NCBI RefSeq assembly: GCF_002259795.1
Contig: NZ_MWXA01000005.1
Coordinates: 1 to 64,000 of the forward strand
Length of the DNA stretch: 64,000 nucleotides
From: Bifidobacterium aquikefiri
GTDB lineage: Bacteria; Actinomycetota; Actinomycetes; Actinomycetales; Bifidobacteriaceae
Direction: 5' to 3'
The notes beneath the pieces are model-generated. The model worked only from the letters and a program-made list of their open reading frames with translations, did not search any database and had not been told where the DNA came from. Both the position numbers and the translations under genes were made by a program. Numbering within the stretch: the stretch's first letter is position 1; each line of letters begins with the position of its first letter. Below, in pieces: positions 1-64,000 of this stretch.

Positions 1-174
1 TGCTCGACCGTTATGATGTGTTCACTGCGTTCCAGGGTTTCCTCACCCTTGACCTTGTTCGCAACGCATCATCTCGGCCAAGGAGCGCGGCAGCGATGCC
101 GATGCCTTGCTGGAGCACAAGGTCAAGGGTGAGGAAACCCTGGAACGCAGTGAACACATCATAACGGTCGAGCA
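1..174. repeat. 58-bp perfect inverted repeat at the window edge
   Basis: Bases 1-58 are the exact reverse complement of bases 117-174, with a 58-base spacer (59-116). The right arm is normal coding sequence of the ABC ATPase. The left arm is only a mirror copy and brings a stop codon (TGA, 50-52) into the ATPase frame. A perfect fold-back starting at base 1 is typical of a contig-end or chimeric-read artefact. I infer an artefact rather than a real structure. Confidence 0.85.
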
Positions 175-943
175 CCTGACCAAGGAATTCAAACTACCTC
201 GCAGAACAGAAATGTTCAAGGCGGTAGACGATGTGTCGTTCTCGGTCAAACGTGGCACCACCCTGGCAATCGTCGGCGAATCGGGTTCGGGCAAGTCCAC
301 CGTTGCCAATATGGTGCTGCGTCTACTTGAGCCGACTGCGGGTACGGTAACCTTCGAGGGCAAGAATATAGCTGAGTTCAGGCGCAAGGAAATGCTTGCA
401 TTCCGTCGGCAGGTTCAACCGGTATTCCAAAACCCCTATGGTTCCCTGGATCCGATGTATTCAATATTTCGTTCAGTTGAGGAGCCCTTGCGCATTCATA
501 AGGTCGGCAACAAGAAGTCTCGCGTAGAGCGCGTCAAGGCATTGCTCGATATGGTAGAAATGCCGCAATCGGTGATGCGTCGATATCCGAACGAGCTTTC
601 GGGTGGTCAGCGCCAACGCATTGCCATAGCTCGTGCCATGGCCTTGAATCCCAGTGTGATCGTGTGCGACGAGGCTGTTTCAGCACTTGATGTGCTGGTG
701 CAGAACCAGGTCCTTGAGCTGCTCAATGATTTGCAGGCAGAGCGAGGACTCAGCTATCTGTTCATCACTCACGATTTGGCCGTTGTCCGTCAGATCGCGG
801 ACGAAGTCGTCGTCATGCAGCATGGAAAGCTCGTTGAGCATGCTACGACCGATGAGGTGTTTGAACATCCGCAGCAGCAATACACCAAAGATTTGCTGGA
901 TGCAATTCCTGGTGGAAATCTGAGCTTAGGATTGGATTCCTGA
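59..943 (+). CDS. Oligopeptide/dipeptide ABC transporter ATP-binding protein, 5'-truncated
   Basis: This is a cytoplasmic ATPase that powers peptide import through a membrane permease pair. Visible motifs are Walker A GESGSGKST (about 280), the Q-loop region FQNPYGSLDP, signature LSGGQRQRIAIARA (about 597), Walker B VIVCDEAVSALD and a switch His in FITHDLAVV. A short C-terminal tail of the oligopeptide-transporter type follows. The frame stays open upstream to the fold-back junction near base 59, and the upstream residues (RIISAKERGSDADALL) look like an inter-domain linker. The real gene is therefore probably a longer protein with two fused ATPase domains, as is common in bifidobacteria, and this is its C-terminal half. 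A TTG at 107 is the first available start but is unlikely to be used. The upstream transporter genes are outside the window. Confidence 0.9.
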   Translation, partial: SQRIISAKERGSDADALLEHKVKGEETLERSEHIITVEHLTKEFKLPRRTEMFKAVDDVSFSVKRGTTLAIVGESGSGKSTVANMVLRLLEPTAGTVTFEGKNIAEFRRKEMLAFRRQVQPVFQNPYGSLDPMYSIFRSVEEPLRIHKVGNKKSRVERVKALLDMVEMPQSVMRRYPNELSGGQRQRIAIARAMALNPSVIVCDEAVSALDVLVQNQVLELLNDLQAERGLSYLFITHDLAVVRQIADEVVVMQHGKLVEHATTDEVFEHPQQQYTKDLLDAIPGGNLSLGLDS

Positions 944-977
944 GCGGTTCCTCGACGACGCTGGTAGGGTGTGTGGC

Positions 978-1838
978 ATGAGCATTACGATTGCGACTTC
1001 AAATGTGAATGGGGTGCGTGCTGCAGCGCGCAAGGATGTTGGCACATGGGTGAGTGCGAAGGTTCCTGATGTCTGGTGTATGCAGGAAGTGCGGGCTCCC
1101 CAATCGGCCATTGATCCGATCTTTGACGATTTCGCTGATAGATATGTCACGCAGGGCAAGATCAAGAAGCCTGAAGATCTCTTCAGGGTCAACGATATCT
1201 GTGAGATCAAGGGGCGTGCTGGTGTTGCCCTGCTCACCACCCTGCCGGTACTGGAGACAAGGATCGGTCTTCCAGGTCTGAGCGAACCAGTAGACACTGG
1301 TCGCTGGATAGAAGCCGATGTCAAGACACCTGATGGCCATGTGCTCACCGTCATCTGCATATATGTGCATTCAGGTATGGCGGACGATGCATTGAAGATG
1401 AAGCAAAAGTTCCGTTTTCTTGACACCATGATGGGGCGTCTCGAGGACTTACGCGACGAAGCTGCCAAAGGCGGCAGGCAAGCGGTTCTTTGCGGCGACT
1501 TCAATATTGCGCATACGCCTATCGACATCAAGAATGCCAAGGCGAATGTGACCCATGCGGGTTTCATGCCTTCCGAACGTGTCTATATCGACAAATGGCT
1601 TGATGATCTCGATTACGTAGATGTCATGCGTGACTTGGCAGGAGATATACAAGGTCCCTATACATGGTGGAGTCAGCGTGGACGTGCGTTTGACAATAAC
1701 GTGGGATGGAGATTGGACTATCAGTTTGCAACGCCGGAATTTGCCGAAACAGCCCAAGGATTCACCATCGACAAGGCAAGCTCGTATGATACCCGGTGGA
1801 GCGATCATGCTGCTCTGGAAGTAACGTACAAGGTCTGA
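978..1838 (+). CDS. xthA: Exodeoxyribonuclease III (xth family AP endonuclease)
   Basis: 286 residues, one endonuclease/exonuclease/phosphatase fold. It acts in base-excision repair, cutting at abasic sites and trimming 3' ends. Family motifs in order: ATSNVNGVRAA at the N-terminus, WCMQEVRAP with the metal-binding Glu, LCGDFNIAHTPIDIKN, a WWSQRGRAFDNNVGWRLDY block, and the catalytic Asp-His pair in WSDHAALEV at the C-terminus. The ATG at 978 is preferred over a GTG three codons upstream (969), because family members begin close to SITIATSNVNG. It lies 34 bp after the ABC ATPase. No motif residue appears to be missing. Confidence 0.93.
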   Translation: MSITIATSNVNGVRAAARKDVGTWVSAKVPDVWCMQEVRAPQSAIDPIFDDFADRYVTQGKIKKPEDLFRVNDICEIKGRAGVALLTTLPVLETRIGLPGLSEPVDTGRWIEADVKTPDGHVLTVICIYVHSGMADDALKMKQKFRFLDTMMGRLEDLRDEAAKGGRQAVLCGDFNIAHTPIDIKNAKANVTHAGFMPSERVYIDKWLDDLDYVDVMRDLAGDIQGPYTWWSQRGRAFDNNVGWRLDYQFATPEFAETAQGFTIDKASSYDTRWSDHAALEVTYKV

Positions 1839-1883
1839 GAGCACGAGGACTTTCCGCAAAGACATGCGCATACACACCTTTGT

Positions 1884-1917
1884 GGTTATTCTTGGATAAC
1901 GGACGTAACGAATAACC
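1884..1917. repeat. 8-bp inverted repeat upstream of the DUF3710 gene
   Basis: GGTTATTC (1884-1891) and GAATAACC (1910-1917) are perfect inverted copies separated by 18 bases, about 30 bp before the DUF3710 start. The position would suit an operator or a leader structure. No protein can be assigned to it. Confidence 0.4.
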
Positions 1918-1945
1918 TCCTATGCGAGGTCAGAAACGAGGAATC

Positions 1946-2812
1946 ATGGGCTTGTTCGGATTCGGCAAGAAGCATGCGAAACAGCAGTCAGCAGAAGATC
2001 AACCTGAGGTAGAGAACGACGAAGTTCTTGCACCGCAAGACGAGGATGCTGATTTCGATCCAATCGATGATGATAATCAAGAAGACAGCGCCGAATATCA
2101 GGGCAGAGGTGAAGATCGCGGACCATGGGACGTCGACGATGAGGAAGTTGTGGATTACGACGAATACCTCGACATCGGTGCTTTCTATCTGCCGTATCTT
2201 CAAGGCATAGAGCTTCGTCTGAAGGCAAATCGTGCAAGCGGGGATGTGTTGGGTGCCACCATCTCGTATGGTTCTTCAAGCCTTGAGATCGAAGCCTTCG
2301 CTGCTCCCAAGACATTGGGGCTGTGGGATGATGTGCGCGAGGATCTGCTTGCGGGCAATGACAGTGCATCCAGTAAGCCCGGAGTATTCGGAACCGAGGT
2401 TTCCCTGCCTGTTGAGGTCAAAGGCAATACCGTTATCACTCGAATCGTTGGCGTTGATGGTCCACGTTGGATGCTTCGCGGCATCTTCTCGGGTCCGGCG
2501 GCATCCGTTGGAGAGGAAAAGCAGATTCTCGACAACCTGTTCCAGGAGATTGTCGTTGAACGCGGCGACGAGCCGCTTGCTCCACGCGATATGATTCCGA
2601 TGCACGCACCGGTGACGCCAAAGCAACGCAGGGAGCAGGAAGCTGCCGCACAGGATCAGGACGCTGCAACTGCCAAGAACACGCAGAAGAGCGGCAATGA
2701 CAAGAATGACAAGTCCATTCCCGAAAAGCCCAAGGGGCCTTTCGACAGCGATCAGAACACAGAGGTCAAGACAACGCTTTCCAGAGGCCCCATGTTCTCC
2801 GAGGTTCGATAA
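1946..2812 (+). CDS. DUF3710 domain-containing protein
   Basis: 288 residues, soluble. The N-terminal ~65 residues are strongly acidic and low-complexity after a short basic start (MGLFGFGKKHAKQQ). A folded core follows (about 65-225), with GPWDVDDEE, LPYLQGIELRL, GVDGPRWMLRGIFSGPAA and PLAPRDMIPM typical of DUF3710. The C-terminus is charged and probably disordered. The ATG at 1946 has a purine-rich site (CGAGGA, 1938-1943) at good spacing. An ATG at 1922 adds eight residues without support. DUF3710 and DUF3159 genes are neighbours in many actinobacteria, often near dut and trmA-like genes. Function is unknown. Confidence 0.85.
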   Translation: MGLFGFGKKHAKQQSAEDQPEVENDEVLAPQDEDADFDPIDDDNQEDSAEYQGRGEDRGPWDVDDEEVVDYDEYLDIGAFYLPYLQGIELRLKANRASGDVLGATISYGSSSLEIEAFAAPKTLGLWDDVREDLLAGNDSASSKPGVFGTEVSLPVEVKGNTVITRIVGVDGPRWMLRGIFSGPAASVGEEKQILDNLFQEIVVERGDEPLAPRDMIPMHAPVTPKQRREQEAAAQDQDAATAKNTQKSGNDKNDKSIPEKPKGPFDSDQNTEVKTTLSRGPMFSEVR

Positions 2813-2836
2813 CTTCTGACGTTCAAGGTGAATGGT

Positions 2837-3652
2837 ATGCACAATCAGCGCGATGATCAGCCCGATTCTTCAATCGCTGACCAACACGATTGCGATGGTG
2901 AAAGTCAGCACGATGACGAATCCTTTGCAGGAGACGTATGGCATACGGCTTTTCAACGTGTGGCAGCCAAAAACAGTGCCAGAAAAGGGATTGGATCGCT
3001 AGCATCGGATGACTTCTCGATCATGGATGCCATCGGCGGTGTCAGAGGCGTGGTTGAATCTTTGCTTCCGGGCCTGATCTTTATCATCGCCTATATCGTT
3101 ACGGGCAACCTTGCAATCACCTTGGCCATATCGCTTGTGGAGGCTGTGTTGCAGCTTCTGCTTCGCATGGTGCAGCGCCAGCCAATCATGGGCGCGTTGA
3201 GCGGTGTGTGCGCGGTTGCCTTGTGTCTTGTGTGGGCTTGGTTTACGAAAGATGCAAGGAACTATTATCTGCCTGGCTTCATCACGAACGTGGCATGGAT
3301 TGTTGCACTGCTGACCTCCATGGTGCTCAAGGTCCCTGGCATCGGTGCGTGCATAGAGTTCATTCGACGCCCGACATTCAGCGGTTTTGGGGCATGGCTT
3401 GATGCGTGGCGCAGCGACGGCCCCCTATACCGTGCCTATACGAAGGTCACAGCGTTGTGGATTGCGCTCTTTGCCTTGCGTCTGCTGGTGCAGTTGCCAA
3501 TGTATCTCACTGACCATGTAGCTTGGCTCGGGACGGCAAGACTCATCATGGGAGTTCCATGCTTTGCACTGGTGATATGGATATCATGGCTTCTTGTGGC
3601 CGATCCGCTGCATCGCCATGGTGAATTGGAAAAGCAAGAGAAACAATACTGA
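2837..3652 (+). CDS. DUF3159 family integral membrane protein
   Basis: About 271 residues. A hydrophilic Asp/His/Gln-rich N-terminus of ~45 residues leads into the conserved segment FSIMDAIGGVRGVVESLLPGL and then about six hydrophobic segments (roughly residues 70-260). It is a cytoplasmic-membrane protein of unknown function. The ATG at 2837 is chosen because AAGG (2825-2828) lies 8 bases upstream. A GTG at 2828 is also in frame. It follows the DUF3710 gene by 24 bp and precedes the RNA methyltransferase by about 11 bp, so the three look co-transcribed. Confidence 0.85.
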   Translation: MHNQRDDQPDSSIADQHDCDGESQHDDESFAGDVWHTAFQRVAAKNSARKGIGSLASDDFSIMDAIGGVRGVVESLLPGLIFIIAYIVTGNLAITLAISLVEAVLQLLLRMVQRQPIMGALSGVCAVALCLVWAWFTKDARNYYLPGFITNVAWIVALLTSMVLKVPGIGACIEFIRRPTFSGFGAWLDAWRSDGPLYRAYTKVTALWIALFALRLLVQLPMYLTDHVAWLGTARLIMGVPCFALVIWISWLLVADPLHRHGELEKQEKQY

Positions 3653-3663
3653 ACATTCAACAA

Positions 3664-5007
3664 TTGGGGATTGATTTGGGTTTGGAAACTGGAGTTCGCA
3701 TCGAGCGTTATGCCGATCAAGGTCGGTGCGTCGGACATATCGACGGCAGAGTGGTCTTCGTACGTTTTGCATTGCCAGGGGAGTTGGTGCGCATTGTGCT
3801 TGACGAGCCGCATGAGCGTACCGACCGATTCTGGACGGGTGAGGTGACCGAGGTCATTGAGGCGAGCCCATATCGCGTCGAGCCGGCATGGAAGCTTGCC
3901 GGTCCGCTTGGTGATGGCGGCGGGGTTGGCGGAGCCGATTTGGTTCATGTCTCGCTTCCTGGTCAGATCGTGTGGAAGTCAGACATCATCAATGAGCAGA
4001 TGAAGCGCTTGGGACATGTCGATACCCATGTGGAAGTCACCCGCATGCCGGAAGATGCGCAGCTTGGCGGTCTCCATTGGCGCACTCGCATCGAAATGAT
4101 TGCGGATGAGAACGGACTTCCTTCCATGAGACGTCGTGGCACTCATCATCGTGTGACTCTGAGCACTATGCCTCTGGCGACGGCATCGGTACTGAAGGTT
4201 GCAGAAGAAACGCATTTCTGGGATGGCGGATTCACCCCGGGAGCACAACTGAGAATTGCCGTTCCTGAGGCGGCGCAGACTGCGGAAAATGACGAGATCT
4301 TGAGTTTGGGCGAGGTTGAGGCCGGGAGCAAAGTCGAGGGCGAGATTCCGACTGCTGAGTTCAAGAACTATGCGGTGATGGTGGATGGCGAGCTCATCGC
4401 CGGTGAGTTTCTACTCAAGGAGCAGGTGAACGTTGACGATCACATATGGAATTACCGTGTGAACGCAGACGGTTTCTGGCAGGTGCATCGCGAGGCACCC
4501 CATGCTTTGGTCTCGCATGTGTTGCATGCTGCTCAGGATGCGCTCAATGGATCTGATTCCGCATGCATATGGGATCTGTATTCAGGAGCTGGCCTCTTTA
4601 CACTTCCGCTGGCCACGATGACCTCTCCACGAACCAGCATGCTCAGCATCGAAGGTGCAAAGCCGGCCGTCATCAACGCACGCCGTAATCTTCGAAGTCT
4701 TAATATATCGCGTGTCGATGCTCGAATCGGTGATGTTGGCGCAGTGCTTGGCAATGTGCCTTCGCATCTGGCGCATCCTGACATCGTTGTGCTTGATCCG
4801 CCACGTGCAGGCGCACGAAAAAAGGTCTGCGAGCGCGTGGCAGCGGCGAATCCGAAGGCCATCATCTATGTTGCCTGCGATCCCACTAGCCTTGCACGTG
4901 ATACCGCGACCCTCGACGCTGCCGGTTACACGCTCCGTAATCTCAGTGCTTATGACATCTACCCGATGACGCATCATGTGGAATCCTTGGCCGTCTTTAC
5001 CAAGTGA
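3664..5007 (+). CDS. TrmA/RumA-type class I SAM-dependent RNA (uracil) methyltransferase
   Basis: 447 residues. The N-terminal ~60 residues form a TRAM-like RNA-binding domain (GRCVGHIDGRVVFVRFALPGE). The C-terminal Rossmann methyltransferase shows the SAM-binding motif WDLYSGAGLFTLPLA (about residue 303), VVLDPPRAGARKK, and IIYVACDPTSLARD with the catalytic Cys. These support m5U methylation of tRNA or rRNA, but the exact target cannot be told. I do not see the four-cysteine iron-sulfur pattern found in some RumA proteins. The start is a TTG at 3664. A second TTG at 3676 has a better ribosome-binding site (GGGGA, 3666-3670) and may be the true start. It is the last gene of the DUF3710-DUF3159 unit. 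Confidence 0.88.
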   Translation: MGIDLGLETGVRIERYADQGRCVGHIDGRVVFVRFALPGELVRIVLDEPHERTDRFWTGEVTEVIEASPYRVEPAWKLAGPLGDGGGVGGADLVHVSLPGQIVWKSDIINEQMKRLGHVDTHVEVTRMPEDAQLGGLHWRTRIEMIADENGLPSMRRRGTHHRVTLSTMPLATASVLKVAEETHFWDGGFTPGAQLRIAVPEAAQTAENDEILSLGEVEAGSKVEGEIPTAEFKNYAVMVDGELIAGEFLLKEQVNVDDHIWNYRVNADGFWQVHREAPHALVSHVLHAAQDALNGSDSACIWDLYSGAGLFTLPLATMTSPRTSMLSIEGAKPAVINARRNLRSLNISRVDARIGDVGAVLGNVPSHLAHPDIVVLDPPRAGARKKVCERVAAANPKAIIYVACDPTSLARDTATLDAAGYTLRNLSAYDIYPMTHHVESLAVFTK

Positions 5008-5020
5008 GCGCTGTGCCACG

Positions 5021-5671
5021 ATGAGCATGCGCAGAGCCAGGGCCGCTGCATTCGTCAGCGTCATGGTTCTTGTCTTGGGATTGTCGCTGGCTGGTTGCGC
5101 ACCAGGTGCCGGTGCGGTAGGAGATGCGCCGCAGAGCAGCTCCATGGCCCATGACGGCATTGATCGTTCGGATGTTCTCATAGCTTTCATTGGTGCCGAG
5201 ACCACAGCCACGACAGCGCAGGATCGGCAGATTCTGCATTATCTGCAGGCGAAGTCCATGAAAACCCAATATGCATCGTCAGAGAATGTGACGGATGCTC
5301 AGGCGGAGGCAATCGTGGCAGCAGTTGCCAACAGATCGACCATGATTCTGCTGCGCTGCAATGCAACACAAAACTCCATAGGCTGTGATTTCAATGATCA
5401 CGTGGTTGCTGCGTTGCACAGCGCAAGAAATGATGGAATTCCCGTAGTGCTTGTCTCCTCCAGCAAGCAGAGCACCACGCTGGATGACCGTCTGTATGCC
5501 GCTCAGTTCGTGTTGCATGCGAAGTCCGATGAATCCAGTGCGTTCAAGGATACACATGCAGACAGTGATGCGGCTCAGCTACAGCAATCGAGCCTCTCCT
5601 TGGAACAGGCATCGTTCATCGTGATGAATAATATCAGGCATGCGAAGACCATGTACGTCAGCTATGAATGA
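5021..5671 (+). CDS. Putative lipoprotein, possibly related to periplasmic sugar-binding proteins
   Basis: 216 residues. Residues 1-26 form a signal peptide with an RRAR start, a hydrophobic core (VMVLVLGLSL) and a lipobox LAGC, so the Cys should be lipidated and the protein anchored outside the membrane. The body has the rhythm of a substrate-binding protein lobe (DVLIAFIGAE, AVANRSTMILLRCN, ARNDGIPVVLVSS, DDRLYAAQFV). It is far shorter than a full binding protein (>300 residues) and ends abruptly at MYVSYE. The ATG at 5021 lies 13 bp after the methyltransferase. An ATG at 5027 is possible. Its stop overlaps the next small reading frame as ATGA (5668-5671). Function is not known; it could be a decayed binding protein. 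Confidence 0.6.
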   Translation: MSMRRARAAAFVSVMVLVLGLSLAGCAPGAGAVGDAPQSSSMAHDGIDRSDVLIAFIGAETTATTAQDRQILHYLQAKSMKTQYASSENVTDAQAEAIVAAVANRSTMILLRCNATQNSIGCDFNDHVVAALHSARNDGIPVVLVSSSKQSTTLDDRLYAAQFVLHAKSDESSAFKDTHADSDAAQLQQSSLSLEQASFIVMNNIRHAKTMYVSYE

Positions 5672-5850
5672 GTAATGATGTGACATGGAAAATCAATGAA
5701 TTCTATCCGTTCGGCAGCAGCGATCAATGCCACGGCATTATGGCATCCACGATGCTGATGAATACCAGCACTATGCACTTACATGATGAACCTCGTTCAC
5801 CAAAGGCACAGGTGGTCATAGGCCCCGACACCAGTGGGTGTGATGTCTGA
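5668..5850 (+). CDS. Small hypothetical ORF coupled to the lipoprotein (doubtful)
   Basis: 60 codons, whose ATG overlaps the lipoprotein stop in an ATGA arrangement, the usual geometry for translational coupling. The peptide has no hydrophobic segment or recognisable motif and is rich in Met, Ser and Thr. It could be a real coupled peptide, or the out-of-frame tail of a once longer lipoprotein gene. I cannot choose between these. Confidence 0.25.
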   Translation: MSNDVTWKINEFYPFGSSDQCHGIMASTMLMNTSTMHLHDEPRSPKAQVVIGPDTSGCDV

Positions 5851-6021
5851 ACGTGTGTGCCCGCACTGGTGATGCCGTTGCGTTTCACGGGACGACTGCA
5901 AGAAAATATGAGCCGATATCAGGCACACTTTTATGCCGGGTGCGTATTCAACCACACCAAGCACAATCGCCCCTCAGCCTTACAGTCACAACACTTCAAA
6001 ACCAAAAACAGGCACACTTTT

Positions 6022-6050
6022 TTGCCTATAAACCTCGTAAGCAGTATAGA
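6022..6050 (+). promoter_or_regulatory. Candidate sigma-70-type promoter of the P-type ATPase
   Basis: TTGCCT (6022-6027) and TATAGA (6045-6050) are separated by exactly 17 bases. Transcription from here would begin near 6057. This argues that the ATPase start lies downstream, not at the first open ATG (5857). A 13-base direct repeat, CAGGCACACTTTT, occurs at 5920-5932 and 6009-6021, the second copy abutting the -35 element. Confidence 0.45.
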
Positions 6051-6141
6051 ATGTCGGTTGCAGAGGCTTCGATGGATGTTTTTCAAGTGTTCGCATACCA
6101 TGGTGAATCAGCATGCAGAGAAGGGCTCGTACTACAACACA

Positions 6142-8700
6142 ATGCAGAGAAATGGGAAATCCTTGGATGCACGCAGACCATCATCGAATCTGAAGCACAA
6201 CAACCCGGTCTCGATGCCGCAGGTTGACGAGCAAGGTCTGAGTGCCCGGGATGTTCAATCTCGCATCGAAAATCATCAGATCAATAGTGTCGATACCAAG
6301 AGTTCACGATCAATTCTGGAAATTCTTCGCGAAAATGTATTCACCTTCTTCAACGCGTTGATTTTCTCTGCCATGGTGATGGTATTGATAACAGGGCAAT
6401 GGAAAGATGCCGTTTTTGGCTTCGTGATCATCATCAACGCGGGAATTGGTGTCGTTACCGAACTCCAGGCGAAGGCAACTCTTGATCGCCTCTCAATTTT
6501 GGTTGCATCGAATTTTTTGGTTCGCAGAGATGGCAGAAACATCGAAATTCGAAGTGAACAGATAGTTGATGGTGACGTGCTGTGGATTCGTTCGGGGGAG
6601 CAGGTTCCTGCCGATTGCCACATTCTGCACTCCTATGGTCTTGAGCTCGATGAATCGATGCTGACCGGAGAATCGAAAACCGTCAGAAAACAAGATGGTG
6701 ACCAGGCTTTATCTGGAACTACTGCCGTTTCAGGTCTTGCGTTGGGCAAGGTCGTTGCGGTCGGAAAGGATAGCTATGCAGCCCGGTTGACGGAAAAGGC
6801 CAAAGTGTATAGCAAGACCCGATCCGATTTGAACGAAGGCATCACCAAGATTCTCAAGGTGATGACGATTATCGTGATTCCACTGTGCATACTCCTCATC
6901 TGGACACAGATGCGGACCGTCGGTGGATTCAGTCAGGCATTGGCATCTGGCACTTGGCGTCAGGCTGTTGTCTCTTCGGTGGCTGGAGTCGTCGGCATGA
7001 TTCCTGAAGGTCTCGTACTCTTGACATCCCTGAACTTTGCCCTCGCTACGATTCGCTTGGCGAAGAAGAATACGCTGGTGCAGGAGTTGGAATCCGTGGA
7101 AACGCTTGCACGCGTTGACTCATTGAATCTTGATAAAACAGGGACAATCACCGATGGCGGCATTGCCTTTGAACGGCTCATTGCGCTCGATTCCTCACGT
7201 GATGGACGCAGCCAGTCCGATACGCACGATCTTGAGCAGCATGCGGTTGACGTGAGCAGCGAAGACAATCCGAATTCCACAGCAGCAGCCATTCTCAAGG
7301 GTCTCGATTCCTACAGGAAGTCACAGGATATTGAAAGTCGTCTCCCGTTCTCTTCATCTCGAAAGTGGAGTGCCATCCGGTATTCAGATGGAGCGACGTG
7401 GTATCTTGGTGCCCCAGAAATCCTTATCTCCAGCATGTCCACCACTCGATCCGATCAGATGCTGGAAGATCAGTTGGCGCAACAGATCCAGCAGCTAGCG
7501 GCACAAGGTTCTCGTGTGCTGCTGCTCGCCGTGAACGCTCATGCGCATCAGGGATCCACGGATACCAAGGAAATACCAGAGAAGCTTCCCACCGAATTGC
7601 AACCTCAGGCATTGATTGCATGTTCCGAACGCATTCGTTCCGACGCGAAGCACACACTCGCGTGGTTCAGGGACCAGGGTGTTCGATGCCGGCTGATTTC
7701 TGGCGACAATCCTGCCACTGTGGGTGCAATAGCAGCAAAGGTCGAACTGACCGGGCAGCAACGGCCAAGAGCAATGGACGCGAGGCAGCTGCCCGACGAT
7801 ATCCATCAGCTTGCCCGCACGCTTGAAGATGTCGATGTGCTTGGCCGTGTTCTGCCCGAGCAGAAGAAGGCTATCGTAGAGGCGCTGCACACCACGCACC
7901 ATGTTGTGGCAATGACGGGCGACGGCGTCAATGACTCTCTCGCATTGAAAGAGGCTGATTTGGGCATCGCCATGGGTAATGCGGCTCCGGCGACGAAAGC
8001 GGTTGCCCAGGTTGTATTGGTCGATTCCAAGTTTTCGCATCTGCCTGACGTCGTCGCTCGTGGACGTCAGGTCATGGCTAACATGGAACGTGTGGCGTCG
8101 CTTTTCGTGGTGAAGACCGTGTATTCAGCGTTGATTTCTCTCGGAGTTGTGCTCACTGCAATCCCATTCCCATACTTGCCTCGTCATATCACCTACATCG
8201 GTGCCTTGACCATTGGAACACCGGCGTTCTTGCTCGCGTTGGCTCCCAACACGAGAACATACAAGCCAGGATTTCTTTCACGAGTCGTTGCCTTTGCATT
8301 GCCATGTGGCGTGGCCACCGGTCTGTCAGTCTTGCTCGCAGCCTGGCTGATACCATCGATGATGCACTGGGATCTGGGCAGTGAGGCAAATCTGAACGCT
8401 TGGCGCATGGTCTGCGCGACCATACTATTCGTTATGGGTATCCTGGTGCTCTGTCGTGTGGCGCGTCCATTGCGCTCCTGGCGTGGCATATTGGTTGCGG
8501 CCTTTGCCCTGGCTGGAGTTCTGGGAGTGGTGATACCTCCCGTTGCGGGTTTCTTCGAACTGACTATTCCATCAGGAAGGCTTGTGTTCATATCATTGGT
8601 TTCAGTGCTATGTTCAGCTGTAATTTTCGTTGCAATTACTGGAACCGCCGATTTCGTCAGCAGCCATTGCCAAGCCGAGAGCGAATTATCTCAGTCGTAA
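6142..8700 (+). CDS. P-type cation-transporting ATPase, CtpE-like
   Basis: About 850 residues. It is a membrane pump of the HAD superfamily that couples ATP hydrolysis to cation transport. Visible: an N-terminal cytoplasmic cation-ATPase motif (GLSARDVQSRI), an early TM pair, the actuator motif TGES, a TM4 motif GMIPEGLVLLTS, the phosphorylation loop DKTGTITDG with the catalytic Asp, MTGDGVNDSLALKEADLGIAMG-type hinge residues (about 7914-7980), and six C-terminal hydrophobic segments. The overall pattern is closest to mycobacterial CtpE, described as a calcium pump, but the substrate is an inference. The start is uncertain: in-frame ATGs at 6100, 6142 and 6214 all lack a strong ribosome-binding site. 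The 5857 start seems wrong because a promoter-like element lies inside that extension. Confidence 0.85.
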   Translation: MQRNGKSLDARRPSSNLKHNNPVSMPQVDEQGLSARDVQSRIENHQINSVDTKSSRSILEILRENVFTFFNALIFSAMVMVLITGQWKDAVFGFVIIINAGIGVVTELQAKATLDRLSILVASNFLVRRDGRNIEIRSEQIVDGDVLWIRSGEQVPADCHILHSYGLELDESMLTGESKTVRKQDGDQALSGTTAVSGLALGKVVAVGKDSYAARLTEKAKVYSKTRSDLNEGITKILKVMTIIVIPLCILLIWTQMRTVGGFSQALASGTWRQAVVSSVAGVVGMIPEGLVLLTSLNFALATIRLAKKNTLVQELESVETLARVDSLNLDKTGTITDGGIAFERLIALDSSRDGRSQSDTHDLEQHAVDVSSEDNPNSTAAAILKGLDSYRKSQDIESRLPFSSSRKWSAIRYSDGATWYLGAPEILISSMSTTRSDQMLEDQLAQQIQQLAAQGSRVLLLAVNAHAHQGSTDTKEIPEKLPTELQPQALIACSERIRSDAKHTLAWFRDQGVRCRLISGDNPATVGAIAAKVELTGQQRPRAMDARQLPDDIHQLARTLEDVDVLGRVLPEQKKAIVEALHTTHHVVAMTGDGVNDSLALKEADLGIAMGNAAPATKAVAQVVLVDSKFSHLPDVVARGRQVMANMERVASLFVVKTVYSALISLGVVLTAIPFPYLPRHITYIGALTIGTPAFLLALAPNTRTYKPGFLSRVVAFALPCGVATGLSVLLAAWLIPSMMHWDLGSEANLNAWRMVCATILFVMGILVLCRVARPLRSWRGILVAAFALAGVLGVVIPPVAGFFELTIPSGRLVFISLVSVLCSAVIFVAITGTADFVSSHCQAESELSQS

Positions 8701-8761
8701 TACGAACACGCTAGAACTAACCGTAAGGTTGGTCGATGTTATGGTTAATGAGCACTTGATG

Positions 8762-8793
8762 AGTTGATCTCTTTCAACTTGTTGCAGTATTAA
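8762..8793 (+). promoter_or_regulatory. Candidate aconitase promoter with an overlapping inverted repeat
   Basis: TTGATC (8764-8769) and TATTAA (8788-8793) are spaced by 18 bases, about 115 bp before the acnA start. The -35 element lies inside a perfect inverted repeat AGTTGA-N6-TCAACT (8762-8779), a possible repressor site. The regulator is unknown. Confidence 0.4.
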
Positions 8794-8907
8794 ACCAAAC
8801 ATCGGCAACAGGGCAGGTATTTCAGCGTCACGGCAATGATGAGGCCGGTCCCTGAACGTCGTACTTCATGCGTTTGAAGCGTATGAATGAGTAAATTTGG
8901 AGGTAGC

Positions 8908-11622
8908 ATGTCCATGCATCAGGATCAGCAATCAACATTGCATGTTGGCAATCAGGAATTTGATTACTATTCAATCGCCAATCTTCCTGGCATAGACCAT
9001 CTTCCCTACTCGTTGAAAGTATTGGTCGAGAATCTGGTTCGCAACATCGACGGTGCCAATATCACCGACAATCATGTCAAGGCTTTGCTGGACTGGGATC
9101 CGCAGGCGGACCCAAGTCACGAAATTCAATTCACACCAAGCCGTGTGGTGATGCAGGATTTTACTGGCGTGCCCTGCATCGTCGATTTAGCAACGATGCG
9201 TGATGCTGTCAAGGACTTGGGTGGAGATCCTGAGGTCATCAATCCGCAGGTTCCTGCGCAGATGGTCATCGATCATTCTGTTCAGATCGATGTCGCCGGT
9301 GTGCCCAATGCCATCGAACGCAATATGGACATCGAATACAGGAGAAACCGTGAACGCTATCAGTTTCTCCGTTGGGGGCAGCAGGCCTTCGACAACTTCC
9401 GGGTTGTTCCACCTGGCACTGGCATCATTCATCAGGTCAATATCGAGTATCTGGCCAAGGTGGTGATGAGCAAGCAGTCCGACATCCATCCAGACCGCAA
9501 ACTCGCCTATCTTGATTCGTGTGTAGGTACTGATTCACATACCACAATGGTGAACGGTCTGGGTGTTCTCGGTTGGGGCGTTGGTGGCATCGAGGCGGAG
9601 GCTGCAATGCTCGGTCAGCCGATTTCCATGCTGGTGCCGCGAGTCGTAGGTTTCAAGCTCAAGGGAAGCATTCGCGAGGGTGTCACGGCGACCGATATGG
9701 TGCTGACCATCACCGACATGCTTCGTCAGCATGGTGTGGTTGGAAAGTTCGTTGAGTTCTATGGTGATGGTGTCGCGAATGTGCCGCTCGCCAATCGTGC
9801 AACGCTGGGCAACATGAGTCCTGAATTCGGTTCGACATGCGGAATATTCCCCATTGATGAGGTGACGCTCGACTATCTGCATCTGACAGGACGCACGGAC
9901 GAGCAGATTGCACTTGTCGAGGCGTATGCCAAGGCCAACAAGCTCTGGCATGACACCGCTGCTCCCGATTATGTCGAGCCTCAATACTCGGAATACATGG
10001 AACTCGACCTCAGTACGGTTGTACCTTCGATTGCCGGTCCGAAGCGTCCACAGGATCGCATCATGCTCACGGAGTCGAAGTCGACCTTTGAGAAGACCAT
10101 GCCTGCATACATAACGGAGTCCACCAACACGAAGTCCGTTCCTGTAACGACCGAAACCCATGGAAACTTTGATCTGCACAATGGTGATGTTGCCATTGCC
10201 TCGATCACGAGCTGCACCAATACATCGAATCCCTCGGTGATGATTGCAGCAGGTTTGCTTGCGCGCAATGCACACCATCGCGGGCTGAAGCCGAAGCCGT
10301 GGGTGAAGACCTCACTGGCACCGGGTTCACAAGTTGTCACGGATTATCTTGATAAGGCTGGACTCACCACAGACCTGAATGATTTGGGCTATCAGCTGGT
10401 CGGATATGGATGTGCAACCTGCATCGGGAATTCGGGACCTCTCGATCCTGCAATTTCACAGGCAATCAACGATAATGATCTTTCGGTGACTGCGGTGTTG
10501 TCTGGTAATAGAAACTTTGAAGGCCGAATCAGTCCCGATGTCAAGATGAACTATCTTGCCTCGCCGCCATTGGTCATTGCCTATGCACTTGCCGGCACGA
10601 TGGACTTCGACTTCGACAGGCAGTCGCTGGGTGAGGATTCAGATGGCAATGAAGTGTTCCTGCGTGAGCTGTGGCCGTCGAACGATGCCATCAGGGAAGT
10701 GGTCGACGAAACGGTAAGCCGTGACATGTTCGTCAAGGACTATGCTTCTGTATTCGAGGGCGATGACCGCTGGAAGAGTCTCGATGTTCCTGCCGGTGAA
10801 TCCTTTGCATGGGATGATGCTTCCACCTATGTTCGTAAGCAGACCTTCTTCGATGGCATGAGCAGCGATCCCGCTCCCGTAGCAGATGTTCACCGTGCTC
10901 GAGTGCTTGCCCTTCTTGGCGACTCGGTCACGACCGATCACATCTCTCCGGCAGGAGCAATCAAGGCCAGCAGCCCTGCAGGTGTCTATTTGCAGAAGCA
11001 TGGCATTGCACCGAAAAACTTCAATTCCTATGGTTCACGGCGTGGCAACCACGAAATCATGGTGCGTGGAACCTTTGGCAACATTCGTCTGCGCAATCAA
11101 TTGCTTGCCTCTGTCGGTGAGGAAGTCACACCGGGTGGATTCACCTATGACTTCGTCGATCATGCACCGACAACGATCTTCGAAGCCTCACAGCATTATC
11201 GTGCCGAGTCCATTCCGCTGGTAGTGTTGGCCGGCAAGGAATACGGCACCGGATCTTCGCGCGACTGGGCTGCCAAAGGTACGAGCATGTTGGGGGTGAA
11301 GGCGGTCATTGCCCAGAGTTTCGAACGCATTCATCGCAGCAATCTCATCGGTATGGGCGTGCTTCCCTTGCAATTCCCCGAAGGTGAGAGTGCTGAGAGT
11401 CTTGGTCTTGATGGTACCGAGCATTACGATATTGCGGGTATTACTGCTCTGAACGAGGGGATCACTCCGCAGACCGTTACGGTTACGGCAACGAAAGATG
11501 ACGGGACGCCCATCACCTTCGCTGCGGTTGTTCGAATCGATACCCCGGGAGAGGCAGACTACTTCCGCAACGGAGGTATCTTGCAATTTGTACTGCGAAA
11601 TCTGATGAAAAACGCCAAATAA
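8908..11622 (+). CDS. acnA: Aconitate hydratase A
   Basis: 904 residues, the cytosolic [4Fe-4S] enzyme that interconverts citrate and isocitrate via cis-aconitate. Visible motifs: [19 protein letters not shown], the first cluster Cys in [14 protein letters not shown], the second and third in [13 protein letters not shown], and the C-terminal swivel-domain active-site segment [16 protein letters not shown]. Length matches the AcnA/IRP family. GGAGG (8899-8903) precedes two usable ATGs, 8908 (4-base spacing) and 8914 (10-base spacing). The longer frame from 8887 would start before this ribosome-binding site and is rejected. Bifidobacteria have an incomplete citric acid cycle, so the likely role is 2-oxoglutarate and glutamate supply. 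Confidence 0.95.
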
Positions 11623-11633
11623 GGGCATATGAC

Positions 11634-11758
11634 AACGAGATGCCGAGTTTTGTTGCCTTTTCAAAGTGGAAGTTCTTATAATTGCTGATTTAGCTCTAAG
11701 ATTGAGTCCAAAACAGCGATTACTACTTTGAAAAGGCAACAAAACTCGGCATCTCGTT
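11634..11758. repeat. Perfect 34-bp inverted repeat between convergent genes
   Basis: Arms 11634-11667 and 11725-11758 are perfectly complementary with a 57-base spacer. They lie between the convergent acnA and BI-1 genes. As RNA this gives a very stable stem in either direction, so it may end transcription of both genes. The long loop and the absence of a clear U-run are unusual for a simple terminator. No target-site duplication is visible at the ends. Confidence 0.85.
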
Positions 11759-11802
11759 TCGTGCAACGTCAGGATGCATTGCCTGTAGGGGAAGTATCGG
11801 TG

Positions 11803-12681
11803 TCAGTTGTTGCTCAGACCGACCAACTGCAATAGGTAGAGGAACATATTCACAAAATCAAGATACAGGTTGAGGGCACACAGAATTGATGCCTTCTTAA
11901 CCATCTCAGGACCTTGCGTGGAAACCTGCTGGAAGATCAGACGAGTCCGCTGGGCATCGTACATGGTCATGCCTGCAAACAGAAGCAGTCCAACCGCAGC
12001 AACGATTCTCAAGGTTGAGGCGCTGGGTGCCACGAACATCAGCACCACCTGAGAGACGATGAGCACGATCAGACCAACCATCAGTATTGGTCCAGCCTTG
12101 AGCATGTTGAGCTTGGTAGTCATGCCAATCATCGTCAGTGTGAAGAAGAATGCCGCACACAGGCCGAGCGTAATGACGATCGTACTGACGCTGAAAGCCC
12201 AGAAAATGGAACTGAGGGTGAAACCCATCAGTGCCGCATACACATAGAACATCAGGCGAGCTGTACTCGAACGCATTTTCATGATCCGTGCGCCCAGACT
12301 GATGGCCAAACCAATCTGAATGACTGCCAAGGCAATCCATCCGATGATGCCTGTTGCGCTCATGTAGGCTTCAAGTGCGCCGGTTGATTGAGCTATGACG
12401 GCAACGGCTGCAGTGAGTACCAGTCCCAAGGTCATCTCGCCATAGGCACGGGTAACCGAGGCGTGGGTTGCCCTTTCCATACTTTCATATGAATACGCCG
12501 TCTGACCGTTCATGGTCATCTGCGGTTGTGAACCATAGGCTGAGGCTCCGTATTGAGATTGGCGATTGTCCGTCGCATAGTTGTATTCGCCAAACATTGG
12601 CCGATTCACTGGTGTCTGATCACTGTGGAGCTGCTGGTCCTGCGGCTGCTGCCCACTTCGTGGTTGCCTTCCAAATGTCAT
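11803..12681 (-). CDS. Bax inhibitor-1/YccA family membrane protein
   Basis: 292 residues. A Gln/Asn/Ser/Tyr-rich hydrophilic N-terminus (~70 residues) leads into ATHASVTRAYGEMTLGL and seven hydrophobic segments (about 80-290). A C-terminal MTMYDAQRTRLIFQQ and ALNLYLDFVNMFLYLLQL match the family. BI-1/YccA/YbhL proteins are integral membrane proteins, some of which behave as pH-sensitive calcium leaks. The role in this organism is not known. The start is well supported by AAAGGAGAAC just upstream on the minus strand. It ends convergently with acnA. Confidence 0.92.
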   Translation of the reverse strand: MTFGRQPRSGQQPQDQQLHSDQTPVNRPMFGEYNYATDNRQSQYGASAYGSQPQMTMNGQTAYSYESMERATHASVTRAYGEMTLGLVLTAAVAVIAQSTGALEAYMSATGIIGWIALAVIQIGLAISLGARIMKMRSSTARLMFYVYAALMGFTLSSIFWAFSVSTIVITLGLCAAFFFTLTMIGMTTKLNMLKAGPILMVGLIVLIVSQVVLMFVAPSASTLRIVAAVGLLLFAGMTMYDAQRTRLIFQQVSTQGPEMVKKASILCALNLYLDFVNMFLYLLQLVGLSNN

Positions 12682-12881
12682 GATTGTTCTCCTTTTACTC
12701 TTTGCATTAGATAGTAGAGGAGAGACCTTACGAATTCCTTAATGACTCAATTTCAGCTGGAAGCGACATGGCATTACTGGTCGATGCGATATCACCAGTG
12801 CAGACCGCTCTTGGCGACAGGCGTAACCGGACACGTCTTGTCACAAGCGCATAGGAGGATATTTATAGAAGGAGGAAGCAT

Positions 12882-13721
12882 ATGAATGATATTGATGTCA
12901 ACAATACGATAGTGCTCAACAATGGTGTTTCAATTCCTCAACTGGGTCTGGGTGTGTTCCAGACCCCTTCCGGCGATGAAACCGTCAATGCGGTGAAATG
13001 GGCGCTTCAGACCGGATATCGCCATATCGATACCGCCCGTGCATACAATAACGAGGAATCAGTTGGTCAGGGCATCCGCGAATCCGGGGTGAAGCGTAGA
13101 GACATCTTCCTCACCACGAAGCTTTGGAATGATGATGTTCGTGCTGGCAGAACCCGTGAAGCGTATGAGGAGAGCCTGGATCGGCTGGGAACGGACTATG
13201 TTGATCTGTATCTGATCCACTGGCCGGCAGACGGATGGCAACAGGCATGGAAAGACATGCAGGAGCTGTATCTTGAGCGTCGCGTACGTGCAATCGGCGT
13301 GTGCAACTTCGAGAAGCACCATCTCGAGGAATTGCACGCATTGAGTTCTGTCAAACCCGCTGTCAACCAGATTGAATCCTCTCCGCAGTTCGCCAATCAG
13401 ACCCTGATCGACTGGACCAACTCTCAGATGCGTGTTGACGTTGAAGCCTGGAGTCCACTGGGTGGCACTGGTGGCAGCCTTTTGAAGAATCCAGAATTGC
13501 AAACGATTGCCGATCGCTACGGAAAATCTCCTGCACAAGTCGTCATTCGTTGGCATCTCCAGCGTGGCGTCATCGTTATCCCGAAGTCAACGCACAAGGA
13601 ACGCATTGAGCAGAACTTCGATGTCTTCGATTTCAGCTTGAGCGATCATGACATGCAGGCCATTTCAGCATTCGACACGGGCAAGAGAAACGGTGCGGAT
13701 CCTGATAATTTCAACTTCTGA
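12882..13721 (+). CDS. Aldo/keto reductase (2,5-diketogluconate reductase-like)
   Basis: 279 residues, a TIM-barrel NADPH-dependent oxidoreductase. Family features in order: MPxLGLGVF-like opening (IPQLGLGVFQT), GYRHIDTARAYNNEESVG with the catalytic Asp and Tyr, TTKLWNDD with the Lys, DLYLIHWPADGW with the His, CNFEKHHLEEL, and the cofactor-binding IPKSTHKERIEQNF. All four residues of the Asp-Tyr-Lys-His tetrad are present. GAAGGAGGAAG gives a strong ribosome-binding site. The substrate cannot be told from sequence. It appears to be a single-gene unit closed by the hairpin at 13825-13880. Confidence 0.93.
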   Translation: MNDIDVNNTIVLNNGVSIPQLGLGVFQTPSGDETVNAVKWALQTGYRHIDTARAYNNEESVGQGIRESGVKRRDIFLTTKLWNDDVRAGRTREAYEESLDRLGTDYVDLYLIHWPADGWQQAWKDMQELYLERRVRAIGVCNFEKHHLEELHALSSVKPAVNQIESSPQFANQTLIDWTNSQMRVDVEAWSPLGGTGGSLLKNPELQTIADRYGKSPAQVVIRWHLQRGVIVIPKSTHKERIEQNFDVFDFSLSDHDMQAISAFDTGKRNGADPDNFNF

Positions 13722-13824
13722 TTCAAACTCGTGACCCTATTGCTATGCAATAACAATCAGGTCAATAGCTGCAAGCATTAACCAGACTCGTGGTCCCGCG
13801 GTTGCTGGCAAGTTCAATAGACCC

Positions 13825-13880
13825 AGATATAGTGTTGGCCTCCTCTGCATGCTGTGGCAGAGGAGGCCAACACTATATCT
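13825..13880. terminator. Bidirectional terminator, 24-bp perfect stem
   Basis: Arms 13825-13848 and 13857-13880 pair perfectly around an 8-base loop. It lies between the convergent aldo/keto reductase and alarmone synthetase genes. The plus-strand transcript ends in ATATCTTCC rather than a clean U-run. Confidence 0.85.
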
Positions 13881-13925
13881 TCCAATAGGTGAACGGCCTT
13901 GCGTTCAACTACGATTCGTCGAAGG

Positions 13926-14693
13926 CTAAATATCCGTCGAGCGGGATGTAGAGGCTTGCGTAGCGGGTTCCTGAGGGCTTTCGGTCTCTTGTGGAGAACC
14001 ACTGATGTCGCGGTGTATGGACTGCATCTGAACTTCGACGTTCTGCAAGGATTTCGCGCAGTCAAGCAGAGTCTGGGAATGCTCGGACAGTCTTTCATCG
14101 GGAAGATTCGACTTGTAGCGAAGCTGATGCTCGAGGCTTGCCCAATAATCCATGGCGATCGTTCGGAACTGCACCTCGACTGGTGTGAAATGCTGACCGC
14201 TGGTCAAGAACACCGGAACGGCATATATCACATGAAGACTGCGATATCCGTTTTGCTTGGGGTTGCGGATGTAATCCTTGACCCGTAAAACCTGAATGTC
14301 GGACTGGTCAGAAAGGTAGCGTGACACGGAATAGACATCATCGCGATAGTTGCAGATGACACGGATGCCGGCAACGTCAAAGAGATTGTCCTTCACCGAC
14401 TGCAATGTTACCGGAAGTCCTTTGCGTTCAAGCTTGCCGATAATCGATGCCATGCTTTTCAACCGACGTTCCATGTGATGGATCGGATTATGACTGAACC
14501 TGACCTGAAACTCATCATCGAGTATCTCCAGTTTCGTGCTGATCTCGTGCATGGCTCCTTCATATACCTGCATAAGATCAACGAATTCGGCAATGTCACC
14601 CTTGGACAGTGAAGTTCCTGGCGTTGACTTCAAGGAGTGCAGACTTTGCTCCAATTCAGCCGAGTTCATCACATTTTTGCGATCTAATATCAC
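13926..14693 (-). CDS. Small alarmone synthetase (GTP pyrophosphokinase, RelQ/RelP-like)
   Basis: 255 residues. It has only the synthetase domain, without the HD hydrolase, TGS or ACT domains of full Rel, so it should make (p)ppGpp from ATP and GDP/GTP but not degrade it. Visible: NPIHHMERRLKSMASI, a GIRVICNYRDDVY block, the conserved NGYRSLHV and the EVQFRTIAMDYWAS segment. The start is a GTG at 14693, supported by GGAAGG six bases upstream; an ATG eight codons inside is the alternative. The last ~45 residues are polar and rich in Ser, Gln and Thr. The window also encodes a long Rel at 49.8-52.2 kb, so the cell has at least two alarmone enzymes. Confidence 0.9.
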   Translation of the reverse strand: MILDRKNVMNSAELEQSLHSLKSTPGTSLSKGDIAEFVDLMQVYEGAMHEISTKLEILDDEFQVRFSHNPIHHMERRLKSMASIIGKLERKGLPVTLQSVKDNLFDVAGIRVICNYRDDVYSVSRYLSDQSDIQVLRVKDYIRNPKQNGYRSLHVIYAVPVFLTSGQHFTPVEVQFRTIAMDYWASLEHQLRYKSNLPDERLSEHSQTLLDCAKSLQNVEVQMQSIHRDISGSPQETESPQEPATQASTSRSTDI

Positions 14694-14998
14694 TGTTTGC
14701 CTTCCATAGGAGACTGGTTCGTCGTTTCCGGGTTCAACATTCTACCCTTGACGCTCTGCATTCGCGGGAACGAAGTCACGAGCTGCCCACTATGTTCACT
14801 CTGAAAGATTGGAAAACGCTTACAGCAAGGTAGCCAGAGCGTGCCAACCACATTTCATATCGTCAGTATGTCCGCTCACAAGTTCGACTACTATGGCAAT
14901 CAGTCATGCTCTGAACGCGGTCGTTGGGCTTGCAGCAGCGGTAATGTTCGTGTTCCAGTGCAGTGCCATGATGATAGGCGAGTGGAAAGAATGCAGCA
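14694..14998. other. Divergent intergenic region between the alarmone synthetase and miaA
   Basis: About 305 bp that must hold promoters for two divergent genes. I see no clear -10/-35 pair, repeat or RNA. An open frame at 14809-15063 overlaps the start of miaA and has no ribosome-binding site or recognisable protein, so it is not called. Confidence 0.4.
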
Positions 14999-16009
14999 AT
15001 GCCAACCTTGTTAAATCAACGAGTAATCTCGATTGTTGGTCCAACGGCAACGGGCAAAACTGATCTGGCAATCAACATCGTACGCGTTTTTCGCCATCAC
15101 GACATGGAGGCGGAAATCGTCAATGCAGACGCGTATCAGATGTATGCAGGCATGGATATTGGTACCGCCAAGCCGTCACCGGCCCAGCTCTATGAGGTTC
15201 GTCATCATCTGATGGGTATTTCCGATCCACATGTACCGATGACGGTGGCCAGGTTCCAGAAACTTTCCAGAGCTTGCATCGATCAATTGCAGCAAAGGAA
15301 CATCCGCCCCATTCTCGTTGGTGGTTCAGGCCTGTATTCACGTGCAGCCGTCGATGAAATGAGCTTTCCGGGCACCGATCCCCATATTCGCGAACATTTG
15401 GAACGACGCGCAGCAATCGAAGGTCCAACGGTGCTGTTTGCACAGTTACAAGACAGGGATCCGATAGCGGCATCGAGAATGGATCCTCGCAACCTTCGTC
15501 GCACCATTCGTGCCTTGGAAGTCATCGAGATTACAGGCAAAGCCTACTCAGCGAATCTTCCGCATTACAGCTATAAGATTCCAACGATTCAAATCGGTCT
15601 CGATATCGATAGAGAAGAACTTGACAGACGCATTGATATCAGAACGGCAGCTATGATCAGAAACGGACTGCTCGAAGAGGCACGCGACATGCGACCCAAA
15701 CTCGGCCTGACCGCAGTCAAGGCCCTCGGATACAAAGAGATGTTCGAAGTCCTTGATGGAGGCATGACGCTTGAGGAAGCCCAGGAATCCATAGCGCAAA
15801 AAACGAAACGCCTGGCGAGAAAACAGATGGGTTGGTTTGGCAGAGACCCAAGGATCCATTGGATTCAGGCACTTGACCCACAATTGGTTGAAAAGGCCAT
15901 CCGGGTAATCATCCGGGCCGACCAAGGCGAGTTCGATGGATTCGATGCAGAGGCAGACACTTATGCATCACATCACCTCGGCGATACAGGAAGACGCTGG
16001 CGCACCTGA
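14999..16009 (+). CDS. miaA: tRNA dimethylallyltransferase
   Basis: 336 residues. It adds a dimethylallyl group to N6 of A37 in tRNAs reading UNN codons. Motifs: P-loop [15 protein letters not shown] at the N-terminus, the substrate loop [18 protein letters not shown] with the catalytic Asp, and [12 protein letters not shown]. In the C-terminal half are [28 protein letters not shown] and [14 protein letters not shown], all typical of MiaA. Length is slightly above the usual ~310. The ATG at 14999 lacks a strong ribosome-binding site, but the family starts close to it. It ends 26 bp before the convergent Fic gene. Confidence 0.94.
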
Positions 16010-16035
16010 GACAACTCGGACCTGAGAGCACTACT

Positions 16036-16806
16036 TTAGTGAGCAGGTCCCTGCTCCCAACCGGCTATCAGGAATGTGCGTGAAAGATTTGCCGGACGAA
16101 TCATGCTGCGGAACATGCTTTCCAACTCTGAGGTATTGCCCTCATAGGCACTGTGTTTGGCGACTTTATATGTTTGCGCGTCTATCTTGCCCCAATCCAA
16201 GTCCCATCCTGCGTCATGAGCCAGCCGTGAGGCGAATATGCGCAGTGTGATGGCATTGCCGCCGATGAATGGATGCAGATAACCGAGTTCATCATAAATG
16301 TGTGCCAGCTCCTTCACGAACACATCGCGATCCAGACTGCGAAGATTTCGTTTATCGCTCAGCTCGGTCGAAATGTTTGCAGCACCGGTTTCAATCAGAT
16401 TGGCGGGGAAGAAGGCTTCTGGATCTGCCGCTCTTCCCACCTTGCCTCGGGTATTGCCGGTGCGGATGATGCCGGCATCATCGAAGACGCCATCGAAGAC
16501 GTGCCGGTGAATTTCCCTGAGTTCATCGAGGTCACCGGAAGTCTTCCAACCGCGCTCACCAAGCGCAATCGTATTGAAGAAGATGGAATCGGCAACGCTG
16601 GGATTCTCGACTGAACTGGCTATCTCATCGACAGAAATCGCATGTTCCAGATGGTTGCGAGCTCCTGCGAGCGCCTTGTCGCTTGGAGTGATGTTTTCCA
16701 GTGCGCAGTTTTGTCTAGCAAATGCGACTGCGCTCGCACGTTCTGCATCGGTCGTCATAAACACGATGGTAGCCGCTCTGAAAACTTTCTGCCGGTTTTG
16801 AAGCAT
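16036..16806 (-). CDS. Fic/DOC-family protein with a degenerate catalytic motif
   Basis: 256 residues, all-helical Fic fold. Fic enzymes usually transfer AMP or another nucleotide phosphate to a target hydroxyl. The supporting core is DELREIHRHVFDGVFDDAG, followed by GKVGRAADPEAFFPA and the catalytic loop HPFIGGNAITLR. The canonical loop is HPFx(D/E)GNGRxxR. Here the His, Pro, Phe and last Arg are kept, but the metal-binding acid is Gly, the second Gly is Ala and the first Arg is Ile. This predicts lost or changed activity. I find no (S/T)xxxE(G/N) inhibitory helix and no adjacent antitoxin gene. The start may be 16806 or the ATG at 16758 (MTTDAERAS). It is convergent with miaA. Confidence 0.8.
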   Translation of the reverse strand: MLQNRQKVFRAATIVFMTTDAERASAVAFARQNCALENITPSDKALAGARNHLEHAISVDEIASSVENPSVADSIFFNTIALGERGWKTSGDLDELREIHRHVFDGVFDDAGIIRTGNTRGKVGRAADPEAFFPANLIETGAANISTELSDKRNLRSLDRDVFVKELAHIYDELGYLHPFIGGNAITLRIFASRLAHDAGWDLDWGKIDAQTYKVAKHSAYEGNTSELESMFRSMIRPANLSRTFLIAGWEQGPAH

Positions 16807-17027
16807 TTCGGTAGTGTCCTGTATGGTGTTTGTGCGAAATTCATCGAAATTGGCAGCTCATTCGGTGTACTGGCTATTCTGGACTCGGTATCGGTACAAT
16901 GTCGAGTTACATCAGCAATCGAGGTTGTTACTACTTACGAATGCGGTCGTATGGATAAACAAACGAAAGTACCGTGGAAATCTCAATATATGGTCATAAT
17001 ATTGAGACACGATTTTGAGAGGTCAAT

Positions 17028-19847
17028 GTGAGGTCACAGCAGCATCAATCATCTACACCTTCGCGTGGGAGGAATGCCGCAACACACTCTCAATCCGGTT
17101 CCGAGCAACAGGAGTCGATGTGGAAGAAAGTTTCTCTGGCTATTCCCCGTGGCTTTGCATCGATCGTTCGCTCGTTGACCGGTGTCGGTGATTTTGACCC
17201 AGCGGCTCGTAGGGACGGCACATGCTTCGTTCTGCTGATCTGTGCCGTGCTGTTCTGCGCAAGTGAATGGTTTCGTGTCAGCGGGGCACTGGGACGCGTC
17301 CTTCATGCTGCGGCATCCGGTCTACTGGGAGTCATGAGTCTGATTCTGCCCGTGCTGCTGACTTATATTGCTTTGAGACTCATCCGTCACGTTGGCGATG
17401 ATCAGAACAACCCCCGAATACTCAGTGGTTGGGTATTGATGCTGTGGTCTATCTGCTCTATCCTCGACATTTCGAAAACGGCTAGTTCCAGAACCTTCGA
17501 TTTTGAGGCGATACAGGACGCGGGCGGCCTTTTCGGCTTCTTCCTCGGATCACCCTTGGCATGGGGGCTCTCGAATGTTTTTGCAATCATCGTGTTTGTC
17601 GTGGTTGCCTTCTTCTCAATTCTGATGATTGCCGGACTGCATGTGACTGATTTGCCCGATATCGGCCGGTCAGGGTTAAGCAAGCTTCGCGGCCGCAGTG
17701 CTGAGGCCGCCGGAAAAGCGGATGATGGTGAATCTCAGGTTTCCACATTCGCGGCAGGCATGCCTGAAGCCGACGAAACGATGGTGCTTGCTCCTGGAGT
17801 GCCTGCCCATGACGGAACCGACGACGTGGATGACGGCAGGAAACAGGGTTCCTGGTTCACGCGCCTGTTCCATTTCAACAGACACAGGGGCGACGATTCC
17901 ACGCTCGACAGATACGAGGGGGACGATCCGTTCGTTCGAGCGGCGAGTCAGCATGGCGATATTGACGAGACCTCGGTAATTGGTGACTCTGCGGCACATG
18001 ACCATGACTCTACGCAGATGCTGAACATGCCTCAGCATCGTAATGATTATGGTGAGGATATGACATCCGGTGAGGCAACCGTTGCCATGCCGGGATCGTA
18101 TGGTTCATCGAGCATAGGTGCATCCCATCTGGGTGAGGATGTCTCTTCCACGGCGGATCATACGGGTAAGGACGCCGGAACTGTGGGTAATGCCGTCTCA
18201 GATCAGTCTCATTCGGATGCGAATGCTGCAGACGATGCAACAGATCATGCCGCTTCGCAAAGCGCAACGGGTGATGAGGGCAACGATGCAGACGAAAATG
18301 ATTCCATGGCCCAATATCAGCTGCCAACCATGGATCTTCTTGTCAAAGGTAAACCTCATGCTGCGAGAACCCCTGCAAATGACAATGTCATTAGGGCATT
18401 GCAATCGACTTTCCAGCAGTTTGACATCGATGCGAAGGTGGTCGGTTTTCTACGTGGACCATCGGTCACCCAGTATGAGGTTGAGCTCGGCCCTGGAGTG
18501 AAGGTTGAAAAGGTCACCAATCTGCAACGCAACATTGCCTATGCCGTTGCCAGCTCTGATGTCCGCATTCTTTCTCCGATTCCTGGCAAGTCTGCAATCG
18601 GCATCGAGATTCCCAATGTCGATCGCGAAATCGTTCATCTTGGGGATGTGCTTCGTTCCGAAAAGGCTCAGTCCGATCCCAATCCAATGCTTGCCGGTGT
18701 TGGCAAGGATGTTGAAGGACACTTCATTACTGCCGATCTGACGAAGATGCCGCATCTGCTCGTTGCTGGTGCCACGGGTTCAGGAAAATCCAGCTTCATC
18801 AATTCCATGCTTACTTCAGTGATCATGCGGTCGACACCGGAACAGGTGAGACTCATCATGGTCGATCCAAAGCGTGTTGAATTAAGCGCGTATGCTGGAA
18901 TTCCGCATCTTCTGACTCCTATTATCACCGATCCCAAGAAGGCCGCACAAGCCTTGGAATGGGTGGTGAAAGAGATGGATGCTCGCTATGATGACCTCCA
19001 GTACTTTGGATTCCGGCATGTCAAGGATTTCAATGAGGCTGTTCGTGCTGGCAAGGTACATGTTCCTGAAGGTTCGAAGCGCAAGGTAGCCCCGTATCCC
19101 TATCTGCTCGTGGTCGTGGATGAAATGGCAGATCTGATGATGGTCGCCAAGAACGATGTGGAGAGTTCCATTCAAAGAATAACCCAGCTTGCGCGGGCGG
19201 CGGGTGTGCACCTTGTGCTGGCGACGCAGCGACCTTCAGTCGATGTGGTCACCGGACTCATCAAGGCGAATATTCCCTCGCGTCTGGCCTTTGCAACTTC
19301 GTCTGCAACGGATTCCCGAGTGATTCTTGATACCACCGGGGCTGAGACACTCATCGGGCAGGGAGACGCGCTCTTCCTGCCCATGGGGTCGGCGAAGCCC
19401 TTGCGTGTCCAAGGTTCATGGGTTGGGGAATCAGAAATTCGCCGTGCCGTCGAATATGTGAGAACACAGAGAAAGCCCCATTATCGCGAAGATATCGAAC
19501 AGATGGCTCAACAGGCAGAGAATCGGCCAGAAATCGATGAAGAGATCGGTGACGATCTCGATGTGCTGTTGCAGGCTGCAGAGCTGGTGGTAACGACTCA
19601 ATTTGGTTCAACGTCAATGTTGCAGCGTAAGTTGCGCGTAGGCTTTGCCAAAGCTGGACGTTTGATGGATCTACTTGAATCGCATGGCGTTGTCGGGCCT
19701 TCTGAAGGGTCAAAGGCACGAGAAGTGCTCGTGCAACCACAGGATTTGCAAGCTGTTCTTTCATTCCTGAAGGGTGAAACGACCTCTCTGCAACAGTCGC
19801 AGCCAACGTTGGGCCAGTCGCAGCAGGATATTGAGACACAGCATTGA
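17028..19847 (+). CDS. ftsK: DNA translocase FtsK/SpoIIIE
   Basis: 939 residues. It anchors at the division septum and pumps chromosomal DNA during segregation. The N-terminal region (about 60-215) has four hydrophobic segments. A long Asp/His/Ser-rich linker (about 220-430) follows. The motor carries [15 protein letters not shown] (Walker A), [14 protein letters not shown] and [13 protein letters not shown] (Walker B). A C-terminal gamma winged-helix domain ([18 protein letters not shown]) would read orientation sequences on DNA. The start is GTG 17028, with GAGAGG five bases upstream. It heads the conserved cluster ftsK-pgsA-cinA-clgR-DUF3046-recA-recX. Confidence 0.96.
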
Positions 19848-20016
19848 CACCATGAACCGGGACGTACCTAAGGAAGCACGAACGCATGAGATGCTCCTTG
19901 ATGTCATGTAAATAGGCCTTTCGGGGTAGCATGGTGTGGGTGTAATACGTAAATAGCTGCAATGCATACGTTTTTCTTCAAAAGCAATGACGCAGGGCGG
20001 CAATCGAGGAGAGGTC

Positions 20017-20688
20017 ATGCAGGAACACCTTGAAGACAAGTCAGATTCAGATTCGACCGGAAACAAAGCCACGCATGGCGATGGGTCGGTTCATGGCAGT
20101 CTTTTCGACGGGTGGAACAGCCCTCCCAACTTGGTAACGTATGTCAGAATCGTCCTTGTTGTCGTTTTTTTGGCGCTGTATATCGCTTCTGGACGCTTCG
20201 GTTCTGAGAGTCTGCCGCTTCGTTGGTCGGCAACGGCGCTGTTCATCATTGCCGCCTCGACCGATAAGCTCGATGGATGGATGGCCCGCCGATACAATCA
20301 GGTTACCGAGCTTGGCAAACTGCTCGATCCGATTGCCGACAAGCTGCTTATTCTTGCGGCGTTGGTGGTTGCGTCATGCTTCAACGAAATAGCATGGTGG
20401 GTGACCGCGCTATTTCTGATTCGTGAACTCGGCATCACCGTCATGCGATTCATCGTCATTGACACCGGAGGAAGCGTTATCGCGGCATCCAAGGCAGGAA
20501 AATACAAGACCTTGTTCGAATGCTTTGCGATTGCCTTACTGTTGGCTCCAATACCTGCACTGGTGGGCATTGAAACAGGTCCTGCACATGTCTATACCAT
20601 TTTCACGGCGGCAATCGTCTATATCGCATTGATTCTCTGTATGTATTCAGGTGGTGAATATCTCTATCACACACTGCGAAGACGCTGA
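20017..20688 (+). CDS. pgsA: CDP-diacylglycerol-glycerol-3-phosphate 3-phosphatidyltransferase
   Basis: 223 residues, integral membrane enzyme that makes phosphatidylglycerol phosphate. The CDP-alcohol phosphatidyltransferase signature is complete: DKLDGWMAR, then after eight residues GKLLDPIAD, giving D-x2-DG-x2-AR-x8-G-x3-D-x3-D. About five hydrophobic segments are visible. The ATG at 20017 is preferred because CGAGGAGAGG lies directly upstream. An ATG at 19987 would put that site inside the coding region. It sits between ftsK and cinA, the usual actinobacterial order. Confidence 0.94.
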   Translation: MQEHLEDKSDSDSTGNKATHGDGSVHGSLFDGWNSPPNLVTYVRIVLVVVFLALYIASGRFGSESLPLRWSATALFIIAASTDKLDGWMARRYNQVTELGKLLDPIADKLLILAALVVASCFNEIAWWVTALFLIRELGITVMRFIVIDTGGSVIAASKAGKYKTLFECFAIALLLAPIPALVGIETGPAHVYTIFTAAIVYIALILCMYSGGEYLYHTLRRR

Positions 20689-20768
20689 AATCGCAGTGCC
20701 GACCTTGACTCTTCAGCGGTTGATGCTGTTGTCCTTATCCACAGCATCGAAGTATTTCCAGGTGATCT

Positions 20769-21389
20769 ATGAAGAACAATGAAATCGAACAGTCGAATCC
20801 TGAAGCATCCTCTCACGATCAGGCGAATACGGTTGCGCCATCGCAAAGACAGCGTGATGAACTTGCGACCCATATCATCACGATGTGTCGAACGCACGGA
20901 TTCTACCTTGCAGCTGCCGAGTCTCTGACTGGCGGACTCCTTGCTGACGCCTTCGTCAGAATTCCAGGTGCATCCGACGTATTCCTCGGATCGGCGGTCA
21001 CATACGATATCGCGGCGAAGGCTTCGATTTTGCACGTTGACGAATACATACTCGATACTGCAGGAGCCGTGGATCCCAGAGTCGCAGCACAGATGGCTCA
21101 ATCGACGGCACACCTCTATGAACGAGATGACATCAGAGGCAGAGTATTCGGTCTTTCCACCACTGGGGTTGCAGGCCCGGGGTCAGATGGTGATAAGCCT
21201 GCAGGCATGGTCTATGTGGGCATATATTCACCGCTCAATGACGCTGAATCCGAAGCGGCATCAGCGCACACGGTCAGTTATCGATTGCAGCTTGGGGGCT
21301 CGCGTGAATGCGTTCGTCTTCAGACAGTGCAGCATGTCCTCACTTATCTGGAGCAGGCGTTGGAGTCGGCAACCAGGCGGTTGCAATAG
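20769..21389 (+). CDS. cinA: CinA-family nicotinamide-nucleotide amidohydrolase domain protein
   Basis: 206 residues, corresponding to the C-terminal domain of CinA only. A polar ~30-residue N-terminus precedes the domain. Family motifs are AAAESLTGGLLADAFVRIPG, FLGSAVTYDIAAKASIL, GAVDPRVAAQMAQ and STTGVAGPGSDGDKPAG. PncC-type proteins of this kind deamidate NMN in pyridine-nucleotide salvage. The name CinA comes from competence and DNA-damage regulation, and the gene sits upstream of recA here as elsewhere. The ATG follows an AGGTGA site. It lies 80 bp after pgsA. Confidence 0.9.
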   Translation: MKNNEIEQSNPEASSHDQANTVAPSQRQRDELATHIITMCRTHGFYLAAAESLTGGLLADAFVRIPGASDVFLGSAVTYDIAAKASILHVDEYILDTAGAVDPRVAAQMAQSTAHLYERDDIRGRVFGLSTTGVAGPGSDGDKPAGMVYVGIYSPLNDAESEAASAHTVSYRLQLGGSRECVRLQTVQHVLTYLEQALESATRRLQ

Positions 21390-21525
21390 CAAAAGGCGAC
21401 ATAAGACTGTCGAATGTGAAGTCGCTCACATTCAGTCGAAAATAGCTTCGCTGACGGAATATTAAGCCCTGGGCCCTGTTGAATAAGTTGTAGTCGAAAA
21501 CGATGGTGGCGAAAGGGGATATGCA

Positions 21526-22062
21526 ATGGTTACTGAAAATACAGTATTGAATCGCACTGAACTGACTCACAGTGGTGAGTCCTATGAACTCAAGCCCGTA
21601 TCACTTCCTCAACGTGGCAACGCGCGTGTGCGCAATTTAACTCCTGCACAAAAAAGGGCAGTGATGTTCGCCCAGCAGCAGGTGCTGAGGGCCAAGGCGG
21701 CGAAAAAGGCTAAGGATGACCGTCAGGCAGCCCTCAGCCGTATGTGGATGCAAGATGAAGATGCTCCGGCAGCAAAGCGTTCCGCGAAGATCTCTGTAGA
21801 GGATTCATCAGAAAACGCTCAGAATGTTTCCCTGCGTGAGGCTCTGGGCCACGTACTGCGTGATCTGAGAACGAAGGATCACAAGACGTTGCGCGAAGTG
21901 AGCGAAAATGCGGGTGTGTCCCTGGGTTACCTCTCTGAGGTCGAGAGAGGGCAGAAAGAGGCAAGTTCTGAGTTGTTGAGTTCAATAGCTGAAGCTCTTG
22001 GCGTCAGCGTTCCACAGATGTTGCGTATGGTTGCGGATTATTTGGAATCACTTGAAAGCTAG
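21526..22062 (+). CDS. clgR: XRE-family transcriptional regulator, ClgR-like
   Basis: 178 residues. The N-terminal ~100 residues are charged and probably flexible. The C-terminal helix-turn-helix domain (about 103-170) reads [33 protein letters not shown] and [16 protein letters not shown], very close to actinobacterial ClgR. In that group ClgR activates clp protease and other stress genes. Its location between cinA and recA is the standard one. AAAGGGG precedes the ATG. The N-terminal extension is longer than in many ClgR proteins and has an Ala/Lys-rich stretch. Confidence 0.88.
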
Positions 22063-22099
22063 TTGTTATGGGTCTGGCTATTATGGCGTTGAAGAAGAT

Positions 22100-22120
22100 G
22101 CGGGTTGATGGCTAACCCGC
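22100..22120 (+). other. Small hairpin between clgR and DUF3046
   Basis: GCGGGTT (22100-22106) and AACCCGC (22114-22120) form a 7-bp stem with a 7-base loop. No U-run follows, so it is more likely an attenuating or processing structure than a full terminator. Confidence 0.4.
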
Positions 22121-22157
22121 TCAACGGTGAGGTTTCACAGCATAGATAAGGTCATGA

Positions 22158-22391
22158 GTGCGAGAAAGAGAATTCTGGCAGCTATTGGAAGAAGTGTTTG
22201 GACGTGTTTATGGTCGCAGCCTTTCGCATGATCAAAGGCTTGCAGCCTTGGACTCGATGACCGTTGTGGAAGCGCTGAACAAGGGCGTTGAGCCTAGGGT
22301 CGTGTGGAATGTATTGTGCAACCAGATGGACATTCCAGACTCGAGGCGTTGGGGAAAAGATCATAATGCGCCGCCACTCCCGGCGGCATAG
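22158..22391 (+). CDS. DUF3046 domain-containing protein
   Basis: 77 residues, small and soluble. The pattern REREFWQLLEEVFG, LAALDSMTVVEALNKG, PRVVWNVLCNQMDIPDSRRWG matches DUF3046, an actinobacterial family encoded beside recA (for example in mycobacteria). Function is unknown. The start is GTG 22158, with AAGG (22148-22151) upstream. It ends just before a strong terminator that separates it from recA. Confidence 0.88.
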   Translation: MREREFWQLLEEVFGRVYGRSLSHDQRLAALDSMTVVEALNKGVEPRVVWNVLCNQMDIPDSRRWGKDHNAPPLPAA

Positions 22392-22400
22392 ATTCATGTA

Positions 22401-22450
22401 GCGGGTGTCAGCCGATCATCGGATGATCAGACACACCCGCTTTTATTTTT
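22401..22450 (+). terminator. Rho-independent terminator before recA
   Basis: GCGGGTGT (22401-22408) pairs with ACACCCGC (22433-22440), enclosing an inner GATCAT/ATGATC stem. A T-rich tail (22441-22450) follows. It closes the clgR-DUF3046 transcript. Confidence 0.85.
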
Positions 22451-22466
22451 GCCTAAAACTCGTGTT

Positions 22467-22480
22467 CGAACAAATGTTCG
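22467..22480 (+). promoter_or_regulatory. LexA-binding SOS box upstream of recA
   Basis: CGAACAAATGTTCG fits the Gram-positive and actinobacterial consensus CGAAC-N4-GTTCG. It is followed three bases later by a -10-like TATACT (22483-22488), so LexA would cover the core promoter. It lies about 145 bp before the recA start, giving a long leader. Confidence 0.85.
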
Positions 22481-22622
22481 ACTATACTGGGAATCCGTAT
22501 TCAGCATATGCCGTCGGATACATCCCACATTCGACCACATTGGTTGTGAAGCTTTATGTTATGCGTCGCAATGTCATACGGTTGCGCTGTTGTTTATATA
22601 GAGATTTTACTAAGGAGAGCCA

Positions 22623-23816
22623 ATGGCTCAACACACAAGTGCCCGCGGATCGCGCAAAAGTCCGGAGGACAACGCGAAGCGCAAGGATCAAGCGTTGAAG
22701 ACGGCTCTTGATCAAGTAGAAAAAAGCTTTGGCAAAGGTTCAGCCATGCGCCTTGGCGATCGGCCGGTGCAGAATGTTGAAGTCATTCCTACCGGATCTC
22801 TGGCTTTGGACATGGCTTTAGGTATCGGCGGATTGCCGCGCGGAAGAATCGTGGAGGTGTATGGTCCTGAATCCTCGGGCAAGACAACACTTGCGTTGCA
22901 TGCAGTTGCGAATGCCCAGAAAAATGGGGGAGTGGCTGCATTCATCGATGCTGAACATGCATTGGATCCTGAATATGCCCGCAAACTCGGTGTCGATACC
23001 GATTCGCTTATAGTATCTCAGCCAGATAATGGTGAGCAGGCTCTGGAAATTGCTGACATGCTCGTCCGCTCAGGTGCGCTTGACATTATCGTCATCGACT
23101 CGGTAGCGGCTCTGGTTCCAAAGGCAGAGATTGAGGGCGAGATGGGCGATAGTCATGTAGGTCTTCAGGCGCGATTGATGAGCCAGGCTCTGAGAAAAAT
23201 GACTGGGGCACTTGCACAGGCGAATACTACCGCAATCTTCATCAATCAGCTTCGCGAAAAGATCGGGGTCTTCTTCGGCAGCCCTGAAACGACTACAGGC
23301 GGCAAGGCATTGAAGTTCTATTCATCAGTGCGTCTCGACATTCGTAGAATACAGACTTTGAAAAATGGCGAAGAAGCGGTCGGGAATAGGACTCGTGTCA
23401 AGGTAGTCAAGAATAAAATGGCTCCTCCTTTCAAATCGGCAGAATTCGACGTGCTCTACGGCGAAGGCATATCCAAGGAGGGGTCGGTTCTTGATATGGC
23501 ATTGCAGACCAATATCGTTAAGAAGTCGGGTTCGTGGTTCACCTATGGTGACGATCAGCTTGGCCAGGGTCGTGAGAATGTTCGCCAATATCTGAAGGAT
23601 AATACCGAACTCACTCAGGAAATCGAGCACAAGGTCAAGATTGCCTTTGGGCTGGAAACCCCTGATGCAGCCTCTGAAGATGCTGACGATGCAACAGGAC
23701 AGACTGACGCCGATCACGGATCTGAAGACAAGGGTTCACCAAAGTCCGAAGAACATGCTCAATCCAAATCCTCTGCACAAATCGGATCACGTGCACAGGT
23801 TCCCGCAAACGCATGA
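22623..23816 (+). CDS. recA: Recombinase RecA
   Basis: 397 residues. It forms filaments on single-stranded DNA, drives strand exchange and activates LexA cleavage. Core features: [20 protein letters not shown], Walker [24 protein letters not shown], Walker [14 protein letters not shown], the L2 region with [19 protein letters not shown], and [17 protein letters not shown]. The C-terminal ~65 residues form an Asp/Glu/Ser-rich acidic tail longer than usual. AAGGAGAGCC precedes the ATG. Expression is expected to be SOS-induced through the box at 22467-22480. Confidence 0.97.
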
Positions 23817-23885
23817 ATGTCGCGTGTCGCATGAGTATTTCAAGTCGAGCGAGTATTGCCATCCATATGAGTGGAGTGATGCTGC

Positions 23886-24698
23886 GTGATAACGGCCGAT
23901 AAGTTCCTAGCCTCGCACAAGATCATCATTCCCGAATCCCAATCTGTTGAGCGGCAATCCGCTGAAGATGTATGCGGTGAGCGCAGTCTTGATGACAGTG
24001 TTGATAACAGTGTTGAAAGTCCTGCCCATAGCTCTGATAGGAACAGTCCTCAGAGCACTGAAAGCACTGAAGACGCTCGCCCATTGGACGGTCATCGTGG
24101 GACGCAGGCCTTCAACACCTCGCGAACTCATGATCGCAAGGTAGCCGATCTCCGTGATGCGGTTGCTTGCATCACGGATAAGGACGAGGGGCACGCAGGG
24201 AAAGATGCTGAAACAGTCCCCGGTGAATTAAGCGACAACGATATTGACGCATGCCGGGAAGCTGCGCTCAGACTTCTGGATGCGGCTCCCCGGTCTTCAG
24301 GTGGTTTGAAGCAGCGTCTGATTGATAAGGAGTTCGATGACGCGGTTATAGACGAAGTCATTTCTCGTTTGCAACGGGTACTGTTAATCAATGATGAGGC
24401 ATATGCAGAATCCGCAGTGAGGTACTGTCTTTCGAGAAATATGGGCGCTCGATATACCGAACGTGAATTACTGCGCAAAGGCGTAGATCGTACCCTGACA
24501 AGACGCTTGATTGCTGAATCAACTGAGGCGGGGCAGTTTGTAGATGCTGCATATGAGCTCGGCAGAACTGTGTTGCGAAAGACTCAAGGTATGGATCCCA
24601 TCAAGCGCAAGCGCAGATTCTGGAGTGCAGGAGGAAGAAAAGGCCATGCTCCTGACATAATTCGTCAGGTTGCCAATGAACTCTTCGACAATGCTTAG
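23886..24698 (+). CDS. recX: Regulatory protein RecX
   Basis: 270 residues, much longer than the ~150 of many RecX proteins because of an N-terminal extension of about 110 residues rich in Ser, Asp and Glu. The C-terminal domain shows the three-helix repeats of RecX: ALRLLDAAPRSSGGLKQRL, VIDEVISRLQRVLLINDEAYA and RELLRKGVDRTLTRRLI. RecX binds RecA filaments and modulates their activity. The start is GTG 23886, preceded by GTGGAG. The 69-bp gap after recA holds no terminator, so the two are probably co-transcribed. Confidence 0.9.
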   Translation: MITADKFLASHKIIIPESQSVERQSAEDVCGERSLDDSVDNSVESPAHSSDRNSPQSTESTEDARPLDGHRGTQAFNTSRTHDRKVADLRDAVACITDKDEGHAGKDAETVPGELSDNDIDACREAALRLLDAAPRSSGGLKQRLIDKEFDDAVIDEVISRLQRVLLINDEAYAESAVRYCLSRNMGARYTERELLRKGVDRTLTRRLIAESTEAGQFVDAAYELGRTVLRKTQGMDPIKRKRRFWSAGGRKGHAPDIIRQVANELFDNA

Positions 24699-24740
24699 GA
24701 AATACCTATCTCTTGAAACTTCTGCCGGTAGTATCGAATC

Positions 24741-25358
24741 ATGTCGACTTTTATCACTATTTTCGCCACATCTCTGCTGGCTCTGTTTCCGATAGCCAAT
24801 CCCGCTGGAGCTCTTGCCGCATACGCAGGATTGACTGGTGACTTTGCTCCGCACGAGGTGCGTAGACAAGGTTTACGCACCGGAATCAATGTCGGGATCA
24901 TACTGGTTTCCTTTGCCATTCTGGGTTCGTTGATTCTCGATGTTTTTGGACTGAGTCTTCCGGCAATTCAAATTGCTGGTGGTTTTGTGGTGGCCAATTC
25001 AGGTCTTGGCATGCTGAGTCCGAAGCGGCAGCTCTCCCAAGAGGAAAACGATCATGCCAGGATCAAAAAGGACATATCATTCACACCGATGGCTCTGCCT
25101 CTTGTCGCAGGGCCCGGTGCCATCGGTGAAGTTATAGGTCTTTCAGCACGGTATCCCGGTCTTGAGGGACGCGGTGCACTTATCCTCGCCATCGTATTGC
25201 TTGCAGTCATCATCAGTGCATTGTTGATGTGGGGAACTCCGATTGTCGATAGACTTGGCCCAACCGGCATTGGAGCGTTGGTTCGAGTGATTGGTTTCCT
25301 GATTCTCTGCATAGGTGTTGAGCTGATGATTCACGGCATTACCACCCTCAAGCTGTAA
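24741..25358 (+). CDS. MarC-family integral membrane protein
   Basis: 205 residues with about six hydrophobic segments. The N-terminal LLALFPIANPAGALAAY, the DVFGLSLPAIQIAGGFVVANSGLGML segment and MALPLVAGPGAIGEVI are the family landmarks. MarC proteins were once linked to multiple antibiotic resistance, a link since disputed, and their function is unknown. The ribosome-binding site is weak. It is followed closely by the RNase P RNA gene on the opposite strand. Confidence 0.88.
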   Translation: MSTFITIFATSLLALFPIANPAGALAAYAGLTGDFAPHEVRRQGLRTGINVGIILVSFAILGSLILDVFGLSLPAIQIAGGFVVANSGLGMLSPKRQLSQEENDHARIKKDISFTPMALPLVAGPGAIGEVIGLSARYPGLEGRGALILAIVLLAVIISALLMWGTPIVDRLGPTGIGALVRVIGFLILCIGVELMIHGITTLKL

Positions 25359-25389
25359 TGTGCCGCGGAGGATGTTGGGAAAAGTAGTG

Positions 25390-25750
25390 AGACCCCTCGT
25401 ACCCCGGGTTCTGTCGTCGTGTAAGACGTATGGCCATCCATCTCGACCTGACGTTGCCGTCAGGCTCTAGCAGCCTACCCGAAGACGTGAGCGAGCAGCT
25501 CTTGATGTCTTCTGCTTGGCCTTGCTCCCAATGAGGCTTGCCTTGCAATCACTGTCACCAGCGATTCGGTGGTCTCTTGCACCGCCGTTTCACCCTTACC
25601 TGCGTAAGTTTCCAAACGCGGGCGGTCTATTCTCTGTTGCGCTATCTCTCAGGTCACCCTGGGCGGACGTTATCCGCCATTGTGCTCTGTGGAGCCCGGA
25701 AGTTCCTCAGTGCGGGGAAAAACCCAGCACCGCAGCCATAAAGGGGTCTC
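25390..25750 (-). ncRNA. rnpB: RNase P RNA (bacterial type A)
   Basis: Read on the minus strand, the 5' end (AGACCCCT, near 25750) pairs with the 3' end (AGGGGTCT, near 25390) to form P1. Conserved region I is present as GAGGAACTTCCGGGCTCC (about 25696-25714), and the 3' conserved ACAGAA lies near 25408-25413. The RNA is the catalytic subunit that matures tRNA 5' ends. The ends are set from the P1 pairing and may be off by a few bases. It is convergent with the MarC gene. Confidence 0.93.
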
Positions 25751-26053
25751 AGTGGATAAGAATACAACATCGTAGGATCTGGCGAGCCTCGCCGCCAACA
25801 TCTGGCTCCATGCCAAGGAAAAGCATGATGACCGAAGAATCCATAGTAACCAATACTTTACATACTCGGCAAACGCCCGAAGTTACGACATGAGAAATTT
25901 TCGGAATCGGCGAAAATTCTATGCTAATTGAGTGCCGGAAGACTGAGAAACCCCAACAATGCGAAGCTTTCGGCTACAATGTTGACTACCGGAACGGTGA
26001 TGAAGCCGTTCAACACACACGGCGGGTCATACCGCCCGATTAAGGAGGCTCAC
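25751..26053. other. Intergenic region between rnpB and hpf, with leader hairpins
   Basis: About 300 bp that must hold the rnpB promoter (minus strand) and the hpf promoter (plus strand). No confident -35/-10 pair is visible. Two hairpins lie near the hpf start: AACGG/CCGTT around 25993-26010, and GGCGG (26021-26025) with CCGCC (26032-26036), the latter ending 6 bases before the ribosome-binding site. Confidence 0.5.
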
Positions 26054-26722
26054 ATGGAAATCGTCGTAACGGGACGCCACACGCAAATTAAGCAGAGGTT
26101 CCGTGATGTAGCTGACACAAAGATGAATCGTGTGACTGCCATAGCCCCAGATGCGCAACGCGTCCAGATTGTTCTTTCTCATGAGGGCAACCCAAGGCAG
26201 GCGGATACAGCAAAAAGAGTTGAAATCACGGTTATTGCAGGGAGAACCGTTGTTCGTGCCGAGGCTTCCAGCGCGGATGAATTCAGTGCTTTGGATCTGG
26301 CTCTCGATAAGCTGACTCTTCGTCTGCGTCGTGCCCGTGATCGTCGTAAGGATCATCGTCGCGGGTATACCAATCCCGTTCCTGTTGATATGGGTGTTGT
26401 CGTGCCACAGACTGCTCCCGAACCGCAAGAGGTCGAAGAGGCTGAGCCAACTGACAGCCCTGCAGCAGCTCTCGCCAGCGAATTGGGTCCAGGCGAATCC
26501 GTAGAGGTTCAGGTTGGCGATACTCCAATCGTCATCAGACGCAAGCTCCACCTTGCAGAGCCAATGAGCATTGACGAGGCTCTTTACGAAATGGAACTCA
26601 TCGGGCACGATTTCTTCCTCTTCGTCAACAAGGAGACCGGAAGGCCATCCGTTGTCTATCACCGTCACGGTTGGAGCTACGGTGTCTTTGAAATTGACAC
26701 GCCTGAAAACGTATCGAAGTAA
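26054..26722 (+). CDS. hpf: Ribosome hibernation promoting factor, long form
   Basis: 222 residues. The N-terminal S30AE/YfiA domain (about 1-100) begins MEIVVTGRHTQIKQRF and includes DLALDKLTLRLRRARDRRKDH. A Pro/Glu linker follows. The C-terminal domain (about 165-222) shows PMSIDEALYEMELIGHDFFL and YHRHGWSYGVFEI, typical of long HPF that dimerises 70S ribosomes into 100S particles. The ATG at 26054 has a near-perfect site, TAAGGAGG (26041-26048). The longer frame from 25928 is rejected. A GC-rich hairpin just upstream may influence translation. Confidence 0.93.
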   Translation: MEIVVTGRHTQIKQRFRDVADTKMNRVTAIAPDAQRVQIVLSHEGNPRQADTAKRVEITVIAGRTVVRAEASSADEFSALDLALDKLTLRLRRARDRRKDHRRGYTNPVPVDMGVVVPQTAPEPQEVEEAEPTDSPAAALASELGPGESVEVQVGDTPIVIRRKLHLAEPMSIDEALYEMELIGHDFFLFVNKETGRPSVVYHRHGWSYGVFEIDTPENVSK

Positions 26723-26752
26723 TTTTTTGCAGTTTGTACATATATGAGTAGC

Positions 26753-26796
26753 GAATATGGGTCTGCCGTGATCGACATCATTGCAGACCCATATTC
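26753..26796 (+). terminator. Terminator hairpin after hpf
   Basis: GAATATGGGTCTGC (26753-26766) pairs perfectly with 26783-26796 around a 16-base loop. There is no long U-run, but the position between hpf and secA fits. Confidence 0.75.
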
Positions 26797-26958
26797 ATGG
26801 AACAAAAGCAGCCCTTAGGATAGCTGAAAGCGTGAAACTCATGTTAGGTAAAATCCGCGCTTTCAAGTACTATGGACGAAGTTTGTGCCTAGTATTCATA
26901 TTAGGCATTTCACCTTGTTGTTTAGTTGTTGCAGATGCAACACATTAGGGAGCTCAAC

Positions 26959-29952
26959 GTGGTAGCAGTCCTGGACAAAGTCCTTCGCATGGGCGAAGGT
27001 CACCAGCTTCGTAAACTTCAGAACGTAGCGAAAGCCGTCAATGCACTTGAAGACGACATTAAGGCTATGAGTGATGAGGATTTGAAGGCTCAGACCGGAA
27101 AATTCAGACAACGCATCGATAACGGTGAGTCACTTGACTCGTTGATGCCGGAAGCATTCGCTACAGTGCGCGAGGTGTCTCGCCGTACTCTCGGTCAGCG
27201 TCACTTCGATGTGCAGCTCATGGGTGGTGCAGCCTTGCATTGGGGCAACATCGCCGAGATGAAAACCGGTGAGGGAAAGACGCTCGTTGCAACGTTGCCA
27301 AGCTATCTGAATGCACTCTCGGGCAAGGGCGTGCACGTTGTTACCGTCAATGATTACCTCGCGAGCTATCAGTCAGAACTCATGGGTCGCATCTTCCGTT
27401 TCCTCGGCATGAATGTAGGCTGCATCATTACCGATCAGAAGCCAGCTGAGCGTCGGAAACAGTACGAGGCCGACATCACCTATGGCACCAACAACGAATT
27501 CGGGTTTGACTATCTTCGAGACAATATGGCCTGGGAAAAGTCCGATCTTGTTCAGCGCGGCCATAACTTTGCCATCGTCGATGAGGTCGACTCCATCCTT
27601 ATTGATGAAGCACGTACTCCTCTGATCATTTCCGGGCCTGCTGAGGGCGATGTCACCCGCTGGTATCGTCAGTTTGCTCGACTCGTACCCCGTCTCAGCC
27701 GTGATGAAGACTATGAGGTCGACGAAAAGAAAAAGGTCGTCGGCATTCTCGATCCCGGCATCACCAAGGTTGAGGACTACCTTGGCATTGAAAACCTTTA
27801 TGAGCCATGCAACACGCCGCTTATTGGGTATCTGAACAACGCCATCAAGGCGAAGGAACTCTTCATCAGAGACCGTGACTATGTTGTGCAAAACGGTGAG
27901 GTGCTTATCGTCGATGAACACACCGGCCGTATTCTTTCTGGACGACGCTACAACGAGGGTCTCCACCAGGCAATCGAGGCCAAGGAAAACGTTGAGGTCA
28001 AGGCTGAGAATCAGACTTTCGCAACAATCACACTGCAGAATTACTTCCGTATGTACGACAAGCTTGCGGGCATGACTGGTACCGCCGAAACAGAAGCTGC
28101 TGAGTTCATGGGAACGTACAAGCTTGGCGTGATTCCAATTCCTACGAATCGTCCGATGATTCGTCAAGATAAGGACGATCTGATTTTCCGCACCAAAAAA
28201 GAGAAACTCACGGCAATCGTCAAGGATGTGGCGAAGCGCCATGCATCGGGGCAACCGGTCTTGCTCGGTACTGCTTCCGTTGAGTCATCCGAAGTTGTCT
28301 CGTCCCTGCTTGATGTGGCAGAGATTCCTCATCAGGTCTTGAATGCCAAGCAGCATGCGAAGGAAGCTGCAGTCGTTGCAGTTGCGGGTCGTAAGGATGC
28401 CGTGACAGTGGCGACCAACATGGCTGGTCGTGGTACCGATATCATGCTCGGCGGCAACGTCGAGTTCCTTGCCGACCAAAAGCTTCGTGCGCAGGGATAT
28501 TCAGCTGAGGACACGCCTCAGGAATATGAGAAGATGTGGCCTGAGACTTTGCAAGAGGTGAAGGAACAGGCAAAGGATGAACACGAGGAAGTTGTCGACC
28601 TTGGTGGTTTGTATGTGCTCGGGACTGAGCGCCACGAATCGCGTCGTATCGATAATCAGCTGCGTGGTCGTTCCGGTCGTCAGGGTGATCCTGGCGAGTC
28701 CCGCTTCTATTTAAGCCTTGAAGACGATCTGATGCGCCTGTTCAATACGCAGCTCGTGGCACGCGTCATGTCAAAGGGCATGCCGGAGGGCGAGCCAATC
28801 GAGGCCAAGAGTGTGTCGAAGGGTGTTCGCAATGCTCAGAAGGCCGTTGAATCTCGAAACTTTGAGATTCGTAAGAATGTTCTGAAATACGATGACGTCA
28901 TGAACAAGCAGCGTCAGGTCATCTATGCGGAACGTCAGGCTGTGCTGAAGGGCGAGGACATCCATGACGATATCGAGCGCTTCATCAGTGACACCGTCGC
29001 CTCGTACATGCGAGGCGCCAACAATGGCTCTGACAAGCCAGATAAATGGGATATTGACGGACTCTGGGAGGCATTATCCAGCGTTTATCCTGTAAGCATC
29101 GACAAGGACAAGGAAAAGGAGTCCATCGCGAAGCTCAAGGCCGACAAGGCCGCGGAAGTGTTGCAGAAGGCGATCGTCAAGGATGCTGATGAACAATATC
29201 AGGCACGCGAAGACGTCATCGGCGAAGTGGGCATGCGTCAGCTTGAACGACGCGTTGTTCTCGCGGTTCTTGACCGCAAGTGGCGTGAACACCTTTATGA
29301 GATGGATTACCTGAAGGACGGCATTGGTCTTCGTGGCATGGGTCAGCGTGATCCACTGGTTGAATACCAGCGTGAAGGCTATCAGATGTACAACTCGATG
29401 ATTGAAGCCATCAAGGAAGAATCTGTGCAGCTGCTCTTCAATGTGGACATTCAACAGGTTGCGGCAACCGAAGATCCAGATTCTGAACGTGATGAAGATG
29501 CCGCAGTTGATTCCGCCCAGACACAGCTCGCCATTCATTCCACAAAGGATCAGCTCGGTGAGCCTTCGGTGAGCGATACCGATAGCGACAATAAGTCCGG
29601 AGCTGAAAGCACGACAACAGTGGAAGTCACCGCTGCACAGTCTGACATCGCTGCTGGGGCCGGGGCAGAGGATCAGAGCGAATCCCTTGACGAACAGCAG
29701 GATATTGTTGACACAGCGGCTGACGAAGATGCCCGTCACCATGAGACCGATGCACAGCATGTTGGCATCACTGGTCCAGAGCCAATGAGTCATGCGGATT
29801 CTCGCGTCAAGGTCAAACGCCCCAAGGATGAGGAACTTCGTTCTCCATGGTCGGATGGCAAGACATATCCAGGAACATCAAAGAATGCTCCCTGCCCATG
29901 TGGTTCAGGAAGAAAATACAAGATGTGCCATGGTCAAAATGAGAAACACTAG
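26959..29952 (+). CDS. secA: Preprotein translocase ATPase SecA
   Basis: 997 residues. It is the motor that pushes unfolded preproteins through SecYEG. Visible: [14 protein letters not shown] (Walker A), the [20 protein letters not shown] block, GTDIMLGGN and [21 protein letters not shown] of the second helicase half, then the scaffold and wing domains. The tail has an acidic stretch and a complete zinc-binding SEC-C motif [13 protein letters not shown], which recognises SecB or ribosomes in other bacteria. The start is GTG 26959, with AGGGAG upstream. The open frame from 26926 is longer but unsupported. This is the SecA1-type housekeeping protein. Confidence 0.96.
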
Positions 29953-29974
29953 ACCTCTCACCATGGTCTGAAAT

Positions 29975-30028
29975 AACCCGCTGCTTTATTGTGCGCTAAT
30001 ATCGTGCAGTAAGGGAAGCGGGTTTTCG
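29975..30028 (+). terminator. Hairpin between secA and trpD
   Basis: AACCCGCT (29975-29982) pairs with AGCGGGTT (30017-30024), followed by a short T-run. Its position suits a secA terminator. It could also act as a leader structure for trpD, whose start lies ~75 bp downstream. Confidence 0.6.
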
Positions 30029-30100
30029 TTATCGGCTGCTTGTTTTCGCAGCAACCAAGGAAAGTCCCACTCAACATCACCATTCACATTCGGAGGAATT

Positions 30101-31150
30101 ATGACTGAGCCGTTTACATGGAAGTCCACACTCGCCACATTGGTGGCAGGTAAACATCTTTCTACGGAACAGTCTGAGTGGTACATGGACGAACTTATGA
30201 GCGGCAAGGCGGATCCTGTACCCGTAGCGGCGGTCCTGGCAGTTCAGTCAGCGCTTGGATTCACGAGCGAAGAAGTTGCGGGTGCGGCCAAGGCGATGGT
30301 CTCCCATGCGGTGCCACTGCATGTTTCTGGTGAAACAACTGACATAGTTGGAACCGGTGGCGATGGGGCTGCAACCGTGAACCTTTCCACAATGGGCGCA
30401 ATCATTGCTGCCGCCGCAGGCGTGAAGATCGTCAAGCATGGCAATCGTGCCGCCACAAGCAAATGCGGCGCTGCAGATTGTCTTGAAGCCCTTGGCCTGC
30501 CACTTGATATTCCGGCATCCCGAGTGGGTGAGATAGGCGACGAAGTGGGCATAACCTTTGCGTTCGCCAAGACTTTCCATCCATCGATGCGCTTTGCAGG
30601 ACCTGTTCGTTCTGCGCTTGGTGTGACCACCATTTTCAATCTTCTGGGTCCATTGACGAATCCCGCTCAGCCGAACCATGTGGCCATCGGATGCGCGAAG
30701 CGAGAACTGAGTCCTATGATGGCTGCCGTCTATGCTCGTCGAGGTCAGGACGGCATGGTCTATACATCTTCCGAAGGGCTTGATGAGATGGCTCCGACAG
30801 GACCTGTCTCCGTGTGGGAAATTCGTGATGGACAGGTTCACGAGACCGAGTTCGATCCCACAGTCGAGCTGGGATTAGCTGCAATCGATGTTGCTGACCT
30901 GAAGGGTGGCGAGCCTGCGTTCAACGCTCAGGTTGCGCGCGATCTATTTGCCGGCAAACTTGTTCCCTCACGCAGCACTGCACTGTTGAATGCTGCATCG
31001 GCCATTGTCGCTGATCAGCATCTTCTCGATTCCAACGAGGCAACACTTACCGAGCGGTTCAAGCAGGCCTATGGGATCGCGGAGAGCGCGGTCGATTCTG
31101 GAGCTGCACACGCACTTCTGGAACGCTGGATTTCGGTAGCCCAGCGCTGA
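30101..31150 (+). CDS. trpD: Anthranilate phosphoribosyltransferase
   Basis: 349 residues. It joins anthranilate to PRPP in the second committed step of tryptophan synthesis. Motifs: the PRPP-binding GTGGDGAATVNLST (about residue 85), KHGNRAATSKCGAADCLEALG, RFAGPVRSALGVTTIFNLLGP and a DEMAPTGPVSVWEI segment. CGGAGGAATT gives a good ribosome-binding site. It stands alone here, without the other trp genes, a split arrangement seen in other bifidobacteria. Confidence 0.95.
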   Translation: MTEPFTWKSTLATLVAGKHLSTEQSEWYMDELMSGKADPVPVAAVLAVQSALGFTSEEVAGAAKAMVSHAVPLHVSGETTDIVGTGGDGAATVNLSTMGAIIAAAAGVKIVKHGNRAATSKCGAADCLEALGLPLDIPASRVGEIGDEVGITFAFAKTFHPSMRFAGPVRSALGVTTIFNLLGPLTNPAQPNHVAIGCAKRELSPMMAAVYARRGQDGMVYTSSEGLDEMAPTGPVSVWEIRDGQVHETEFDPTVELGLAAIDVADLKGGEPAFNAQVARDLFAGKLVPSRSTALLNAASAIVADQHLLDSNEATLTERFKQAYGIAESAVDSGAAHALLERWISVAQR

Positions 31151-31265
31151 AGCCAGGATAAGCCACCTTGGGTTGCTGTGCCTGGATAAATTCGGGATTA
31201 TGTCTACCGGCTTATACGCTCAAGGCAACGATTACTGAGTGATGCGAGTAATGCAAGTGTAGCGA

Positions 31266-31853
31266 TCAGACGCGTGACCCGTCATCGAATGGGTCACGCC
31301 TTGTTTCTGTATGGCCGCGATGCTGGTAGAACAGTCCTGCAGCACCGAGTATGGTCAGAACGCCTCCAATCGTGCCGAGCAGGGATGCGAACTGAGCGAT
31401 AAAGATTGCTGCACCCAAGGCGAGAACGCCCAGAATGATAAAGATGACGTACACAAGCGTTGTGCTTCGAACCGGTCCTATTGCAGGGTTCGGTGGCACA
31501 AAATCGTTGCCTTCATCCATAACATCGTCGGTATCCAACCAGCTGCTCCCTGTGAAATCGCGAGGACCCCGATCTGCACCTTGCGTATCTGCGAAGGAAT
31601 CTGCCCTGAGATCACGTACATTGAGCGCAGCTTTCTTCTGCTCACGCTTCACGTGTTTCTCAAATCTTTTGGCATTGCGGGAGTGTTCGATCGAACCCAT
31701 ATCGTCTTGGTGCTCTGAAAGAAACATTGCCCAGTCGTCAGATTTTGATTGTGCGGAACCCTTGTCCTTGTCTTGAGAATCGTGATTCCACGCGTTGTCA
31801 TCACCCGAAGTTGGCTGCTCGTCAAACGGATTGGTATTCTTGTGCTCGGTCAT
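31266..31853 (-). CDS. Hypothetical membrane protein with two C-terminal transmembrane segments
   Basis: 195 residues. The N-terminal ~125 are highly charged, mostly Asp/Lys/Glu/Arg. Two hydrophobic segments follow, TTLVYVIFIILGVLALGAA and a second around ASLLGTIGGVLTILGAAGL. The C-terminus is basic-acidic. The ATG at 31853 (MTEHKNTNPFDEQ) is chosen because the longer frame from 32033 runs through the promoter and start of the divergent acyltransferase. I do not recognise a named family. The last codons lie inside the hairpin at 31272-31299. Confidence 0.7.
   Translation of the reverse strand: MTEHKNTNPFDEQPTSGDDNAWNHDSQDKDKGSAQSKSDDWAMFLSEHQDDMGSIEHSRNAKRFEKHVKREQKKAALNVRDLRADSFADTQGADRGPRDFTGSSWLDTDDVMDEGNDFVPPNPAIGPVRSTTLVYVIFIILGVLALGAAIFIAQFASLLGTIGGVLTILGAAGLFYQHRGHTETRRDPFDDGSRV
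31272..31299 (+). terminator. Hairpin overlapping the 3' end of the minus-strand gene
   Basis: GCGTGACCC (31272-31280) pairs with GGGTCACGC (31291-31299), followed on the plus strand by CTTGTTTCTG. It is likely a trpD terminator, placed within the coding end of the convergent membrane-protein gene. Confidence 0.6.
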
Positions 31854-31902
31854 ACTTATAATTTTAACCTCAGCGGTTGGCAATCCGCTGGCCAGGAGGA
31901 AC

Positions 31903-32610
31903 ATGCTGTATTGGTTTTTCGTTAAGCTCATCGGACCTTTCGCTCGCCGACGTTTAAGTCCAGCGGTTTCTGGTCTCGAACATATTCCGGCACAGGGCGG
32001 AGCAATCATTGCATCGAACCATCTGGCGGTCATTGATGATGGACTGCTGCCCCTGGTGAGTCCCCGGATGATTCATTTCATGGGTAAGTCCGAGTACTTC
32101 ACTGGCAAGGGATTCAAGGGAGCTTTCAAGAAGTGGTGGTTTACCTCGGTCGGAGTGTTTCCTGTGGACCGTTCTGGAGGATCAAAATCTCTTGGAGCAC
32201 TGGAAACAGCCAGACACATTCTTGAGGCGGGGGAGCTGTTTGGCATTCATCCTGAAGGTACCCGAAGCCCTGATGGAAGGTTATATCGTGGGCATACCGG
32301 TGTAGCACGTCTTGCCTTTGAGACCGGTTCGCCGATTGTTCCGGCAGCTCTTGTCGGAACACGTGAATTGCAGAAGCAGGGCAAGGTGCTGCCGCTGAAG
32401 GGCAAAACCAAGGTGTTATTTGGCGAGCCAATTGAAGTTCCGAAAATTGCCGAGGATGAACTGACGCACGAGCAGATTCGCTCGCTCACGAACCAGATGA
32501 TGGAGGCGATTGCACGACTCAGCGGCCAGGAGTATGTCGACATCTATGCGCAGGTGGCAAAGAAAGACATTGCAGCTCGCAAACTTCAGGATGGCACACA
32601 GTCGCGCTGA
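31903..32610 (+). CDS. 1-acyl-sn-glycerol-3-phosphate acyltransferase (PlsC family)
   Basis: 235 residues. It acylates lysophosphatidic acid at the membrane face. The catalytic motif NHLAVID fits NHx4D. The later blocks GGSKSLGALETARHILE and HPEGTRSPDGRLYRGHTG, plus an IVPAALVGT segment, complete the family pattern. The start is ATG 31903, with CAGGAGG at good spacing. An upstream frame from 31795 would overlap the divergent neighbour. Only 49 bp separate the two divergent starts. It ends 8 bp from the convergent kinase gene, with no visible terminator between them. Confidence 0.92.
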   Translation: MLYWFFVKLIGPFARRRLSPAVSGLEHIPAQGGAIIASNHLAVIDDGLLPLVSPRMIHFMGKSEYFTGKGFKGAFKKWWFTSVGVFPVDRSGGSKSLGALETARHILEAGELFGIHPEGTRSPDGRLYRGHTGVARLAFETGSPIVPAALVGTRELQKQGKVLPLKGKTKVLFGEPIEVPKIAEDELTHEQIRSLTNQMMEAIARLSGQEYVDIYAQVAKKDIAARKLQDGTQSR

Positions 32611-32618
32611 GCGATCCT

Positions 32619-34697
32619 TTAGACCACGGTAAGCGTGATTACGGTGGGATTGCCCGAGGTGTCCCTGATTCGAATCTGTTTGCCGGGATCAGGACTTTGC
32701 AGGCGGACGGTCTGTGTAAGGTCACCGAGGGGCGCTGATATTTTCACATCCAATCCGAGTGCCTTCAGGATGGAGCTTGCATCTTGCTCATTCTTTCCGC
32801 GAACGTCCGGAACTGTTACCATCTGAGGTCCCTTGGAAATGACGACGGAGACCGGATCTCCCCAATGCAGCTGTGCACCTGCTTCCTCGCTACTGGAAAT
32901 GACCTTGCCTTTGTCAACGCTGTCCGACCAGTCTTCCGTGAAACTCGATTTGAGTTGCGCCTCTTCAAGCTGGTGTTGTGCCGAAGCCTTGGTCGAGCCA
33001 ACGATGTCTGGCATGCTCACAGGTTTGGGTCCCTTTGAGAGCACCACGGTGACGCTGGTGGTGTGGTTCGTGGTTGTGCCAGGCTCAGGAACAACGCTGA
33101 TTGCAGCATTTTCAGGAACATCGATAGAATATTCATCCGCGCCGGCATCGTGATTGATATTGCTGAAGCCCGCACTCTTCAGTGCATCCAGAGGGGATTT
33201 TCCGTGGGCTGTCGTCGCATCGAGAATATCCTGAGGAATCGTTGCCTGACGAATGCCTTTGGAGATGACAAAACTTGCAGAGCCTCCACGTTTGCTGATA
33301 TGGGAACCGACCGTGTCGGGCTTACTGGAAACGATGGAACCTTTGGGCACTGAGTCGCTGAATTCCTCGGACTCTGAGAAGGATATGCCAATCTGGCGGA
33401 GCATACCCTTATAGCGTGTCCAGGATGCACCGTTCACCGTGCAGCTTTGATTGGCAGAACAAGTGACATCAGTGGGCATGGGCAGACTCAGGTAGCTGCC
33501 CGGGCCCAGGAAGTACCACCATGCCGAGGTGCCTGAGGCACCGATGAGCAACAGCAGCACGACGATGCCTGCAACAAGTCTGAGCCGTGATCGTGGCATC
33601 ACCGGTTGTGTGGCATGCGTCGTAGTCTTGTCTGCAACCGCAGACAAGACACTCGTAGGCGAATTGAGCGCAAGTGGAGAGGTTTCGGCGCGCGTTTGGG
33701 CGGGCTGAGTCTTGTAGATTGGATCTCGTACTGACATCTGAAAATGCTGATCCTGTGGGGATAGACTTGTGGAGAGTTCCTGCAATTCCTCGAATGCTTC
33801 CTGAGCATTCTTCGGTCTGTCTGCCACTTGGCGAGATGCAAGGCGTGAGATGAAGTGGGAAACAGCAGGATCAATACCCGGGCATACATCTGTCAAGGGT
33901 GCAATGTCGCTGTGAACGTGCTTGAAGATGACTGTCACGGGATTATCGCCAACGAAGGGCACCGAACCGGTAAGCATTTCATAGGCGATGATGCCACATG
34001 CATATACGTCGCCCTGGGCAATGGCCTCGTTGAACTCAATCATTTCGGGTGCTAGATATGCCGCCGTTCCCAGCAGCATGCCAGTGGTCGAGAGCGTTGC
34101 CTGGGACGCAACCTTGGCCAGACCAAAATCGGTGAGTTGGACATGGCCGCGATCGTTGATAAGTATGTTCTCTGGTTTGACATCGCGATGTACCACGCCA
34201 GCCGTATGCGCGGATGACAACCCATCCAAAACTTCAGAGAGTATTCGCAGCGTTTCGTGCACACTGAAGGTACCCTGCTGGTTCATTTCGTAGCGAAGAT
34301 TGACTCCATGCACATATTCCATGACCAGAAAGCCAACGCCCTCATAGATTCCTGTGTCATAGACCTGAACGATATGTGGATTGGCGATGGATGCAGATGA
34401 ACGTGCCTCACGATGAAAGCGTTCGATGAACTGCTCGCGATGCGCTCCCTGAATGAGCTGCATATGCATCATCTTCAATGCAACATGGCGCGAAAGGCGT
34501 TCATCTACCGCCTCGAATACCGTTGCCATGCCCCCCTCGGCAATCTTGCGGACAATGCGATAGCGCCCCTCTATCACACTTCCCTTGACTGCACGCTGTT
34601 CGGATGGATACGCTTCTTCACTCATATAGGTATCGTAAGGTTCGCGCTCGTCAAATGCATTCGCCGGTTTGTGCTTCTTGGCTAAAAATACACGCAT
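32619..34697 (-). CDS. PASTA-domain serine/threonine protein kinase (PknB-like)
   Basis: About 692 residues. The Hanks-type kinase domain has GRYRIVRKIAEGGMATV, the ATP-binding Lys in VALKMM, catalytic HRDVKPEN, DFGLAKV and an APEMIEF activation-loop end. One transmembrane segment (LRLVAGIVVLLLLIGASG) is followed by four extracellular PASTA repeats, each closing with a phrase such as VVISKGP. Such kinases sense peptidoglycan or lipid II and phosphorylate division and cell-wall proteins. The start is uncertain: ATG 34697 or ATG 34625 (MSEEAYPSEQ), neither with a good ribosome-binding site. The open frame to 34793 overlaps the upstream gene. It probably forms a unit with the polyprenyl synthase. 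Confidence 0.92.
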   Translation of the reverse strand: MRVFLAKKHKPANAFDEREPYDTYMSEEAYPSEQRAVKGSVIEGRYRIVRKIAEGGMATVFEAVDERLSRHVALKMMHMQLIQGAHREQFIERFHREARSSASIANPHIVQVYDTGIYEGVGFLVMEYVHGVNLRYEMNQQGTFSVHETLRILSEVLDGLSSAHTAGVVHRDVKPENILINDRGHVQLTDFGLAKVASQATLSTTGMLLGTAAYLAPEMIEFNEAIAQGDVYACGIIAYEMLTGSVPFVGDNPVTVIFKHVHSDIAPLTDVCPGIDPAVSHFISRLASRQVADRPKNAQEAFEELQELSTSLSPQDQHFQMSVRDPIYKTQPAQTRAETSPLALNSPTSVLSAVADKTTTHATQPVMPRSRLRLVAGIVVLLLLIGASGTSAWWYFLGPGSYLSLPMPTDVTCSANQSCTVNGASWTRYKGMLRQIGISFSESEEFSDSVPKGSIVSSKPDTVGSHISKRGGSASFVISKGIRQATIPQDILDATTAHGKSPLDALKSAGFSNINHDAGADEYSIDVPENAAISVVPEPGTTTNHTTSVTVVLSKGPKPVSMPDIVGSTKASAQHQLEEAQLKSSFTEDWSDSVDKGKVISSSEEAGAQLHWGDPVSVVISKGPQMVTVPDVRGKNEQDASSILKALGLDVKISAPLGDLTQTVRLQSPDPGKQIRIRDTSGNPTVITLTVV

Positions 34698-34756
34698 AGG
34701 AGCATATGCAGGCACATCGTATTGCTGATGAGTGGATGTACATTGAAATATCTGAC

Positions 34757-35890
34757 CTACCGAAGAGCTTCCGGTATGAAAAGAGAACAGCATTGAATCA
34801 CGTCATGACATGCCTTCTCGGAGAATTGGAGCTTGTGCGCAGTGCGATTGATTGCATGCTGAGCCTCAAACCACAGATATGAGATACGCTTGCGAGATGC
34901 TTCGAAGGCACCGCTGTCCTTGAAAATGCGAGTGATCTCTCTGACGTCGCCCTCGTCTCTATGATCAGCCGTGAATGCGTTGATGAGATAGGATCGGTCG
35001 CGTTGATTGGACAAGTTGAGCGCATCGCTCAGCAACACCGTTCGCTTGCCCTCACGAATGTCTCCGCCTGTTGGCTTGCCGATTCGCGCAGGATCTCCGA
35101 TGATATCGAGCAGGTCGTCGGCCAGTTGAAAGGCGGTTCCGAGATTGGTGCCAATCGCCGCCGCTGCGTTGTGTGGATCTGCCCCAGCGGCCAGCATACC
35201 GATGGTCAGAGGAGCCACAGTCGTGTAACTGGCTGTTTTCCATCGAAATACTGCCAATGATGCCTCAGCCAGACGGTGAGGATCGTTCAAAGGAACCTGC
35301 TCTACCGCGAGATCAAGCACCTGACCAATTTCGACTTCGCGATGCATGTTCAGAAAAGCCTCGAGCACTCCGTCTCCATGCTCCATGTGATTGCTGATGG
35401 CATTTACGATGTCAATGCTCGCAGTCGAAAGAAGATCCCCGAGCATGATGCCAAGACCCGCGCCAATGTGCGGAATGTGTTCAACCGCAGAAGGCAGCGC
35501 GTTGGCAGGATCTTCTGCCGTTGCCATCCGAGCCAAAGCTGAGGTGAGCGCAACATGAGCCGAAGGCTTGCCCCGGCGAAGATGTGAATTGTCGATAATG
35601 TCATCATGAACGAGCGCAGCGGTCTGAAAGACCTCGATGGCACACGCCACATCCATGACCGCGTCTCGATCGGCTGAACGGGTCCCCTGAATTGCATCAT
35701 AGATGGAGAGGAGCAATCGGGCGCGCAGTCTTTTTCCGCCTTCATTCGATGCTTGCCCTTGGCATATGACGGCATCGTATATGTCCTGGCATGACCGAGG
35801 GATACCTGTTCCAGCAGGTGCCCCCAGATGTCGGTCTACAAGAAAGGAGATGCGGTGGTTGATTGCGGCAATGTCGTCAGGGATCGTCAT
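34757..35890 (-). CDS. Polyprenyl (geranylgeranyl-type) diphosphate synthase
   Basis: 377 residues, all-helical trans-prenyltransferase. It condenses isopentenyl units onto an allylic diphosphate. The first Asp-rich motif is LVHDDIIDNSHLRRGKP and the second is FQLADDLLDIIGDP, with EGGKRLRARLLL upstream as in the family. Product length cannot be set reliably from sequence. It is likely a precursor supply for quinones or bactoprenol-type lipids. The ribosome-binding site is weak. It lies just upstream of the PASTA kinase on the same strand. Confidence 0.92.
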   Translation of the reverse strand: MTIPDDIAAINHRISFLVDRHLGAPAGTGIPRSCQDIYDAVICQGQASNEGGKRLRARLLLSIYDAIQGTRSADRDAVMDVACAIEVFQTAALVHDDIIDNSHLRRGKPSAHVALTSALARMATAEDPANALPSAVEHIPHIGAGLGIMLGDLLSTASIDIVNAISNHMEHGDGVLEAFLNMHREVEIGQVLDLAVEQVPLNDPHRLAEASLAVFRWKTASYTTVAPLTIGMLAAGADPHNAAAAIGTNLGTAFQLADDLLDIIGDPARIGKPTGGDIREGKRTVLLSDALNLSNQRDRSYLINAFTADHRDEGDVREITRIFKDSGAFEASRKRISYLWFEAQHAINRTAHKLQFSEKACHDVIQCCSLFIPEALR

Positions 35891-36242
35891 ATCTACGAGA
35901 CTAACCGCTTTTCACGATCTTTGTCGGGTTTCCAGACTGAATGCGATGAGGATATCGTGTGGTATTCCGGGTTGCTCTTCTTGGCTATGCGTGATGCAAG
36001 TGGGAATAAGGGCACCTGAACACATGGGATTTCACATTCGACCACATGACTGAGATACGTTGTTTGTGGGTCAATGTTGATGACACTGTTGTGGAACAGT
36101 CTCTTCCCTAATGAGAAATCGCACAGTCTGGGTTGAAACCGTATCCATACGACATGCAGTAGTGGTTGAGCATCGATTCTTGCTTTTGTCGAGAGTTTCG
36201 CTCGTTGCCTGCTGCACTTCTTCACAGTGAGGAATATCAATT
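35891..36242. other. Divergent intergenic region, polyprenyl synthase / DUF4192
   Basis: About 350 bp. It must hold promoters for both directions, but I see no convincing pair. An open frame on the minus strand (35893-36240) has no ribosome-binding site or recognisable protein and is not called. Confidence 0.35.
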
Positions 36243-36815
36243 ATGACAGCATCCATAACGACGTCATCTCCCTTGCCACGTACCAGAAGACGGAGCAGAA
36301 CATCTTGGAAAACGGTGGCCAGACCACTGAAGGAATGGCTGACACTGATTCAGTCATCGTCAGGAACGCTCAGCGAAGAACCCATACGCGTTCTTGACGC
36401 GGGCATCAAGCGTTCTATAACGCTGAGAGATTTGCTGATTATCTCGTTGCTTGGCGACGAGGATTGCAGGAATCTCGAACGCATACGTACTATCTTCGAT
36501 AACCCATATGCCCCGAGTTCTGTGCAGATCATCAGAAACAATCTTGAAGAAGCCTTTGCCCGTGCGACTGACATTGAGATCAGAAGCCGATGCAATCGTG
36601 GCCTGGCGATTCTTGAACATGCAGCCGGGCATATTGACAATCCCAAAGGTGCTTCGCTGCTCGCAATCATCACCTATGTGAAATGGTGGATGGGTGATCA
36701 CTCTGCGTATATATGGGCTCAAGCGTGTCTCAAATGTGATCCAAACTGTACGCTGGCTTCGATCATTCTTTCTGCATTGGAACATAATATGTTTCCCGCG
36801 CAGAGCAAAGATTGA
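36243..36815 (+). CDS. DUF4192-related hypothetical protein
   Basis: 190 residues, soluble. A basic Ser/Thr/Arg-rich start is followed by ITLRDLLIISLLGDEDCRN. The C-terminal half reads SLLAIITYVKWWMGDHSAYIW and KCDPNCTLASIILSAL, resembling the C-terminal part of DUF4192 (helical, TPR-like). The protein is shorter than typical DUF4192 members. Function is unknown. It lies immediately upstream of the primary sigma factor, a conserved neighbourhood in this family. GTGAGG lies about 11 bases before the ATG. Confidence 0.6.
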   Translation: MTASITTSSPLPRTRRRSRTSWKTVARPLKEWLTLIQSSSGTLSEEPIRVLDAGIKRSITLRDLLIISLLGDEDCRNLERIRTIFDNPYAPSSVQIIRNNLEEAFARATDIEIRSRCNRGLAILEHAAGHIDNPKGASLLAIITYVKWWMGDHSAYIWAQACLKCDPNCTLASIILSALEHNMFPAQSKD

Positions 36816-36930
36816 GAAATTCGGGAATAATCGTCCTTGGAAGATGGTTCACTCTATTAGTTGACAATTTGCCCTTGCCATAATTGGGCCTTAATGCTGA
36901 TAGGTAGCGGACAAGAACTTCCAGGAGGAT

Positions 36931-38412
36931 ATGTTGGCCACAAAGGATACGGCTGAGAAGACGGTACGCACACAAACTTCGAGTACGGCAACGCAGGAGA
37001 AAACCAAGGAAACTCCTAGCAGACGTGTCTCAAAGTCACGAAGCAGGGCAGAAGTGTCCCCAAAGTCGCCTTCCCCACGAAAGAGGAAGTCAGCCAAGTC
37101 CAAGACTACGGAATCCGAGAAAATGCCGATTTCGAAGAAAGATGACGAGCTGGAGAATAGTGACATTTCCGAGGATCTTGATAACGACTCCAACGCTGAT
37201 GATGAAGATATCGATTTGAACGACGACGCGCTGGAAGACGAAGACAGTAACGATTCGAGCGATTCGGACAACGATTCTGCAGACAATAATGGTGACTCCG
37301 ATGACGATGCTGACGACGATTCCGACGATGACGACGATACGAATGATTCGCATGCCCAGGGCTCTGGGCATCATTCACGTCGTTCTCCTCACATCCCAGT
37401 GATCAAGGCCAAGGGTGCCTTCGTGGTCAGCGATTCTGACGATGACGAGAACATCACCCCTTCAGGCAATCCGAAACGTCGCGTGATTGCCACCGGAGCC
37501 ACGGCAGACCCCGTCAAGGATTATCTTAAACAGATTGGTCGTGTCAGCCTGCTGAATGCCGAGCAGGAGGTCGATCTTTCTGAACGCATTGAGGCCGGGC
37601 TCTATGCTCAACATCTGTTGGAGACCGAGCTTGATGACATGGATTTCAGACGTAAGCGTGAACTGAAATGGGCTTCATCCGATGGCAAGAAGGCCAAGGA
37701 TCACCTTTTGGAGGCCAATCTTCGACTCGTGGTCTCATTGGCCAAGCGCTACACCGGGCGTGGCATGCTGTTCCTGGATTTGATTCAGGAGGGCAACCTC
37801 GGTCTGATTCGCGCTGTGGAGAAGTTCGATTGGAAGAAAGGCTTCAAGTTCTCTACATATGCGACCTGGTGGATTCGGCAGGCAATCACCCGTGCCATGG
37901 CTGATCAGGCACGTACTATTCGTGTCCCTGTTCACATGGTCGAGGTCATCAATAAGCTCTCTCGCGTTCAACGCCAGATGCTTCAGGACTTGGGACGTGA
38001 GCCCACACCTGACGAGTTGGCGCGAGAGCTTGACATGCCTGTCGAGAAGGTTCAGGAAGTGCAGAAGTACGGCCGTGAACCTATCTCGTTGCACACGCCG
38101 CTGGGCGAAGACGGGGATTCCGAGTTTGGCGATCTGATTGAAGACACCGATGCGATTGCTCCTTCTGATGCCGTAGCATTTTCACTTCTGCAGGAACAGT
38201 TCCGGCAGGTTCTCGAGACCTTGAGCCCTCGTGAGGCTGGTGTCATCAAGATGCGCTATGGCCTTGAGGATGGTCAGCCAAAGACGCTCGATGATATAGG
38301 ACGTGTCTATGGTGTCACGCGTGAGCGCATTCGTCAGATCGAATCCAAGACAATGTCGAAGCTGCGTCATCCGTCGCGTTCTCAGACTTTGCGTGACTTC
38401 CTGGATCAATGA
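36931..38412 (+). CDS. rpoD: Primary RNA polymerase sigma factor (RpoD/HrdB/SigA)
   Basis: 493 residues. The N-terminal ~75 residues are Lys/Ser/Thr-rich, then an extreme Asp/Glu/Ser/Asn run (about 75-150). Conserved sigma-70 parts follow: region 1.2 [21 protein letters not shown], region 2 [21 protein letters not shown] through [17 protein letters not shown], region 3, and region 4 [26 protein letters not shown] (36923-36928) is only two bases from the ATG at 36931, so the adjacent TTG at 36934 may be the real start. It stands alone and is followed by parE. Confidence 0.96.
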
Positions 38413-38505
38413 TGAGTTGAGGTTCACACCACCAGGATATCTGCACGGTGTCGGTGTGAACGGACTCATGAGATGGTTGGACTGTCGGAACAGGGGAGAA
38501 GTGGC

Positions 38506-40698
38506 ATGGCGGATTCGTATGGCGCAAGGAGCCTTACGGTTCTCGAAGGTCTGGATGCAGTACGCAAGCGTCCGGGAATGTATATCGGTACGACCGATAG
38601 TCAAGGATTGATGCATTGTCTGTGGGAGATTATCGATAATTCCGTTGATGAGGCATTGGCGGGTGTATGCACACATATTGCGGTAACGCTGCATACCGAC
38701 GGTTCGATTACCGTGGCGGACAACGGCCGCGGCATCCCCGTGGATATCGAGCCAAAAACGGGGCTTACGGGCGTTGAAGTCGTATTGACGAAGCTGCATG
38801 CCGGTGCGAAATTCGGTAATTCTTCCTATAACGCGGTCGGTGGTCTTCATGGTGTGGGCTCATCCGTGGTCAACGCATTGAGCACCCGTCTCGACGTTGA
38901 GGTGGATCGCAATGGGAAGACCTACAGGATGGAATTCCATCAGGGTCATCCGGGAATCTTTGAAGATGCAGATTCCAACGACCCATCACCCGCTTCGCAT
39001 TTTGTCAGGACCCGCAAGAACAAGCCCACCGAGTTGCGGGAAGTGGGCAAGGTATCCAGAAAAACCACCGGCACGCGTATTCGATACTGGGCAGACCCTG
39101 AAATATTCAATGAGACCGCTCATTTCAGTTATGACCAGCTGATTGACCGGGTCCGTCAGACCAGCTTTCTTGTGCCGGGCTTGAAGCTTTCAGTCATTGA
39201 TGAAAACGTTGGCGAACACGTTGGCGAACACAATGTTGAGGGCATTGACGATCATAGCGATGTCATCGCTGATCAGCACTTGAGCGAATCCCTCGGTACC
39301 ACTCCAACACATCATCGTGTCGTTGAGTTCATGCATGAAGGTGGTGTCAAGGACTTTGTCGACTTTCTCACTGTCGGAGAGCCCATCAGTGATATCTGGC
39401 ATGTTACCGGTGAAGCCAACTATGAGGAGGAGACGCAGAAGGTCGAACCTAACGGCGAGCTGAAGGCCGAGAGGGTCAAGCGCGTGTGTGGTGTTGACAT
39501 TGCGATGCGTTGGGTCAATGGCTATGAGACTACGATGCGCAGCTTCGTCAATGTTGTGGAGACACCCGGGGGAGGCATGCATGTCGATGGATATCTCAAT
39601 GCCTTGACCCGGCAGGTTCGCAAGTGCGTCGAGGAGAACGCGAGGAAGCTCAAGGTCAATCTGAGGGATTCGCATACCAAGATCGAACGTGAGGACATCC
39701 TTGCTGGTCTGGTCGTGGTGGTTACCGTGCGCATCGCTGAGCCGCAATTCCAAGGACAGACGAAGGATGTGCTGGGAACTGCTCAGGTCAAGCCCATTGT
39801 GACACGCATGACCGATAAGCAGTTTGGCGAAATGATACATGGATCTCGACGTGGGTTCAAAGATCAGGCTGCTCGAGTGCTCGACAAGATTGTCGGCGAA
39901 ATGCATGCCCGCGTGCAGGCACGCAAGACCAAGGAAGTCACTCGACGCAAGAATGCATTGGAATCGGCTTCCATGCCTGCCAAACTCTCTGATTCGCAAC
40001 CTGGCAATGATGACATAGCGGAGTTGTTCATCGTTGAGGGTGATTCAGCCTTGGGTACGGCCAAGGCGGCAAGAAACTCGATGTTTCAGGCACTGCTGCC
40101 CATTCGTGGCAAGATTTTGAACGTTCAGAAGGCGTCGCTCAACCAGATGCTTTCGAACAAGGAATGTGCCGCAATCATCCAGGTCGTGGGTGCGGGTTCT
40201 GGAGCAAGCTTCGATATCAAGCAGGCTCGCTATCACAAGATCATCATGATGACCGATGCTGATGTTGATGGAGCCCACATCCGCATTCTTCTGCTGACGC
40301 TGTTCTATCGCTACATGCGACCACTGATTGAGGCGGGACGCGTCTACGCTGCCGTCCCACCCCTGCATCGCATAGCGTTGGCTGGCAAGCATAAGGGCGA
40401 ATACATCTATACCTATTCGGATGACGAGCTGGCGCAGCGACTGTCGGACTTAAGAAAGCAACGCATCGACTTCCGCGAGGACGTGCAACGTTACAAGGGT
40501 CTTGGCGAGATGGATGCCGATCAGTTGGCCGATACCACCATGGATCCGAGAACGAGGATGCTGCGCCGCATCCGCATGGAGGATGCAGAAAATGCCTCTG
40601 GTGTGTTCTCGTTGCTCATGGGCGACGAGGTGCCGCCGCGCAAGCAGTTCATTGTCGACAATGCCGATGACTTCGATCGCACGAAGATTGACACCTGA
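38506..40698 (+). CDS. parE: DNA topoisomerase IV subunit B
   Basis: 730 residues. It is the ATPase and Toprim subunit of a type IIA topoisomerase, partner of the minus-strand parC at 43.1-45.7 kb. GHKL ATPase motifs: EIIDNSVDEALAG, DNGRGIPVD and GGLHGVGSSVVNALS. The Toprim Glu is in LFIVEGDSALGTA and the Asp pair in MMTDADVDGAHIR. The transducer region has an acidic His-rich insert with a VGEHVGEH duplication (about 39205-39235). The ATG at 38506 follows GGGGAG. The assignment as ParE rather than a second GyrB rests on family context and is less sure than the fold. Confidence 0.93.
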   Translation: MADSYGARSLTVLEGLDAVRKRPGMYIGTTDSQGLMHCLWEIIDNSVDEALAGVCTHIAVTLHTDGSITVADNGRGIPVDIEPKTGLTGVEVVLTKLHAGAKFGNSSYNAVGGLHGVGSSVVNALSTRLDVEVDRNGKTYRMEFHQGHPGIFEDADSNDPSPASHFVRTRKNKPTELREVGKVSRKTTGTRIRYWADPEIFNETAHFSYDQLIDRVRQTSFLVPGLKLSVIDENVGEHVGEHNVEGIDDHSDVIADQHLSESLGTTPTHHRVVEFMHEGGVKDFVDFLTVGEPISDIWHVTGEANYEEETQKVEPNGELKAERVKRVCGVDIAMRWVNGYETTMRSFVNVVETPGGGMHVDGYLNALTRQVRKCVEENARKLKVNLRDSHTKIEREDILAGLVVVVTVRIAEPQFQGQTKDVLGTAQVKPIVTRMTDKQFGEMIHGSRRGFKDQAARVLDKIVGEMHARVQARKTKEVTRRKNALESASMPAKLSDSQPGNDDIAELFIVEGDSALGTAKAARNSMFQALLPIRGKILNVQKASLNQMLSNKECAAIIQVVGAGSGASFDIKQARYHKIIMMTDADVDGAHIRILLLTLFYRYMRPLIEAGRVYAAVPPLHRIALAGKHKGEYIYTYSDDELAQRLSDLRKQRIDFREDVQRYKGLGEMDADQLADTTMDPRTRMLRRIRMEDAENASGVFSLLMGDEVPPRKQFIVDNADDFDRTKIDT

Positions 40699-40742
40699 GA
40701 TTGATACCTGATTGCTCGAGGCAGCGATAATAGAAGTGCACG

Positions 40743-41261
40743 TTACCTTCCATTGAATGACACGCGCTCCTGAATGGCTGTGTTGAAGCGCGTAAGCGCT
40801 TGTGCAAAGCTATCGATCTCTTCACTCGACCAATCGCTCAGCACTGTTGATAACGCACCAAGATTCCTGTGGCGTTGCTTTTCAAGGTTTTGTGCTCCAC
40901 TGTGAGATATCTTGAATTTTCTTGCCATCCCGCCATTGGGGTCGGCTATGCGTTCAATCAGGCCACTCCTGCGCATCGCAGCGGTCTGTCTGTTCAAAGT
41001 CGAAGCATCCAGTCCTGTGACGGCACTGAGTTCACCGATGGATTGCGGCTCATGTTCAAGACTGACGAGCAGAATGTAGGCACTTCTATCGAGCGTGCCG
41101 ATCTGATGGTCGCGAAAGCCGGCCACTCGAGTAAGTCGTTTTCCCAACAGCAATGATTCATATTCGATGGTAACGATATCTTCGAGCAGTTTTGGGTCCT
41201 GAGTGCTCGTCTCATCTTCCAGCTCTTGCAACGCTTCTTTGCGGTTGTGACTGCTATTCAT
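40743..41261 (-). CDS. MarR-family transcriptional regulator
   Basis: 172 residues, winged helix. The core reads LDRSAYILLVSLEHEPQSIGE, then AVTGLDASTLNRQTAAMRRSGL and ERIADPNGGMARKFKIS as the wing. MarR proteins are dimers that usually repress a divergent transporter and release DNA on ligand binding. That fits the divergent MFS gene starting at 41451. The ATG at 41261 is chosen because GAGGAGG lies five bases upstream. The ATG at 41279 would precede this site. It is convergent with parE. Confidence 0.92.
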   Translation of the reverse strand: MNSSHNRKEALQELEDETSTQDPKLLEDIVTIEYESLLLGKRLTRVAGFRDHQIGTLDRSAYILLVSLEHEPQSIGELSAVTGLDASTLNRQTAAMRRSGLIERIADPNGGMARKFKISHSGAQNLEKQRHRNLGALSTVLSDWSSEEIDSFAQALTRFNTAIQERVSFNGR

Positions 41262-41318
41262 CCAATCCTCCTCTGGCATGACTCCCTATGTTCACCGAGT
41301 GTAGCTCAAATATGTACA

Positions 41319-41360
41319 TTGCATAACTTGTGTGTTATGCATAACTGTGTATTATGCATA
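41319..41360. promoter_or_regulatory. MarR operator and MFS promoter
   Basis: TTGTGT (41328-41333) and TATTAT (41350-41355) are spaced by 16 bases. A perfect 12-bp palindrome GTTATGCATAAC (41334-41345) fills the spacer. Related copies GCATAAC (41321-41327) and TTATGCATA (41352-41360) flank it. This is the expected design for a MarR dimer shutting off a divergent exporter. Confidence 0.7.
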
Positions 41361-41450
41361 TTGAGTGTATGACACATAACGATTTCATGCAGATGATGCT
41401 TCTGTCAAACACACAGGAAATAAAGATTCACGCATACGAAAGATAAGCAT

Positions 41451-42905
41451 ATGAACGCATCAGATACACAGCTGGAGCGAACCACAGTCACGGAAGGTGA
41501 CTCGCAAGGCATAGATTCAACAGCGAGTGGAACGCAAAATACGCGGCCGGCGGTCATCGTCGCGGTGTTGGCAGCGGCAGGCATCACATCCTCGCTCACA
41601 CAGACCTTGGTGATTCCCTTGGTGGGAGAGCTGCCCAAGCTATTTTCCGCAGACCCCTCAGTCACCGCGTGGGCGGTGACCGTCACGCTGCTCACCGGCG
41701 CCGTCGGCATGCCAATCCTCGGCAAACTTGCCGACACCTATGGCAAGCGGCGCATGCTGCTTCTGGCGCTGATTCCTCTGGTCATCGGTTCGATGATCTG
41801 CGCGATCGCGCCCAACATCGCAGTCATGATTGTTGGACGAGCATTGCAGGGCATCGCCACGGGCATGGTTCCGCTCGGCATCAGCCTCTTGCACGACGTA
41901 CTTCCCCCAGAACGCGTGGGCACGGCGATCGCGCTGATGAGCTCGTCCATGGGCATCGGCGGAGCTCTCGGGCTGCCAATCTCGGCGGCAATCATTCAGT
42001 ACGTGAGCTGGCGCGGCCTCTTCTGGGTCGATTTCGCCATCGCAGCGCTGATCTTTGTCTTGATCTATGTATTGATTCCGAAGCCACATCACGAACACAA
42101 CTATGCTCCCTTCGATTTTGTCGGGGCGCTCGGACTTGCAGTCGCTCTGCTGTGCCTGCTGCTGGGCATCATCAAGGGCAGCTCATGGGGCTGGACGAGT
42201 CCTTCGATTCTGGGGTTGTTCATCGGCACTGTGATCATTGCTGTGGCTTGGGGATTCTGGGAGCTGCGCTTCACGAATCCGCTCGTGGACTTGCGCATCA
42301 TCAGACGGCATAATGTCTTGATCACGAACATCGCATCCATCTTCGTCGGTTTCGCCATGTATGCCCAATCATTGATACTTCCGCAACTCATGGAACTTCC
42401 CAGCTCGACGGGTTATGGCCTCGGTCAGACCATGCTGCAGATGGGTCTGTGGATGGCGCCGAGCGGCTTCGCGATGATGGCCGTATCATCGCTGGGAGCC
42501 AAGATAACGACGAAATATGGCGCCAAGACAACGCTGATCAGCGGCGCGCTGATCATGGCATGCGGATATGGACTTGCAGCACTGGTCATGCATTCGTTGA
42601 TCGGTCTGACGATTGCATCCTGTATCGGCAGCATGGGAACCGGATTCGCCTTCGGTGCCATGCCAACGCTCATCATGAACGGCGTTCCCGCAAGCGAAAA
42701 GGCATCGTCGAACAGCTTCAACACAGTCATGCGATCGATAGGAACTTCCGTGTCATCGGCCGTGATTGCTGCGATTCTGGCCGGCACCAGCATTGCAGTC
42801 AAGGGGACGAGCATTCCCAGCGTGACAGGATTCAGAATGGGCTTGCTTGCCGGATGCGCGGTTGCCATCGTTGCGGGTATCATAGCGGCATTCAATAGAA
42901 AGTAA
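41451..42905 (+). CDS. MFS drug-efflux-type transporter (DHA2-like)
   Basis: 484 residues with about 12-14 hydrophobic segments. Family marks: a LADTYGKRRMLLL loop 2-3 motif A, GRALQGIATGMVPLG in TM4, and SSMGIGGALGLPISAAI as motif C, typical of proton-driven exporters. Substrate unknown. Codon use is visibly more GC-rich at third positions than in parE or parC. With the divergent MarR gene it forms a compact drug-response module that may have been inserted between parE and parC. The start ATG at 41451 has no strong ribosome-binding site. Confidence 0.9.
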   Translation: MNASDTQLERTTVTEGDSQGIDSTASGTQNTRPAVIVAVLAAAGITSSLTQTLVIPLVGELPKLFSADPSVTAWAVTVTLLTGAVGMPILGKLADTYGKRRMLLLALIPLVIGSMICAIAPNIAVMIVGRALQGIATGMVPLGISLLHDVLPPERVGTAIALMSSSMGIGGALGLPISAAIIQYVSWRGLFWVDFAIAALIFVLIYVLIPKPHHEHNYAPFDFVGALGLAVALLCLLLGIIKGSSWGWTSPSILGLFIGTVIIAVAWGFWELRFTNPLVDLRIIRRHNVLITNIASIFVGFAMYAQSLILPQLMELPSSTGYGLGQTMLQMGLWMAPSGFAMMAVSSLGAKITTKYGAKTTLISGALIMACGYGLAALVMHSLIGLTIASCIGSMGTGFAFGAMPTLIMNGVPASEKASSNSFNTVMRSIGTSVSSAVIAAILAGTSIAVKGTSIPSVTGFRMGLLAGCAVAIVAGIIAAFNRK

Positions 42906-42971
42906 GCGCATACAGCACGAACGTTTACAGCGAGTAAGCGCGTGTTGACAGTAAAAGTGCGGAATAAGTAA

Positions 42972-43034
42972 GCGCATACAAAATGCTCGATCAGCTGTTT
43001 CATTTGTAGCTGATCGAGCATTTCATGTATGCGC
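42972..43034. terminator. Long bidirectional terminator between MFS and parC
   Basis: AATGCTCGATCAGCT (42982-42996) pairs with 43008-43022. The stem is extended after a short bulge by GCGCATACA (42972-42980) pairing with TGTATGCGC (43026-43034). It separates the convergent MFS and parC genes. Confidence 0.85.
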
Positions 43035-43069
43035 TGCTAGGTTAATGTTTCGTCACGGTCATGCGGCTG

Positions 43070-45715
43070 CTATGCGATGTAGGCGATTGGAGCGCTCAAA
43101 TCCTGACCCGAGGCATCACGGCGCATATCGACATCAGGCAGATCCACCGGGGTACCGGATGCCGAAGATGCTCGCAGTGGCCATGTTCCAATGCAAGCCA
43201 GTATCAGCGTGTCCTGGCCCTTCAGGAAGCGTTGAGAGCGCACCCCACGGCTTCCTCGACCCTTGGTTGGATACATTTCGAGTGGAGTTACCTTGCCACA
43301 ACCGTTCTCCGTACCTGCAAGTGCCTGAGAATCGCCGGCTACCGTGAAAACGACAGCTCCGGCCTGTGATGTCATGCCGTTGTCATCGTTCTCGACATAG
43401 GTCCAAGAAATCTGTCCTGCAGCAATGGCATTGAAAGCGCACACATGCTGACCTTCGCCCAGACGAATACCAGCCATGCCAGCCGCATTGCGGCCCTGTG
43501 GACGTACATCCTTGGCATGGAATGCAAGCAGACTCGAATCGGAAGATATGAATACGATCATGGCATCGTCATCGGCAGGTGCAGCAAATACCACTTGATC
43601 ATCAGATTTCAGATCAATGACGTTCCATGAATCCATCGTGCTCGGCGCTTCGCCATTCCAACGTTTGATGATGCCATTACGAGTGCCGATGGCAAGGGGA
43701 ATCGTATTCTCGGCAACCACGGCTGCCACAACATGTTCATGCTCTGAATGTTCGGTAGATTGCGTCATGCCCAGCAGTTCGTCCGCACGTACACCGCCGC
43801 TCACGCTCAAGGCAGCAGTGGCGGGCAAGGCAGGAAGGTCGCTGACATGCGCGAGCACGTATCGGCCTGCGGAGGTTACCAGCGCATAGTTGGACTGCGT
43901 TGTCGTCGAGAAGATGGAAACGATTTGATCGTTCTCGGTGCGTCCATCCGACGCGGAGCGAGACATCCATTCGTCCAAGGCATTCGCAGAGCTTCGGGCA
44001 ATCAGACCAGCCGCACTGAGCATAACCGTGCATGGTTTATCCTCTATGCGAAGTCCAGCGTCCTTGTCTGCTGCGGAATTCGCAGTTGCTGCGCGTGCAC
44101 TTCCTGTGTGGTTCGAAAGGCTGCTCGCAGAACGAGCCGCGGCAAATGCTGAAGCAGATTGGGAGGCTGCACCGGATTCATCGGTTATTGCGACGGGTGA
44201 AAGTGATCCTGAAGGATCGGCATCAAGCAGCACTGTACGACGTGGATTTCCCCATGTCTGCGCTGCGATGCTCATCTCATCGGTAACGACCTTGTCCAGT
44301 TCAACTTTCGAGGAGAGAATAATATTGAGCTCTTCAATGCGTTTATGCAATTCATCCTGTTCCGTCTCCAACTCGATTCTGCTGATACGCGTGAGTCTTC
44401 GAAGGCGAAGATCGAGAATATATTGAGCCTGGATGTCGTCAAGATCGAAAACCGCCATTAATCGGGTTTTTGCGGTATCGGCATCATCGGAGCTGCGAAT
44501 CACTTGAATGACTTCGTCAATGTCAATGAGAGCAAGCAGCAGTCCCTCAACCAAGTGCAGACGTTCCAATGCCTTGCGCTTACGATATTCGCTGCGGCGC
44601 TTGACCACGAGACGACGGTGATCGATCCAGACGTTCAGCAATTCCTTCAGGCCCATGGTATGCGGTCTGCCGTTGACCAAAGCCACATTGTTGATGGTGA
44701 AGGATTCCTGCAAGGGTGTATGTCTGAACAGTTGGGCAAGCACAGCTTCGGGGTCAAAGCCGGTCTTGATCTCGATGACGAGTCGTGTGCCATTATGACG
44801 ATCCGTCAGATCGATGGCGCCTGAGATGCCTTCCAACTTGCGATTCTTGACACCTTCAGAGATGCGTTCGAGCACGCGCTCAGGCCCAACCATGAATGGC
44901 AGTTCAGTCACTACGATTGCCTTCTTGCGCGCAGTCACATTCTCAATATGTGTTGCAGAGCGCGTGATTACGGCACCTCTGCCATGCTCATAGGCTTCCT
45001 TGATGCCATCTCGGCCCACGATGATACCGCCAGTCGGCCAGTCCGGTCCAGGCACGAAGCGCATGAGATCCATCAGACTGGCATCGGGGTTGCTCATCAG
45101 ATATTGTGCAGCTGCAACGACTTCGCCCAGATTGTGCGTAGCCATATTCGTTGCCATGCCGACAGCTATGCCCGATGCCCCATTGACCAACAGATTCGGA
45201 AATGCCGCGGGAAGCACGACTGGCTCCTGCAGTTTATTGTCATAGTTGGGCGAAAAATCGACGGTTTCTTCGTCAATGTTTTCGTTCATCCCCAGGGCGG
45301 CAGGTCCGAGACGGGCTTCCGTGTATCGTGAGGCGGCCGGGCCATCGTCGAGCGAGCCGAAATTGCCGTGACCATCGACCAAGGGAAGTCTCATTGCGAA
45401 TGGCTGTGCGAGACGTACCATGGCTTCATAGATTGCAGAATCGCCGTGGGGATGCAACTTGCCCATGACCTCTCCTACGACACGAGCCGACTTCATATAT
45501 GCCTTGTCGGGTGTCAGATTCATCTGACCCATCTGATAGACGATTCTGCGTTGCACTGGTTTCAGTCCGTCGCGTGCATCAGGCAAAGCTCTCGCATAGA
45601 TGACCGAGTATGCGTATTCGAGGAATGATTTGCTCATCTCATCGCCCAAAGGCGTTTCGACGATGTGCTCCTTGACGCTTCTCGGATCAAAAGGCGGTTT
45701 TCTGCGCGATGCCAT
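43070..45715 (-). CDS. parC: DNA topoisomerase IV subunit A
   Basis: 881 residues. It is the DNA cleavage-religation subunit. The winged-helix active site shows [19 protein letters not shown] and the catalytic Tyr (about residue 131) in [11 protein letters not shown]. In the quinolone-determining region the usual Ser and acidic residue are present (Ser93, Glu97). A coiled-coil segment and a C-terminal beta-propeller follow. The real start is ATG 45715, with GAGGAG eight bases upstream. The frame is open to 46084 but runs into the divergent gene. It is separated from parE by the MarR/MFS module and lies on the opposite strand. Confidence 0.93.
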
Positions 45716-45951
45716 AGTTGAAACTCCTCGCTGTGTGACTACACCGGCAACCATTATCCAACAGGATAAAATGTCTGCGTGTCTTGTCTGGGTTTCGAAG
45801 GCCTGAGCCTTCTGCAAACTCATCAATTCTAGCGGACACATGGAAAAATGAATTTCCAGACTCGATTCACCAATGTTGTGCCAGTCAGCACAGCGCGTGA
45901 ATGCCGGACTTTTCATCGTGATGGAAGGCTCTATAGCACGGGTTATCGCGT
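45716..45951. other. Divergent promoter region, parC / phosphodiesterase
   Basis: About 235 bp between divergent starts. It should contain both promoters, but no clear consensus pair or operator is visible. Confidence 0.35.
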
Positions 45952-47211
45952 GTGAGTAGTTCAATGAAAAGCATGAGTATTGAAATTCCTGATCCCAAGA
46001 CCCTCCTGCAACACGTCGATATTGCCGATTACGGCGATGAGATTCCCAATTCAAGCAGTGATGGCTTCCATAGGGGAGGAGCATTCAGAATTTCATCAGT
46101 CTTGCCGGCGATCAGCAGTGCTCTCGGGAATCCTGTGGAGACGGCAATCCATCATGATCCAAGAAAACTGCAGGAAACCTTAGGGTTTCCCAGCTGCAAG
46201 TCTGCGATAGTCGTACTCGTTGATGGCATGGGTTTCTGGAATATTGCAACGCGATCGGGTCATGCGCCCTATCTGCGCAGTCTTATGCATGAGAGTGCCA
46301 ATGCGCGTCCGATTTCGACGTGTCAGCCGAGTACGACTGTGGTTGCCATGGCAGCATTCGGCACTGGTACGTGCCCGGGTATGACGGCAATGACGGGTTA
46401 CACCCAGCTCAACCCGTACAGGCATCGTATCAGTCAGATGATCCAGTTTCGCAATGCCATACCACCATTGGAACTTCAGCGTGAACCTACAGTGTTTGAA
46501 CGTTTGAGCGATGAAGGTGTACGCGTTACATCATCGGGACTGCCGGAATTTGCCGGTTCCGCTCTTACTCAAGCCGCCTTGCGAGGCAGCACCTACATCG
46601 GTCGTGAGGGTGCTGATGAGAGAATCCTTGAAGCTTGCAAGGCTGCGCGTGAGCCGGGTCTTACGTACCTCTACATACGTGACGTTGACAAGGCTGGGCA
46701 TGAGTTTGGATGGGAATCCGAACCGTGGATCGCCGAATTCGAAACTGTTGATTCCCAGCTGGCCTTGCTGCATCGGCGCGCCCCGAAAGGGACACTCATC
46801 GTTATCATTGCTGACCATGGCATGATAGAAGTTGACCCAAGCCAACGCATTGACATGGCGCAGAATCCGGAATTGCTCAGGGGTGTCAAATTCTATGGTG
46901 GTGAGCCACGATTCGTCATGGCTTATGCGGATGAGCCCGAGGATTCGCATGAAATTGCTGCACGCTGGTGCAATGAACTCGGTGAATCCGCGGAGGTGCT
47001 CACCAAGCATGAGGCAATCGATGCGGGCCTGTTTGGTCCCGTCAAGGCTGATGTCGAACCGATGATTGGCGATGTTCTTGCCGTCATGAATGATCGCGCG
47101 ACACTTGTCGATTCACGAGTCCAGAAGGATCGTGCAACGCGGCTGCCCGGCGTCCATGGTTCGAGATCCATGATGGAATCGGATATTCCTTGTCTGATGG
47201 ATCTGGTCTGA
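45952..47211 (+). CDS. Alkaline-phosphatase-superfamily protein (nucleotide pyrophosphatase/phosphodiesterase-like)
   Basis: About 419 residues. The metal-binding fold is seen in [13 protein letters not shown] (first Asp), the nucleophile region [21 protein letters not shown] with Thr, [13 protein letters not shown], and [14 protein letters not shown]. Near the C-terminus PGVHGSRS brings the last metal His. There is no signal peptide, so it is probably cytoplasmic. The substrate could be a nucleotide or a lipid-linked phosphodiester; sequence does not decide. Start codons GTG 45952, ATG 45964 and ATG 45973 are all possible, none with a strong site. Confidence 0.82.
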
Positions 47212-47293
47212 ACGTTTGAATCCCATGAACTGTCGTTGCATTCCACAAGCGCGATGCAGAGACGCGAGATTTGGCTCGTCGAACGGCAAACAG

Positions 47294-48775
47294 CTAGTCG
47301 CCGAACAGGATTTCGTCCCAGCTGGGAACGGCAGAACGTCCTGACTTCTTCTTGGAAGAATCCTGATTCTGACCGGATTCCTTCGAAGCACCGGTGGCCT
47401 TGCCGGTATTCCAGGTTCGTTGATGCGAAGCCTGTGTTGACGATTGTGGTGATTGAGACCTCGCGTCTTCTTCAGCAGCGTGAGGTTCTCGCGCAATGGT
47501 GCTGGAGCGTGGAGTATTCCTGTCTGCACCCTCACCTTGCTGATCAGCGGTACGCACTGGTTGTTGGTCGTTGCGCTGCTGCCCGCTGTGGGAATGTTGC
47601 GAGGCGGCATTCGCCTTGCCATGAGTGGTCTTGTACATCCAGGAGCTGTATTTGTTAACGTGCCTGCGCTCATGCTCATCTGACTGTTGCTCATCTGACT
47701 GTTGCTCATCTGAGCGTTGTTCATCTGAGCGTGTGCCCGGATGCTGTGATGTTGCACCGGATCCATCGTTACCGCTGTTTTCCTCCCCTTCGATGTATGC
47801 CATGCTGCTGCTGACATCCGCAATCTCAGCATCGCGCGGAGAGAAGTCGATATCGGGTTCATCATTGTGGTAAACGCCATTGAACGTGGCAGATTCTCCG
47901 TCTGCCGAGGTATTACCTGAATATGAGTTGCCATCGCTGTCGAACGCGTTATGCACGGACAATTCGTCACGCTCAGCTTCTCTACGGGTTTTGGTATCAG
48001 CAAGCGATTCACCATTCCTGTGTGAATCATGCGAGATGGGTGTAGCCTGACTGGTCACAGCGAGATCGGCTTTTTGCAGAGGCAGATTCTCCGATGCTGT
48101 CTCATCCTCGTTTTCCATCCATGCGAATGGGAGGGGACCACGACCATCAAGAACCTGTTCCAACGACGATGTTCCATGTGAAGGTTGATTGTTGGGCACA
48201 CCAATGAGGCGTTTGGCCTGACGGTTGAGAGGGCTGACCGTGTTGTCACGGATATTCCAGTTCCAGTCGGCAGTGATGATACGTCCAGAGGATTGGAATT
48301 GTGCACGAATTCTCCACGGTTCATGCCCTCGGCGTGTTGCGGACCACGTTATGGAAGACATCGTGATGCGAGCGTTACGCAAAGTCATTTCGATCAGTTC
48401 GCCATAACTCTTGGCCTTGGAGTTTGGTGGAACGGCGACAGTCAGGAATTGATCAATTGCGTACTTTTTCTCGGTCTCCACGGGTGTGGAAAAGCGCCGT
48501 ACCAATGCTTGCGCAATGTTGAACTGGCGTGCAACCGACTCTGGATCGGCACCCGCACGAATGTACGATTGAATTCTGGAAATAGGAAGAGCCGATGATG
48601 ACTGAGGTGAAGGAAAACCTTCCTCTTCGGCGCGAATCTGCTTCGCCTCGAGGATCCCGCGTTCGAGTGTGTCATCCACGCGCACAGCGAAATGCCGATG
48701 GTCGAACACGAACACGAGGTCTCCACCATCACTCACATGGTCAAATTGCGCTATTCTTAGCGGTTCTTCGGGCAT
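47294..48775 (-). CDS. sepH: Septation protein SepH (DUF3071)
   Basis: 493 residues. The N-terminal ~200 residues match the DUF3071 part of SepH: LRIAQFDHVSDGGDLVFVFD, ADPESVARQFNIAQALVRRF and ATRRGHEPWRIRAQF. The helix-turn-helix within it belongs to the family. SepH stimulates FtsZ assembly in streptomycetes. The remaining ~290 residues are polar and disordered, with a fourfold tandem repeat of SDEQ type encoded at 47676-47735. The C-terminus ends in SAVPSWDEILFGD, the conserved tail seen in this family. An AAGGT site precedes the ATG. The next gene, DUF4193, is divergent. Confidence 0.88.
   Translation of the reverse strand: MPEEPLRIAQFDHVSDGGDLVFVFDHRHFAVRVDDTLERGILEAKQIRAEEEGFPSPQSSSALPISRIQSYIRAGADPESVARQFNIAQALVRRFSTPVETEKKYAIDQFLTVAVPPNSKAKSYGELIEMTLRNARITMSSITWSATRRGHEPWRIRAQFQSSGRIITADWNWNIRDNTVSPLNRQAKRLIGVPNNQPSHGTSSLEQVLDGRGPLPFAWMENEDETASENLPLQKADLAVTSQATPISHDSHRNGESLADTKTRREAERDELSVHNAFDSDGNSYSGNTSADGESATFNGVYHNDEPDIDFSPRDAEIADVSSSMAYIEGEENSGNDGSGATSQHPGTRSDEQRSDEQQSDEQQSDEHERRHVNKYSSWMYKTTHGKANAASQHSHSGQQRNDQQPVRTADQQGEGADRNTPRSSTIAREPHAAEEDARSQSPQSSTQASHQRTWNTGKATGASKESGQNQDSSKKKSGRSAVPSWDEILFGD
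47676..47735 (-). repeat. 15-bp tandem repeat inside sepH, four units
   Basis: Units at 47676-47690, 47691-47705, 47706-47720 and 47721-47735. The first two are identical (TCATCTGACTGTTGC on the plus strand) and the last two diverge slightly. They encode repeated SDEQ(Q/R). Unit length is a multiple of three, so copy-number change keeps the frame. Confidence 0.9.
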
Positions 48776-48931
48776 ATTCGTACCTTACTTCCTTCCAACG
48801 CTTCCATTCTATTGTGCACTAACTACGGCGTTTTACGAGTATTTATGCTGAAGTTCGTGTGCCTGACCAAAAATCGTGTATCCTATGGCGCAGTGCTCGG
48901 CACAGCACCACGTTATGACGAAAGGAAAACA

Positions 48932-49225
48932 ATGGCTCAGGACTATGATTCCCCACGCAACAAGGATGACGACGAGGAGTCCTTGCAGGAGCTTGGGAAA
49001 GGGTCGCAAAATTCGTCGAACGATATCGATGACGATGAGAATGCCATCGCCGAAGACTATGAACTGCCCGGCGCCGACTTGAGCAATGAGGATTCTTCGG
49101 TCACGGTGATTCCAATGCAAGGTGACGAATTCATCTGTTCAGTGTGCTTCTTGGTAAAACATCGCAGCCAATTGGCTTACATGGATAAAGATGGTCAGCC
49201 GGTTTGCAAGGAGTGCGCCGCCTGA
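48932..49225 (+). CDS. DUF4193 family zinc-ribbon-like protein
   Basis: 97 residues. An acidic first half (DDDEES, DIDDDENAIAEDYELPGAD) is followed by CSVCFLVKHRSQLAY and VCKECAA, two CxxC pairs that could bind zinc. The pattern matches DUF4193, found across actinobacteria and often encoded next to dut. Function is unknown; RNA polymerase or nucleic-acid contact has been guessed for such acidic zinc proteins, but nothing here proves it. AAAGGAAAAC precedes the ATG at 48932. Its stop overlaps the dut start (TGATG). Confidence 0.88.
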   Translation: MAQDYDSPRNKDDDEESLQELGKGSQNSSNDIDDDENAIAEDYELPGADLSNEDSSVTVIPMQGDEFICSVCFLVKHRSQLAYMDKDGQPVCKECAA

Positions 49226-49695
49226 TGTCGTTTGACGAGCAATATAACGAACCAGAACAGAGCGAAGTGCTCATCGTTCTCGACGGTGAGCACTCTCACA
49301 TTCCGGCATACGAGCATACCGGGGACGCCGGTGCCGATCTGCGTACCAGCATCGATTTCACACTTGAACCTTTTGAACGCAGACTTGTCCCTACGGGAAT
49401 TCGCATCGCACTACCAGCTGGATATGTAGGTCTTGTACACCCTCGTTCCGGTTTGGCGGCAAGGCAGGGTGTAACCGTTCTCAACACACCAGGAACCATT
49501 GATTCAGGGTATCGGGGTGAGATCAAGGTCACGCTGATCAATCTGGATGCCCATGAGCCGGTAACTTTCCACAGGGGCGACCGCATCGCACAGCTGGTGA
49601 TACAACGATACGTTGAAGCCCGCTTCATTCAGGCACAAACCCTTCCGGGATCGGATCGATCCGAGCGTGGATTTGGTTCGACGGGAATTGCGTAG
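49225..49695 (+). CDS. dut: dUTP diphosphatase
   Basis: 156 residues, trimeric dUTPase. It hydrolyses dUTP to dUMP, keeping uracil out of DNA. All five motifs are present: GDAGADLRT, HPRSGLAARQG, NTPGTIDSGYRGEIKV, RGDRIAQLVIQ and the flexible tail RSERGFGSTG. The ATG overlaps the DUF4193 stop by one base (TGATG), so the two are translationally coupled. It is 77 bp ahead of the Rel gene. Confidence 0.96.
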   Translation: MSFDEQYNEPEQSEVLIVLDGEHSHIPAYEHTGDAGADLRTSIDFTLEPFERRLVPTGIRIALPAGYVGLVHPRSGLAARQGVTVLNTPGTIDSGYRGEIKVTLINLDAHEPVTFHRGDRIAQLVIQRYVEARFIQAQTLPGSDRSERGFGSTGIA

Positions 49696-49772
49696 CTACC
49701 CTTAGCGAAGTCCAACAGAGAAATCAGCCACACGAGTAGGATGATGAAGTTAGCCCTGCAGAAGGAGGAATG

Positions 49773-52229
49773 ATGGCAAGCACAGCGGATGAGCATGTGA
49801 AGCGATTGAACCAGTCTGCAGAGAGCCAGGTTGAAGGACGGGATCAGGGTGGGAGCGTGGATTCCGATCCGACTTCATCCAGGGATTCACAGCAATCGAA
49901 TGATGATGGCGAACGACTCCAGGATTTTTCATCCAGAGCTCTGGGTTGCGAGATCAGCAACGATCCTCTTGACCCACTGGCCCCGATCCTGAAGGTATGT
50001 CAATATCATCACCCAGACGAGGATATGACGATGCTTCCACGAGCGTACCGCCGTGCTGCCGTTCAGCATCGTCTGCAGCGTCGTAAATCCGGAGAACCAT
50101 ACATTATTCACCCGCTTGCAGTTTCGCAGATTCTTGCCGATCTTGGCATGGGTCCGATCGTCGTCTCTGCTGGTCTTCTGCACGATACCGTTGAAGACAC
50201 CGATTACACGCTTGATCAGTGTCGTAACGAGTTCGGAGATACGGTCGCTGGTCTGGTCGATGGTGTTACCAAGCTGACGAAGATGGATTATGGTGATTCT
50301 GCCCAGGCGGAGACCATTCGGAAAATGGTCGTGGCCATGAGTCGTGATGTCCGCGTCCTGGTTGTCAAGCTGGCTGATCGAGTGCACAATGCTCGAACCT
50401 GGCGCTATGTGAAGAGTTCAAGCGCGCAGCGCAAGGCGAGCGAAACGCTCGATGTCTATGCTCCACTGGCAAATCGTCTGGGAATGAATGCGATCAAGAC
50501 CGAGTTGGAAGAGCTGAGCTTCAAGGTACTTTATCCCAAGATCTATAACGAGATAGTGGTCTTGGTTGCCCGACGGGCAGGGCAGCGAGATGTGTATCTC
50601 AAACAGATTCTGCATGAGATCAAGGATGATTTGCACGATCAGGGTATCGAAGGTTCGGTGACCGGAAGACCAAAGGATTATTTCAGCATCTATCAGAAGA
50701 TGATTGTCCGCGGCCATGATTTCGCCAATATTTATGATCTGGTGGGCGTGAGAATTCTCGTCGATTCGATTCAGGATTGCTATGCGGCCCTTGGTGCCGT
50801 TCATGCACGATGGAATCCTGTTCCAGGGCGTTTCAAAGATTATATTGCGATGCCAAAGCTCAATATGTATCAGTCATTGCACACAACTGTCGTTGGTCCC
50901 GGCGGTAAGCCTGTCGAGATTCAGATCCGTACGTGGGACATGCATCGCAGAGCAGAATTCGGTATTGCTGCCCATTGGAAATATAAGGAAAATGGCTCTG
51001 CAGGGCGTGTTCTTTCCAAACCTGACAAGACCGATAGAAAGCGCCTGACACAGGAGAGTTCGGAACTGAGCGAGGCTGACAATCTCAAATGGATTCAGCA
51101 GCTGGCCGATTGGACGAGCGAGACACCGGATTCCGACGAATTCCTTGGGTCATTGAAAGAGGATCTGGGGTCGGCCGAGGTCTATGTCTTCACACCGAAG
51201 GGCATGATCGTCTCGCTTCCCGCTCATGCGACTCCAGTGGATTTTGCATATGCAGTGCATACGGAAGTCGGACATCGCACGATGGGTGCACGTGTGAACG
51301 GCCGTCTGATTCCTCTTGATACTGAACTTGAAAACGGCGATACGGTCGAGGTGCTGACCAGCAATTCCGAGAACGCAGGCCCATCACGTGATTGGCTGAG
51401 CTTCGTCAAGAGTCCGAAGGCACGGAACAAGATACGTCAGTGGTTCAGCAAGGAGCGTCGTTCTGAGGCCATCGATGAGGGTAAGGACGATCTCACTCGT
51501 GCCTTGCGCAAACAGAATCTTCCGGTGGCGAGTCTTCTTTCGAATGAAGCGCTCATCGGCATTGCGGATGAACTGAACTATCCCAATGCTGAGGCTGTAT
51601 ACGCCGCCTTGGGGGAAGGCCAGATTTCCACCCAGAATGTGATTTCTCGACTTGTCAAGGATGCCGGTCCATCTGAGGTCGATGACGAGGTTGAGCAGGA
51701 GGCTCTGCCTCTCAGCAAGTTCGAAGGACCACAGGAGAGTGGGTCTCAAGGCATATCGGTCAAGGGTGTTGGCGATGTCTGGGTGAAGCTTGCACGTTGC
51801 TGCACACCTGTACCAGGTGACGAGATCGAGGGTTTCATCACACGCAATCAGGGAGTCTCGGTTCATCGCGCCGACTGCCAGAATCTCATCGACTTGAAGA
51901 AACGACAGCCGGAACGCATAGTTCCCGTTTCCTGGACCAGCACCAAGGGTTCGTTCATGGTCAAGATTCAGGTCGAGGCGCTTGATCGCCAGCATTTGCT
52001 GTCCGATGTGACGCGAGTTTTGGCTGACCACGGGGTGAACATCCTATCAGGGAGCCAAGCAACTGGCAGAGATCGTGTGGCCGTGAGTCAATTTGTATTC
52101 GAAATGGCAGACCCACAGCATTTGAATCGTTTGTTATCCGCAGTTCGAAAAATCGACGGCGTTTTCGATGTCTATCGTCTCACGGGCGCCAAGGACTCGG
52201 CGGAATCGCGAATGAGGCACATTCAATAG
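49773..52229 (+). CDS. relA: Bifunctional (p)ppGpp synthetase/hydrolase Rel
   Basis: About 818 residues, the ribosome-linked stringent-response enzyme. A polar N-terminus (~65 residues) is followed by the HD hydrolase domain with HPLAVSQILADLGMG and LLHDTVEDTDYTL. The HDTVED motif is intact, so hydrolysis should be active. The synthetase domain shows GRPKDYFSIYQKM and YQSLHTTVVGPGG. Then come TGS (VYVFTPKGMIVSLPAHATPVDFAYAVHT), a zinc-finger/helical part (LARCCTPVPGDEIEGF) and ACT. GGAGG (49764-49768) fits the second of two adjacent ATGs (49773) better than the first (49770). Confidence 0.95.
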   Translation: MASTADEHVKRLNQSAESQVEGRDQGGSVDSDPTSSRDSQQSNDDGERLQDFSSRALGCEISNDPLDPLAPILKVCQYHHPDEDMTMLPRAYRRAAVQHRLQRRKSGEPYIIHPLAVSQILADLGMGPIVVSAGLLHDTVEDTDYTLDQCRNEFGDTVAGLVDGVTKLTKMDYGDSAQAETIRKMVVAMSRDVRVLVVKLADRVHNARTWRYVKSSSAQRKASETLDVYAPLANRLGMNAIKTELEELSFKVLYPKIYNEIVVLVARRAGQRDVYLKQILHEIKDDLHDQGIEGSVTGRPKDYFSIYQKMIVRGHDFANIYDLVGVRILVDSIQDCYAALGAVHARWNPVPGRFKDYIAMPKLNMYQSLHTTVVGPGGKPVEIQIRTWDMHRRAEFGIAAHWKYKENGSAGRVLSKPDKTDRKRLTQESSELSEADNLKWIQQLADWTSETPDSDEFLGSLKEDLGSAEVYVFTPKGMIVSLPAHATPVDFAYAVHTEVGHRTMGARVNGRLIPLDTELENGDTVEVLTSNSENAGPSRDWLSFVKSPKARNKIRQWFSKERRSEAIDEGKDDLTRALRKQNLPVASLLSNEALIGIADELNYPNAEAVYAALGEGQISTQNVISRLVKDAGPSEVDDEVEQEALPLSKFEGPQESGSQGISVKGVGDVWVKLARCCTPVPGDEIEGFITRNQGVSVHRADCQNLIDLKKRQPERIVPVSWTSTKGSFMVKIQVEALDRQHLLSDVTRVLADHGVNILSGSQATGRDRVAVSQFVFEMADPQHLNRLLSAVRKIDGVFDVYRLTGAKDSAESRMRHIQ

Positions 52230-52252
52230 GTAACAATCGCCATTTCAGTCTT

Positions 52253-52360
52253 CATTGTGAACTCATCGAAGTATAGACGTGCCAAATTGGCTGATTTTCC
52301 TGTGATAGCTAGAGAAATTACAGGAAAATCTTGATGTGATACTTCGATAAGTTCACAATG
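52253..52360. repeat. 22-bp inverted repeat enclosing an 11-bp inverted repeat
   Basis: Arms 52253-52274 and 52339-52360 pair with one mismatch. Inside, GATTTTCCTGT (52293-52303) pairs perfectly with 52320-52330. They lie between the convergent rel and DUF349 genes, directly beside the terminator at 52382-52436. Function is unknown; it may be an extra terminator or a relic of a small mobile repeat. Confidence 0.8.
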
Positions 52361-52381
52361 AGCGCTTTCGCTCACGATATA

Positions 52382-52436
52382 CGAAAAGAATGCCTCTGAC
52401 TACGAGCCATATGCGCAATCAGAGGCATTCTTTTCG
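52382..52436. terminator. Bidirectional terminator, 18-bp perfect stem
   Basis: CGAAAAGAATGCCTCTGA (52382-52399) pairs perfectly with 52419-52436. A-rich and T-rich arm ends make it a classic bidirectional terminator for the rel and DUF349 genes. Confidence 0.92.
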
Positions 52437-52446
52437 GTTGAGAGCT

Positions 52447-53919
52447 TCAGCGAATGGCGTTCAGCCATTGTTCCTTCGTCGCCTTTTCAGCTTGAAGCTT
52501 CTTGATCTTCTTTGCATCGCTGGTCGCGGCGATCTGGTCATCGATTTCCTTGAGCTGCGCATTCAGCTGATCCTCGAAGCTGGTCTTGCGAGCATCGGCC
52601 TCAGGATCTGACTGCTTCCACACAGCATCCTCAACTGACTTGATCTGCTTATCGACGGCATCCAGACGGCTTTCGATGCGATGGACGTCCTCACGTGGGA
52701 CATAGCCGATCTGATCCCATTCTTCTTGGATGGCTGCAAGCTGTTGACGTGCTTTCTTGGCGGCGGTGTCATCCTTGACGGGGAGCAGAGCCTCTGCCTT
52801 GGCGACAAGAGCCTCTTTCTTGACAAGGTTGGCCTTCTCATCACTTGAAGTCTGGTCGCGATCGCTTTGACGCGCGTTGAAGAAGGTGTCGGCGGCAGCG
52901 CGGAATTTGGCCCATAGGTCATCGTCCTCGCGACGACCTGCACGACCTGCCTGCTTCCAGCGATCCATCAATGCGTTGAAGCTGCGTGAAGTCTCGCCCC
53001 AGTCAGTGGAGTTCTCCATTGACTCAGCTTCGGCAATGATTGCTTCCTTGGCTTCTTTTGCCTTGGTATGCTCGGCATCTCGCATCTGTGCCCACTTGCG
53101 ACGACCTTGATTGAATGTGGTGCGTGCAGAGGAGAATCGCTTCCACAATTCATCGGCAATGGTCTTGTCAAGCCTGACGCTGTTGCGCTGGTGATTCTGC
53201 CACTCGTCAAACAGCGAGCGGAATTTGTCTGCAGTGGAACGCCAATTGGTGTTGTCTCCGAGTGAGGCAGCCAATTTCTCCGCCTTCTCGACGATCACCG
53301 TGCGCTCTTGCCTGGCCAGATCCTGAGCCTTTTTGCGCTCGTCGGCCAGCTTCTGCCTCTTCTCGGCTCCCTCAGTCTTGAGACTGCCAAGCTGTGCTTT
53401 CAACGCTGTCAGATCGCCAACGACCTGTGGTTCTGCTGTCTCATTTTCCAATGTCTTCAGTGATTCATCGATTTCATGAGGCTTGATTGCGGCACTCTTC
53501 AGCCGTGCCTCGAACAGATCAAGTTTCGCCTTCAGCTCGAGATAGCGTGTCGCATAGAGATTGAGTGCCTCGCCAGGCTTGGCATCGGGGAATTCGCCGA
53601 CTTTGCGATCGATGCCATTCTCGGTGACGAATACATCGCCCTTATCATCAACGTGGCCGAATGATTGCGCCTTCGCAATCGCCTCGTCCGAGTAGCTGAC
53701 CGCCGCAAGTGGTGCAGATGGTTTGCCGGCTGGCTGCTTCTTTGCAAAGGCCGCAGGTGATGGCGCGTGAGGCTTGGGAACATTGGTATGTGCGGGCTGC
53801 TTCGAGGCTTCGAGATTGGACGCAGCTGGCCTCAGTGAAGACCCCTGCGAAGCGCTACCGTGATCGTTGTCTTGGGGTGTCTGAGTGTTTACGGGTGTGG
53901 TGGCTGTTTCATCGGCCAT
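52447..53919 (-). CDS. DUF349 domain-containing protein
   Basis: 490 residues. A Pro/Ala/Ser/Gln-rich N-terminus (~80) leads to several DUF349 repeats (about 200-420), each with a W-x-x-x-x-x-F-R or LWKRF pattern: NTNWRSTADKFRSLFDEW, ADELWKRFSSARTTFNQGR and DDLWAKFRAAADTFFNARQ. The C-terminus is a long helical, coiled-coil-like segment. Function is unknown; it is found widely in actinobacteria. CTAAGGAGCT precedes the ATG. It is convergent with rel and divergent from hisS. Confidence 0.9.
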   Translation of the reverse strand: MADETATTPVNTQTPQDNDHGSASQGSSLRPAASNLEASKQPAHTNVPKPHAPSPAAFAKKQPAGKPSAPLAAVSYSDEAIAKAQSFGHVDDKGDVFVTENGIDRKVGEFPDAKPGEALNLYATRYLELKAKLDLFEARLKSAAIKPHEIDESLKTLENETAEPQVVGDLTALKAQLGSLKTEGAEKRQKLADERKKAQDLARQERTVIVEKAEKLAASLGDNTNWRSTADKFRSLFDEWQNHQRNSVRLDKTIADELWKRFSSARTTFNQGRRKWAQMRDAEHTKAKEAKEAIIAEAESMENSTDWGETSRSFNALMDRWKQAGRAGRREDDDLWAKFRAAADTFFNARQSDRDQTSSDEKANLVKKEALVAKAEALLPVKDDTAAKKARQQLAAIQEEWDQIGYVPREDVHRIESRLDAVDKQIKSVEDAVWKQSDPEADARKTSFEDQLNAQLKEIDDQIAATSDAKKIKKLQAEKATKEQWLNAIR

Positions 53920-54001
53920 GGCCAGCTCCTTAGCTTGTGGGATAGAGGGATCGCGAAAGAGGGTGTCACCTTTTCCGCAACCTCACCTATTATATGGAAT
54001 C

Positions 54002-55393
54002 GTGGCTAAAGGTGCATCATTATCCGGATTTCCGGAGTGGCTTCCCGAAGAACGGGTTGTCGAACAACAGGCAATTGATACGTTACGCAGGATTTTTGAG
54101 CTCAATGGGTTCCTGGGAATCGAGACCAGAGCGGTCGAACAAGGCTCCAGCCTGCTGAAAAAGGGAGAGACCAGCAAGGAGATCTATCTGCTGAGTCGAC
54201 TTCAGGAGGAGGGTCAGGAAAATGACACGCCGATTGAGGATCGTCTGGGTCTGCATTTCGATTTGACGGTGCCTCTGAGTCGGTATGTGGTCGAGAATTC
54301 AGGCGCCCTGACATTTCCATTCAAGCGTTGGCAGATTCAAAAGGTCTGGCGCGGAGAGCGTCCCCAGGAGGGACGCTTCAGAGAGTTCATCCAGGCTGAT
54401 ATCGATGTGGTCGGCAATGGTGAGCTTCCAGAGCATTATGAGGTTGAGCTGCCGCTTGTCATGGTGAATGCAATGGAGAGCCTTCGAGCGTTCGGACTGC
54501 CCAAGGCAACTGTGCATGCCAATAATCGCAAGCTTTCCGAAGGTTTCTATCGGGGCATTGGTCTGAGCGACATTGAAGGCGTGCTTCGTGAAATCGACAA
54601 GCTTGACAAGGTCGGAGCCGACGAAGTGACCAAGCTTCTCATCGACACCTGCGGTGCTACATCAGATCAGGCCGATGCCTGCCTTCGACTCGCAGAACTT
54701 TCCGCATCGACGGGAGCGGATCTTGAATCGCAGTTCAATGAGCTCAGCAGGCAATGCGGCATCGACGAGACTTCCAAGGCTTTCGAACTGGCGCAACAGG
54801 GATTGTCAACCTTGGCCATGATTGTTGATGAATCGTCCAGGATTCGACCCGGCTCGGTCATCGCTGATTTGAAGATCGCGCGTGGGCTTGATTACTACAC
54901 CGGATCGGTGTACGAGACTTTCTTGGAAGGTGCAGAATCGCTTGGTTCGATCTGCTCTGGCGGACGCTACGACAATCTCGCGTCTCAAGGGAATCGCAAA
55001 TATCCAGGTGTCGGTCTTTCCATAGGTTTGTCGCGTCTTGTCTCCTATATGCTCCACGGTGCCCAGGCACACGCCTCGCGGGTTTCTCCTGCTTGCGTAC
55101 TCGTCGCCGTCTGGAATGAGGAGAGCAGGGGAGAGAGCAATCGCATTGCACGTGAACTACGCGTCAGAGGCATCTCGACAGATGTCTCGCCAAAGGCTGT
55201 GAAGCTCGGCAAGCAAATCCGCTATGCCGATCATCTCGGCATCCCCTATGTCTGGTTCCCGGCAACTGATGATGCCGAGGAATCGGTGAAGAATATCGTT
55301 ATGGGAGAACAGCTTCCGGCCGGCACGAAGTCTTGGACTCCAGATAGTGTGTATGCCCAGCAAACCGTGCAATTTGGCAGCGATAAAGGCTGA
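54002..55393 (+). CDS. hisS: Histidyl-tRNA synthetase
   Basis: 463 residues, class II synthetase. Motif 1 is near FPEWLPEERVVEQQAI and motif 2 near FKRWQIQKVWRGERPQEGRF. The His-binding signature RGLDYYTGSVYET and the Gly-rich motif 3 (YPGVGLSIGLSRLV) follow. A C-terminal anticodon domain completes it. The start is GTG 54002, as family members start near KGASLSGFPEWLPE. The ribosome-binding site is weak. It is followed by aspS at 86 bp; no terminator separates them. Confidence 0.94.
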   Translation: MAKGASLSGFPEWLPEERVVEQQAIDTLRRIFELNGFLGIETRAVEQGSSLLKKGETSKEIYLLSRLQEEGQENDTPIEDRLGLHFDLTVPLSRYVVENSGALTFPFKRWQIQKVWRGERPQEGRFREFIQADIDVVGNGELPEHYEVELPLVMVNAMESLRAFGLPKATVHANNRKLSEGFYRGIGLSDIEGVLREIDKLDKVGADEVTKLLIDTCGATSDQADACLRLAELSASTGADLESQFNELSRQCGIDETSKAFELAQQGLSTLAMIVDESSRIRPGSVIADLKIARGLDYYTGSVYETFLEGAESLGSICSGGRYDNLASQGNRKYPGVGLSIGLSRLVSYMLHGAQAHASRVSPACVLVAVWNEESRGESNRIARELRVRGISTDVSPKAVKLGKQIRYADHLGIPYVWFPATDDAEESVKNIVMGEQLPAGTKSWTPDSVYAQQTVQFGSDKG

Positions 55394-55478
55394 TTTCCCC
55401 AGGGAATCCGGCAATCAGTTCTCCTGTTTTGCCAATTGAATGTTGTGTAATGGTGTGTCGAATAGGAATAGAGGAGTT

Positions 55479-57278
55479 ATGGGCCAGTCGGCTTACAGAA
55501 CGCATTATGCCACCGAAGTGACCGAGGCGGAGATCGGCAAGGACGTTACCGTCTCAGGTTGGGTTGATCGCAGAAGGGATCATGGTGGTGTGGCCTTCAT
55601 CGATTTGCGTGATCAGACCGGCCTGGTTCAGATCGTTATCTACGATGAAGAGATTGCGCGACCCTTAAGAAGCGAATTCGTGGTCGAGATCAAGGGCGAG
55701 GTTCGCGCCCGTCCAGATGGCAATGAGAACACCCATCTTGCGACTGGCAAGATTGAAATAGTGGCAAGGGATGTCACGATTCTTGCAAAGTCCGAAGCCC
55801 TGCCCTTCCAGGTTTCCACAGCATTGGAGAATGAATCCGAAAACAAGCTTCCCGGCGAGGACACCAGACTGAAGTATCGTTATCTCGATCTGCGCCGTCC
55901 CGCCATGCAACGCACCATTCGCATGCGCGCCAAGATGAGCAAGGCAGCTCGCGAGGCTCTCGACGAGATGAACTTCTGCGAGATCGAAACACCGACACTT
56001 ATCAAGTCCACGCCAGAGGGCGCACGTGACTTTCTTGTTCCCGCGCGCCTGATTCCAGGTTCATGGTATGCATTGCCGCAGTCACCACAGCTATTGAAAC
56101 AGCTGCTGATGGTCAGCGGTTTCGAAAAGTACTATCAATTGGCTCGCTGCTACCGTGACGAGGACTTCCGTGCCGACCGTCAGCCTGAATTCACCCAGCT
56201 CGACATTGAAATGAGCTTTGTTGATCAGGAGGATGTCATGGCGATGGCCGAGAAGGTCATTGCGAATATCTGGAAGAGCGCAGGTTTTGAGGTCAAGCTT
56301 CCAATTCCGCGCATTTCCTGGACCGATGCGATGAACAAGTATGGTTCAGACAAGCCCGATCTTCGCTTCGGCAACCAGATTGTCGAGCTCACCGATTACT
56401 TCAAGAACACGCCGTTCCGCGTGTTCCAGAACCCTTACGTCGGTGCCGTGGTCTACAAGGGTGGTGCCTCACTTCCACGTCGACAGTTTGACGCATGGCA
56501 GGAATGGGCGAAGCAGCGCGGAGCCAAGGGTCTCGCGTATGTACAGTTTGAAGAAGACGGCAATCTTAAGGGACCGGTCGCCAAGAATCTCTCAGATGCA
56601 GAACGTAATGGCCTCAAAGAGGCAGTTCATGCCGAGAACGGTGATGCCGTGTTCTTCGCCGCAGGTCGTCGTGAGACCTCGCAGCTCCTGCTCGGTGCCG
56701 TTCGCGTTGAGATTGCACGTCGCCAGGGATTGCTCAAGCCAGATGAGTTCGCATTGACGTGGGTTGTCGACTTCCCGCTCTTCAAGCAGGCAGATGATCC
56801 TGACGATGATGACGTTGCAGTCGGCCACTCCAAGTGGACTTCGATGCATCATCCATTCACCATGCCAAGCGCGGATTGGATCGACAACTTTGACCAGGAT
56901 CCTGAGCATGCCATGAGCGACAGCTACGACATTGTGTGTAACGGTGAGGAAATCGGCGGTGGTTCGGTCCGTATTCATCGTGATGACATTCAGAACCGTG
57001 TCTTGAAGGTTCTGGGCATCACGCCGGAAGAAGCTCAAGAGAAGTTCGGGTTCCTGCTTGATGCATTCAAGTTTGGTGCCCCTCCTCACGCTGGCATTGC
57101 TCTTGGCTGGGACCGCACGGCTCAGCTGCTCGCTGGTGTTGGTTCCATCAGAGACGTCATCGCATTCCCGAAGCTTGGCAGTGGCCAGGATGCACTTACC
57201 GGTGCCCCGGCGCCAATCACCGATGCGCAGCGCGCAGAAACTGGTGTTGACTACGATCCTGACGAGGACGAAGACTGA
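55479..57278 (+). CDS. aspS: Aspartyl-tRNA synthetase
   Basis: 599 residues, bacterial-type class IIb. An N-terminal OB fold ([21 protein letters not shown]) binds the anticodon. Catalytic motif 2 reads [21 protein letters not shown] and motif 3 is [13 protein letters not shown]. The bacterial GAD insertion lies between. The C-terminus is acidic (DYDPDEDED). The ATG at 55479 follows GAGGAG at short spacing. The pair hisS-aspS is common in actinobacteria. Whether it also charges tRNA-Asn cannot be told here. Confidence 0.95.
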
Positions 57279-57400
57279 TCTCCGCCCATTCCATGTGAGT
57301 TACTCCACACATACAACCCCCCGACTCATAGACGAAACGACTATTGTGGTATTCCCAAGGGGATGCCACAGGTCAAGGGTCTTATGAATCGAGGGGTTTC

Positions 57401-58387
57401 ATGTCTCCAACAGGTGAAAAATTTGGCGCGCGTGAGTTGCGCAAAATTCAGGATCAGCAGATGCGCGAGCAGTCCAAACATCATAGACGCGACAAGATGC
57501 GAATGGTGCGTAAGGAATCTTCTGAGTTGAGCTCCATCTGGGATATTGATCCCGATGTTGCCTTGAGATTTCATGCGGGCCTGATTCTTGGGCAATTGGA
57601 CTGCGGGTCAACCCCCGGATTCGAAGGTCGAAAGGCAGACGCCAAGGAATTTGTTTCGTTAAGCTCTTATGAAATCAACAGCTTTCAAGAACAGCTGTAT
57701 GCGAATGGCATCAAAGGTTCACACAGGCGGATGCTGATTATCTTGCAAGGCATGGATACATCCGGCAAGGGCAGCATGGTCGAGCATGTGTTTAGCCAGT
57801 TAAGCCCTATGGGAATCCATTATCACGGATTTGCAGCACCAAGCCAAGAAGAACTCAATCATGACTACCTGTGGCGGATTCGTCGAGAATTGCCAAAAGA
57901 TGGCTGGATTTCAATCTTCGACCGATCGCAATACGAGGATATTGTTATGCCGCGCATTTACGGAACCTATCCTCGCACTATCTGGGAATCTCGCTATGAC
58001 GAGATCAACGCCTTCGAGCACCGTCTGGTTGATGATGGATGCTCCATCATCAAGATATTTCTCTGCATTTCCAAAGATTTTCAGAAGAAGCGATTCCTGA
58101 AGCGACTCGACGATCCGACCAAATTCTGGAAGTTCGATCCGAGCGATCTCAAAGCTCGCTCACACTGGGATGACTACATGAATGCATGGCAGGATGTCAT
58201 GGAACGAACATCGACCAATTACGCGCCGTGGCATATCGTTCCCGCCAATCATCGCTGGTACTCCAGGGCGGTGCTTTCCCAGATACTGCGGGCGAGAATG
58301 CAAGAGATGAATCTTGCATGGCCACCCGCCGACTTCAATGTCGATATGGTCAAACACCAGCTCAACAATCCTGCGAGTACAGAATAA
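57401..58387 (+). CDS. ppk2: Polyphosphate kinase 2 family protein
   Basis: 328 residues, P-loop kinase fold. It moves phosphate between polyphosphate and nucleotides. Walker A is LQGMDTSGKGSMVEH and Walker B is ISIFDRSQYEDIVMPR. A lid module with KKRFLKRLDDPTKFWKF is the family hallmark, and APWHIVPANHRWYSRAV follows. The class, and thus NDP or NMP preference, is not certain. The start is ATG 57401 with GAGGGG upstream. A GU-rich hairpin GTGGTATTCCC/GGGGATGCCAC (about 57346-57370) lies just before it. Confidence 0.93.
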   Translation: MSPTGEKFGARELRKIQDQQMREQSKHHRRDKMRMVRKESSELSSIWDIDPDVALRFHAGLILGQLDCGSTPGFEGRKADAKEFVSLSSYEINSFQEQLYANGIKGSHRRMLIILQGMDTSGKGSMVEHVFSQLSPMGIHYHGFAAPSQEELNHDYLWRIRRELPKDGWISIFDRSQYEDIVMPRIYGTYPRTIWESRYDEINAFEHRLVDDGCSIIKIFLCISKDFQKKRFLKRLDDPTKFWKFDPSDLKARSHWDDYMNAWQDVMERTSTNYAPWHIVPANHRWYSRAVLSQILRARMQEMNLAWPPADFNVDMVKHQLNNPASTE

Positions 58388-58571
58388 AGATTCTGTGTCC
58401 ATGACGACGCCAGTACAGTGATAACGAATTCAAATGGGCAAATTCTCTGGTCTTGAGCCTTTACAGGAAACTTTGCACGAACTGATATCCAGAGTTTGAT
58501 ATTCTGTTGATTGTGAAATTGGACATGCAAGGGCTGCATAGTACGAGCTGCATAACATGAATGGATGACTT

Positions 58572-59330
58572 ATGGAAACTGCTTCAATTGTGAAGAATGC
58601 CCCACTCATTAAGTCGCAATGCGTTCTGAGATGGAACAAAGTCGAGGCCGATTCAGCTCTCGATCCACATGAATTCAAGACCACATTTGCAAAATTTCAT
58701 GTTGAGGGTATAACCGATTTGGATTCCGAATGGATGATTCCCCGAAGAATGGTTGAACGAGTTCCACATAATCGACCGTTCTATCACCTGTTCTATAGCT
58801 TCAAGGAAATAGGCGTTGATGTTGCCTTGGCTCACAATGAGGTGCGCATTTCCAGTGATAACTCCTATCAGACTTGGGTGGATTTCAGAGATGAAATTGA
58901 TTTGGTGGTCAACGTACTTTCGGCTGTATTGGGGAAAGGCGATCATCATATTGATCTTATACGGCTTCAATATGTCGATGCTTTCCGCAGAGATATCTTG
59001 CGAGGGAAAAGCCCTGCAGACTTCGTTGAGGACGATCTGGGAATAACCATTACCCTGCCTCACCGCTTGTCGATAACAACAGGACAATTCACGACGCTGT
59101 CAACATTCATCGACTATCTGGCAGAGATTGATGAAAGCACTGATTTTAAACTCTCCATCGGCGAAGCAAAGATTGATCCAGATGAAAACGTCGCCATTTG
59201 TGATACGACTGTCATACGGAAGCAGCGATGCTCTTTCGATAGCATATCTGGCATATTGAACCTGATGCATGATGTTTCACACGATTTCTTCATTCGATTG
59301 ATACAGCCAATCTCTAACAGATTCGAATAA
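58572..59330 (+). CDS. TIGR04255-like protein, first gene of a three-gene cassette
   Basis: 252 residues, soluble, more AT-rich than the housekeeping neighbours. The opening NAPLIKSQCVLRWNKVE, the middle VALAHNEVRISSDNSYQTW and IDLIRLQYVDAF resemble the pattern of TIGR04255 proteins. These are an uncharacterised family with a beta-rich N-terminal part and a conserved arginine-based core. No catalytic motif or membrane segment is visible. The ATG at 58572 has no strong ribosome-binding site. The next two genes follow within 10 and 6 bp, so they form one operon. The family call is from memory of sequence patterns and is moderately sure. Confidence 0.55.
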   Translation: METASIVKNAPLIKSQCVLRWNKVEADSALDPHEFKTTFAKFHVEGITDLDSEWMIPRRMVERVPHNRPFYHLFYSFKEIGVDVALAHNEVRISSDNSYQTWVDFRDEIDLVVNVLSAVLGKGDHHIDLIRLQYVDAFRRDILRGKSPADFVEDDLGITITLPHRLSITTGQFTTLSTFIDYLAEIDESTDFKLSIGEAKIDPDENVAICDTTVIRKQRCSFDSISGILNLMHDVSHDFFIRLIQPISNRFE

Positions 59331-59340
59331 AGGGGTGCCT

Positions 59341-59898
59341 ATGACTGCGACATCGTTTGCTCCATATGTGTCGCCATTACGAGAGACGAGCGACTATCAT
59401 CCGATTGCCAAAGTTAAGCAGCGGTTTGACATGGTGAACAGACCACAGATCGATGATGTATGTGATGAGTTCACCCTGGATTCACAACTATTCTATGACT
59501 CTTATGATTCCAGCCTGATTCAATCGCGTGAGCGGTATGATTTCGATATAACTTTTAATTTACGCGGCAAGGCGTTGGAAACTATTCGTGATTTCTCCGG
59601 TCTTGATGAAGAAGAACGACCTACGTATAAGTCTATGCAACATGCCTATCGGCTTGTGGATATTTTGGAAAATGTTGGTTTGCTAGACAAGCTTCAAATC
59701 TGGCCAACCGATAATGGGACGATTGAGTTTGGCAGAAGAATAGATGAAAGGCATCAATTCGTATTGGAAACTGGTAACAATGGCGTTCGTGGTCTTATCT
59801 TCGTTGGAGAAACAGAATATGAAATTGGAGAACAAACTTCCGAAAATGAACTTTCCCAATATCTCGCTGTTTTTTTGCATGATGTTCGGCGGAAATAA
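59341..59898 (+). CDS. Hypothetical protein, second gene of the TIGR04255 cassette
   Basis: 185 residues. I do not recognise a named domain. The N-terminal half is mixed and acidic, with VNRPQIDDVCDEFTLDSQ. The C-terminal half is beta-like, with LQIWPTDNGTIEFGRRID, HQFVLETGNNGVRGLIFVG and a final helix SQYLAVFLHDVRRK. Partner genes of TIGR04255 often have this layout, a Gly-rich beta hairpin near the C-terminus. AAAGGGG lies five bases before the ATG at 59341, and the gap to the first gene is 10 bp. Confidence 0.6.
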   Translation: MTATSFAPYVSPLRETSDYHPIAKVKQRFDMVNRPQIDDVCDEFTLDSQLFYDSYDSSLIQSRERYDFDITFNLRGKALETIRDFSGLDEEERPTYKSMQHAYRLVDILENVGLLDKLQIWPTDNGTIEFGRRIDERHQFVLETGNNGVRGLIFVGETEYEIGEQTSENELSQYLAVFLHDVRRK

Positions 59899-59904
59899 GA
59901 AGTC

Positions 59905-60426
59905 ATGCAAGTGCAACAAGTCCCTGCGATAGCTGATTCTGAGATTCTGGCCAGATATATTCGTGATCCCCAGCATTTCCACAATAGAAGAAGGCATCAG
60001 AAGAAAAGGGGAGAAACGCTCGACTTTGTAGATTTGATTCCATTCAGACTGTTCCGTCCTCAAACTGGCGAGCAAGTCAGCTCTTTGGTGCGCAGAAGGT
60101 ATGGCAACGCTGACACTGCCATGCACGCTGCCGACGTAGATGCCGTTGCATTTATAGAATTTGAAGCTGCTTGTACTCGACTCGTTGAAGTCAGTGTTGA
60201 GAGCGGAATCGTTTCGCTCTCCGTCAAAGCTGATCCGTTGGAAGGTTTTGACTCGCACGCGATTCTGTTTTCTCAAGAAATTGATGTGAAGCGTTATCCC
60301 AAGCAGCGTGGGGAAGAAATGGATAACGAGTTGAGAAAGCTGCTTACGCAACTCTATGAGAAGCTGTTTGCGATGTGTGGCGTACCTCAGTTGATTCCTG
60401 AAACGTTGGGAGAAGTAACAAGCTGA
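59905..60426 (+). CDS. Hypothetical protein, third gene of the TIGR04255 cassette
   Basis: 173 residues. The N-terminal part is basic (HNRRRHQKKRGE) and then LIPFRLFRPQTGEQVSSLVRRR. The C-terminal part has a VKADPLEGFDSHAILFSQ segment ending in a helix with LRKLLTQLYEKLF. The His-Ala-x-Ile piece resembles a motif I associate with the third partner in TIGR04255 clusters, but this is only pattern memory. It starts 6 bp after the second gene. Function is unknown. Confidence 0.55.
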   Translation: MQVQQVPAIADSEILARYIRDPQHFHNRRRHQKKRGETLDFVDLIPFRLFRPQTGEQVSSLVRRRYGNADTAMHAADVDAVAFIEFEAACTRLVEVSVESGIVSLSVKADPLEGFDSHAILFSQEIDVKRYPKQRGEEMDNELRKLLTQLYEKLFAMCGVPQLIPETLGEVTS

Positions 60427-60639
60427 GTATTCTATATGGCTGCTGGTGATGCCACAGTAATGATATTTCTTGGTATCTTGAAAGTCGTGTAAGGACTATC
60501 GGGTACTCGACACGACTGACCATTGAGGTCTCCAGGAGACAAGCCGAGCTCGCGTTCGATATCAGCGGGAGAAGCATCGGGTTCCAGACCGACCGTATGC
60601 AAATAAAGTACCATTTTCGACATAACCGCTTCGAGATGA

Positions 60640-60933
60640 CCATATGCCGTTTTAGGAGAAATATATAGCCTCAACAATTTTTCCAAGCCGGACTTTGTTG
60701 ATGATTACCTGCAAACCCATGTGGTCAACTGGGGTAAGGATGGCATCGAGAACTATGAGTTCATCAAATCTAAAATTGCGAGCGAGGCGCTGGCGAAAAA
60801 GGAATTTGCAAAATCGATATGGTTCGAAAAAAATAAAATAGCAATATCGGATGATTACAAGGCAATTGCGCAGGAGCAGAAACCGGCAGCATCTGAAGCT
60901 GCATCGAAAAGCGCTGACACTAAAAAGCAGTAG
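60640..60933 (+). pseudogene. 5'-truncated gene fragment
   Basis: A frame open from 60640 (just after a stop at 60637-60639) to the TAG at 60931-60933, about 97 codons. It reads like the C-terminal end of a larger protein: a folded-looking part (KPDFVDDYLQTHVVNWGKDG, IASEALAKKEFAKSIWFEKN), then an Ala/Ser/Lys-rich tail. There is no good start or ribosome-binding site at its 5' end; GTG 60721 is the first in-frame candidate. I cannot name the parent protein. It lies in a 690-bp stretch without any intact gene. Confidence 0.35.
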
Positions 60934-60950
60934 GGCTATTGCAGAACAGG

Positions 60951-60991
60951 CCATGCAGATGCTCTCATGTGTGATGAGAGCATCTGCATGG
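60951..60991. terminator. 18-bp perfect hairpin after the accessory block
   Basis: CCATGCAGATGCTCTCAT (60951-60968) pairs perfectly with 60974-60991 around a 5-base loop. It lies 17 bp after the gene fragment's stop. There is no U-run on the plus strand; on the minus strand a T-rich stretch is a little further away. Confidence 0.85.
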
Positions 60992-61028
60992 ATGAAAGCC
61001 AATCCTGTTTCCATATATTCATACGATG

Positions 61029-61082
61029 GGAAAGTATAGTGCCATCCACGCTGCAACTTGCATGGATGGCACTATACTTTCC
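61029..61082. terminator. 20-bp perfect hairpin between the accessory block and GH13
   Basis: GGAAAGTATAGTGCCATCCA (61029-61048) pairs perfectly with 61063-61082 around a 14-base loop. It probably ends the minus-strand glucosidase transcript and anything reading in from the left. Confidence 0.9.
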
Positions 61083-61118
61083 GCGTGTTTTGAAACTACG
61101 AGATTACATACTCCGTGA

Positions 61119-63050
61119 CTATCCGAGCATTATCCATGCAGTAGCATCTTGTGGCAGCTTGCCGTCATCGTTGAGTGGTGTCGATGTGAGTATGACTGTT
61201 CCGGTGGGCAATGACACCGACTCTGAGCCGAAATTGGTGATGCTTGCCCAACCGTTGGCACGTTTGTATGCAATGACTCCACCGAGTTGTCCATCGGCAC
61301 CATCGTGAATCGAAGAGGTCTTGTCGTAGCCTTCAAGCCAGGTGAGCGTGGTGTTGTTCGTCTGCAGTTCGTGACGAAGCTGCAGGGCCCTCTGGTACAG
61401 ATGAAGCATTGACTGAGGATCGCTTGATTCGACATCTGCCGCGAAATGTGCATACCAATCCGGCTGCGGCAGATGAGTCTCCTCGGCAACGTGGTTCGAC
61501 CCGTCTGTCTTCTTGCTTGGCGAGAATCCAAAACTGCCGGATCCATCCTTCGGATTGATATGTCCAAAGCGGGAAATCACATCCTGCGTCACAGAGAATT
61601 CATGGACATCGACTGCATTCAGGATGGGGTGGTCTGATTCGACCCATGGCAGTGGCACTCGGCAACCGTCGCGACCCTTGCTTGAAGCTGCACCCGAAGT
61701 GCCGAAGCTCTCGGGATCCTGCAGCTGATTCCAAGGAATGTCTGGTACTTCAAACAAGCCAAGCTCTTCACCCTGATATACATAGGCGGAACCTGGCAAC
61801 GCCAATTCAAGCATGATTGCTGCTCGTGATCGTCGTGTCCCCAGAGCTCGGTTCTCTATGAATGAACTGCCGTCTCGTAAGACCCAATCCTTTGCCTGCG
61901 TGTGATAGAGCCCATTTTTTGTAGGCACTTGAGGCAGCGCATATCTGGTGGCGTGACGAATCACATCGTGGTTCGACATCACCCATGTTGAGGTGGAGCC
62001 TGAACGGGCCGCCTGTTCGATGCCTTCTTCGATGGCCTGATGTATTTCGTTGCGAATCCAGTTCTTCTTGGCAAACTCGAAGTTGAAGATTTGCCCAAGC
62101 TCTTTCGGACTCGAATACAGATATTGTCTCGCTGGATTTACCCATGCTTCTGCAACGGCGAAACGAGGGGGATCATATTCATCGAAGACCGTGCGCCACT
62201 GCCTGAAGATTTCGTGAACCTCGTCACGATCATACAGCGGGTGGCTGCCATCTATTGGCAGCGGAAGCGTCGCGAGGGCGCTCCAGTCATTCAAATCGGT
62301 GCGGTTGAGATCCTTGGCGAGACCGTGCGCAACATCGACTCGGAACCCATCGGCTCCATGATCGCTCCAGAATCGCAGTGTCTTGATGAAGTCCTCTCGC
62401 ACATCACGATTGTCCCAATTGAAATCGGGCTGTTCCTTTGCGAAGAGATGCAGATACCATTGACCGTCTGCTACGCGAGTCCATGCAGAACCACCGAAAT
62501 TGCCAATCCAGTCAGTAGGAGGCAGCTCACCTTGAGCTCCGCGTCCGTCGCGGAAAATATAGCGCTGCCTTGCTGCCGAATTCGGTTCAGCAATGAGCGC
62601 CTCCTGGAACCAGGGATGCAGATTCGAAGAATGATTTGGCACAATATCGACAACGATCTTCAGACCGTGGGCATGGGCGGCGGCAGATAGGTCGTCAAAA
62701 TCAGCCATTGTTCCGAGTTTGGGATCAACGTTGCGGTAGTTTGCAACGTCGTATCCACCATCGGCCAATGCTGAAGGATAGAACGGTGACAGCCATATGC
62801 AGTCAACGCCCAGTTGCTGCAGATAATCGATCTTGCTCGTGATTCCGGCTATGTCACCGAGTCCAGAACCCGTCGAGTCTTTGAATGAACGAGGGTAGAT
62901 CTGATAGACAACGGCCTGCTTCCACCATGTCTGGGGAGAACTGGCATTGAGATCGGCCAATTCCAATGGTTGATTGTTGCCAGTTTCTGAGGTATCTATA
63001 AAAGCGCTTGCATCAGAGTTATTTGCTACTGAAGCGTTAGGTAAGTTCAT
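61119..63050 (-). CDS. GH13 alpha-glucosidase / oligo-1,6-glucosidase
   Basis: 643 residues, no signal peptide, so intracellular. After a ~38-residue polar N-terminus the barrel begins at WWKQAVVYQIYPRSFKD. Conserved regions: VVDIVPNHSS (region I), GFRVDVAHGLA with nucleophile Asp239, FAVAEAWV with acid/base Glu301, and VMSNHDVIRHATRY with Asp362. It should release glucose from alpha-linked oligosaccharides; linkage preference (1,4 or 1,6, sucrose, trehalulose) is not settled. GAGGAG eight bases before the ATG. It is divergent from the LacI regulator, whose sites lie at 63003-63012 and 63125-63144. Confidence 0.92.
   Translation of the reverse strand: MNLPNASVANNSDASAFIDTSETGNNQPLELADLNASSPQTWWKQAVVYQIYPRSFKDSTGSGLGDIAGITSKIDYLQQLGVDCIWLSPFYPSALADGGYDVANYRNVDPKLGTMADFDDLSAAAHAHGLKIVVDIVPNHSSNLHPWFQEALIAEPNSAARQRYIFRDGRGAQGELPPTDWIGNFGGSAWTRVADGQWYLHLFAKEQPDFNWDNRDVREDFIKTLRFWSDHGADGFRVDVAHGLAKDLNRTDLNDWSALATLPLPIDGSHPLYDRDEVHEIFRQWRTVFDEYDPPRFAVAEAWVNPARQYLYSSPKELGQIFNFEFAKKNWIRNEIHQAIEEGIEQAARSGSTSTWVMSNHDVIRHATRYALPQVPTKNGLYHTQAKDWVLRDGSSFIENRALGTRRSRAAIMLELALPGSAYVYQGEELGLFEVPDIPWNQLQDPESFGTSGAASSKGRDGCRVPLPWVESDHPILNAVDVHEFSVTQDVISRFGHINPKDGSGSFGFSPSKKTDGSNHVAEETHLPQPDWYAHFAADVESSDPQSMLHLYQRALQLRHELQTNNTTLTWLEGYDKTSSIHDGADGQLGGVIAYKRANGWASITNFGSESVSLPTGTVILTSTPLNDDGKLPQDATAWIMLG
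63002..63012. promoter_or_regulatory. Candidate LacI-family operator inside the glucosidase start
   Basis: AAGCGCTT (63002-63009) is a perfect 8-bp palindrome. It sits in AGCGCTTGCA (63003-63012), a 10-base sequence repeated exactly at 63132-63141. It lies about 14 codons inside the GH13 gene and may serve as a secondary operator. Confidence 0.45.
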
Positions 63051-63124
63051 TTGGTATTCTCCTCGTTGAGATGCTCAACAGCCACGTAGTGCAGAGGTGT
63101 GAGATATTTCTTTATCACAGATAA

Positions 63125-63144
63125 TTGTAACAGCGCTTGCACAA
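63125..63144. promoter_or_regulatory. LacI-family operator in the GH13/lacI divergent region
   Basis: The 20-mer TTGTAACAGCGCTTGCACAA is an interrupted palindrome (TTGT-N3-AGCGCT-N3-ACAA), the typical form of a LacI/GalR operator with a central CG. On the minus strand its edge supplies TTACAA, which with ATATCT 17 bases on could be the glucosidase promoter. The regulator would then block this promoter directly. Confidence 0.65.
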
Positions 63145-63303
63145 TGTTTCACCGGGTGTCATGCATATTCCCTGCAATCTTTCCAACGCGAGCATGAATG
63201 GGAAGCTCATATGAGTATTGGTGCATGACTTGCACTCTATATGTCATAAACTACTCAAGGAAGAATCGATCTGTTAAGCAGACAAGAAATGTTGGAGGCC
63301 TGA

Positions 63304-64000
63304 ATGGGCAGGATCACACTACATGATGTAGCCGAAGCTGCAGGAGTGTCAGATTCCACGGTATCGCGAGCCTTGCGTGGACTGAACAAGGTCAATCCGA
63401 AAACCAGAATCAAAATCGAGGAGATCGCCAAACAGTATCATTTCGTGCTCTCAAGAAGTGCTTCATCATTGGCTTCGGGCAAAACCATGAAAGTTACCAT
63501 GCTTTTTACCGAGGCTTTGAACACATGGTTCAATTCCTCGTCTCTGCAAGGTACCTACGAAGTTCTTTCGGAACATGGATATGATCTGATTCCCCATATT
63601 GCACAAAGCGCGACATCGCTCAACAATTATTTTGAATCCCTTATTGGCAATCAAAACAGCGATGCGCTCATGGTCGTCTCCCTGAGCCTGACTGAACGGC
63701 AGAGAGACATTCTTGGTCGAACTTCCATGCCTGTCATTGGATTCGATTCCAGGGGCATCGAAGGATTTGACGCCACTGTCAGAATCGATGAGGAGGACGC
63801 CATGGCAGCGGCAGTGCGTCTGCTGAACTCGCTGGGGCATCGTAACATCGGCTTCGTATCCATGCCTAATGTTTCCGGACTGCTCTTCAGTTCTCAGCTT
63901 CGCGGCGAAGCATTTCGCAAAGCCGCCAGAAGTCAGGGATATTCCGAAAATGCGATCGAGCACTTCAATCCTGGAAGCCGTGATGAGTTCAGATCGATGG
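63304..64000 (+). CDS. LacI-family transcriptional regulator (3' end outside window)
   Basis: About 232 residues are visible; the gene runs off the right edge. The N-terminal helix-turn-helix and hinge read ITLHDVAEAAGVSDSTVSRALRGLNKV, then IKIEEIAKQYHFVLSRSASSLAS. A periplasmic-binding-protein-like domain follows, with NQNSDALMVVSLSLTERQ, PVIGFDSRG, DEEDAMAAAVRLLNSLGHRNIGFVS. GGAGG (63294-63298) supports the ATG at 63304. It most likely represses the divergent GH13 gene, and perhaps nearby sugar-uptake genes to the right, in the absence of its oligosaccharide ligand. Confidence 0.93.
   Translation, partial: MGRITLHDVAEAAGVSDSTVSRALRGLNKVNPKTRIKIEEIAKQYHFVLSRSASSLASGKTMKVTMLFTEALNTWFNSSSLQGTYEVLSEHGYDLIPHIAQSATSLNNYFESLIGNQNSDALMVVSLSLTERQRDILGRTSMPVIGFDSRGIEGFDATVRIDEEDAMAAAVRLLNSLGHRNIGFVSMPNVSGLLFSSQLRGEAFRKAARSQGYSENAIEHFNPGSRDEFRSM

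Follow-up and report, generated by a model that had tools for sequence, protein, structure and literature searches.

A TIGR04255-led three-gene insert in Bifidobacterium aquikefiri as a candidate stress or defence module

What is the role of a tight cluster of three bifidobacterial genes, two of which match no family in Pfam, NCBIfam or PADLOC? The cluster lies on the forward strand of Bifidobacterium aquikefiri contig NZ_MWXA01000005.1, within positions 1 to 64,000 (hereafter "the window"). An earlier reading of the letters alone (the sequence-only reading) had described it as a horizontally moving operon and a candidate defence or stress system. We consider in turn its anatomy and setting, the operons formed by its relatives, and the explanations that compete for it.

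Anatomy and setting of the three genes

Gene 1 (58572-59330, + strand) encodes a protein of 252 aa, gene 2 (59335-59898, +) one of 187 aa from a GTG start, and gene 3 (59905-60426, +) one of 173 aa. The likelier start of gene 2 is the ATG at 59341 (185 aa), behind AAAGGGG; with this start, the gaps are 10 bp (genes 1/2) and 6 bp (genes 2/3), the values given by the sequence-only reading. None of the three frames, which share one strand, is interrupted; a plausible ribosome site is present, and the three genes are probably co-transcribed. An antisense ORF of 222 aa (59683-60351, -) spans the ends of genes 2 and 3 and is probably due to chance. Genes 2 and 3, which had been read as lacking any recognised domain, matched no family in Pfam, NCBIfam or PADLOC at E ≤ 10, and gene 1 matched none in PADLOC at the same threshold. 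In PHROGs, the matches of genes 2 and 3 did not rise above chance level (E 0.075 and 0.29), and that of gene 1, to phrog_5464, was weak (E 0.0015). A Pfam search placed no HEPN domain in any of the three.

The trio sits in an insert of 2.73 kb (58388-61118) between the ends of ppk2 (polyphosphate kinase 2; 57344-58387, +; PF03976, E 8.5e-61) and an alpha-glucosidase-like GH13 gene (61119-63050, -; named from sequence reading). The insert was delimited by synteny with four relatives (L196-L199). Six of the 27 genus genomes have a match to ppk2, and the copies in two genus relatives are 85% and 78% identical. In four of the five relatives with ppk2 (L196-L199), ppk2 and GH13 are convergent and directly adjacent, with ~59-192 bp between them as against 2.73 kb here; the site is empty. 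In the fifth (L195), ppk2 is followed by a helicase-like gene, again named from reading. The adjacency in four of five relatives implies that the trio is an insert or, less simply, that it was lost in the others. As a single concatenated query, the trio matched its own genome and none of the other 26 of the genus at E ≤ 0.001, so that no fixed, core position was found. The difference in composition noted earlier is also real: GC is 0.444 in the insert and 0.521 in the window, and the GC3 of genes 1, 2 and 3 (0.456, 0.380 and 0.462) is below that of all 43 window ORFs of at least 150 aa compared, the next being 0.463. The insert is accessory and was probably acquired horizontally or is mobile, in keeping with the module proposed from sequence.

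Downstream of the trio, still inside the insert, is an open gene fragment of 88 aa (60667-60933, +). The sequence-only reading had placed a truncated gene here; the fragment is present and may be a truncated gene. A search of 151 family genomes with it and a second fragment gave matches in two, the genome of origin and one more (E 0.008), and it has no convincing relative among these 151. The two strong hairpins reported downstream are present, one a perfect inverted repeat of 18 bp with a 5-nt loop (60951-60991), the other of 23 bp (96%) with an 8-nt loop (61029-61082). A terminator scan called neither, and one relative (L199) has its own hairpin in the same convergent ppk2-GH13 gap; hence, the hairpins need not belong to the insert. 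Scars of recombination were not detected: a repeat scan gave only imperfect direct repeats of 14-15 bp, and a word search across the insert junctions gave no shared word. Rfam gave 0 matches, and counts of promoter-like and terminator-like sequences were at or below chance.

Gene 1 and the operons of its relatives

Gene 1 is a TIGR04255 protein, as had been suspected. It matches the NCBIfam model at E 3.5e-13 (49.9 bits, cut-off 30) over profile positions 3-244 of 252, and is thus a full-length member. TIGR04255 is distributed sporadically: it occurs in 1 of 151 family genomes (the own genome), 7 of 248 genomes of the order, 26 of 296 phylum genomes (own genome counted), and 31 of 329 genomes of a class centred on a matching genome. 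Close relatives of proteins 1-3 were not found in the plasmids or viral contigs searched, and those of gene 1 were not found in the phages or genome contigs searched. No open-licence PMC full text was found on TIGR04255, also under the names IPR026349, CHP04255 and sporadTIGR04255, and none of the papers listed by broader searches of this literature concerns such an operon, as far as titles and the starts of abstracts indicate. Accordingly, a characterised function for a homologue did not emerge from the open-licence literature searched.

The predicted fold of gene 1 is a likely duplicated saddle. The AlphaFold2 model, made with 27 relatives, has a pLDDT of 79.1 and a pTM of 0.80, and shows a beta-alpha-beta3-alpha pattern repeated twice. 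Foldseek returned nine PDB matches at E ≤ 0.001, all of them TBP or TBP-containing complexes; the best had E 1.2e-4 and probability 1.00, but a low TM of 0.28/0.35. A giant-virus TBP was among the viral structure matches (E 1.2e-5). With VIA-align, guanido kinases were at the top (Z 8.3, rmsd 4.0, 181 residues), and TBP (Z 6.3) was below them, in or near the background range. A duplicated saddle is thus likely, TBP and guanido kinases are its candidate likenesses, and the relation to TBP is a lead. The gene 1 sequence had no match among solved structures, and profiles compared with solved structures gave best E values of 1.5 for TIGR04255 and 0.58 for the g2 type, and nothing for the g3 type (types described below). 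Of the approaches that had been suggested for the trio, profile searches and fold prediction gave a family and a saddle model for gene 1, and the Pfam, NCBIfam and PADLOC models matched neither gene 2 nor gene 3.

In Actinomycetota, TIGR04255 is followed at 47 of 62 loci by a same-strand ORF that starts -60 to +20 bp from its stop, a count that rests on mechanical ORF choice and that GC-rich genomes may inflate. The partners vary. Two unclassified partners are found at 25 of the 62 loci; at 15, the second place is taken, often after an HTH protein, by a protein whose motif is TQTCD or QHPC-like. Proteins of the TQTCD-like kind, ~190-310 aa long, occur in L036, L038, L040, L022, L012 and similar loci, and the four scanned matched no Pfam model. 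Other partner sets consist of a 174-186-aa protein with a HEPN-like protein (E 0.048, sub-threshold) and of a 143-aa protein with a HicA-like protein (E 0.045, sub-threshold). Seven of the 62 loci carry a further pair, in which a protein with the motif PTxxGGVQxEW (g2 type) precedes a small protein with invariant Arg, Phe, Ser and His (R/F/S/H, or g3 type).

This last pair defines a class. The g2-type alignment is too variable for a locus search; the pattern PTxxGG.Q.EW gave 22 viral stretches and at least 116 genome stretches. After profile iteration, we sorted 110 g2-type ORFs: 33 show the order TIGR04255-g2-g3, 40 are accompanied by g3 but not TIGR04255, 5 by TIGR04255 but not g3, and 32 are alone. 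Some are cut by locus ends, and the numbers are not natural frequencies. Eight duplicates were dropped before the count, two entries that look like one contig (L048 and L104) are both counted, and 11 of the 110 (6 among the 33 trios) had been collected earlier, in searches with TIGR04255, of plasmids or with profiles; of the 99 g2-type ORFs from motif scans, 27 are part of the trio. At E ≤ 0.01, a g2-type profile had matches in 13 of the 396 phylum genomes searched, the weakest of these matches probably being due to chance. The TIGR04255 gene followed by genes for a PTxxGGVQxEW protein and a small R/F/S/H protein is a recurrent class across several phyla, and the partner layout that the sequence-only reading associated with the family does recur. 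The parts can also be joined: a natural fusion of 517 aa (L188:6408-7961, -) combines OB-containing, g2-type and g3-type parts. Its AlphaFold2 model (pLDDT 85.0, pTM 0.52) has a predicted OB-fold at residues 172-258 (best Z 9.9), and OB-folds lead its VIA-align matches. The OB-fold often binds nucleic acid.

Do genes 2 and 3 belong to this class? The profiles used to rank the window ORFs were built without window sequences. For gene 3 the answer is probably yes, as a divergent member of the R/F/S/H family. It was first of 206 window ORFs with the third-family profile (E 0.0013; next 0.8) and first of 1503 sequences including shuffles (E 0.0098), and in the family alignment it retains all four invariant residues. 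Its count of conserved columns was equalled by 2 of 150 shuffles and its hhalign score by none of 150. Similar comparisons make gene 2 a possible, divergent relation of the PTxxGGVQxEW proteins. It too was first of 206 window ORFs with the second-family profile, though the E value was 1.0. Four shuffled sequences scored better than gene 2; its hhalign score was reached by 1 of 150 shuffles. When 40 window ORFs close in length were compared, one equalled the hhalign score of either gene, and this one may be the gene itself. The conserved-column test was negative for gene 2 (5 of 12 columns, equalled by 26 of 150 shuffles), and WPTDNGTIEF stands in place of the motif. Searches of the own genome with the g2 and g3 profiles were both empty at E ≤ 10.

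The trio as a whole fits the class in size (252, 187 and 173 aa, compared with ~270, 175 and 140 aa) and in its tight, co-directed arrangement. However, a plasmid of Crinalium carries a TIGR04255-led trio of 253, 182 and 171 aa with tight gaps (L231:4983-6813, +), and neither of its partners is detectably similar to gene 2 or gene 3. It is a further partner class, and similar sizes with dissimilar partners mean that size alone does not prove class. Furthermore, gene 1 matches other TIGR04255 branches (E 1e-11) than that of the g2/g3 class. It was not among the four best window ORFs with the first class-branch profile, and the iterated class profile, which takes in other branches, does find it (E 1.3e-5). 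By these profile scores, gene 1 is from another branch, and the window module may be a hybrid.

Genomic company and competing explanations

If such modules act in defence, they might be expected to keep company with defence genes. A PADLOC search with 46 of the 47 further window ORFs that reach 100 aa gave 43 families; among the 25 of these that were listed, there was no restriction, Abi or toxin-antitoxin model, and no defence island was seen; by name, we take the families listed to be kinase, phosphatase and helicase models. The company of some relatives is different. On a Mycobacterium paragordonae plasmid (L229), a MobF relaxase gene is followed by TIGR04255, g2 and g3. CopG-VapC, a DNA methylase and Cas6 lie within 4 kb of TIGR04255 on a Thermus brockianus plasmid, as do an HNH endonuclease and a DNA methyltransferase on the Crinalium plasmid. 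On the plasmid of Rhizobium CB3060 (L232:2177-4474, +), multiubiquitin, ThiF and DUF6527 genes are close upstream of the TIGR04255 operon, and VapBC and RelE surround a g2-g3 pair on a Limnohabitans plasmid. In contrast, a g2-g3 pair on a Rhizobium leguminosarum plasmid adjoins nitrile hydratase and hypothetical genes, which counts against a general rule of defence company.

There are also links to restriction. HsdR-like proteins of 1176-1180 aa (L129:1402-4944, -; L140:1561-5097, -; L160:2582-6112, +) end in a PTxxGGVQxEW-type domain, with HsdS-like ORFs upstream (names from reading). In L092, an HsdM-like protein precedes a 375-aa protein and g3, and in L109, such a pair has HsdS-like and HsdR-like proteins on its flanks. 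All restriction-linked relatives inspected are without TIGR04255. We searched 111 of 203 flank ORFs (the two nearest, up to 1200 aa, at 57 of 61 module loci) and obtained 226 PADLOC families at E ≤ 1e-10; among the 25 of these families listed, the top count for any model was 3 of 111 ORFs, and Type I methyltransferase models occurred in up to 3 members. The 129 control ORFs gave 15 families, with BREX- and DISARM-type models and no restriction-modification model; the control loci are chance matches of the DNA pattern and hold more AT-rich marine genomes, and flank ORFs of GC-rich loci are perhaps spurious. Of the 150 control ORFs listed, 21 were omitted: those of L088 and L101, because these loci contain an ORF with the motif, and, without good cause, a single ORF of L087 and the nine at the end of the list. 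We rejected restriction linkage as proof of defence. Restriction and toxin-antitoxin genes thus accompany some relatives, and no such model is among the families listed for the window; for the earlier suggestion of a defence role, the picture is mixed.

We propose that the trio is an accessory, probably horizontally acquired, TIGR04255-led module for stress response or defence, with separate sensor, antitoxin and effector proteins. Gene 1 would be the recognition subunit, its predicted duplicated, TBP-like saddle sensing a foreign cue, such as a nucleic acid. As a small partner, gene 2 would serve for coupling or act like an antitoxin. The effector would be gene 3, with its invariant Arg, Phe, Ser and His as candidate functional residues. 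A trigger, such as phage infection, would cause the pair of gene 1 and gene 2 proteins to release or activate gene 3, and growth would stop. We put the probability of this mechanism at about 0.4, because the anatomy and accessory nature of the locus are well supported, but every step of the action is one that we infer.

Genes 2 and 3 could instead be a separate, unrelated pair that mimics the g2/g3 pair in size and order, and so represents one more class of TIGR04255 operon. This has a real though lesser chance of being right. The family statistics of both genes are weak against shuffles, in own-genome profiles and in conserved columns, gene 1 is outside the branch of the class, two unclassified partners are common (25 of 62 loci), and the same-sized Crinalium trio with its dissimilar partners is a precedent. 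Against this, the two class profiles each ranked the expected gene first of 206 window ORFs, gene 3 at E 0.0013 and gene 2 at E 1.0, and all four of R, F, S and H are present in gene 3, with a column count that 2 of 150 shuffles match.

Two further accounts seem to us improbable. Gene 1 could be a dedicated chaperone or stabiliser of an antitoxin, rather than a sensor of nucleic acid, in a tripartite toxin-antitoxin system with gene 2 as antitoxin and gene 3 as toxin. A common first gene with varying partner pairs across the 62 loci is consistent with this, as are the weakly HicA-like and HEPN-like partners (E 0.045 and 0.048) and the toxin-antitoxin genes near relatives (VapBC/RelE, CopG-VapC). 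However, the HicA and HEPN matches are under the Pfam cut-offs, and the gene order is unlike that of TAC modules, in which a SecB-like chaperone serves the antitoxin, a common third protein goes with different toxin-antitoxin pairs, and the chaperone comes last. TBP and guanido kinases led the fold matches listed for gene 1 and SecB was not among them, although this is not decisive. Alternatively, the trio could be an accessory operon that has no part in defence, or the decaying passenger of a mobile element, with no present function. The unassigned fragment downstream (60667-60933), the low GC of the insert and the lack of a defence island among the PADLOC families listed for the window would be expected of such DNA; three intact, closely spaced frames, a plausible ribosome site and a layout that recurs in several phyla would not.

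The sensor, antitoxin and effector reading can be extended beyond this locus. TIGR04255 may be an overlooked bacterial TBP-like protein that serves as the common recognition subunit of mobile defence modules, with antitoxin/effector pairs that are freely exchanged; the trio would then stand for a divergent class, and its effector for a new family marked by invariant R, F, S and H. We regard this broader idea as a long shot. Even so, if TIGR04255 is a shared TBP-like part with swappable partners, a "sporadic hypothetical" family becomes a testable component of defence or stress systems. The PTxxGGVQxEW and R/F/S/H families found here matter in themselves: they occur in many phyla, on plasmids as well as next to or within restriction-type proteins, and of the few members scanned none reaches a Pfam or NCBIfam cut-off.

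Comparison with known systems

The trio shares features with several known families and systems. Gene 1 has the full-length, above-cut-off match and the sporadic distribution of NCBIfam TIGR04255, of which it is a low-scoring, divergent member; the model is silent on partners, fold and function. The TIGR04255-PTxxGGVQxEW-R/F/S/H operons, such as that of L229, have the same gene order, similar sizes, tight spacing and the conserved gene 3 residues. Many of them have overlapping genes, unlike the window trio with its gaps, and the window gene 2 lacks most of the motif and gene 1 is of another branch. TAC modules differ from the trio in gene order, and SecB is absent from the fold matches listed. 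Type I restriction-modification is linked to g2-type parts, fused to or adjoining Hsd-like proteins, in a few relatives without TIGR04255, and no restriction model is among the PADLOC families listed for the window. A precedent for the predicted fold is found in bacterial conflict systems. According to one study (PMC3710099), TBP-like domains are fused to HEPN domains of the RNase LS type. The possible likeness to these toxins is a TBP-like fold in a bacterial conflict module, which for gene 1 is a model-based prediction. In the RNase LS toxins described there, the TBP-like part is fused to HEPN, whereas here gene 1 encodes a separate protein.
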